Shown here: one piece after another, positions 1-34,773 of the stretch
How the letters are laid out: every line of letters starts with the position of its first letter
Numbering within the stretch: the first letter of the stretch is position 1
NCBI RefSeq assembly: GCF_029891575.1
Contig: NZ_JARZHF010000017.1
Location: 1 to 34,773, forward strand
Source: Salipaludibacillus daqingensis
GTDB lineage: Bacteria; Bacillota; Bacilli; Bacillales; Salisediminibacteriaceae
DNA: 34,773 nt
Direction: 5' to 3'
Notes under the pieces: model-generated
What the model saw: the letters and a program-made list of their open reading frames with translations, nothing else
What the model was told of the DNA's origin: nothing
The model's database searches: none
Position numbers and translations under genes: made by a program

Positions 1-192
1 TTGAATGGAATCCAACACTTCGCTTTGAAGAGGTTGCAACTCCTTTTCTTGTGTTAAAGACGTATAAACTTGTCGGATATAAAAGTTGGTTGTGTTATGC
101 ATGTTCTTTGCACGTTGGCACATCTCTTGAAAATATTCGTGCATTCGGTGTCCTTTTTTGACACAAATTTGCATGGTTTTGTAGTTTGCCAT
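1..192 (-). CDS. tnpB: TnpB-type RNA-guided nuclease of an IS200/IS605 element, N-terminal part
   Basis: An open frame of 64 codons starts at the ATG at 192 and runs off the left edge without a stop. The G-rich stretch GGGGGTGG just upstream serves as ribosome binding site. The peptide begins MANYKTMQICVKKGHRM and continues with the pattern EMCQRAKNM and FYIRQVY. From memory this is the N-terminal (wedge/recognition) region of the OrfB/TnpB proteins common in Bacillus. TnpB is an omega-RNA-guided DNA endonuclease that helps its transposon persist. The catalytic RuvC and zinc-ribbon parts lie outside the window, so whether the gene is intact cannot be judged. No tnpA is visible upstream, so the element may be a tnpB-only (IS1341-like) form. 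The family call is fairly firm; the element boundaries are not. Confidence 0.75.
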   Translation of the reverse strand, partial: MANYKTMQICVKKGHRMHEYFQEMCQRAKNMHNTTNFYIRQVYTSLTQEKELQPLQSEVLDSIQ

Positions 193-288
193 TTGATTTC
201 CACCCCCAAACATAAGTTCTAATACGTTTATATTACCCAAAAAATTATAAAAATTCTAGTACCAAAACCGCCAATTCACCTCCCACCT

Positions 289-322
289 AAAATTCTATCG
301 AATTTTTGAGGAAGGAGTCCTC
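289..322. repeat. Two adjacent small hairpins, possible left end of the tnpB element
   Basis: AAAATTC-TATC-GAATTTT (289-306) is a perfect 7-bp stem, immediately followed by GAGGA-AGGAG-TCCTC (308-322), a 5-bp stem. They lie about 100 bp upstream of the tnpB start. IS200/IS605 elements carry subterminal hairpins instead of inverted terminal repeats, so this could be the left end. The exact end and the target motif cannot be fixed from one copy. Confidence 0.35.
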
Positions 323-363
323 TTGGCTTTAATGATAGAAGAATAAGGCTATTAATGAACTAA

Positions 364-407
364 AGAGGTCTATCATTAAGTTTTTTCACTTAATGATAGA
401 CCCCTCT
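364..407. terminator. Hairpin after the aldehyde dehydrogenase gene
   Basis: AGAGGTCTATCATTAAG (364-380) pairs with CTTAATGATAGACC plus CCTCT (389-407) across an 8-base loop. The stem is long but only a short T-rich tract follows on the minus strand. It is the likely 3' end of the aldehyde dehydrogenase transcript and separates it from the tnpB element. Confidence 0.65.
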
Positions 408-435
408 CTAATAACTTTTACTTACTATGATAGCT

Positions 436-1914
436 CTAGAACCAGTTGATAGGTTCAGGCTTAAGGTTCTGGAATATATGCTTTGTTTCTGTATACTCTT
501 CAATACCTAGTTTACCAAGTTCTCGTCCAATACCAGACTGCTTAAATCCACCCCATGGTGCATGTGGGAAGTAAAGGTTGAATTCATTAATCCAAACAGT
601 TCCCATGCGCATCTTTGCTACACAACGTTCAGCTTTTGCAATATCGTTTGTCCATACGCCACCAGCAAGTCCGTAGATAGAGTCATTAGCAAGCTTTACT
701 GCGTCTTCTTCTGCACGGAATTTCTCAACCGTGATAACAGGACCAAAAGCTTCATCTTGAACAATGCTCATGTCTGTTGTGCAGTTTGTGAAAATAGTAG
801 GCAAGTAGAAAAATCCATTTTGTAGTTCTGGATCTTCTGGTCGGCTACCACCAACTGCTATTGTAGCACCTTCTTTAATACCTGCTTCAACGTACTTCTC
901 CACTTTCTCAAGGTGCTCTGCTGAAATAAGCGGGCCCATTTGTGTGTCTTCGTCAAATCCGCTTCCTAGCTTAAATCTTTTCACTCTCTCAACAAGTGCA
1001 TGGACGAACTCATCGTGAATACTTTCTTCTACGATCAGTCTTGTACCGGCGGAACAGATTTGTCCAGCGTGGAAGAATACCGCGTTTAATGCTTGGTCAA
1101 CAGCTATCTCAAAATCAGCATCAGCAAAGATGATGTTAGGATTTTTCCCACCAAGTTCAAGTGCGAGTTTCTTCACATTAACGCTTGCCGCCTGCATGAT
1201 TTTCTTACCAGTAACAATGCCACCTGTAAAGGAAATGAGATCTACATCAATGCTACTAGATAGCTCTGCTCCAACTGTATGACCAGCACCAAGTACTAAG
1301 TTAGCAACGCCAGCAGGCACTCCCGCCTCTTCCATTAGTTCAAATACTTTAATCGTAGTAAGCGGTGTAATTTCACTTGGCTTCATGATTAAAGTATTTC
1401 CAGTCGCAAGTGCTGGAGCTAATTTCCAAGAAGCTTGAAGTAATGGATAATTCCACGGTGTAATTTGACCACACACACCGACTGGTTCGTGAACTACTCT
1501 ACTAATAGAGTGTGGCACTGGAGAATCAATCAGTTCCCCGCCATTTTTATCTGCAAGCTCTGCATAATAACGAAATACGCCCGCAATATCATCCATATCT
1601 CCACGACTTTCTTCTACTGTCTTACCAGTATCTAATGATTCTAATCTAGCGAGCTCTTCTTTATCTCTTTCTATGAATTCAGCAATTTTTCTTACGATTG
1701 TCCCTCGCTCTGTTGCTGGAGTAGAAGACCATTCTCCGTTATCAAATGCTGCTCTTGCTGCAGCGATAGCTTCTTTTGTATCTGATTCATCACTTTCTGG
1801 AACAGTAGCAATAATTTCCTGGTTAAATGGATTAATAATATTACGCGTATGACCTGATTTCGCATCTATCCATTTACCATTAATGTATTGTTGTTGTTTT
1901 AGACTCAATATCAT
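436..1914 (-). CDS. gbsA: Betaine aldehyde dehydrogenase (GbsA/BetB)
   Basis: NAD(P)-dependent dehydrogenase that oxidises glycine betaine aldehyde to glycine betaine, the second step of osmoprotectant synthesis from choline, in the cytoplasm. The sequence carries the full aldehyde dehydrogenase pattern. Numbered from a TTG nine bases further upstream, it has TPWN (Asn158), the FTGG-x3-G nucleotide-binding turn near 232-239, the general base Glu256 in LELGGKNP and the nucleophile Cys290 in GQICSAG. Length (about 490 residues) is normal. Start: the longest frame begins at TTG 1923, but that codon abuts the GGAG that would serve as ribosome binding site, so ATG 1914 (or TTG 1908, better spaced) is more likely. 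The substrate is inferred from context: gbsR is divergent and betA lies nearby. A sigma-A promoter (1971-1999) and a candidate GbsR operator (1937-1949) precede it. Confidence 0.9.
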   Translation of the reverse strand: MILSLKQQQYINGKWIDAKSGHTRNIINPFNQEIIATVPESDESDTKEAIAAARAAFDNGEWSSTPATERGTIVRKIAEFIERDKEELARLESLDTGKTVEESRGDMDDIAGVFRYYAELADKNGGELIDSPVPHSISRVVHEPVGVCGQITPWNYPLLQASWKLAPALATGNTLIMKPSEITPLTTIKVFELMEEAGVPAGVANLVLGAGHTVGAELSSSIDVDLISFTGGIVTGKKIMQAASVNVKKLALELGGKNPNIIFADADFEIAVDQALNAVFFHAGQICSAGTRLIVEESIHDEFVHALVERVKRFKLGSGFDEDTQMGPLISAEHLEKVEKYVEAGIKEGATIAVGGSRPEDPELQNGFFYLPTIFTNCTTDMSIVQDEAFGPVITVEKFRAEEDAVKLANDSIYGLAGGVWTNDIAKAERCVAKMRMGTVWINEFNLYFPHAPWGGFKQSGIGRELGKLGIEEYTETKHIFQNLKPEPINWF

Positions 1915-1936
1915 CAACTCCAATTTTTCAAATATA

Positions 1937-1949
1937 TTAAGTTTGTTAA
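1937..1949 (-). promoter_or_regulatory. Candidate GbsR operator of gbsA
   Basis: TTAACAAACTTAA read on the minus strand, one of the copies of a TTAACAWAYTTAA motif found upstream of all four genes of this module. It lies between the predicted transcription start (about 1964) and the start codon, which suits a repressor acting as a roadblock to elongation. Confidence 0.5.
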
Positions 1950-1970
1950 AAATTTATTTAATCTTTCAAA

Positions 1971-1999
1971 ATGTTAACATGTATCTTAGAGGCTGTCAA
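1971..1999 (-). promoter_or_regulatory. Sigma-A-type promoter of gbsA
   Basis: On the minus strand TTGACA (1999-1994), a 17-base spacer and TAACAT (1976-1971). The -35 box is perfect and the -10 box matches 4 of 6 positions. Confidence 0.6.
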
Positions 2000-2104
2000 A
2001 GATACATTCAAAACTTAAAAGTTTAGATTGAATTAAAATGAACTAGAATGCTTGTAGTACTGCGTTAGTAGACATTTTCAACTCGTAAAAATCGCGTTTA
2101 TCAT

Positions 2105-2132
2105 TTGACATTTAATCTGAACACGGTATCAT
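2105..2132 (+). promoter_or_regulatory. Sigma-A-type promoter of gbsR
   Basis: TTGACA (2105-2110), 16-base spacer, TATCAT (2127-2132). Predicted start near 2139, about 60 bases ahead of the gbsR start codon. Confidence 0.65.
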
Positions 2133-2161
2133 AAACTTTGTGAAGAATATTAAAAAAACAT

Positions 2162-2174
2162 TTAACATATTAAA
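2162..2174 (+). promoter_or_regulatory. Candidate GbsR operator of gbsR (autoregulation)
   Basis: TTAACATATTAAA lies downstream of the gbsR promoter and just ahead of the ribosome binding site. It is the most symmetrical copy (TTTAA-N4-TTAAA) of the motif shared with gbsA, the binding protein gene and betA. Confidence 0.5.
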
Positions 2175-2197
2175 CTATTTTTAGTAGGAGGGAATAT

Positions 2198-2749
2198 ATG
2201 AGTGAATCTGATGAAAGATCCAAAATTAAAATAGAAGAAGCGAAAGATAAAGTCATTGGCGCCATTGCAGAGACAATGGATTTATATGGTGTAACACCAT
2301 CTGCAGCCAATTTATATGCGACGATGTACTTTAAAGATCAGATGACTCTTGATGAAATGCGTACGGATCTCGAAATGAGTAAACCTAGTATGAGTACTAG
2401 TGTCCGTAAGCTTCAAGAAATAGAAATGGTAAAAAAAACATTTACACGCGGTTCTAGAAAACATACGTATGTAGCTGAGAAAAATTTCTTCCGTTCCTTT
2501 ATGGTATTTTATTGTCATATGTGGGAACGAGAAGTGAAAATGAATATGGAAGCAATTGAAGAAGCACAAGAGGATTTAAAAGATGTCATAAAAGATTCTA
2601 CTAGCACACTAGAAGTTGTTGAACAGGCAAAAAAATACTTTGATCAATTAGAAGAATCTAAAACATACTACCACTGGTTGTCAGATTTAGTTGCAAGTAT
2701 AAGAAGTGGGAAAATATTTGAGTTTTTACCTAAAGATCCGCAAGATTAA
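2198..2749 (+). CDS. gbsR: GbsR-family choline-responsive transcriptional regulator
   Basis: MarR-like winged-helix protein of 183 residues; B. subtilis GbsR is about 180. The segment LDEMRTDLEMSKPSMSTSVR (about 50-69) is the helix-turn-helix and recognition helix typical of GbsR. The C-terminal half is helical and acidic, ending in IFEFLP. In B. subtilis GbsR represses gbsAB and the choline importer opuB unless choline is bound; the same role is inferred here. A strong AGGAGG precedes the ATG. It is divergent from gbsA, with promoters and operator-like sites in the 284 bp between them. A degraded second copy of this gene lies upstream of betA (6129-6305). Confidence 0.9.
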   Translation: MSESDERSKIKIEEAKDKVIGAIAETMDLYGVTPSAANLYATMYFKDQMTLDEMRTDLEMSKPSMSTSVRKLQEIEMVKKTFTRGSRKHTYVAEKNFFRSFMVFYCHMWEREVKMNMEAIEEAQEDLKDVIKDSTSTLEVVEQAKKYFDQLEESKTYYHWLSDLVASIRSGKIFEFLPKDPQD

Positions 2750-2757
2750 TATGAAAA

Positions 2758-2806
2758 ATTATTAGGTAGTCGATAGACAGTAACAATCACTTGACTACCT
2801 AATAAT
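2758..2806 (+). terminator. Hairpin after gbsR
   Basis: A perfect 14-bp stem, ATTATTAGGTAGTC (2758-2771) with GACTACCTAATAAT (2793-2806), begins right after the gbsR stop. There is no strong U-run, so it may act as an RNA stabiliser or weak terminator. A second 8-bp hairpin follows (2820-2842). Confidence 0.5.
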
Positions 2807-2859
2807 GAAAAGTTTTACTAATCTCTTCTTAAATAAGAGATTCTTACGTTTTGTATTAA

Positions 2860-2888
2860 GGTTAAATATATTTTTAACAAATTTAACC
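2860..2888 (+). promoter_or_regulatory. Inverted repeat with candidate GbsR operator upstream of the binding protein gene
   Basis: GGTTAAAT (2860-2867) and ATTTAACC (2881-2888) form a perfect 8-bp inverted repeat that encloses TTAACAAATTTAA (2874-2886), the motif shared with gbsA, gbsR and betA. No convincing -35/-10 pair was found close by. Confidence 0.5.
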
Positions 2889-2924
2889 TTTGCAATATAT
2901 TAAACAAAATAAGGGGTTTTTTTA

Positions 2925-3824
2925 ATGAACAAATGGAAAAAAGAAGTTAGATTTATCATTGTGCTGCTAATGGGGGCTGTATTGACAGCTTGTGGAAGCA
3001 CTAATGAAGAAGCAAATAGTGAACAAGCTGATGTAGAAACAGAGGTAAGTGACGAAGAATTAACATTCTCCCAAATTAACTGGGCTGAAAATATTGCAGT
3101 AACAAATATGTGGAAAGCAATTTTAGAAGATAAAGGTTACACAGTAGAGTTAAGTTTATTGGAAATGGGCTTTTCGATGGAAGCTTTAGAAAGTGGCGAG
3201 CTAGATGCTAACTTAGAAATATGGTTACCTGTTCAAGACGCAAATTATCTAGAACAATATCAACATACTGTTAATTTCTCAGATTCTACTTGGTTTGATA
3301 ATGCAAAAGTAGGTCTTGTTGTCCCAACCTATTTAGAAGAAGTAAATAGTATAGAAGATTTAAATGAACATAAAGAACTATTTGATGGTGAAATTATCGG
3401 TTTAGACCCTGGCGCAGGTACGATGGAAGTTACGGAACAGTTAATTAAAGATTATAATCTTGAATTTGAACTATTACCAAGCTCTGAACCAGCGATGTTA
3501 TCTGAAATTGATAATGCAGTAGGAAATGAAGAGCCAATTGTGGTACCACTTTGGACTCCACACTGGGTATTCTCTGAATACGATTTGAAATTTCTAGAAG
3601 ATCCGCAAAACATATTCGGTGGTGTAGAAAAAATTCACCATGCTACAAGACCAGGATTTGAAGAAGATTATCCAGAAATAAGCGAGTGGTTTAACAATTG
3701 GAAGATGGATGACCAACAAATTGGCGAGCTTATTGACGATGTAGAAAGTGCTGAAGACCCTCTTGATGGAGCTAAAAAATGGATTGAAGAGAATCAAGAC
3801 TTGATAGATGAATGGGTAAAATAA
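2925..3824 (+). CDS. Glycine betaine/choline ABC transporter substrate-binding lipoprotein (OpuAC-like)
   Basis: A 299-residue exported binding protein. The N-terminus has a lipoprotein signal: KKEVR, a hydrophobic stretch, then the lipobox LTAC with Cys23 as the lipidated residue. A short acidic linker (about 24-45) is followed by the OpuAC/ProX-type fold. INWAEN, LEIWLPVQ and PLWTPHWVF carry the aromatic residues that in this family form the cage around the quaternary ammonium group. The protein is strongly acidic, as expected for an extracellular protein of a salt-adapted bacterium. It captures glycine betaine, choline or a relative outside the membrane. No ATPase or permease gene is next to it, so it must work with a transporter encoded elsewhere. 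The GbsR-like operator upstream suggests choline control. AAGGGG gives the ribosome binding site. Confidence 0.85.
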   Translation: MNKWKKEVRFIIVLLMGAVLTACGSTNEEANSEQADVETEVSDEELTFSQINWAENIAVTNMWKAILEDKGYTVELSLLEMGFSMEALESGELDANLEIWLPVQDANYLEQYQHTVNFSDSTWFDNAKVGLVVPTYLEEVNSIEDLNEHKELFDGEIIGLDPGAGTMEVTEQLIKDYNLEFELLPSSEPAMLSEIDNAVGNEEPIVVPLWTPHWVFSEYDLKFLEDPQNIFGGVEKIHHATRPGFEEDYPEISEWFNNWKMDDQQIGELIDDVESAEDPLDGAKKWIEENQDLIDEWVK

Positions 3825-3842
3825 AGCTAATTTGTTTTAAAT

Positions 3843-3884
3843 AAAGAAGTTAGTCTCTCTTTTTTGAGAGACTAACTTCTTTTG
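3843..3884 (+). terminator. Intrinsic terminator of the binding protein gene
   Basis: A perfect 17-bp stem, AAAGAAGTTAGTCTCTC (3843-3859) with its complement at 3866-3882, a T-only loop and T-rich 3' side. Confidence 0.85.
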
Positions 3885-3944
3885 TATTTCTAAACTTTTA
3901 AACTTTTTTTCCTTTAGCTAATATCTTTATCTTTCCTCGCTACC

Positions 3945-4075
3945 GAGCGCCCCCTTTTCTTGAGAGCGCACAATAATATTTTGAGAGCGCACCTCCTTCG
4001 TTTGAAAGCTCACCAGCCTAGTTCAAGAGCGCACCAGCACACCGTAAAAGCGCACCCTTTTCATAAGTGCACGCA
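3945..4075. repeat. Array of GAGAGCGCAC-like motifs with 21-bp period
   Basis: Copies ending with ...GCGCAC or a close variant (one GCTCAC) end at 3971, 3992, 4013, 4034 and 4055, exactly 21 bp apart. A degenerate copy ends near 3952 and another (AAGTGCAC) at 4072. Only the 10-base core is conserved; the bases between vary. This fills most of the gene-free stretch 3885-4106 between the binding protein terminator and the betA terminator. No coding potential is evident. Confidence 0.8.
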
Positions 4076-4106
4076 AAAAAATTCGAAAGTGTTAGAAAAG
4101 GTGGAG

Positions 4107-4177
4107 ATAAAAAGAGAAGGCACTCTTTCATAAAATGTTCGCTTCGACTGGCAAATACATTTTGAAAGAGGCCTTCT
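4107..4177 (-). terminator. Intrinsic terminator of betA
   Basis: On the minus strand AGAAGGCCTCTTTCAAAATG pairs, with small bulges, with the complementary arm at 4115-4137. The loop is about 20 bases and the stem is followed by a CTTTTT tract (4109-4114). Confidence 0.75.
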
Positions 4178-4196
4178 TATGAAAGAGTTATTTAAC

Positions 4197-5882
4197 TTAA
4201 CCTTTTATTGTGCCTGCGTCGGCTGGATGTACTCCATGACGGTAGAAGTCAGCATGAATAGGCTCCAGTGGTTTACGCCCAAGGATGATGTCTGCTGCCT
4301 TTTCCGCCAACATCAACACTGGTGCATGGATATTACCGTTAGTGACATATGGCATAGCAGACGCATCGGCTACTCGTAGATTGTCGAGCCCATGGACTTT
4401 CATGGTTAGTGGATCCACGACAGCCATAGGGTCTGAAGATGGTCCCATTTTTGCTGTGCAAGACGGATGAAGCGCAGTCTCCGCATCTTTTGCCACCCAG
4501 TCCAATATCTCCTCATCTGTTTGAACGGACGGGCCAGGTGAGATTTCTCCTGAATTGTAAGGTGCGATTGCTGGCTGAGACATAATTTTCCTTGAAATTC
4601 TTACCGCTTCTACCCATTCACGTTTATCCTGCTCTGTCGAAAGATAGTTGTAGACCATGCTTGGATATTCTTTAGGGTTTTTCGAACGGATCTTTAATGT
4701 CCCTCTAGCATCAGAGTACATAGGTCCGACGTGTACTTGGAATCCGTGAGCAGTGTCTGCTTTTTGTCCATCGTACCTTACCGCTACCGGAAGGAAGTGG
4801 AACATCAAATTTGGATAGTCGACGTCCTCGTTCGAACGAACAAAACCTCCACCTTCAAAGTGGTTCGTTGCTGCTGGACCTTTGCGGCCGAGCAACCACT
4901 GTAAACCAATCCAAGGCATGCGAGTTTTCTTTAAGTTAGGCTGCTCTGAAACCGGTTTTGGACAGGAGTATTGGATATAGCTTTCAAGATGATCCTGAAG
5001 GTTTTCACCTACCCCAGGAAGATCAACTACTGGTTTAATACCAAGTGAGCGCAAGTGCTCCGCATCACCCACACCTGACAATTGAAGTAGCTGAGGTGTA
5101 TTGATTGCACCGCCAGAGAGTATGACTTCACCTGCATTAATTTGATGTGTTTTCCCATTTCGTTGATACGTCACACCCTTAGCTTTAGTACCTTCGAAAT
5201 CGATACTTGAAACAAAAGCACGAGTTTTCACAGTAAGGTTCTTACGTTTCATAGCTGGATGAAGATAAGCACGTGAAGCTGATAAACGTCTGCCTTTGTA
5301 AACGTGCTTATCAAACGGACCAAATCCCTCTTGCCGAAAACCGTTTACATCGGGCGTTCGCGAGTAACCAGCCTCGACACCTGCGTTAAAGAAAGCTTGA
5401 AATAAAGGATTTTTTGCTGGCCCACGTTCCAATTTAAGAGGACCATCGTGTCCGCGAAACTCGTCATCTGATTCCGAAGCTAAAGCATTTTCCAGGCGTT
5501 TGAAATACGGAAGACAGTGAGCAAAGTCCCACGTTTCCATTCCCGGATCGGCTCCCCAACGTTCATAGTCCATCGGATTACCGCGTTGGAAAATCATACC
5601 GTTTATGGAGCTCGAACCTCCGAGCACCTTTCCCCGGGCATGCTTGACACGTCGTCCATTCATATGAGGTTCAGGGTCAGTTGCATATTTCCAGTCATAT
5701 AAGGATTTCCCTGCGGGGAACGGCAAAGCTGCTGGCATTTGGATTAATAAGTCCCATGAAAAATCTTTTCGACCTGCCTCTAACACAAGAACACTGCGTG
5801 TCCCATCTGCACTTAAACGGTCGCCGAGAACAGAACCCGCACTACCGCCACCTATAATAACTACATCATATGTTTCTTTCAT
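4197..5882 (-). CDS. betA: Choline dehydrogenase, GMC oxidoreductase (BetA)
   Basis: FAD-dependent GMC-family enzyme of 561 residues that oxidises choline to betaine aldehyde, the substrate of the GbsA-type enzyme at 436-1914. Visible features: N-terminal FAD-binding GGGSAGS (11-17) and ELE-type [12 protein letters not shown] signature [18 protein letters not shown] (84-101); second signature [15 protein letters not shown] (256-270); and a C-terminal catalytic region with [10 protein letters not shown] (His472) and TNGNIHAP (514-521). The start is fixed by AAGGAGG eight bases upstream. B. subtilis uses a type III alcohol dehydrogenase (GbsB) for this step, so this locus pairs a gbsA/gbsR system with a BetA-type first enzyme. 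GMC substrate range varies, and choline rests mainly on context. Confidence 0.85.
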
Positions 5883-6056
5883 CTGTTGTACCTCCTTGGA
5901 TGTTTAAAATTGAATGCAAGTAATCAATAAAATATGAAAAGCATTCATCAAAAAACTCACATTCCGTTATTGAAACCAGTTCATAGGTTAATAGATTATG
6001 GTTTTCTAAATATTATTTACTTGAACCAATTCACCTTTATTCCGTTAAATTTTTAT

Positions 6057-6097
6057 TTAACATTTTTAACATATTTAATTTAACATAGTATATTTAA
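6057..6097. promoter_or_regulatory. Cluster of three GbsR-operator-like sites between betA and the gbsR relic
   Basis: TTAACATTTTTAA (6057-6069), TTAACATATTTAA (6066-6078) and a longer TTAACATAGTATATTTAA (6080-6097) overlap or abut. They match the TTAACAWAYTTAA motif seen at gbsA, gbsR and the binding protein gene. They lie about 180 bp upstream of betA and just ahead of the gbsR relic. No clear betA promoter was recognised in 5883-6056. Confidence 0.5.
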
Positions 6098-6128
6098 TTT
6101 GTAAACCGGCGTCTATACTCTATTACAT

Positions 6129-6305
6129 CTTTCTTTACCTTCACTCAAGAAAGGAAAAGATAATCTTCGCATGAGCAAGCCGAGCATGAGAACCACCGTT
6201 CGAAAATAACAAGACATCTATATTGTCTAGGAAATTAGAAATAAAAGAATCTTTGAATTTTTACCAATTGAAAAATCGAATCGAAGAGAAAACGATAACA
6301 AATGA
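6129..6305 (+). pseudogene. Relic of a second gbsR gene, internally deleted
   Basis: At 6171-6206 the DNA reads MSKPSMRTTVRK and then stops; the intact GbsR at 2198 has MSKPSMSTSVRK in its helix-turn-helix. The same frame upstream gives LKKGKDNLR where GbsR has LDEMRTDLE. Further on, 6231-6305 reads EIRNKRIFEFLPIEK and ends in TGA; GbsR ends SIRSGKIFEFLPKDPQD. About 95 residues of the middle are missing and the N-terminus is not recognisable. The spacing fits a gene that stood divergent to betA and decayed by internal deletion. No functional product is expected. Confidence 0.75.
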
Positions 6306-6440
6306 ACATTCACCAAAACTGAGAGGAAACACCTTGGAGGAAGCCACAAATCATTGTTAGCTGAAGCGAAAGTTATTGTTATGGAACGTTCAGGACGAAC
6401 TGATAAAGTTAACCATACAAATCATTTATCGTTATGAACC
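6306..6440. other. Gene-free stretch after the gbsR relic
   Basis: Directly after the relic's stop, in the same frame, an open stretch reads HLGGSHKSLLAEAKVIVMER and then RTDKV before a TGA at 6435. It has no start codon with a ribosome binding site and I do not recognise it. It may be a fragment of another decayed gene. Nothing else is visible. Confidence 0.35.
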
Positions 6441-6482
6441 AAAAAAAAGCTTCCCAAAAGTTCATTGAACTAATGAGAAGCC
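6441..6482 (-). terminator. Intrinsic terminator of groESL
   Basis: On the minus strand GCTTCTCA-x-TAGTTC pairs with GAACT-xx-TGGGAAGC around a three-base loop and is followed by a run of eight T (6441-6448). Confidence 0.85.
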
Positions 6483-6560
6483 TCTATTATATACCTGATG
6501 TTAGCATTTTTTTAGTAAATCACTTCAAAATCCTTATATATCAAAGGGTTCGGGCGATGA

Positions 6561-8282
<1,722 letters not shown>

Positions 8283-8306
8283 TTACGTAGTTGTCACTAT
8301 CGGTGA

Positions 8307-8591
8307 TTAGCCGATAACCGCAAGAACATCGCTTTCACGAAGAACTAAATATTCACTACCTTCATACTTCACTTCTGTACCTGAATACTTAGAGAAAATA
8401 ACTGAGTCGCCTTCTTTGACTTCCATTGCTACGCGTTCACCGTTATCCGTCACACGTCCGGAACCTACTGCAATAACTTTACCTTCTTGTGGCTTTTCTT
8501 TTGCAGAGTCTGGAAGAACAATTCCACTCTTCGTCTTTTCTTCTTGCTCGATCAATTCAATGACAATACGATCACCTAATGGTTTTAACAA
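8307..8591 (-). CDS. groES: 10-kDa co-chaperonin GroES
   Basis: Heptameric lid of the GroEL cage. The sequence [19 protein letters not shown], the [16 protein letters not shown] mobile loop and the C-terminal [12 protein letters not shown] are diagnostic. The longest frame starts at GTG 8600. The family N-terminus (M-LKPLGDR) and the GGAGGG eight bases upstream both point to a TTG start at 8591, giving 94 residues, the usual length. It is first in the groES-groEL operon, under a vegetative promoter overlapped by the HrcA operator CIRCE. Confidence 0.97.
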
Positions 8592-8616
8592 GGAAAACAC
8601 CCTCCTTTAATATTTT

Positions 8617-8631
8617 TGCGCAAGTTGCGCA
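8617..8631. repeat. 15-bp palindrome in the groES leader
   Basis: TGCGCAA-G-TTGCGCA, 7-bp arms around one base, between CIRCE and the groES ribosome binding site. As RNA it would form a short TGCGC/GCGCA stem with a five-base loop. Confidence 0.6.
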
Positions 8632-8650
8632 TGTTTGAATTTTTATTTTA

Positions 8651-8677
8651 TTAGCACTCGTCGTCTATGAGTGCTAA
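8651..8677 (-). promoter_or_regulatory. CIRCE element (HrcA operator)
   Basis: Perfect TTAGCACTC-N9-GAGTGCTAA inverted repeat. HrcA binds it to repress groESL, and heat or protein damage relieves repression. It sits right after the predicted transcription start. Confidence 0.98.
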
Positions 8678-8687
8678 CACAATTCCT

Positions 8688-8716
8688 ATAATAATCATTT
8701 AAAAATATTTTTGCAA
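8688..8716 (-). promoter_or_regulatory. Sigma-A promoter of groESL
   Basis: On the minus strand TTGCAA (8716-8711), 17-base spacer, TATTAT (8693-8688), placing the start a few bases ahead of CIRCE. Confidence 0.75.
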
Positions 8717-9022
8717 GTATTTTAAACGATTTTTTTATCGCAAAATTCGATAATCCTCGCCTCCACTTATGAATTATCCCCAATTTAAGTACTGTTAAAA
8801 CATAGGTTTAATGGTAAAGATAACCCTATTTTTCTTATCCTCACACATAAAAAAATCTCTTACAAAATAACCTTAACTAGCATCGGCTACTATCTAAAAG
8901 AATATACGTTTGATTAAGGGCTCTTCATTCTATTTTTCCAAGTGGTTATGATACAATGTGGTAGTTAATTATTAAAAACTTGCACCAAACTATAAAGAGT
9001 AAGACATGAAGGAGAATTTACA
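8717..9022. other. Intergenic region between groES and ydiL promoters
   Basis: Divergent control region. Apart from the groESL promoter, the only clear signal is an extended -10 box TGATACAAT (8949-8957) facing ydiL. No gene or hairpin of note is seen in 8720-8940. Confidence 0.6.
8949..8957 (+). promoter_or_regulatory. Extended -10 promoter of ydiL-ydiK
   Basis: TG-A-TACAAT matches an extended -10 element; no good -35 is seen at the expected distance. Confidence 0.45.
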
Positions 9023-9757
9023 TTGACGAAAAAATATTGGCTCATTCTCATTGCTTTTATCTTAACGCAACTTTCCCCTGTTGCAGTAATGATAGTTCTA
9101 CAACTTAATGGATTTTCGGGGACAGAGGCAGAGTTACAAGGAATGTCTGTGTTCATTGGTTTCACTTTAGGATTTATCGTAATCTCGCTCATTGCCCTAA
9201 AAACAAAACCTGATAAAAACTTTATTCAAGGTCAGGCCGATGTAGGTCAAACCGTCTTATGGTCCATCGCCGGTATTTTCATGGCTTTTGCGGCACAATA
9301 TGTAGCAGCGCTCATTGAGATGACACTATTAGGTATCGAACCTGGTTCTGAAAACACAGAAATGATTGTCGACATGGCGACAGCCGTTCCTTATATGGTG
9401 ATCGTTGTTGCTATCTTTGTACCAATTATGGAAGAACTCGTGTTTCGCATGGTTATCTTCGGCAGCTTATTTAAGCGATTTGGTTTCTGGATAGCTGCAG
9501 TATTAAGTGGACTTATCTTCGCCATTGTCCATTGGGATTTTGAACATATTCTCGTTTACCTTGCGATGGGAATTGTCTTTGCTTTCCTATATGTAAAAAC
9601 AAAACGAATTATCGTTCCAATCATTGCACATGTGGGAATCAACTCTTTTGTTATGTTGATTCAAGTTGTTTTTGGGGAACGTCTACAAGATTTAATTGAA
9701 CAAATGGAAGAGTTTGAGCAAGCCGCTCAAGCATTTATAGGAGGTTTCTTCTTATGA
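9023..9757 (+). CDS. ydiL: CPBP-family intramembrane metalloprotease (YdiL-like)
   Basis: A 244-residue multi-pass membrane protein of the CAAX-protease/bacteriocin-processing (Abi/CPBP) family. The three family motifs are present: EELVFR (Glu137, Glu138, Arg142), a helix with FAIVHWDF (His170) and HVGINS (His203, Asn207). In this family the glutamates and histidines activate the catalytic water. The start is TTG, supported by GAAGGAG nine bases upstream. Position next to groES and ydiK matches B. subtilis ydiL. The physiological substrate is not known to me. Its stop overlaps the start of ydiK by four bases (ATGA), so the two are translationally coupled. Confidence 0.88.
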   Translation: MTKKYWLILIAFILTQLSPVAVMIVLQLNGFSGTEAELQGMSVFIGFTLGFIVISLIALKTKPDKNFIQGQADVGQTVLWSIAGIFMAFAAQYVAALIEMTLLGIEPGSENTEMIVDMATAVPYMVIVVAIFVPIMEELVFRMVIFGSLFKRFGFWIAAVLSGLIFAIVHWDFEHILVYLAMGIVFAFLYVKTKRIIVPIIAHVGINSFVMLIQVVFGERLQDLIEQMEEFEQAAQAFIGGFFL

Positions 9758-9957
9758 TTAAACCCTCACGTTTTCACGGGTATATGTATTTCTTTCTAGG
9801 AACATTATTTCTCTATTTTGCAATTCAATCGGCTCAGCAGTCTTCTGGATGGGATTTTTTCACCATCTTACTGATTGCTTTTGCAGCAATTGATTACATG
9901 ATTGCTTTTCGAACGTTTGGAGCAATTGCTAAACAACAACAAGATAAAAAACAATAA
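9754..9957 (+). CDS. ydiK: Small membrane protein YdiK (DUF4305 type)
   Basis: A 67-residue protein with two predicted membrane helices (about 9-26 and 35-52) and a basic, glutamine-rich tail ending KQQQDKKQ. Size, position and sequence character match B. subtilis YdiK, a conserved protein of unknown function. It overlaps ydiL by four bases and shares its transcript. Confidence 0.8.
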   Translation: MIKPSRFHGYMYFFLGTLFLYFAIQSAQQSSGWDFFTILLIAFAAIDYMIAFRTFGAIAKQQQDKKQ

Positions 9958-9965
9958 TGAAAAAG

Positions 9966-10030
9966 GCTCTCTCAAGAGCCATTTAAAATTCAGAAAAACG
10001 AGTCAGGATGAACATCCTAACTCGTTTTTT
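9966..10030. terminator. Double hairpin terminator after ydiK, probably bidirectional
   Basis: GGCTCT-CTCA-AGAGCC (9966-9981) is followed by AAAACGAGT-x-AGGATG/CATCCT-x-ACTCGTTTT (9995-10028) with T6 on the plus strand and an A-run at the left. The second hairpin has U-tracts in both directions, so it can also end the respiratory operon coming from the right. Confidence 0.8.
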
Positions 10031-10156
10031 AAATGCAGTGAGATGTCGTTTTCTCAAACTAACATGATAAATGATACATGATTTTTCTAACCCCTAAAAA
10101 AGTAGTAGCTGAAGATTCCGCAGATGCGAGTATCCAACAGGATACTAAAATCGTTC

Positions 10157-10756
10157 CTAACCTTCTACTCTTTCTTGATCAATAAACTGATGAATAAGTC
10201 GGACAGCATCTAAATAAAAACCCTTCTTTATAGATTTAGATACTTTTTGTTCAAATTTACCGAAACTAGGAACAAGGATTGTTTCCAATACATCTCTCAA
10301 TATGGTACCGATGACATGAACCTCTTCCTCCACTACTTCTTTTCTTTGTAACAGTAAAAAATGTTGAAACATAAGCAAATGGCCAAGATGGTCATGACGA
10401 AGATACTTTTTTTCTGCAAAGGTGATAAACCCTGTAGAATTGTATAACGCAGCTAACTTTTCTAGAAGCTGCTGTTCTCCTTCTGAATCATTTTCACACG
10501 CATACTTGCCTAGATAAGGCGGGACATAATAACTTCCCGGGATAAAGAAGAGATTGTCGTACTGAATCTGCAGTTCCTCTTCTTTTGTTTTCGATAATAA
10601 TTCAAATAAGCGGAGAACATCTTCATCTAATTGCTGAAAGCTTTCATTTTGTGTTTTAAACAAATGTTTTAAAACATCCGTTTCACCGTACATCACTTGA
10701 GCAAACAAGACGTAAAGGAACGTTTTTTCTTCAACGGAGTAGCTCATTGTCCTCAT
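10157..10756 (-). CDS. TorD/DmsD-family chaperone for the molybdoenzyme
   Basis: All-helical cytoplasmic protein of 199 residues. YDNLFFIPGSYYVPPY (about 65-80) and LRHDHLGHLLMF (about 118-129) match the TorD-like redox enzyme maturation proteins. These bind the Tat signal and apo-enzyme of molybdoenzymes and hold them back from export until the cofactor is inserted. It overlaps the end of the catalytic subunit gene by four bases (ATGA) and is the last gene of the tatA-B-C-A-D operon. Its partner is therefore the Tat-signal-bearing protein at 10753-13872. Confidence 0.85.
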   Translation of the reverse strand: MRTMSYSVEEKTFLYVLFAQVMYGETDVLKHLFKTQNESFQQLDEDVLRLFELLSKTKEEELQIQYDNLFFIPGSYYVPPYLGKYACENDSEGEQQLLEKLAALYNSTGFITFAEKKYLRHDHLGHLLMFQHFLLLQRKEVVEEEVHVIGTILRDVLETILVPSFGKFEQKVSKSIKKGFYLDAVRLIHQFIDQERVEG

Positions 10757-13700
10757 GCTTTTTTCACCTCCACCTTTGCATAAAGCTGCGCAGCAGAACC
10801 TCCAATCGGATCGAATAAACCATTATTTTTCAAAATAGGATCAAGGCTTAATAAATCATTCGCTGAAAATCCAGTATCTCTTCCTTTTGCATAAAGTCCT
10901 GACTCTTTCTTCGGTTCCGAAAACTCATAGCTTGTATGACCGTATTCCGAAGCGGCACCGGTCCACTTACCATCTACTTTGATCGGTTTAGAAGCATAAG
11001 CTGTGTGCCCAAAATTGTAACTACACCCTACAACACCTGGACGAATCCCTTCCGTTACCATGACTCGACCTTCCGCTTCATAATCACTTCCACTGATCTT
11101 AACCGTGTCTCCATTCTTCAGACCACGGCCATTCGCGTCGATGCCATTCATCCAAATTGGATTGTCTTCACGAATTTCCCTTAGCCATGCATTCGATATC
11201 TCTCGATGAGTTCCGATATGTTTCGCTTTCCAGTTTGTCATAATTAGCGGTAAGTCTCTCGCATAGGTCGTTTCGTCATATTCTTTTATTTCTTCATAAA
11301 CTGGAATACCGCTATGAAACTCGCCACTAAATGAATGTTTGTTTCTGGCCGTTACTTCATCGTAGAAGTTTGCTTGACCGCCATATTGGTACTTTACATG
11401 TTTTCCATCATTAATATATTCTGTGCCTGGCTCTTCAAATCTACCACCACGATTCAAGACATAAACAACTTTTGCCCATTCCTCTGGTTTGACCGCTTGT
11501 TTCAATCGATCTAAGTCGAAAAATTCTTGGAGCGCTTTTTCTCTTGCGTTAACAAAAATTTGTTGTTCTTCTTTATCCGCATCAGGAACTGGTTCTTCAT
11601 CGTAGGCGATATTTGCTGCCATCTTCATGTAGTATTCTTCATAACTATTTAAAGAACTACCGTCAGTAAAGGCATTGTCCCCTACTCCCGGAAGATCCAA
11701 CCGTTTCGACAATTCAATAAATACGTCTTCCACTGCTTTTGCATCAGGAGCAACTCTTGTCACTGGTTGCATGATACTGCTCAACTTATGAAGTTGGTTC
11801 GGATAAATCGTTTCTTGTCCGAAACGCTCTAAATACGTTAAATCAGGAAGGACATAATCGGATAACTCCGCTCCTTCACTTACGGATATATCTAACGTTA
11901 CGAGAAGAGGAATCTTCTTCTCATCTTTTAATATATCTCGATACACGTGTCCATTTGGAAAGGAAAGAATTGGGTTCATTCTGTAAATGAATAACGCTTT
12001 TAATCCATATGGGTATTCATCTGCCGCACTCGGGATTAATTCATGTGACGAATTCCCTGTTGCCGAAAACCACGGTCGAAGAGCTGGATATCCGCCGTCA
12101 CGCTCAAACAATGTACTTTGCTCATAGTTGGACTGTTTTCTCGTCACTGGAATGCCCCAAGGCGTCTTTCCTTCTGGAACCGTATCTAAATCATAAGCGC
12201 CCTCAAACGGTCCGTAATTGGCCCCTGATGAGATACTACCACCTTTCCAATCGTAGTTCCCTACGAGATGGTTTAATATATTCATTGCTCTTACACTGTA
12301 ATAACCGTTCGTGTGCATTGCATTTCCTCGATAACCAAAAGCTGCGGCTTTTTTTCCATGGGAGGTAAATTCTTTCGCAACGTCTTTGATCATCGCCACG
12401 TCAATGCCAGTGATGTTCGAATATTCTTCGAGCGTATGTTTCATCACTTCTTCTTTATAAAGGGTGAAGGTAGACTTCACTTCCATCCCATCAATGACGG
12501 TATCTACTTCAAGGTCTGCTTCTTCTACTTCCGTAGACAACTGAGGTTTACCATTTTTGAAAACAACGAACGCTTCCTCTTCCTCGATTCCTAAATCAGC
12601 CGGACGAAGTTTTTGTTTCGCCGGATCACTTAGGTTCACGAGGTGAGTTGCATCACTCCATGTTGGCTCCCCATCTTTATCGGCTGCTTCTTTGTTTGGA
12701 TTTACTAAATAACGTTTATCATACTTTTCATTTTCTATTATCCAACGAGCCATGGCTAATGCAAATGCACCATCCGTACCTGGAATAATAGGAATCCAAT
12801 GATGGGCTTTCTCCGCTGTTTTCGATAAGCGTGAATCCACCACTGCCATTTTCATGCCACGTTCAATTGCATTTGTAATTTGTGGTGCCATCCATGTTGG
12901 TCCCTTGTTTGCTACAACCGGATTTGTTCCAAATGCAATCATGTATTCTATATGGTCTATGTCCGTATACGTGCGTCGTTTACCATGTTCAAAGGATCGA
13001 ACATTCCCAATAACACTACTTACGCCGCATATCCCACCATGATCATCAAAATTCACACTACCAAAACCTTGATTCCAAATTCGCGTATTTGTAAAATGGC
13101 GACGATCTCCGCCTAGACAAGCGACTTGATTCACTTTCGGACCAAAGTCTGGATGTTTTGTGTCAATAAGAACATCTTTGTATTTTTCATGAAAATCTTC
13201 TTGCGATAAATTTCCTTCTTTCACTTGTTCCCAATCACCCATCACCGTTTCTTCCTCTTCATATGCGATAAGATCTTTCAATCCAGGAGTGCCTAAATCA
13301 TTGCTACCTTCGACAATTTCTTCATATGCTTGATCCCATGAAATAGTCTTCCACTTGCCACTTCCACGAGGGCCAACGCGCTTCATCGGTTTTTTTAAAC
13401 GATAAGCATCGTACGCTGTTTGAATCCCCGCTTGCCCTTTCAAACACGTTCGTCCCCCTCGCAATCCTCGACCAGCAACTGCAACGCTTCCTCCACCTAA
13501 GGCTGCTGCGGCAACTGGTTTGGCATAATCAATCTGTCCCATCGGTTTCATGGTTAGAGGACTGTAAGGGTTTCCTGCGATTTTGCGCACGAGCGACGTA
13601 CATCCGCCTTCGATTCTCCCTTCTTTCACATACGCCTTGATCGTGCAATGCGTATTACACTGTTCACATGTCGTATAAATGACGTTCTCTGCTGTATAGT

Positions 13701-13872
13701 CTTCCGTTGCCGAACCAATACCATGTTCGTCGTCTGCCCACACATTTCCACTAGTCATCTGACGAATCGGACTCCCGAAAAACGGGGAAGCCACAGCAAT
13801 CGCACTAAGAATTCCCGCTCCTTTGACGAACGACCTTCGATTCAGTTTTTTATCAAACGCAGATTTACTCAT
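10753..13872 (-). CDS. Tat-exported molybdopterin oxidoreductase, catalytic subunit (TtrA/SrdA-like)
   Basis: A DMSO-reductase-family enzyme of 1039 residues. The Tat signal reads LNRRSFVKGAG (Arg12-Arg13) before a hydrophobic stretch, so the folded enzyme works outside the membrane. A [4Fe-4S] site is formed by CEQCNTHC (Cys69, Cys72, Cys76) and Cys143 in RTCLKGQAG. The 66-residue gap before the fourth cysteine is longer than in most relatives. GGICGVSS offers Cys282 as probable Mo ligand, as in the tetrathionate/thiosulfate/arsenate group. Length is close to Salmonella TtrA (about 1020). With the B and C subunits it should reduce an electron acceptor using quinol. Gene order B-C-A fits tetrathionate (ttr) and selenate (srd) reductases; which substrate is used cannot be told here. 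Confidence 0.88.
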   Translation of the reverse strand: MSKSAFDKKLNRRSFVKGAGILSAIAVASPFFGSPIRQMTSGNVWADDEHGIGSATEDYTAENVIYTTCEQCNTHCTIKAYVKEGRIEGGCTSLVRKIAGNPYSPLTMKPMGQIDYAKPVAAAALGGGSVAVAGRGLRGGRTCLKGQAGIQTAYDAYRLKKPMKRVGPRGSGKWKTISWDQAYEEIVEGSNDLGTPGLKDLIAYEEEETVMGDWEQVKEGNLSQEDFHEKYKDVLIDTKHPDFGPKVNQVACLGGDRRHFTNTRIWNQGFGSVNFDDHGGICGVSSVIGNVRSFEHGKRRTYTDIDHIEYMIAFGTNPVVANKGPTWMAPQITNAIERGMKMAVVDSRLSKTAEKAHHWIPIIPGTDGAFALAMARWIIENEKYDKRYLVNPNKEAADKDGEPTWSDATHLVNLSDPAKQKLRPADLGIEEEEAFVVFKNGKPQLSTEVEEADLEVDTVIDGMEVKSTFTLYKEEVMKHTLEEYSNITGIDVAMIKDVAKEFTSHGKKAAAFGYRGNAMHTNGYYSVRAMNILNHLVGNYDWKGGSISSGANYGPFEGAYDLDTVPEGKTPWGIPVTRKQSNYEQSTLFERDGGYPALRPWFSATGNSSHELIPSAADEYPYGLKALFIYRMNPILSFPNGHVYRDILKDEKKIPLLVTLDISVSEGAELSDYVLPDLTYLERFGQETIYPNQLHKLSSIMQPVTRVAPDAKAVEDVFIELSKRLDLPGVGDNAFTDGSSLNSYEEYYMKMAANIAYDEEPVPDADKEEQQIFVNAREKALQEFFDLDRLKQAVKPEEWAKVVYVLNRGGRFEEPGTEYINDGKHVKYQYGGQANFYDEVTARNKHSFSGEFHSGIPVYEEIKEYDETTYARDLPLIMTNWKAKHIGTHREISNAWLREIREDNPIWMNGIDANGRGLKNGDTVKISGSDYEAEGRVMVTEGIRPGVVGCSYNFGHTAYASKPIKVDGKWTGAASEYGHTSYEFSEPKKESGLYAKGRDTGFSANDLLSLDPILKNNGLFDPIGGSAAQLYAKVEVKKA

Positions 13873-15148
13873 GACTGTTCACGTCTCCTTCCTCAGTTTC
13901 CAGTGGTAAAAATTTTGCCCCTAGGGAATATAGAAACAATCCCATTGCTACAACTCCAATAGAGCTTAACCATTCCACCCAGTTTGGAAAATAAAATCCT
14001 TGCGGCAATCCTTTCATGGACTGAACGATTTGTGTTGGGACAACAATATTGAATCGAACTCCGATAATGCCAATGACAACGAGTATAGCGGCTACCGTTA
14101 ATGCTTTCACAGACTGGTTCGTTCGTTTACTAAATACGAGATAAATTGGCACAACGGCTCCTAGAAACAGTTGTACTCCCCAGAACGACCAAGACATCGG
14201 TCCAGTGAACATGACATCAAGCACAGCCATTTTTTCTGGTTTCAAACTCAGTCCTGCGACTAGAAATTCATAAAATTCAAGCGTTAAGTCAATCACAAGG
14301 AAAAAGATCATTAACGTAGCTAATCCTTTGATCATCGTGAGGTCTACCGTTTTCCCTCTCACTTTTCGTTGTATCACATACATAGCGATGAGTAGTGCCG
14401 TTCCTGAAACGAGAGCAGAGACAACAAAAATAATTGGAAATAAAGGGGTGTTCCAATATGGCTGAGCCGCTACCGCCGCAAACAATGTTCCTGTCCCACC
14501 ATGAACACCAATAATCGCAATAGGAATTCCGATAATCCCTAAAATTTTCATCCAGCGATGATCTTTTTTAGCGGATAGGTCTGATGTATCATCACTACCA
14601 AGACGAATCACATTGGCTAGCTTACTCTTAAACCCTAGTTTTTCTTTTGCTAGTTTTACTAGATCAATTCTCATGGCAAACCATAGTTCCGTTGCTAAGA
14701 GAACCATATAAATTAAATAGAAACGAACTTCCCACGAAAGGATACTCATGACATTCCAAAACGTCATCGCGTTAAATGATCGATCCATCCTTCCTAAATC
14801 CAACAAAATAAACGTTAAGGCGACAACCATACAAATAAGTGCGGTAAACAATGCAAACCTACCAACTCGTTCGTATTGTTCCATCCCAAATACGAAAATC
14901 AACGTAGACAATAGAAACGCTCCAGCACTTAATCCAACAAAAAAAATATAAAAGGCAACCCATGCGCCCCATGGAACGAAAGCACTCAAATTCGTCACTG
15001 CCAATCCTTCTATTGCTCGGTATAATATTGCTCCACCGCCGGCAATCATACTGATAACCAATGCTGTCATCCATCGTTTGAATCGTTTGGCGGTTATCGT
15101 TTCAGATTCTTCGTTATGTTGTTGTTGTAAAATCGCTGATTGACTCAT
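13865..15148 (-). CDS. NrfD/PsrC-type membrane subunit (quinol-oxidising)
   Basis: A 427-residue polytopic membrane protein with about nine or ten hydrophobic helices. Early it carries AFVPWGAWVAFYIFFVGLSA, the hallmark of NrfD/PsrC/TtrC proteins that anchor molybdoenzyme complexes and pass quinol electrons to the ferredoxin subunit. Acidic and aromatic residues such as LTLEFYEF lie within helices. AGGAGG precedes the ATG. Its last codons overlap the start of the catalytic subunit gene by eight bases, and only 12 bases separate it from the ferredoxin subunit gene. It carries no haem-binding CxxCH. Confidence 0.88.
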   Translation of the reverse strand: MSQSAILQQQHNEESETITAKRFKRWMTALVISMIAGGGAILYRAIEGLAVTNLSAFVPWGAWVAFYIFFVGLSAGAFLLSTLIFVFGMEQYERVGRFALFTALICMVVALTFILLDLGRMDRSFNAMTFWNVMSILSWEVRFYLIYMVLLATELWFAMRIDLVKLAKEKLGFKSKLANVIRLGSDDTSDLSAKKDHRWMKILGIIGIPIAIIGVHGGTGTLFAAVAAQPYWNTPLFPIIFVVSALVSGTALLIAMYVIQRKVRGKTVDLTMIKGLATLMIFFLVIDLTLEFYEFLVAGLSLKPEKMAVLDVMFTGPMSWSFWGVQLFLGAVVPIYLVFSKRTNQSVKALTVAAILVVIGIIGVRFNIVVPTQIVQSMKGLPQGFYFPNWVEWLSSIGVVAMGLFLYSLGAKFLPLETEEGDVNSHE

Positions 15149-15160
15149 TTTTTTCTCCTC

Positions 15161-16018
15161 CTAACGTAAGTAATATACTCTTGGCTCTGTGCCGTACTCT
15201 TCTTTTAAACGGAAAGCTCTTGAACTATTAGCCATTTTCGAAACGACGCTATCCGGATTATTCAAGTCCCCAAAGAATCTCGCATCCCCTATACACGTTT
15301 CTACACATGCTGGTTCTTCTCCACGCTCTAATCGATGAAAACAAAAATTACATTTTCGAACGGTTCCAATCGGTGACTTGCCGTCCTCTCGTTTCCCTCG
15401 ATCCATTCCATGTTCTGGAGACGTTGCCTCTTGATAGCCTGTCATTTCATCGTAGTTTTCCCCAAAGTCGAACGTCCTTGCTCCGTAAGGGCATGCAACC
15501 ATGCAATATCTGCAACCGATACAGCGATCGGAATCTTGCACGACAATGCCGTTATCTGCTTTGTACGTTGCTCTTACCGGACAAACAGACGCACATGGTG
15601 GCTTATCACAATGCATACACGGTCGAGCAATATTCGTTCGAGAAACGTTTGGAAACGTCCCTTCCTCTTCTACAAAAACTTGGTTGTAAGATACTCCAGG
15701 TGGTGTGCGATTTTCTGCTTTGCAAGATACAGTGCACGTTTCACATCCGACACACTTTCTTAAATCAATCACCATTCCCCATTTGACACCGCTTTGGTCA
15801 TCGGTTGTTGCTTGTAATGCAAGTTTTTGTTTGAATTCTTTCCCAACAGATTCTTGGTATTTTTCCACAAATGCTTGCTCACTGATCAATCCATCAGACA
15901 ACCTTCTCGCATCTGCTGCCATATTCAGTCCTAATTTCGTGTCATATTTGGATGACTTAAGAATATCTGCTCCATTTACTAATCCTTTATTGATCAACAC
16001 ATCGTATTTCGAACTCAT
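15161..16018 (-). CDS. Four [4Fe-4S] cluster ferredoxin-type electron transfer subunit
   Basis: Beta subunit that relays electrons between the NrfD-type membrane subunit and the molybdoenzyme. Sixteen cysteines fall in four groups: CVGCETCTVSC, CMHCDKPPCASVC, CIGCRYCMVAC and CNFC...CVETC, the classical DmsB/TtrB/PsrB layout. The C-terminus ends in a GTEP-x-VYYLR segment typical of the family. An N-terminal extension of about 60 residues precedes the first cluster and has no Tat or Sec signal, so export would be by hitch-hiking on the catalytic subunit. Start: ATG 16045 directly follows the tatA stop but has no ribosome binding site. ATG 16018 (MSSKYDV) has GGGGGA about ten bases upstream and is preferred, giving 285 residues. 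Confidence 0.9.
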   Translation of the reverse strand: MSSKYDVLINKGLVNGADILKSSKYDTKLGLNMAADARRLSDGLISEQAFVEKYQESVGKEFKQKLALQATTDDQSGVKWGMVIDLRKCVGCETCTVSCKAENRTPPGVSYNQVFVEEEGTFPNVSRTNIARPCMHCDKPPCASVCPVRATYKADNGIVVQDSDRCIGCRYCMVACPYGARTFDFGENYDEMTGYQEATSPEHGMDRGKREDGKSPIGTVRKCNFCFHRLERGEEPACVETCIGDARFFGDLNNPDSVVSKMANSSRAFRLKEEYGTEPRVYYLR

Positions 16019-16045
16019 TTCCAGTTCCCCCTTCTTCTCTGTCAT

Positions 16046-16231
16046 TTATGAACGGTCATTTTTGTCCTTTTCAGAATCATCGTCACTCGTCAATTCTCTT
16101 GTTGATTTTTTAAATTCCTTTAATGTGTCGCCGACGGCTCGCCCCATTTCCGGTAACTTCTTCGGTCCAAACACAATCAATGCAATGATTAAAATGATAA
16201 TCAGTCCTGGAATCCCAATATTTGATAACAT
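16046..16231 (-). CDS. tatA: Twin-arginine translocase subunit TatA
   Basis: A 61-residue TatA: short hydrophobic helix (about 4-20), [15 protein letters not shown] hinge and amphipathic helix, then a charged tail. It is very like B. subtilis TatAy and lies in the same chromosomal place (next to rex and ydiK in that genome), but the usual tatC partner does not follow. It is instead the first gene of the respiratory operon, directly after a sigma-54 promoter and ahead of a subunit set whose catalytic member needs Tat. TatA oligomers form the passage for folded proteins; a TatC must come from elsewhere. GGGGAG precedes the ATG. Confidence 0.92.
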
Positions 16232-16270
16232 CGTTGTCTCCCCTTTCTGTTTCTCGTCAGTTAATTAAAA

Positions 16271-16286
16271 TGCAATTCTCATGCCA
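16271..16286 (-). promoter_or_regulatory. Sigma-54 (SigL/RpoN) promoter of the respiratory operon
   Basis: On the minus strand TGGCAT-GAGAA-TTGCA, against the consensus TGGCAC-N5-TTGCW: 10 of 11 conserved positions match, with GG and GC at the -24/-12 distance. It lies about 40 bases before the tatA start. The adjacent NtrC-type activator gene supports it. Confidence 0.85.
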
Positions 16287-16377
16287 AAACGAAAAAAAGA
16301 TGATGCAATTATTTAAAATAATCGCACCACCCTTGTCGTATCAACATTTTTAATTTTTAACTTTTTTTAAAAACGAA

Positions 16378-16408
16378 AAATTCCCTACCTCAGAAAGGGA
16401 AGGAATTT
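16378..16408 (-). terminator. Terminator of the regulator gene
   Basis: On the minus strand AAATTCC and GGAATTT enclose a 17-base loop and are followed by TTCGTTTTT. It would end the exporter-sensor-regulator transcript before the respiratory operon. Confidence 0.55.
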
Positions 16409-16418
16409 CTGTTAACCA

Positions 16419-16461
16419 TGCCATCATGTCATAGTTAGAAAAATAGAATGTCAAAATGGCA
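16419..16461. promoter_or_regulatory. Candidate enhancer (upstream activating sequence) for the NtrC-type regulator
   Basis: TGCCATCATGTCA (16419-16431) and TGTCAAAATGGCA (16449-16461) form an inverted repeat with 10 of 13 matching positions. They lie about 135-190 bp upstream of the sigma-54 promoter, the usual enhancer distance, with a very AT-rich, possibly bent, stretch between. Confidence 0.5.
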
Positions 16462-16471
16462 CAGCATTAAG

Positions 16472-17836
16472 TTAATCTCGATCATTTTCTAATCCATGAT
16501 GGTCTATTTTCCGGTAAATGTTTCGCACACTTATACCTAAAATGTCTGCCGCTTCTGACTTGTTCCAATTCGTACTATCCAACACTTGCGCCATATGATC
16601 TCGTTCGATTTCTTCCAAAGATCTTTTTACAACTTCAGCTTTATCTGTCTTCTTACCAAAACTTTGTTCAGGCCCTTTCGTGTTCGGAAGGAGCAAATCT
16701 TCCACACAAATGACCCCATCGCTACAAAGTAAACACCCTCGTTCTATCATATGAAACAATTCCCGCACATTCCCTGGGAAGTCATACGCCATCAATGCCT
16801 CCATCGTTTCTTCTGTTAACGATGTTCCTTGCCATTTCTTTTTTGTATTCAAATAAAAACGAACAAGAGCCGGTATGTCTTCTTTCCGATCTCTTAATGG
16901 CGGAACGATAATCTTCAAGACTTGTAATCGGTAATATAAATCCTCTCGAAAATTTCCATTGGCTACTTCCTCTTCGACATTTCTGTTTGTCGCTGTTACA
17001 ATCCTCACTTTCACTTGCCGTTCTTTTACTTCTCCAACTCGTCTAAACTGGCCTGTTTCCAAAAAACGAAGCAATTTCACTTGCACTCCCAAAGGCATTT
17101 CGCCAATCTCATCTAGAAACAGCGTCCCTTTATCTGCCACTTCGACAAGACCTTTTTTATCCTTTTGTGCCCCTGTAAATGCTCCTTTAACATGGCCAAA
17201 TAGTTCGCTTTCTAGAAGCTGTTCTGGAATGGCTCCAGAATTAATTGCAATAAACGGTGCTTCTTTTCGTTCGCTCCAGTAGTGGAGTGCTTTCGCAAAT
17301 AATTCTTTTCCCGTTCCACTTTCCCCTTCGATTAAAATCGATGCATCAGCATTGGCGACTTTTGCGGTTAAATGGATTGCGCTTTGTATTTCTTGACTTG
17401 TCCCAATAATTTCAAAGGAATTTTCTTTCGTATGCATCCATTCTTTCATAGTGTCGTGATCTTCTTTTAACTGCTTTTTTTCCAATGCTTTGGCAAGGAC
17501 TACTTCAAGTTCAGAAAGGTTGTAAGGTTTCGTTAAATAATCGTAGGCTCCTTTTTTCATCGCTTCAATCGCCGTCTCGATCGTCCCATGACCTGTTAAC
17601 ATAATGATTTCCATCATTTTCCTGTCACTTTCTTTCACTTTTTCTAATAAAGAAAGTCCATCCATTCCGTCCATTCGTATATCAAATATGCCTAAATCGT
17701 ATGTTTCGGTATTCAATTTGTTTAATGCTTCTTCCGCAGATGAACACCCCTCCGCGTCATATCCTTTGCGAACTAATCGATTCACTAGCAACTCACGAAG
17801 ATCTTGTTCATCGTCTACTACTAATACGTTTTTCAT
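16472..17836 (-). CDS. NtrC-family response regulator, sigma-54 activator
   Basis: 454 residues with three parts. The receiver domain (1-120) has Asp8/Asp9 and the phospho-acceptor Asp52 in GIFDIRMDG, and Lys in YLTKPY. The AAA+ domain has GESGTGKE (Walker A), GAFTGA (the sigma-54 contact loop) and FLDEIGEM (Walker B). The C-terminal Fis-type helix-turn-helix has ADILGISVRNIYRKI. GAFTGA is intact, so it should drive open complex formation by sigma-54 polymerase. The start overlaps the kinase stop by four bases. Its most likely target is the TGGCAT-N5-TTGCA promoter ahead of tatA, 200 bp downstream. Confidence 0.92.
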   Translation of the reverse strand: MKNVLVVDDEQDLRELLVNRLVRKGYDAEGCSSAEEALNKLNTETYDLGIFDIRMDGMDGLSLLEKVKESDRKMMEIIMLTGHGTIETAIEAMKKGAYDYLTKPYNLSELEVVLAKALEKKQLKEDHDTMKEWMHTKENSFEIIGTSQEIQSAIHLTAKVANADASILIEGESGTGKELFAKALHYWSERKEAPFIAINSGAIPEQLLESELFGHVKGAFTGAQKDKKGLVEVADKGTLFLDEIGEMPLGVQVKLLRFLETGQFRRVGEVKERQVKVRIVTATNRNVEEEVANGNFREDLYYRLQVLKIIVPPLRDRKEDIPALVRFYLNTKKKWQGTSLTEETMEALMAYDFPGNVRELFHMIERGCLLCSDGVICVEDLLLPNTKGPEQSFGKKTDKAEVVKRSLEEIERDHMAQVLDSTNWNKSEAADILGISVRNIYRKIDHHGLENDRD

Positions 17837-19950
17837 CGTGATTCCCCCTCTCCTTCATCCACGTTCTCCGTCGATAACTCCACCGGTAACATGACCTTAA
17901 ATGTACTTCCTACGTCTAGCTGACTTTCCACTTCCATCGTTCCGCGCATTTGCTTGACGATGCCATAACAGACAGATAAGCCAAGCCCTGTCCCTTTGCC
18001 TGTTGGTTTTGAGGTAAAAAACGGGTCGAACAGCTTTTGAATATTTGATTCAGATATCCCAATCCCGTTATCTTGAAAGGAAACCGTTACATACTCTGCG
18101 TCACGTTTCAAAAAGATATCCAACGTTGGTGACTCTTGTTGGCTTAAGGCATCCATGGCATTTTGAATCAAGTTAACGAACACTTGACTGATCTTCAATG
18201 GATCCCCCTTCATAACGGGCATGATTTCTTGTTTATGAATAGAGACTGAAACACGCTGTTTTTTCAAAGAATGCTCCATCAGCATCAAACTTTCGTTCAA
18301 CACTGTATCAATCGAAAATTCCTCTGTTTTCCAAGGAGATTTTCTTGAGAAATTGAGTAAATTCGTCGTTATTTCTTTGCAACGGTTAATATTTTTACGA
18401 ATGATTTGTAAATAATGATCCATATCGCCACTTTCAAGTAGCTCAGATTTGTCCTCTTCTAAACGATCCATAAGATCCTCGGCGTAAACTTGAACCGATG
18501 CTAGCGGGTTATTCACTTCATGTGCAAAACTTGAAGCCATTAAACCTAGTGCCGATAATTTATCTGTTTGAATCAGCTTCTCTTCCATCTTTTTCTCTTC
18601 CGTAATGTCCTCCATCACAATAAGAACTTCCTCATCGTCTTCAAGGGCATACTGTAGTGGAAAAACACGGTGACGATAGGTCCGCAACTCTCCATCTTTC
18701 CCTGTTTTCGTTAAAAGTTCATCCATTTTTTCAAACGAGGTGGCCTCATTTAATGGACAAGCATAACAAGGGGATTCTTTATCATCATTAAACAGTTGAA
18801 AACATGGGATATTCGTTCGAGAACCGATCCAATTTTGCAATGTTGGATTCATCCAAGCAATGGAATAATCTTTTTTTACAACTGCTAACCCTGCATCCAT
18901 ACTGTTAACGACAATATCTAACCGTTCTTTCTCTTGTTTTAACCGACGTTCTTTTTCTTGTATTTCTGTTGTCATTTCATTGAAAGCCATCGTCAATTCA
19001 CCAAATTCGTCGTTCCGATCCACTTCCATTTTTTCAGGCCAATAGCCGTATTTAACGTGTTTCATTCCACTTTGTAACTTTTCTATTGGTTTGACAAAAT
19101 AAAGCCCTGCATAAATACTAAGGACGCTTCCAAATAAAATCATCAAGGAAGCAGTGAAGGTTCCACTTCGAAGCATGTCATATATTGGGGCCAGCATCTC
19201 CCGCCTCGATTGTTCCAAAACGAGTTCCCATTCCACCTCATCGATCGGTGAACGAAGCATCATCATTCCATCCATGTCGTCCACGTTTTCCCTGTCTGAT
19301 TGTTGCCAAAGATTGGCGTAGTCTTGATGGGCGATAATTTGTCCATGTTGATCTCGTAAATAGATCGCCGACTCATTTTCCATTTGATAAGATGATACAT
19401 TTCCAATTAACTTTTGTAATTGAAGTGAAACTCCGATTTGATAAGCCGTTTCCCCAGAAGTTTCTACGACAAGTTGGATATAAGGTTGCCCATATTCATT
19501 AAATCTCACATCAGAGAAAAAGTGCCCTTCACTCTCTAACTGTTGCTCTTTCAGTGAATCAGCTAACCACTCGTCCTGATCTGGCTCAAGATCATTTAGT
19601 TCATATCTTGAAATACGCTCTTGCACATCCCCTTGCTCATCTAACAACACGATTTCATCAATCGATTCTTGTTGTTTTAGTAAATCATAAAAAACACTAG
19701 CTTGACCGGTTAGATCAGACATACTACCGATCATTTCCATCCGTTGAAACGTTTGATCGATATTGTTTCGTATCGTCTGGGCAAAATTTTCGACTCTCAG
19801 CTCTTGGGAAGATTCTGCTGATTCTTCCACATAGCCCGACATTTCTAGCAAGTAATAAACAGAAATAAGCAACAAGGGGATAATCGACATCATTAATCCG
19901 AAAAACAAAACTTTGTAACGAATTGATTGAAAGGCGTGGCGTCGTCTCAT
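17833..19950 (-). CDS. Membrane sensor histidine kinase with extracellular sensing domain, HAMP and cysteine-bearing PAS region
   Basis: 705 residues. Order: membrane helix (about 13-35); extracellular region (about 36-262), probably a Cache-type sensor; second membrane helix (about 264-286); HAMP (about 286-340); PAS region (about 341-450); DHp domain with FAHEVNNPLAS (phospho-acceptor His477); and a catalytic domain with NLIQNAMD, DNGIGIS and GKGTGLGLS. The PAS region holds Cys383, Cys395 and Cys398 in the pattern C-x11-C-x2-C-P, which could bind a metal or respond to redox state. It overlaps the binding protein gene by four bases upstream and the regulator gene downstream. It should phosphorylate the NtrC-type regulator in response to an acceptor outside, sensed directly or through the binding protein. 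Confidence 0.9.
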   Translation of the reverse strand: MRRRHAFQSIRYKVLFFGLMMSIIPLLLISVYYLLEMSGYVEESAESSQELRVENFAQTIRNNIDQTFQRMEMIGSMSDLTGQASVFYDLLKQQESIDEIVLLDEQGDVQERISRYELNDLEPDQDEWLADSLKEQQLESEGHFFSDVRFNEYGQPYIQLVVETSGETAYQIGVSLQLQKLIGNVSSYQMENESAIYLRDQHGQIIAHQDYANLWQQSDRENVDDMDGMMMLRSPIDEVEWELVLEQSRREMLAPIYDMLRSGTFTASLMILFGSVLSIYAGLYFVKPIEKLQSGMKHVKYGYWPEKMEVDRNDEFGELTMAFNEMTTEIQEKERRLKQEKERLDIVVNSMDAGLAVVKKDYSIAWMNPTLQNWIGSRTNIPCFQLFNDDKESPCYACPLNEATSFEKMDELLTKTGKDGELRTYRHRVFPLQYALEDDEEVLIVMEDITEEKKMEEKLIQTDKLSALGLMASSFAHEVNNPLASVQVYAEDLMDRLEEDKSELLESGDMDHYLQIIRKNINRCKEITTNLLNFSRKSPWKTEEFSIDTVLNESLMLMEHSLKKQRVSVSIHKQEIMPVMKGDPLKISQVFVNLIQNAMDALSQQESPTLDIFLKRDAEYVTVSFQDNGIGISESNIQKLFDPFFTSKPTGKGTGLGLSVCYGIVKQMRGTMEVESQLDVGSTFKVMLPVELSTENVDEGEGESR

Positions 19951-20945
19951 TCGCCCACACCCCCATTTCTTATTGGATCTACTAGTTTTAAGAGGTTTTC
20001 ATCTACAGTTACGTTCAACTGTTCACGTACGTCTTCATTCATATAGAAAGATATTTGGTCCGGTAATTCTACGGGAATATCTTTAGGATCATTGCCTTGT
20101 AAAATCAAACTTATCTGTCTAGCAGCTTGAAGTCCTTGCTCATAAAAAGACGATCCATAACCTAATAGAAACCCCGCTTCCACTTCATAATCATACATGC
20201 CCATTGTAGGAAGATTTTCATCCTTCGCAAACGACACAATCTCTTCTGTTAAACCTTCAATTTGAAAACTCGGTAACGTCATTAACCCATCCCCAGGTTG
20301 CACGATGGATACAAGTTCCTCCTCATCCAACTCGTCAGAAACGTGGAAAGGAACGATCGGTAAACTTAATCGCTCCGCCGCTTCCTCCGTAAGAGCTAAC
20401 GACCGACGACTAATATCAATTCCTTCACTGTATAATAAAATAACTCTCTCGACCTCAGGAACCATGTCTGTGAACAGTTCAAGTCTCTTCGCTGATAGGT
20501 TCATGTGATAATTATTAATACCTGTGAAATTTCCGCCAGGATGACGAAAATCGGAGATGATTCCTGTTTCTAAAGGAGCCGCCATTCCTATGAAAACGGT
20601 TGGTATAGTTTTCCCAACATCATCCATCACTTCAGCTAAAACTTGTGTTTCAATCCCTCCAAATGACGCAATGACTTGAACGTCGTCTTCGGCTACAAGC
20701 TCTCTCGCATATGGTTCTAATAATTCCGCTTCTTCTTCCCCTTCATAAACAATAAATACCATTTCCTCGGTCTCGTAACCTAAATCTTCTAAACCAGCTT
20801 TTAGTCCTTCTAATTTATCTATTCGATTCTCGCCTGTTAACAACACTCCAACGGTATGGACTTCTTCTTGTTCTGCGAATTCTCGAAATAAAAATATCGC
20901 CATGAAGACCACTATTACTGCGAAGAGAAGCAATCCCTTCTTCAC
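19947..20945 (-). CDS. ABC-type substrate-binding protein (TrpX/PF04392-like), probable sensor partner
   Basis: About 332 residues with the fold of the ABC_sub_bind family: VGVLLTGENRID near the start, then IASFGG, TVFIGMAAPLETG, GNFTGIN and the hinge-region YGSSFYEQG. An N-terminal hydrophobic helix lacks a lipobox cysteine, so it may be anchored by an uncleaved signal. Start: the longest frame begins at ATG 20966, but a GGGGGGAGGAG ribosome binding site lies inside that extension; the GTG at 20945 (MKKGLLLF) is better. No ABC permease or ATPase accompanies it. It overlaps the kinase gene, so it probably presents a ligand to the kinase rather than to a transporter. TtrS carries a binding-protein-like sensor domain, and ArrX/ArxX-type systems use separate binding proteins; the ligand here is unknown. 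Confidence 0.8.
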   Translation of the reverse strand: MKKGLLLFAVIVVFMAIFLFREFAEQEEVHTVGVLLTGENRIDKLEGLKAGLEDLGYETEEMVFIVYEGEEEAELLEPYARELVAEDDVQVIASFGGIETQVLAEVMDDVGKTIPTVFIGMAAPLETGIISDFRHPGGNFTGINNYHMNLSAKRLELFTDMVPEVERVILLYSEGIDISRRSLALTEEAAERLSLPIVPFHVSDELDEEELVSIVQPGDGLMTLPSFQIEGLTEEIVSFAKDENLPTMGMYDYEVEAGFLLGYGSSFYEQGLQAARQISLILQGNDPKDIPVELPDQISFYMNEDVREQLNVTVDENLLKLVDPIRNGGVGE

Positions 20946-20976
20946 CGCAATCTCCTCCCCCCTCATTAAACTTCTA

Positions 20977-22413
20977 TTAACTCTCTTTTTCTTGTTGTCT
21001 TTGCTCTTGTACTTGTTGTTTTTTATACTCTTTTCCGAGCAAAACCCCCGCTGGAATAGATAAAAATGCTAATACAGCGATGACGAAAAAACCTTCTGTT
21101 ATTGCCGTTAGACTTGCTTCTTCGATTGGGATACTTGAATTATTGGCCATCACTTGCCCACGTCTTACTTCAAAATAGATCGAAACAAATACAATCCCAA
21201 GAGCGGAGCTCATTTGTCTTAAAACATTATTCATTGCTGAACCACGCGAAACAAACTTCTCTGGTATGGAGTTCATTCCGGCCGTTGTTGCTGGCATCGT
21301 ACTTAATCCCATTCCAATCCCTCGTACGGCATTCAAGACAAAAATCACCCATATCGCTGTTTCCATTCCGATAAAACCAAGCAGCAATGTCCCTACTGCT
21401 ACAATCGTTAAACCTGTTGTGACAATGATCGCTGGTCCTTGTTTATCCAATAATCGCCCACCAATTGTCATGAATACTCCTGTTAATAAAGCCGCTGGTA
21501 AAAACGTTAATCCTGTCATAATTGCACCAAGACCATACACTTGCTGAATCAATAAGGGAAGAAGAAAAATCCCTCCAAATAATGAAACAGAACTGATCAT
21601 CGCTACCCAAACGCTATATGTATAGGCAGGGATTTTGAAAATGGATAAGTCCAATAATGGTTGGTCCGTTCGATTTTCAATACGTACAAATAGGATTAAC
21701 GATATTATTCCAACAATAAATAGACTAATATTCGTCACGTCTCGCAAATGACTCAATTCAGATACTCTACCTAGGGCAAATAACATGGATCCTACACCTA
21801 ACGTCACCGTAATAAAACCTAATAGATCGAAACGAATGTTAGCTACTTTTTCTGTTTGCTTCAGATAAACAATCGAAAAAATGAGCCCGAGCACACCTGT
21901 TGGGATATTAAACAAAAATAACCATTCCCAAGTACCCATTTCAATAATAACTCCACCAAGAGTCGGACCAATTGTTGGTGCCATCATCGCCGCAATTCCC
22001 CAAACGCCTGTTGCAAGCCCTCGTTCTTTTCTCGGAAAAGCTTCAAATATTAGTGCTAAAGACAACGGCATCATCACACCACCACCGACGCCTTGGAGGC
22101 CTCTGAAAAATATTAATGACGATAAGTCCCAAGAAAGAGAACCTAATATCGAGCCTAAAATAAACAAACATAAACCAGCTATGTAAAGTTGTTTCTTACC
22201 AAATTTATCTCCTAAAAATCCAGTTAGAGGCATGATCATTCCCATCGTAACCATAAAAATGGTGATAACCCATCCTGTTGCGACAGCATCTGAATCAAAC
22301 ACATTCATTAAATGAGGAACTGCAGGATTTAGCATGCTATTATTTAATATAATTGTAAACGTTCCTAGTAAGACTGTTATGACAACCAGCCATTTCTGTG
22401 GGATTTTTGCCAT
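20977..22413 (-). CDS. MFS transporter of the DHA2 (EmrB/QacA) drug:proton antiporter family
   Basis: 478 residues, about 14 membrane helices. DHA2 hallmarks are LNNSMLNPAVPHL in helix 1, GFLGDKFGKKQ in the loop after helix 2 and the antiporter motif region APTIGPTLGG in helix 5. It exports a small molecule by proton exchange. The stop lies 31 bases before the preferred start of the binding protein gene, with no terminator between, so it is probably the first gene of the exporter-sensor-regulator transcript. A link to the respiratory substrate or product (for example export of a toxic reduced oxyanion or co-selection) is conceivable but is only inference from position. Confidence 0.85.
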   Translation of the reverse strand: MAKIPQKWLVVITVLLGTFTIILNNSMLNPAVPHLMNVFDSDAVATGWVITIFMVTMGMIMPLTGFLGDKFGKKQLYIAGLCLFILGSILGSLSWDLSSLIFFRGLQGVGGGVMMPLSLALIFEAFPRKERGLATGVWGIAAMMAPTIGPTLGGVIIEMGTWEWLFLFNIPTGVLGLIFSIVYLKQTEKVANIRFDLLGFITVTLGVGSMLFALGRVSELSHLRDVTNISLFIVGIISLILFVRIENRTDQPLLDLSIFKIPAYTYSVWVAMISSVSLFGGIFLLPLLIQQVYGLGAIMTGLTFLPAALLTGVFMTIGGRLLDKQGPAIIVTTGLTIVAVGTLLLGFIGMETAIWVIFVLNAVRGIGMGLSTMPATTAGMNSIPEKFVSRGSAMNNVLRQMSSALGIVFVSIYFEVRRGQVMANNSSIPIEEASLTAITEGFFVIAVLAFLSIPAGVLLGKEYKKQQVQEQRQQEKES

Positions 22414-22608
22414 GATTTCACCATCACTCTTTCTTCGTTTTACGAAAGGTTTCTGTCTCCTTCTACTATACCACGAGTGTATTATGGATGAATTAGAAAA
22501 GTCTTGAAAGGGGGAAAGGAACTATACCTGCGTCATGCTTCAACACGCCTCCAAAAAAAGCCCCCGATAACTATTAATATTCACCGTCCTTCGATCCTCG
22601 AGAAACAC

Positions 22609-22642
22609 AAAAAAAGCAGCCTCTCAATAGAAGGTCTGCTTT
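22609..22642 (-). terminator. Intrinsic terminator of rex
   Basis: On the minus strand AAAGCAG-x-CCT pairs with AGG-x-CTGCTTT, followed by T7 (22609-22615). The remaining 22414-22608 holds the upstream region of the exporter gene without a clear promoter. Confidence 0.75.
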
Positions 22643-22653
22643 ATAATACTTCT

Positions 22654-23292
22654 TTATAATGGATAATGTTTTAAGAAATAGATCAGTGATTGTAATTCCA
22701 CTGAAAGATCTATATGATGAACTCTGACATCATCTGGTACTGAAAGACGTGCTGGTGTGAAATTCAAAATCCCTTTGATGCCTGCTCCCACTAGCTGATC
22801 AGCAATAGGCTGAGCCACATGTGATGGCACAGTAAGAATGACCACTTCCACATTGTTATTAGCAATTCGCTCCTTAAATTCATCCAAATGATAAATTGGT
22901 ACATCCCCAATTACGTTTCCAACTTTGCTATCATCCACATCAAAAGCCATTTCAATTCTCGTATTATTACTTTTGCTGAAGTTATAGTTTAGAAAGGCTG
23001 TCCCTAAATTACCAACACCAACGAGTGTTACTTTTGTTAACTCATCTTGATCAAGCGTTTTTCTGAAAAAAGAAAGTAAATAATTCACATTATAACCATA
23101 ACCTTTTTTTCCTAATGCACCGAAATAAGAAAAGTCTCTTCGAATTGTCGCAGAGTCTACCTTAACCGCTTCACTTAATTCTGAAGAAGAAACTCTGTGT
23201 TTCCCCGATGCCTGTAATCCTTCTAAAAATCGATAATACAATGGCAGTCGCTTCGCCGTTGCTTGTGGGATTTTTGTTTGATCGATATCCAT
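22654..23292 (-). CDS. rex: Redox-sensing transcriptional repressor Rex
   Basis: 212-residue repressor that senses the NADH/NAD ratio and controls fermentation and anaerobic respiration genes. The N-terminal winged helix reads [19 protein letters not shown] and [13 protein letters not shown]. The Rossmann part has [15 protein letters not shown], and the C-terminus [20 protein letters not shown] is nearly that of B. subtilis Rex. The frame can begin at TTG 23295 or ATG 23292; GGAGG lies 7 or 10 bases upstream. It sits beside the respiratory module, though this position is ancestral in Bacillus. No full Rex box (TTGTGAA-N4-TTCACAA) was seen in the window. Confidence 0.97.
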
Positions 23293-23349
23293 CAATATGT
23301 CGCCTCCATCCTCAATACTTTAAGTTTGTTCATCTCTTCATTTATATTT

Positions 23350-23847
23350 TCAACCGTCTATGGGACCGTTTCTTTTATAGTCACCACTTTTACCACCTGT
23401 TTTTTCGGTTAAATACGTCTTACCTATAACCATGCCTTTGTCGATGGCTTTACACATATCATAAATGGTTAATGCTGTCGCCGATGCAGATGTCAGCGCT
23501 TCCATTTCAACACCTGTACTTCCTTTTGTTTTTACACTTACTTCGATGTTCAATTCGTATGTATCTTCCTTCACGTTCCAATCAAAACGAATGTCTACAC
23601 CTGATAAGGACAACGGGTGACACATAGGTATCCATTGTGATGTATTTTTGGCTGCCATTACTCCTGCTACTTGAGCAACCGCAAGAACATCGCCTTTTTT
23701 CATCGTCCCGTCCTGAATCCCTTCATATATTTTCTTATTCACATAAATACTCGATTTCGCCACAGCAGTTCTGAACGTTTCACCTTTTTGTGAAATATCG
23801 ACCATTTTAGCCCGTCCCTGTTCATTAAAGTGTGTGAAAGAATCCAT
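23350..23847 (-). CDS. moaC: Cyclic pyranopterin monophosphate synthase MoaC
   Basis: 165-residue enzyme that, with MoaA, converts GTP to cyclic pyranopterin monophosphate, the first intermediate of molybdenum cofactor. Conserved MCHPL (Met75-Leu79), [11 protein letters not shown] and [17 protein letters not shown] are present, the last holding the catalytic Asp/Lys-rich region. GAGGGGG precedes the ATG. In B. subtilis moaC also lies between ydiF and rex, so this is ancestral placement, but the product is needed by the molybdoenzyme 10 kb away. A palindromic sequence (23873-23904) lies directly upstream. Confidence 0.97.
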
Positions 23848-23872
23848 TTACATCCCCCTCTTTTCTCTTCTT

Positions 23873-23904
23873 ATTGTACACTATTTATTCACAATCTGTA
23901 CAAT
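23873..23904. promoter_or_regulatory. Inverted repeat upstream of moaC
   Basis: ATTGTACA (23873-23880) and TGTACAAT (23897-23904), perfect 8-bp arms 16 bases apart. The left arm contains a possible -10 box (TACAAT on the minus strand). This could be an operator overlapping the moaC promoter. No known consensus was assigned. Confidence 0.4.
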
Positions 23905-24095
23905 TCTGGTTTTTTTATATCTTTAAATAGCATATGTAATGAATCTATTCTTGTATTTATTCCCCCTTGTATTACAGCTTCATCACCTTTTTTTCTGTCT
24001 AGCGCACCTTACCGTGAAGGTTGCCATACTCGTTCGTTCTCATGTACACTTAGCTTGAGATATTGAACGGAAATGGATTGCGAGGATGACCAAAC

Positions 24096-26033
24096 ATGAT
24101 CTTATTACAATGTGCACAAATATCAAAATCTTTTGGAACAGATGACATTCTTTCCAATGTAAAATTAGAGATAAAAAGTAACGAACGAATTGCCTTAGTA
24201 GGGAGAAATGGTGCCGGAAAATCAACCTTACTAAAAATAATTACTGGGGAATTGCCTTATGACTCAGGCAATTTAATGATTCCTAAAGATGTACAAATAG
24301 GCTATCTTGCTCAAGACAGTGGCCTAGAGTCCACTCGAACAATTTGGGAAGAAATGCTGACAGTTTTTGAATCTCTGCAAAAAATGGAGAAAAACTTACG
24401 CAAACTCGAAGAAAAAATGAGTGATCCTGATCGTCCTGACTATGAAAAAGTACTCGTGGAATACGATCAATTACAGCAAGACTTCAAAGATCGCGGTGGC
24501 TTTCAATACGAAGCAGATATAAGAAGCATCTTATCTGGACTTAATTTTCGAAACTTTGATTATAACACCACCATCCATTCCTTAAGTGGTGGTCAAAAAA
24601 CAAGACTAGCACTAGGGAAACTCTTATTATCAAAACCAGACTTGTTAGTTTTGGATGAGCCTACGAACCACTTGGATATTCAAACGCTCACATGGCTCGA
24701 ACAATATTTATCTGGTTATGATGGCGCGATTTTAATCGTTTCCCATGACCGATATTTCCTTGACCGTGTCGTTGGACATGTTTACGAACTTTCCTTCAAC
24801 AAAACAATGAAATACATCGGTAACTACTCACAATATTTAGATGAAAAAGCACGACTATATGATCAAGAAATGAAACAATTCGAAAAACAACAAGGTGAAA
24901 TCAAAAAACTAGAAACATTTGTCCAAAAAAACTTAGCACGTGCTTCAACAAGTAACAGAGCAAAAAGCCGTCGCAAACAATTGGAACGTATGACAGTGAA
25001 AGACAGGCCTACAAGCGAAGATCAATCAGCAAATTTCCGCTTTGATATTGATCGTCAAAGTGGTAATGACGTCTTAATGATCAATGATTTAACTGTCGGA
25101 TACAATAACGATCCTCTTTTTGAAAATGTTAGTCTCAAGATGAATCGAGGAGAGAGTGTTGCGTTAATCGGTCCAAACGGAATCGGAAAATCAACACTCA
25201 TCAAAGCTATTGCAGGCAAAATAAACCTGATGAAAGGCGATATTCGCTATGGAAGCAATGTCTCTATCGGTTACTACGATCAAGAACAAACCGAACTAAC
25301 TTCTAACAAAACCGTTCTTCAAGAATTGTGGGATGACTATCCACAGACGAATGAAAAAGATATCCGGACGGTTTTAGGAAATTTCTTATTTAGTGGGGAA
25401 GACGTGTTGAAGACTGTTTTTGATTTAAGTGGTGGCGAAAAGGCGCGATTATCTCTAGCGAAACTGATGATGCAAAAAGCTAACTTTCTTATTTTAGATG
25501 AGCCTACAAACCATTTGGATTTGGACAGCAAAGAAGTTCTCGAAAATGCCCTTATTGAATATCCTGGTACACTTTTATTTGTTTCCCACGACCGTTATTT
25601 CGTTAATCGTATGGCTACAAGAGTTGTGGAACTTTCCTCTAAATCCATGACGAGTTTTCTTGGGGATTACGATTATTACTTAGCTAAAAAAGAAGAACAG
25701 GCTGAGTTTAAACGGTTGGAAGATGAAAAAGTTGCGGCTAGCGGGCGTGTTACTAAACCTGTGACTACCGATAAACAAACGAAGTCCGATTACGAAAGAA
25801 ATAAAGATCAACAAAAAGTGCAGCGCCAAAGACAACGACGGATTGACGAAGTTGAAAAACAAGTAGAACAAAAAGAATCCGTTATTGCTCATATTGAGGA
25901 GCAATTATGTGATCCTGAAGTGTTCCAAGATCACGAAAAATCTCTCGAACTTAATGAAAAGCTAGAACAAACAAAACAGACAATGGAGATACTCATGGAA
26001 GAATGGGAAGAACTCCAATTAGAAATGGATTAA
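24096..26033 (+). CDS. ydiF: ABC-F family ATPase YdiF
   Basis: A soluble 645-residue protein with two ABC domains and no membrane part. First domain: GRNGAGKST (36-44) and LSGGQKTRLALGKLL. Second: GPNGIGKST (about 358-366) and LSGGEKARLSLAKLM, each followed by LxLDEPTNHLD. Between them is the ABC-F linker, and the C-terminus (about 570-645) is a charged coiled coil. Length matches B. subtilis YdiF (about 640). ABC-F proteins bind the ribosomal E site and relieve stalled translation; some give antibiotic resistance. The precise role of YdiF is unclear. Divergent from moaC; ends in a terminator at 26093. Confidence 0.93.
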   Translation: MILLQCAQISKSFGTDDILSNVKLEIKSNERIALVGRNGAGKSTLLKIITGELPYDSGNLMIPKDVQIGYLAQDSGLESTRTIWEEMLTVFESLQKMEKNLRKLEEKMSDPDRPDYEKVLVEYDQLQQDFKDRGGFQYEADIRSILSGLNFRNFDYNTTIHSLSGGQKTRLALGKLLLSKPDLLVLDEPTNHLDIQTLTWLEQYLSGYDGAILIVSHDRYFLDRVVGHVYELSFNKTMKYIGNYSQYLDEKARLYDQEMKQFEKQQGEIKKLETFVQKNLARASTSNRAKSRRKQLERMTVKDRPTSEDQSANFRFDIDRQSGNDVLMINDLTVGYNNDPLFENVSLKMNRGESVALIGPNGIGKSTLIKAIAGKINLMKGDIRYGSNVSIGYYDQEQTELTSNKTVLQELWDDYPQTNEKDIRTVLGNFLFSGEDVLKTVFDLSGGEKARLSLAKLMMQKANFLILDEPTNHLDLDSKEVLENALIEYPGTLLFVSHDRYFVNRMATRVVELSSKSMTSFLGDYDYYLAKKEEQAEFKRLEDEKVAASGRVTKPVTTDKQTKSDYERNKDQQKVQRQRQRRIDEVEKQVEQKESVIAHIEEQLCDPEVFQDHEKSLELNEKLEQTKQTMEILMEEWEELQLEMD

Positions 26034-26035
26034 AG

Positions 26036-26506
26036 TTATCCACACATAAGCCTTATGTTTGTTAATAACGTTCGTTATTTAACGAAAATTCCACCGTCAA
26101 TCTTAGTTATTGGCGGTCTTTTTATGTTATCAACAAGCCAATAAAAAAATGAAAATAAAATCAAATTATCCTTGACTTTTCCACAACCTCGACGACAGCT
26201 TTACAACTAAAAAGAAAACGAATGCAATTATCAAAAAGATGATTATATTCTGACATATCCACACAATCCACAGGTTTATCCACAGGTTGAACCTTGTTTT
26301 AACAGTGTTCACTCTGTTTGTTAACAAAACATGCTATTTATCCACAAAATAATTGTTAACAATCATACGATAGATTTATCAACGTTTTAGAGAGTTATGC
26401 ACACTATCCACAGTTTGTTGATAACATGTTATTAACAAGATCATACTTTCCCCTTTTTAACAAAAATATCAAAAAAACATCGTCATTTTCCTCAACCTGT
26501 GGAAAA
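26036..26506. promoter_or_regulatory. DnaA-box cluster between ydiF and tsaD
   Basis: Perfect TTATNCACA boxes at 26036-26044, 26276-26284, 26338-26346 and 26395-26403. One-mismatch boxes at 26177-26185, 26255-26263, 26404-26412 (abutting the previous one) and, in the other orientation, 26498-26506. Related TTATCAACA sequences occur at about 26128 and 26416. The spacer is AT-rich and holds no gene. Such clusters bind DnaA and in B. subtilis modulate initiation from oriC; I recall one near gcp (tsaD) there. It lacks dnaA or dnaN nearby, so it is not the main origin. Confidence 0.85.
26093..26123 (+). terminator. Intrinsic terminator of ydiF
   Basis: ACCGTCAAT and ATTGGCGGT (one G-U pair) around a seven-base loop, followed by CTTTTT. 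Confidence 0.8.
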
Positions 26507-26518
26507 GACGATGTTTTT
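26473..26518. terminator. Intrinsic terminator of the tsaD operon, symmetric
   Basis: AAAACATCGTC-x-TTTTCC pairs with GGAAAA-GACGATGTTTT; A- and T-runs flank both sides. It ends the thiL-tsaD transcript from the right. A DnaA-like box overlaps the loop. Confidence 0.85.
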
Positions 26519-26531
26519 ATCGTTTATTTCG

Positions 26532-27548
26532 TTATTTTAACATTAATCCTGCCTGTCCATTTAATCGATCATCGGCATATTTTCCGTCCCAAAAAAGAAA
26601 CGTTCCAGCAGATCCGATCATCGCTGCATTATCGGTGCATAATTTCAACGGTGGAATCGTCAACGTTATATCTGCTTTTTCACATGCTTCCGTTAACGTT
26701 TTTCTTAACCCTCGATTAGCTGCAACACCACCGGCTAACAAAATCCGGTTAACACCTTTTTCTTTCGCTGCACGCATCGCTTTCGTTACAAGAACTTCAA
26801 TGACACTTGCTTGAAAACTTGCGGCGATTTCTTCATTTGACCATTGTTCTCCCCGCTGTTTTGCATTGTGAAGTGTATTAATAACTGACGATTTTAAGCC
26901 ACTGAAGCTAAAATCGTATGAACCTTCTTCAAGCCAGGCTCTGGGAAAGTTGATCACCGCTTCTCCTTCATGGGCTAACTTATCCATTTGAGGACCACCT
27001 GGATATGGTAAACCTAATGTTCTCGCGACTTTATCGTATGCTTCACCAACTGCATCATCTCTTGTCTCACCAATGACTTCATACGATCCATGTTCCTTCA
27101 TGTATATAAGTTCCGTATGGCCTCCGGACACAACGAGCGTCAACAACGGAAATGTCAGTTCCTCAACAATATGATTGGCGTATATATGACCAGCAATATG
27201 ATGAACACCAATTAACGGTTTCCCCCACGCAAAAGCAACCGCTTTGGCTGCATTGACACCTACTAACAACGCTCCAACTAAACCTGGACCTTCCGTTACT
27301 GCTACAGCATCAATTTCGTCTTTCGATACGTTCGCTTCCTTCATCGCTTCTTCCAAAATAAAGGTTATTTGCTCCACATGATGCCTAGAAGCAATTTCAG
27401 GCACTACGCCACCGAACCTTTTATGACTTTCTATTTGTGAAGATACGACATTACTGAGTACGTCCCGTCCATTTCTCACAACAGCAACAGAAGTTTCATC
27501 ACAGCTTGTTTCAATCGCTAATATTGTTGTACTTTCTCGTTCACTCAT
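26532..27548 (-). CDS. tsaD: tRNA N6-threonylcarbamoyladenosine transferase TsaD (Gcp)
   Basis: Catalytic subunit that moves threonylcarbamoyl from threonylcarbamoyl-AMP to A37 of ANN-decoding tRNAs, with TsaB and TsaE. ASKHA fold; metal-binding HHIAGH (His117 and His121 counted from the preferred start), [19 protein letters not shown] and the C-terminal [12 protein letters not shown] are all present. The longest frame starts at GTG 27563, but the ATG at 27548 overlaps the rimI stop (ATGA) and gives the family N-terminus [19 protein letters not shown]; 338 residues. It is the last gene of the operon. Confidence 0.97.
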
Positions 27549-27997
27549 TCTAATCCCACCCACATAACTAAAGCATCTTCTTGGTTATCCGTATAATATT
27601 TTTTACGAATGCCACCATCTTTTAATCCATATTTGCGGTACAACGCTTGTGCTGCTTTATTCGATACTCGCACTTCCAAACTGATTTTTACAGCTCCTAA
27701 TTTCTTTGCCATTTCCATGGCACCTTGAAATAGATACTCGCCTAGGCCTTGACGGCGAAGGGAGCTGTGAATTCCTATATTCGTAATGTGTGCTTCATCA
27801 ACGATCACCCAGAGCCCACAATAACCGACTATTTTATCGTCCACTTCTGCAACAAGGTAATAAGCGAATTGATTTTTTGTTATTTCATTAAAAAATACAG
27901 AATAAGTCCATGGTTGAGGGAAACAATCTTTTTCAACTTCCATCACTTGGTCTAAGTCATCCACTTCCATCAAACGAATTTGTACTACTTCTTCCAT
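27545..27997 (-). CDS. rimI: Ribosomal protein alanine N-acetyltransferase RimI (GNAT)
   Basis: A 150-residue GNAT acetyltransferase with the acetyl-CoA loop RRQGLGEYL (motif A) and [15 protein letters not shown] near the C-terminus, typical of RimI (acetylates the N-terminus of ribosomal protein S18 in E. coli). The frame can start at ATG 28003, but AGGAG lies only one base before it and seven before the ATG at 27997, which is preferred. It overlaps tsaD by four bases and follows tsaB by about 17. Confidence 0.9.
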
Positions 27998-28014
27998 AAC
28001 CATTCTCCTATAAA

Positions 28015-28728
28015 CTAATTATCGCGAACGTTGTTTTTATTGGCTTCTAGCCATTTCGCTTCCGCTTCAGCTAACCGGTGATAATTCGGCGAAAACGTAT
28101 GCGTTTCCTGTTTATCAACGATCGCATTCATCCCTACTACAGCAAGTTCTAACGGCCGCGGTAAACAATCAATGGCTGACCCAAACACCGCTAAATCACC
28201 TAATATTTCAGTTATTAGTTCTTCATGTTTATCTATATCAGGGCTTAAAAATAACACCGGTTCATCCAATTCTTTTAACGACGTTAACCATTGTTCATGA
28301 ATTGTCATGCAATCTTCTTTTTCAGAGACCATCGTTCCCTCAGCACCTCGATAAAGGCCTGTAAATACTTGCCCTCTTCTTGCATCAAAAAATGGGGAGA
28401 CCACTCCTTGAAAATATCGACCATTTTGAGCAAGCATTTCCATGCTAGAAACACCTACAACAGGGACACCTAAACTCCACGCCAACGTTTTTGCTGTCGT
28501 GACACCGATTCGAACTCCTGTGTAGGAGCCTGGTCCTTCCGAAACAACCATTCGATCCAAATCTTTCGGCTCCATTTCCACTTCATTAAATAAAGCGCGG
28601 ATTGCTGGCATTAAACGTATGGAATGGTTTTTCTTTTCATGGGTTACCATCTCCCCCACTGGAACGCCGTCTTTCAGAAGAGCAACTCCCATTACATACG
28701 TCGACGTATCAATTGCTAATATGTTCAT
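28015..28728 (-). CDS. tsaB: TsaB, t6A synthesis partner of TsaD
   Basis: 237-residue ASKHA-fold protein that pairs with TsaD and recruits TsaE but has no transferase activity of its own. It starts MNILAIDTSTYVMGVALL and has the family segment SEGPGSYTGVRIGVTTAKTLAW. It overlaps the end of tsaE by about 20 bases. Confidence 0.95.
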   Translation of the reverse strand: MNILAIDTSTYVMGVALLKDGVPVGEMVTHEKKNHSIRLMPAIRALFNEVEMEPKDLDRMVVSEGPGSYTGVRIGVTTAKTLAWSLGVPVVGVSSMEMLAQNGRYFQGVVSPFFDARRGQVFTGLYRGAEGTMVSEKEDCMTIHEQWLTSLKELDEPVLFLSPDIDKHEELITEILGDLAVFGSAIDCLPRPLELAVVGMNAIVDKQETHTFSPNYHRLAEAEAKWLEANKNNVRDN

Positions 28729-29185
28729 AATCCATAAACTCCTTAATTAAAGTCACATAATAATCGCCAGTTGGTATGAAATAGAAGAGCCTTTCGTCTT
28801 CCCCAGTATACTCGATCACGATGTCTAACCGCTCTTCTGGTAATTGCTCCGCGATCATCTCTGGCCACTCGATTACCGTCACTCCACCACTCTCAAAGTA
28901 TTCGTCCAAACCAAGGTCTTCCAACTCATCAGCAATACGATACGCATCCATATGATAAAAAGGTAAATACCCTTGATACTCTTTCATAATGGTAAATGTA
29001 GGGCTATTCACTGTCCGTTCTACACCTAATGCTTTTGCTAACGATTTTGTAAACGTCGTTTTTCCCGCTCCTAAATCGCCTTTCAATGTAATAATATCAT
29101 TTGGCTTCACAAGTTTCCCTAATTTATCAGCAATTTCTGCTGTTTTCTTTGGGGAAACGGATTTTATTGTCCATTCTTCTTTCAT
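28709..29185 (-). CDS. tsaE: TsaE, ATPase of the t6A complex
   Basis: 158-residue P-loop protein with Walker A GDLGAGKTT (36-44), SPTFTIMKEY and FYHMDAYR, the YjeE/TsaE signatures. It drives turnover of the TsaBD complex. Second gene of the operon, about 20 bases after thiL. Confidence 0.95.
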   Translation of the reverse strand: MKEEWTIKSVSPKKTAEIADKLGKLVKPNDIITLKGDLGAGKTTFTKSLAKALGVERTVNSPTFTIMKEYQGYLPFYHMDAYRIADELEDLGLDEYFESGGVTVIEWPEMIAEQLPEERLDIVIEYTGEDERLFYFIPTGDYYVTLIKEFMDYEHISN

Positions 29186-29205
29186 CTATAGCCACTCCTG
29201 ATTGA

Positions 29206-30189
29206 TCAAAAATGTTGATAGCCTGATTTCTCTATCAAAGATCGTTTTTCTTGCCTTTTTAAAAATACTGAGCCTTTCCCTTTTTCAACTGTGCCAATTT
29301 GGAATAGTGAAAGATTATTTTCACTGAATAACAGTAATAGCTTTTCCCAACCGTTAGGAGAAATTGTACCAACTAGCTGAAAGTCTTCTCCTCCGTAAAG
29401 CATCCACTCTTCTTGTTTTTGTATAGAATGTGTTTGAAATTCGGTATGAATTGGCAACGTATCCCAATCAATAACGATGTTCACTCCGCTTGCTTCCGCG
29501 ATTTCTTTCGCTTCATGAGCAATCCCATCACTTATATCATTTAACGAAACCCTTTCCCCACATTCAGCAAGCAATCGTCCTGCCAACAGTTGTGGTTCTG
29601 GCTGTTGATGCGCTTTTATAAATGGACTTAACGTCTGATCATCGATTGCTGATAAGCCTTTTTGGAGCAAAACTTCCAATCCATAAGCGGACAAACCAAT
29701 GTCTCCCGTTATAAAAAGAATGTCCTCTTCTTCTGCATTCGACCTTAATAAATGACGTCCTCTCTCTACTTGGCCGATCACCGTTACAGTAATGACCAAC
29801 GACTCTTTCGTAGACACGGTGTCCCCACCAATCAAGTCTACTTGAAAGCGAGATGCTAACTCCTCCATGCCATGATAGATCTCGATTCGTTCTGCTTCTG
29901 TCCAACCTTCTTTAGGAACAGCAATCGATACGAGATAATAAAGGGGAATCGCTCCCATCGCTGCTAAATCACTTAAATTAACGGCAAGAGCTTTATACCC
30001 AATGGATTTAATTGGCATCGTTTCTTTCTTAAAGTGAATCCCTTCCACCATCGTATCCACTGCAACAACTTGATCAAATTTCTGATCCACACGATAAACA
30101 GCAGCATCGTCACCAATCCCTACTTTTAAAGATGAATGGAAATGACTTTTAGGTGCAATTGATTTTATCCAATCAAATTCATTGTTCAT
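29206..30189 (-). CDS. thiL: Thiamine-monophosphate kinase ThiL
   Basis: Phosphorylates thiamine monophosphate to the active diphosphate. Magnesium- and ATP-binding motifs VGIGDDAAV, VDTMVEGIHF, GGDTVST, TGDIGLS and LNDISDGI are all present. The longest frame starts at 30225 with a basic extension (RRAKRRGRG), but AGGGG seven bases ahead of ATG 30189 and the family length (about 325) favour MNNEFDWIK; 327 residues. First gene of the thiL-tsaE-tsaB-rimI-tsaD operon. Confidence 0.95.
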   Translation of the reverse strand: MNNEFDWIKSIAPKSHFHSSLKVGIGDDAAVYRVDQKFDQVVAVDTMVEGIHFKKETMPIKSIGYKALAVNLSDLAAMGAIPLYYLVSIAVPKEGWTEAERIEIYHGMEELASRFQVDLIGGDTVSTKESLVITVTVIGQVERGRHLLRSNAEEEDILFITGDIGLSAYGLEVLLQKGLSAIDDQTLSPFIKAHQQPEPQLLAGRLLAECGERVSLNDISDGIAHEAKEIAEASGVNIVIDWDTLPIHTEFQTHSIQKQEEWMLYGGEDFQLVGTISPNGWEKLLLLFSENNLSLFQIGTVEKGKGSVFLKRQEKRSLIEKSGYQHF

Positions 30190-30243
30190 AAAGAATCCCC
30201 TACCTCGCCTCTTTGCTCTTCTCACTCATTTTAACCGTTTTCC

Positions 30244-30252
30244 ATTATATCA
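30244..30252 (-). promoter_or_regulatory. Extended -10 promoter of the thiL operon
   Basis: On the minus strand TG-A-TATAAT, a perfect extended -10 box, 55 bases ahead of the thiL start and right after the upstream terminator. Confidence 0.6.
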
Positions 30253-30262
30253 AACAAACAAG

Positions 30263-30287
30263 AAAAAAAGGAGAGAAAACCTCTCCT
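30263..30287 (-). terminator. Intrinsic terminator of the PLP enzyme gene
   Basis: On the minus strand AGGAGAG-GTTTT-CTCTCCT followed by T6. The stem begins at the first base of the stop codon. Confidence 0.88.
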
Positions 30288-31411
30288 TAAGATAGTGCTT
30301 TCTGAAATACTTCCACGATATCTTCCGCGTCTTCAATTCCAACGGAGATACGTATCATCGAATCCGTCACACCTAGTTTTTCTCGCATATCTTTAGGCAC
30401 TGGACGATGCGATGTACCAACCGGATATGTGATTGAAGTCTCAACCCCAGCTAATGTTGGAACAATTTTGACCCAATCAAGCTTTGTAGAAAATTCCTGA
30501 ACACTTATTCCTTCTGCTAAATCAATCGTCACAATCGCTCCATTACCTTCTTCCGATACCGCCTTCGGATAAAACACGTTGTTTATCTTTGCATGTCCTT
30601 CAAGAGATCGAGCTAACTTTTGTGCGTTTGAACATTGGCGTTCCATACGTAAACTTAATGTCTTTAATCCTCGACAGCCAAGCCACCCGTCAAACGGACC
30701 TAGGTTGCTTCCAAGAATAGATACTTTCCCTTTTGCCTTGACCATCAGCTCACGACTTCCAGTGACAATGCCTGCTGAAACGTCACTGTGACCTGCTATA
30801 TATTTCGTCGCACTATGTGCGACAATATCTGCACCAATTTCATGGGGGCGAATTAAGTAAGGGGTCGCAAATGTGTTATCCACCATTGTTTTCAGACCAT
30901 GGCTAGCAGCGATTTTTACGATACCTTCTAGATCTTCTACTCTTAAAAGTGGGTTTGTAATTGACTCTGTATAGAGCAATACCGTATTTTCTCGAATCTC
31001 ATCTTCTATTTCTTCTCGACTCGAATAATCTACAAAACTAACAGAAATACCAAAGTCTTTTAACTCATGTGCAAAAAGCTGATATGTACCACCGTATAAA
31101 TCCTCTGTTGCAATGATATGATCTCCTGTTTTCGCAACAGCTAGCACACCTGCAAGGATAGCTGATAATCCAGAAGCAGATGCCACGCCCATTTCAGCTC
31201 CTTCTAAATCAGCCACACCTTTTCCTAAATCATCTGTATTCGGATTTCCCATTCGTGTATACATATATGATTTTTTACCTTCAAAATAACTTTCCATATC
31301 ATCGATATCGTGAAATGAAAAAGCGGATGTTTGATAAATTGGTTTTGTTTTACTTACTTCACTCGTCTCCATCTTCTGAGGAAAATGGACATTTTTTGTT
31401 TGAAATCGCAA
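30287..31411 (-). CDS. PLP-dependent trans-sulfuration-type enzyme (cystathionine synthase/lyase or methionine lyase family)
   Basis: 374-residue Cys/Met metabolism fold-type I enzyme. SATKYIAGHSDV holds the PLP lysine (Lys203); VDNTFATP (Asp178) and YTRMGNPN are the other cofactor contacts; a C-terminal RISVGIED binds the substrate carboxylate. Members include cystathionine gamma-synthase, cystathionine beta- and gamma-lyase and methionine gamma-lyase, and sequence alone does not decide between them. It stands alone with its own promoter and terminator and no sulfur genes or S-box riboswitch beside it. Start is TTG 31411, with AAAGGTG about ten bases upstream. Confidence 0.85.
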   Translation of the reverse strand: MRFQTKNVHFPQKMETSEVSKTKPIYQTSAFSFHDIDDMESYFEGKKSYMYTRMGNPNTDDLGKGVADLEGAEMGVASASGLSAILAGVLAVAKTGDHIIATEDLYGGTYQLFAHELKDFGISVSFVDYSSREEIEDEIRENTVLLYTESITNPLLRVEDLEGIVKIAASHGLKTMVDNTFATPYLIRPHEIGADIVAHSATKYIAGHSDVSAGIVTGSRELMVKAKGKVSILGSNLGPFDGWLGCRGLKTLSLRMERQCSNAQKLARSLEGHAKINNVFYPKAVSEEGNGAIVTIDLAEGISVQEFSTKLDWVKIVPTLAGVETSITYPVGTSHRPVPKDMREKLGVTDSMIRISVGIEDAEDIVEVFQKALS

Positions 31412-31806
31412 ATTACGTCAACACCTTTCAAAACTTGTCATCTATCTATCATACCTTATTTCAATAATCATGAAAAATATTTCTTTATGTTTTTGAAATA
31501 TTCTTGCTATTATTAGCCATATTTCTCGTTTCACTCAAGAAAAACCAATTTCCCTTCTATAATATGGTAGTTATTTCTAGTATTTAGGGTTTATGAACGA
31601 CCAATTATTTACCCTGTTCTTCCCTACCTATCCAAAAGTCAATAGTATTTTTATGTTAAAATAAACTTAGAGATTGTCATTTCGTGTATATCAGAGATTT
31701 GAGCATATAAAAGTTCGATTATTAAAGAAATAATTTCTTTTAGAAACGTTTACAGTATTTTTATTTTATCGTTGGTAGAATTTATATAAAAAATAAGGAG
31801 AGTTAT
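31412..31806. other. AT-rich divergent intergenic region
   Basis: Holds the promoter of the PLP enzyme gene (31449-31477) and, near its right end, the GGAG ribosome binding site of the Gre-like gene. TAGAAACGTTTACA (31741-31754) resembles a CcpA cre site at 12 of 14 positions. No riboswitch-like folding or gene is seen. Confidence 0.5.
31449..31477 (-). promoter_or_regulatory. Sigma-A-type promoter of the PLP enzyme gene
   Basis: On the minus strand TTTTCA (31477-31472), 17-base spacer, TATGAT (31454-31449). The leader is only about 30 bases, too short for a riboswitch. Confidence 0.5.
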
Positions 31807-32310
31807 ATGTCTGTTAAAATAACACATAAGGGTAAGCAAATGGTTCTTAAACAAATAGCTAATTTTGAACAAGAATTGAAGCAAGTACGTATTGATAAAA
31901 ATAATGCATATCATGCGTGCGGTGATGATAAGTTAGCTAATCCTAATTTTCATAAATTAATGCAAGATGAACGTATATTAGTAGAACGTATTCAAGATAT
32001 TCATCAAACGTATAAGAATGCTGAACTTATTGAGTTTGATGATCGAAATACGAAAAAAGTTGATATTGGCTCTATCGTAAAGTGTTCGTTTGACTATGCA
32101 ACTTTTACGGAAGAAGAAGTATATGAAATCGTTGGTTACGGTGAATCTAATATAGAGGAAAATAAACTTTTCTATGATACAGAAGTTGCAAGGAACTTGA
32201 TAGATTTAAAAATTGGCGAGGAAACTATTTTGTCCGTTCCTTCAGGAAAAGTAAAGTGTAAGGTTTTAAAGATGTATAGCGGATGGGAAGAAGTTGAGAT
32301 TCCTTTATAA
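31807..32310 (+). CDS. Gre-factor-like protein (GreA/GreB C-terminal domain)
   Basis: 167 residues. The C-terminal half (about 85-165) has the FKBP-like domain of GreA/GreB: VDIGSIVKCSF, EIVGYGES and IGEETILSVPSGKVKCKV. The N-terminal part is a predicted coiled coil. Its turn has GDDKLANPNFH where GreA has GDLSENAEYH, so acidic residues that could reach the RNA polymerase active centre remain, but the rest differs. It is probably a Gre-like RNA polymerase secondary-channel protein, not the housekeeping GreA. GGAG lies just ahead of the ATG. Single gene with its own terminator. Confidence 0.75.
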   Translation: MSVKITHKGKQMVLKQIANFEQELKQVRIDKNNAYHACGDDKLANPNFHKLMQDERILVERIQDIHQTYKNAELIEFDDRNTKKVDIGSIVKCSFDYATFTEEEVYEIVGYGESNIEENKLFYDTEVARNLIDLKIGEETILSVPSGKVKCKVLKMYSGWEEVEIPL

Positions 32311-32399
32311 AAAGAAATAATGTTATATTTGTTCTTTTTCCAACTATAGGGAGGAACTTTACTTTAAGAAGACAAACAATTTATAACGCATGAATGTGA

Positions 32400-32452
32400 A
32401 CTGCACCCGAATTGATGGACGTAATCTATCAATTGGAGGTGCAGTAGTTTTT
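32400..32452 (+). terminator. Terminator of the Gre-like gene
   Basis: ACTGCACC-x3-ATTGAT pairs with ATCAAT-x4-GGTGCAGT, followed by AGTTTTTC. Confidence 0.75.
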
Positions 32453-32525
32453 CTATGAATTACTACATGCTATGTTGTCTTCATAGTATCAAAACTACAT
32501 AGCAACAGTTCTATTTAAAAATGAC

Positions 32526-33929
32526 TTATTTATGCACTTTTTGCTCAGAATAGAGCGGAAACGACATATAAAAAGTTGTTCCTCTATTTACTTCACTCTT
32601 AATATGATATTTGCCGCCATGATTTTCAATTATTCTAAAAGTCATCATCAATCCTAACCCAGTACCTTTTTTCTTAAGGGAATAAAATGGTACTCCTAAT
32701 TTATCGATTTCGACTTCCGTTAAACCAACACCTTCATCAGAAATCTCAATTTGTAGTCTATTATCATCTTCTGAAATAGAGATTATTACGGTTCCACCCT
32801 CAGGCATTGATTCCATTCCATTTTTTATAATATTGATAAACACTTGTTTTAATTGATTTTCCTCACAATTTACATTTGTTTTATCTGTGCTACAAATCAA
32901 ATGGAAACGAACATTTTTTAAATTTGATTCTGGTTCCAAAAATTTAATGACATACTCAATGATGGACTGAATATCTTTTGGGGTGTAAGTTACTTCATGT
33001 GGTTTTGCGAGCATCATAAATTCATTTACTATGACTGCAATTCTATCAATTTCTTCAAGCATAATACCTTTGAAAGGAGATTGAAAAGAATCTAGCTGTG
33101 TAAAGCCTTTAATTGATGTAAGTGGATTACGAATTTCATGTGCTAAACCTGCGGCCAGCTCTCCTAAAACAGATAACTTTTCCGATCTAAGTAGTAATTC
33201 TTCCCCTTTTTTTCGAGAAGTAATATCTTGCTGGATCGTTATAAATTGAAAAGGTTTATTTTCTTCTACTAATGGCACAATTGTAGTCGCAACCCAAAAA
33301 GGACTACCATCTTTTGCTTTTTGTTTCAATTCTCCTCGCCAAACTTCGCCTTGCTTGATGGTATCAATGATCTCTTCATGGAACTGATCTGGATAATTAT
33401 CCATGTTTAACGTACGGTACTCTTTTCCTATCAGCTCTCTTTTATCATATTGCGTAATTTGGCAGAACTTATCGTTAACATAAGTAATCACCCCTCGTCG
33501 ATCAACCATGACTACAATAGACGATTTATCCAATGCTTCTTGGATATCAATGAATCTTTTTTGGAAAAATGAGACGTCTTTGACTGTCACAATGTATCCG
33601 TTAAAATAATTATCAACATCGTACTCATTAATGATTATGTTACATGAATCCGATTCCCCCATTTCTATACCATACTCCAATGGGAAATCCTCTACTTTCC
33701 TATGTTTAATCAACTCAGTTTGTTTTTCTCCAATAAATATATCGAGCTTTCTCCCAATTAATTCATTCTTGTATTTAATATTTAAAGAATTAGAGCATTT
33801 TTCAATTAGATTATTCGCATAACTATTAAACCAAACAATAGTCATTTCTTTGTCTAAGATAAAGATGTTTTCACTAACTTGATTCATAACCTGAAGCAAT
33901 TCACTTTTTATCATTGAACCCAATTCCAA
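32526..33929 (-). CDS. Orphan PAS-domain histidine kinase, sporulation-kinase type
   Basis: 467 residues, no membrane helix, so cytoplasmic. A PAS-like region at about 10-118 and a second PAS/PAC at about 128-238 (FITIQQDITSRK closes it) precede a DHp domain with LAAGLAHEIRNPLTSIKGF (His264) and a HATPase domain with QVFINIIKNGMESMP, SDEGVGL and GTGLGL. This is the layout of KinA/KinE-like kinases that feed the Spo0 phosphorelay. The segment after the H-box (GFTQLDSFQSPF) looks a few residues shorter than in relatives. TTG start, supported by AGGAG nine bases upstream. No response regulator is adjacent. Confidence 0.88.
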   Translation of the reverse strand: MELGSMIKSELLQVMNQVSENIFILDKEMTIVWFNSYANNLIEKCSNSLNIKYKNELIGRKLDIFIGEKQTELIKHRKVEDFPLEYGIEMGESDSCNIIINEYDVDNYFNGYIVTVKDVSFFQKRFIDIQEALDKSSIVVMVDRRGVITYVNDKFCQITQYDKRELIGKEYRTLNMDNYPDQFHEEIIDTIKQGEVWRGELKQKAKDGSPFWVATTIVPLVEENKPFQFITIQQDITSRKKGEELLLRSEKLSVLGELAAGLAHEIRNPLTSIKGFTQLDSFQSPFKGIMLEEIDRIAVIVNEFMMLAKPHEVTYTPKDIQSIIEYVIKFLEPESNLKNVRFHLICSTDKTNVNCEENQLKQVFINIIKNGMESMPEGGTVIISISEDDNRLQIEISDEGVGLTEVEIDKLGVPFYSLKKKGTGLGLMMTFRIIENHGGKYHIKSEVNRGTTFYMSFPLYSEQKVHK

Positions 33930-34118
33930 TTGCAGACACTCCTTTTATAAAAACATTAAATACAGGAATAACACATTTAGGGATTATTTCCTTTTAATGT
34001 ATCATAAATTCTATTATATTTGTAATCAATACTAGAACTATTTGAGCAGTTTCTCACTGTAATTAACTACTAGTTATCCTATTGCCAAATTGTTGGTCGT
34101 TACGGTGCTAGTGGTTTG
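33930..34118. other. Upstream region of the orphan kinase
   Basis: Contains the kinase promoter at 34001-34029. Nothing else is recognised. Confidence 0.5.
34001..34029 (-). promoter_or_regulatory. Sigma-A-type promoter of the orphan kinase
   Basis: On the minus strand TTGATT (34029-34024), 17-base spacer, TATGAT (34006-34001), about 70 bases before the TTG start. Confidence 0.6.
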
Positions 34119-34560
34119 TTTTAGTGTCCTAAATGCGTAAATAACGGGTTTATAGGGTACTAATCGACTTCTTTAGCTACCCTCTTTTTGTAAAACAGCT
34201 CTTCATAGGTCGCTAGTTGACCTCTCTTGTGACCGTCTTTCACCAAAATCAGCTCATGTCTGGCACAAGACGCTCTCTCTTAGTTGCTTGCTCTAGTGAC
34301 CCTAAATACGTTAATGACATATTTATAGGGCACTAATCGACTGCTTTAGTGACCCTAAATTCTTTTTTATTGCATTTTAGGGGCATTAGTTGCTTGCTCT
34401 AGTGACCCTAAATACGTAAATGGCATATTTATAGGGCACTAATCGACTGCTTTAGTGACCCTCTTTTTCCAAAATAGCTCTTCATAGGTCGCTAGTTGAC
34501 CTCGCTTCTGACCGTGTTTCATCAAAATCAGCTCACGTCGGTCACAAGACGCCCTCTCTT
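34119..34560. repeat. Interspersed direct repeats with TAGTGACCCTA/TAGGGCACTA inverted arms
   Basis: Three copies (about 34119-34184, 34291-34355, 34396-34461) of a unit of roughly 65 bp. Each has TAGTGACCCTAAA, about 17 variable bases and TATAGGGCACTAATCGACTG, so each folds as a stem-loop. Copies 1 and 3 continue into the same further block (CTCTTTTT ... CTTCATAGGTCGCTAGTTGACC ...), giving two direct repeats of about 160 bp, 279 bp apart. No coding frame follows the repeat. Confidence 0.85.
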
Positions 34561-34666
34561 GTGACCGTCTTTTACCAAATTCAACTCGCTTTGGTCACAA
34601 GACGTCCTCTCTTGTGTCCGTCTTTCACCAAAATCCACTCGCTTTGGTCACAAGACGCCCTGTTAT
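34508..34666. repeat. 53-bp tandem repeat, three units
   Basis: Units start at 34508, 34561 and 34614, exactly 53 bp apart, each of the form TGACCGTCTTTCACCAAAAT, CACTCGCTTT-GGTCACAAGACG and CCTCTCTT. A diverged unit stands at about 34229-34281. The end of one unit and the start of the next form a hairpin; GGTCACAAGA (34540-34549) and TCTTGTGACC (34557-34566) pair perfectly. The rest of the window (34667-34773) is C/A-rich with no recognisable gene. Confidence 0.85.
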
Positions 34667-34773
34667 TGCTTGTTCACACATCCAATAACTCGCCGCCAAA
34701 CTTCAAACCCAACAAACCCAAAATCAACATCCTCAAAAAACCAAACACAAAAAAGACACCCTCATAAATGAGA

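What the first reader, a model, noticed from the sequence alone, without database searches (positions are those of the whole stretch)
10157..22413. Self-contained sigma-54-controlled respiratory module with its own three-part sensor
Read on the minus strand: exporter, binding protein, histidine kinase and NtrC-type regulator, overlapping or closely spaced, then a sigma-54 promoter and tatA, ferredoxin subunit, NrfD subunit, Tat-exported molybdoenzyme and TorD chaperone. Known ttr operons (TtrSRBCA) and Bacillus srdBCA share the B-C-A order. The separate anchored binding protein, an NtrC/sigma-54 switch instead of a TtrR-type regulator, a co-transcribed DHA2 exporter and an operon-encoded TatA are, as far as I know, not a described combination. 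The electron acceptor is unknown; Cys282 as Mo ligand favours the tetrathionate/thiosulfate/arsenate group over Asp-ligated selenate or nitrate enzymes.
Basis: partly seen in the sequence, partly recalled or inferred. Interest (0 to 1): 0.8.

Follow-up and report, generated by a model that had tools for sequence, protein, structure and literature searches.

The report
Sigma-54-switched respiratory enzyme operon with sensor
A salt-loving Bacillus relative carries an operon that probably lets it breathe an unknown compound, together with its own external sensor and genetic switch, and the same enzyme, sensor and switch sites recur in many related bacteria, which makes the unknown compound testable.

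Summary
In detail: PF04392 binding protein, histidine kinase and NtrC-type regulator, then a sigma-54 site (16271-16286), tatA, FeS subunit, NrfD, Tat-exported molybdoenzyme and TorD. (1) The DHA2 exporter is not part of the module: 33 of 35 family genomes have an ortholog, usually beside rex, while only 8 have the enzyme. (2) The set is not unique: binding protein-kinase-regulator-B-C-A is complete in 32 of 40 bacterial loci examined in one Bacillota-wide enzyme clade, and the three-part principle is published (AioXSR, ArxXSR, ArrX/ArrTSR, TorT). New here: a 13-bp enhancer dyad, TGNCA-N3-TGNCA, present exactly twice in the window, both upstream of the sigma-54 site; it is in 31 of 33 loci with the cognate regulator directly upstream and 0 of 7 scanned loci with another or no regulator and no good site. 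The enzyme belongs to the TtrA/SrdA lineage but lies outside true TtrA; the substrate is unknown, a sulfur oxyanion somewhat favoured. The binding protein is class I, unlike AioX (class II). A new variant of a known kind, widespread, not found described in the papers searched.

The parts
19947..20966 (-). membrane-anchored class I binding protein (PF04392), sensor component X
   Evidence: 146.6 bits; AlphaFold model mean pLDDT 92.7 with N-terminal helix 2-31; Foldseek best hits 3lkv, 3lft (with L-Trp), 6hnj/6hni (CD0873)
17833..19950 (-). histidine kinase: dCache-like outer part, HAMP, PAS region with C-x(10-11)-CxxC, HisKA, HATPase
   Evidence: dCache_1 20.5 bits, below its cut-off of 45; Foldseek of residues 1-338 gives chemoreceptor models, then KinD and dCache chemoreceptor domains (model pLDDT 74.8); Cys motif
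16472..17836 (-). NtrC-type response regulator (receiver, sigma-54 interaction, Fis-type HTH)
16449..16461 (-). enhancer dyad 1, TGNCA-N3-TGNCA, 175 bp upstream of the sigma-54 site
   Evidence: only two such 13-mers in the whole window
16419..16431 (-). enhancer dyad 2, 145 bp upstream of the sigma-54 site
16296..16334 (-). intrinsic-terminator-like hairpin (18 pairs) closing the regulator transcript just before the sigma-54 site
   Evidence: consensus match; 13 such sites found in the stretch, 9.9 expected
16271..16286 (-). sigma-54 -24/-12 site, TGGCATGAGAATTGCA
   Evidence: aligned in 8 of 8 family loci
16046..16231 (-). tatA
   Evidence: 82.7 bits; tatA before the FeS gene in 23 of 23 clade loci of the window's own order
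15161..16045 (-). B subunit, FeS dicluster ferredoxin
13865..15148 (-). C subunit, NrfD-type membrane anchor
10753..13872 (-). A subunit, Tat-exported molybdoenzyme, TtrA/SrdA lineage, Cys282 as Mo ligand
10157..10756 (-). TorD-family maturation chaperone
   Evidence: PF02613
9994..10029 (-). terminator-like hairpin (16 pairs) after torD
20977..22413 (-). DHA2 exporter: resident neighbour of rex, judged NOT part of the module

Best explanation
A three-component, sigma-54-dependent respiratory operon. Inferred chain: an extracytoplasmic compound binds the anchored PF04392 protein; the complex acts on the outer domain of the kinase; the kinase phosphorylates the NtrC-type regulator; the regulator binds two TGNCA-N3-TGNCA dyads and drives sigma-54 polymerase at 16271-16286 to transcribe tatA-B-C-A-torD. 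The Tat-exported Mo enzyme then reduces its acceptor outside the membrane with quinol electrons through NrfD and the FeS subunit. Shown from sequence: families, gene order, promoter and enhancers conserved with the cognate regulator, co-inheritance of sensor and enzyme, one RpoN. Inferred: every signalling step, the electron path, the ligand, and that ligand = substrate. Most likely acceptor: a sulfur oxyanion such as tetrathionate or thiosulfate (about 0.45); selenate about 0.2; arsenate about 0.1; other, possibly organic, the rest. The confidence below is for architecture and regulation, not for the acceptor.
For: Families. SBP-HK-RR-tatA-B-C-A-torD in the window and 7 of 7 other family loci. 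Sigma-54 site of 10 or more of 12 in 31 of 33 loci with the cognate regulator upstream; best 9 in L162 and L164. Enhancer dyad in 31 of these 33, missing in L165 and L171, and in 0 of 7 scanned loci with no or another regulator and no good site. SBP, HK and RR distances follow those of the enzyme: Mantel r 0.71, 0.76, 0.82 with the catalytic subunit, n = 27 of 33 loci after dropping 6 near-duplicates, 0 of 2000 permutations each. One RpoN. Only one PF04392 protein in the genome. For sulfur: active-site stretch HGGICG like E. coli-plasmid TtrA HGAYCG and unlike the ArrA-like HSSICA; rhodaneses plus PF04143 beside L052, PF04143 plus PF03601 beside L165, PF03601 plus a NIR_SIR protein beside L166; the genome has a separate ArrA-like enzyme (1082 bits, under the curated cut-off of 1600).
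Against: No experiment. The enzyme is outside the true TtrA clade. A near solved relative of the binding protein binds L-Trp (3lft), not an oxyanion. The sulfur genes were picked by eye at three loci and could be chance. L174 and L175 have promoter and dyads but no regulator in the fetched stretch; L177 has the enzyme without regulator, dyad or good site; L178 has the enzyme without regulator and was not scanned. Mantel permutations do not remove shared species history, so congruence fits joint vertical descent too.
Confidence: 0.72

Rival explanations
1. The enzyme is a selenate reductase of the SrdBCA kind and the sensor detects selenate.
For: SrdA lies in the TtrA/SrdA lineage (PMC7331816 passages).
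Against: G797 also holds a second lineage member, L156, without the sensor set or dyads. All nine matching genomes of that genus hold the module copy and only G797 holds a second match. Which copy is srdA could not be settled; the 2011 paper is not held and the identity of G797 is inference.
Confidence: 0.2
2. The enzyme is an alternative arsenate reductase, as proposed for the Ttr-type enzymes of Pyrobaculum and Melioribacter, and the sensor is an ArrX-like arsenate sensor.
For: Ttr-type enzyme beside an ArrTSR set in Melioribacter, transcript raised with arsenate though only the Psr/Phs-type enzyme significantly; a TtrA-lineage operon inside an ars cluster on a Citrobacter plasmid.
Against: The genome has a separate ArrA-like enzyme with an adjacent TatA (under the curated ArrA cut-off); no ars family among the 20 window ORFs scanned (the last 6.8 kb and short ORFs were not scanned); ArrX is in the class II AioX subfamily, this protein is class I; active-site motif TtrA-like, not ArrA-like.
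Confidence: 0.1
3. The regulator set and the reductase are chance neighbours, and the exporter, sensor and kinase form a drug or amino-acid response unrelated to respiration.
For: The exporter sits 10 bp before the binding protein; a PF04392-type relative binds L-Trp.
Against: The exporter stays beside rex when the module lies elsewhere (L091 and L076 versus L009 and L052) and is split in G025 while the module stays whole. Sensor set and enzyme are adjacent in 32 of 40 bacterial loci of the clade and the dyads sit at the enzyme promoter.
Confidence: 0.03

Closest known systems
AioXSR with aioBA (Rhizobium NT-26, Agrobacterium)
   Same: Separately encoded binding protein, kinase and regulator next to a molybdoenzyme operon with a sigma-54 promoter (TGGCACAACGATTGCA); passages of PMC6011840
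   Different: AioX is a class II, PhnD-related protein (PMC5908839 passages); here class I PF04392. AioBA oxidises arsenite rather than reducing an acceptor.
ArrX / ArrTSR and ArxXSR
   Same: Three-part sensor for a molybdoenzyme of arsenic metabolism; in Melioribacter an ArrTSR set is directly upstream of a Ttr-type enzyme (PMC5492636 passages)
   Different: Binding protein is related to phosphonate-binding PhnD. The Aminicenantes locus L018 (PF12974 + HK + NtrC-type RR + TtrA-like enzyme) looks like this type, with a different binding-protein family.
TtrSR-TtrBCA
   Same: B-C-A order, Cys-ligated TtrA-lineage enzyme
   Different: Separate clade; NF011567 score 455.8 bits against cut-off 1750; no separate binding-protein gene in the annotated E. 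coli-plasmid set L063; in Azospirillum L062 one gene before the regulator is annotated as PhnD-type binding protein. That TtrS fuses binding domain and kinase is recalled.
TorT-TorS-TorR / LuxP-LuxQ-LuxO
   Same: A binding protein that signals rather than transports (TorT and LuxP so named in PMC5908839 passages; their class I fold and LuxO as a sigma-54 regulator are recalled)
   Different: Other binding-protein families and targets; TorR is not NtrC-type (recalled)
SrdBCA of Mesobacillus selenatarsenatis
   Same: Same enzyme lineage; B-C-A order as in the name
   Different: No regulatory set described in the texts I saw; sequence not available here, so not compared

Membership tests
TtrA-type tetrathionate reductase | Catalytic subunit above the curated NF011567 cut-off | tested here: not met
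   455.8 bits against 1750
TtrA-type tetrathionate reductase | Groups with annotated TtrA in a tree | tested here: not met
   TtrA rows L063 and L064 form a 5-row clade with L065, L062 and L181 (100/100); window in another clade of 26 rows (100/100)
TtrA-type tetrathionate reductase | B-C-A gene order | tested here: met
TtrA-type tetrathionate reductase | TtrS/TtrR-type regulation (fused sensor, short regulator; recalled) | tested here: not met
   separate PF04392 protein and NtrC-type regulator
TtrA/SrdA/alternative ArrA lineage | Cys-ligated, nearer to TtrA than to ArrA or PsrA | tested here: met
ArrA arsenate reductase | Above NF041714 cut-off or grouping with ArrA | tested here: not met
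   140.8 bits against 1600; ArrA-like rows outside
AioXSR-type three-component system | PhnD-related class II binding protein | tested here: not met
   PF04392 only; class I neighbours
AioXSR-type three-component system | Sensor kinase plus regulator at a sigma-54 promoter of a molybdoenzyme | tested here: met
   anatomy only:
NtrC-type sigma-54 activation | sigma-54 site, upstream dyads, AAA+ activator, RpoN in the genome | tested here: met
SrdBCA selenate reductase | Sequence match to SrdA and selenate reduction | not testable with these tools
   SrdA sequence not reached

The most novel reading that the evidence does not exclude
The 43-row clade is a separate, still unassigned family of respiratory molybdoenzymes that evolved with its own class I binding-protein sensor and a dedicated sigma-54 enhancer code (TGNCA-N3-TGNCA) across Bacillota. 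If ligand equals substrate, as for AioX, ArxX and ArrX, this would be a class I binding protein that senses an inorganic oxyanion, or else the enzyme reduces an organic acceptor that nobody has tested.
Probability: 0.4. Interest if true: 0.7.

Novelty: new variant of a known kind. Interest (0 to 1): 0.5.

Why it matters
Few TtrA/SrdA-lineage enzymes have a proven acceptor (my reading of the papers seen). Here the enzyme comes with its own extracellular sensor in over thirty loci, so measuring what the binding protein binds would point directly at the acceptor of a whole enzyme clade. It also suggests that the three-part sensor idea is served by two unrelated binding-protein folds, and it gives a clear cis-motif for a sigma-54 respiratory regulon in Bacillota.

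Tried and rejected
Exporter as a module part: rejected. TatA as a relic of the chromosomal rex-tatAy-tatCy locus of B. subtilis (recalled gene order): rejected, since tatA travels with the module to other loci (L009, L052) and other families. Arsenate as acceptor: made unlikely by the separate ArrA-like enzyme. SrdA identity: tried through papers and through G797; unresolved. Flanking genes give no common substrate clue: ORF starts listed were read by eye, and ten proteins were scanned and ten.

Not examined: in the phylum search 42 matches are listed; I fetched flanks for 20 and one (G429), one is the window, and 20 were left, among them G085:C1:1827623 at 1332 bits. In the order search 24 matches are listed; 18 were fetched, five were already held and one second gene fragment was left. 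L160 (gene split over contigs) and L161 (same place as L009) were fetched but left out of tree and counts; L178 and L181 were not scanned for promoter or dyads (no B gene upstream). Clade counts are therefore for fetched loci only, and genomes were sampled (398 of the phylum, 397 of the order).
Full report
What is there. The window is contig C17 of a 4.58 Mb genome whose family includes Texcoconibacillus, Salipaludibacillus and Salisediminibacterium (titles; equal contig lengths tie G034, G025, G028 and G032 to them). The catalytic subunit scores best with the TtrA model NF011567, 455.8 bits, far below its cut-off of 1750.

The exporter is a neighbour. The enzyme is in 8 of 35 family genomes. 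In the window and the 7 other loci the order SBP-HK-RR-tatA-B-C-A-torD is kept. The exporter is adjacent in 6 of the 8: the window, L010, L011, L012, L050, L051. Of 30 exporter loci checked, 27 show rex in the same stretch and 6 show the binding protein; of the other 24, 13 show the downstream gene Rce1 and/or its small neighbour. In G034 and G013 the exporter stays by rex (L091, L076) while the module lies elsewhere (L009, L052). In G025 the exporter is split about 37 kb apart and the module is intact.

Two transcription units. A terminator-like hairpin of 18 pairs (16296-16334) ends just before the sigma-54 site (16271-16286), so regulator genes and enzyme genes look like separate transcripts (such matches are also expected by chance, 9.9 in the stretch). 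The alignment of the 8 family regions shows the sigma-54 site aligned and, further up, two tandem dyads.

The enhancer motif. TGNCA-N3-TGNCA occurs exactly twice in the 34,773 bases, both between regulator and promoter (16449-16461 and 16419-16431). At least one exact copy is in 8 of 8 family loci (two copies in 6) and in 23 of 25 further loci with a cognate regulator (more than 45% identical) directly upstream; the misses are L165 and L171. Expected numbers from shuffles are 0.00-0.02 per region. Seven scanned loci with another regulator, or none, and no good sigma-54 site have none: L145, L146, L156, L157, L177, L179, L180. L174 and L175 have site and dyads without a regulator in the fetched stretch. 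L178 and L181 were not scanned. Start-to-start spacing of paired dyads is about 20-22, 30-31 or 34 bp (from the distances).

The sigma-54 site. A score of 10 or more of 12 is reached in 31 of the same 33 loci (8; 23 of 25). L162 and L164 reach only 9. L165's site lies 366 bp before the B gene and may be fortuitous. In the oriented family stretches further sites of 10 lie inside genes of the window, L009 and L051. The genome has one RpoN.

How wide it is. A profile of 18 catalytic subunits (A1) finds strong relatives in 32 of 398 sampled phylum genomes and 22 of 397 sampled order genomes. I fetched neighbourhoods for part of them. In the tree of 64 rows (SH-aLRT only, with the tool's warnings about long branches and letter make-up) a clade of 43 rows (99) holds the window, other genomes of its order, genomes from elsewhere in the phylum (clostridia by inference) and haloarchaea. 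A second tree on 40 rows, under a simpler model and with 24 rows dropped, long ones among them, gives 100/100 for the matching group of 26 rows. Of the 40 bacterial rows, 32 have binding protein, kinase and cognate regulator adjacent. Of the other eight, L143 and L168 are cut by contig ends, L145 and L146 have a different two-component pair, and L174, L175, L177 and L178 show none. One more complete set, L181, sits downstream of an enzyme that groups near true TtrA. tatA before the B gene is in 23 of 23 clade loci of the window's own order; torD is in 22 of 23 (not L144).

Co-inheritance. Pairwise distances of SBP, HK and RR correlate with each other at r 0.93-0.94 and with the catalytic subunit at 0.71, 0.76 and 0.82; 27 of 33 loci were used after removal of 6 near-duplicates, and 0 of 2000 permutations reached any value. 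This shows that the parts share a history; it does not exclude simple vertical descent.

Relation to known enzymes. Annotated TtrA rows (E. coli plasmid L063, Pseudomonas L064) form their own clade with Aeromonas, Azospirillum and L181. ArrA-like rows fall outside; these are labelled from a search in which none passed the curated ArrA cut-off (1064-1124 bits against 1600). Cys282 is invariant (64 of 64); residues around it read HGGICG in the window, HGAYCG in the E. coli-plasmid TtrA and HSSICA in the same genome's ArrA-like enzyme. Haloarchaeal plasmids carry B-C-A-D at about 48% identity (5 plasmid hits), with a divergent bacterio-opsin activator in place of the sensor set in the 4 of these 5 whose annotation I fetched: the enzyme core appears to have crossed domains and changed its switch.

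The sensor. The binding protein models well (mean pLDDT 92.7) and is a class I fold nearest to 3lkv, 3lft (bound to L-Trp) and CD0873. Lys160-Arg161 are invariant in 33 of 33 module binding proteins, while 3lkv and 3lft have Gln-His and Gln-Gln there (alignments). That may suit an anion or a docking surface; it is a hint only. The kinase's outer part is dCache-like (three relatives pass the dCache_1 cut-off; the window's own match does not). Its PAS region carries a C-x(10-11)-CxxC pattern in all 20 kinases of complete sets from the window's order, in L169 and L171, and in none of the other ten of complete sets elsewhere in the clade nor in L181, which suggests an added redox or metal input; this is inference.

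What is in print. Passages of PMC6011840 describe aioXSR beside aioBA with an RpoN promoter; passages of PMC5908839 describe ArxX and ArrX and name TorT and LuxP as signalling binding proteins; passages of PMC5492636 describe an ArrTSR set upstream of a Ttr-type enzyme in Melioribacter. In the sigma-54 survey of Clostridiales (PMC6615313) a word search found no molybd-, tetrathionate or respirat-. Searches listed nothing that I recognised as the PF04392-HK-NtrC set with this enzyme; only open-licence PMC papers are searched.

Acceptor. A sulfur oxyanion is favoured by the TtrA-like active-site stretch and by sulfur genes beside three loci. Selenate stays open because G797, which fits M. selenatarsenatis, has both a module copy and another lineage enzyme. 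Arsenate is less likely because the genome has a separate ArrA-like enzyme. None of this is proof.

Verdict.

Noticed in passing
L010 1-2928; G025:C22 202161-240421; G023:C3 723820-765025: The DHA2 exporter gene is split by about 37 and 40 kb near residue 150 in two genomes; ORFs beside it in L010 read by eye like phage lysis genes, so the gene may be an integration site.
   Followed up: partly
L059, L060, L188, L189 (haloarchaeal plasmids): The same B-C-A-D enzyme core at about 48% identity under a divergent bacterio-opsin activator: regulator swapped after apparent transfer between domains.
   Followed up: partly
window 17833-19950, from about residue 383: C-x(10-11)-CxxC motif in the PAS region of the kinases of the window's order, absent from most others of the clade.
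   Followed up: partly
L061 3532-13414: Citrobacter plasmid with a TtrA-lineage B-C-A operon plus a small following ORF beside ars resistance genes; matches of like score on Enterobacter, Salmonella and E. coli plasmids.
   Followed up: no
L018 10-9834: Aminicenantes contig with a PhnD-type binding protein, kinase, NtrC-type regulator and a TtrA-like enzyme: the same logic with the other binding-protein family.
   Followed up: partly
L156, L157: Two B-C-A sets in a row, a PsrA-size enzyme (749-756 aa) then a TtrA-lineage enzyme (about 1048 aa), with tatA after it.
   Followed up: no
G000:C5:95972-98745: The window's genome also has an ArrA-like enzyme with TatA next to it, 25 matching pieces to the catalytic subunit in all (pieces, not genes), a single TatC and four TatA.
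   Followed up: no
L144: In another family (f168) the module lies at the same exporter-module-Rce1-groES site, so this position is probably ancestral for the subclade.
   Followed up: partly
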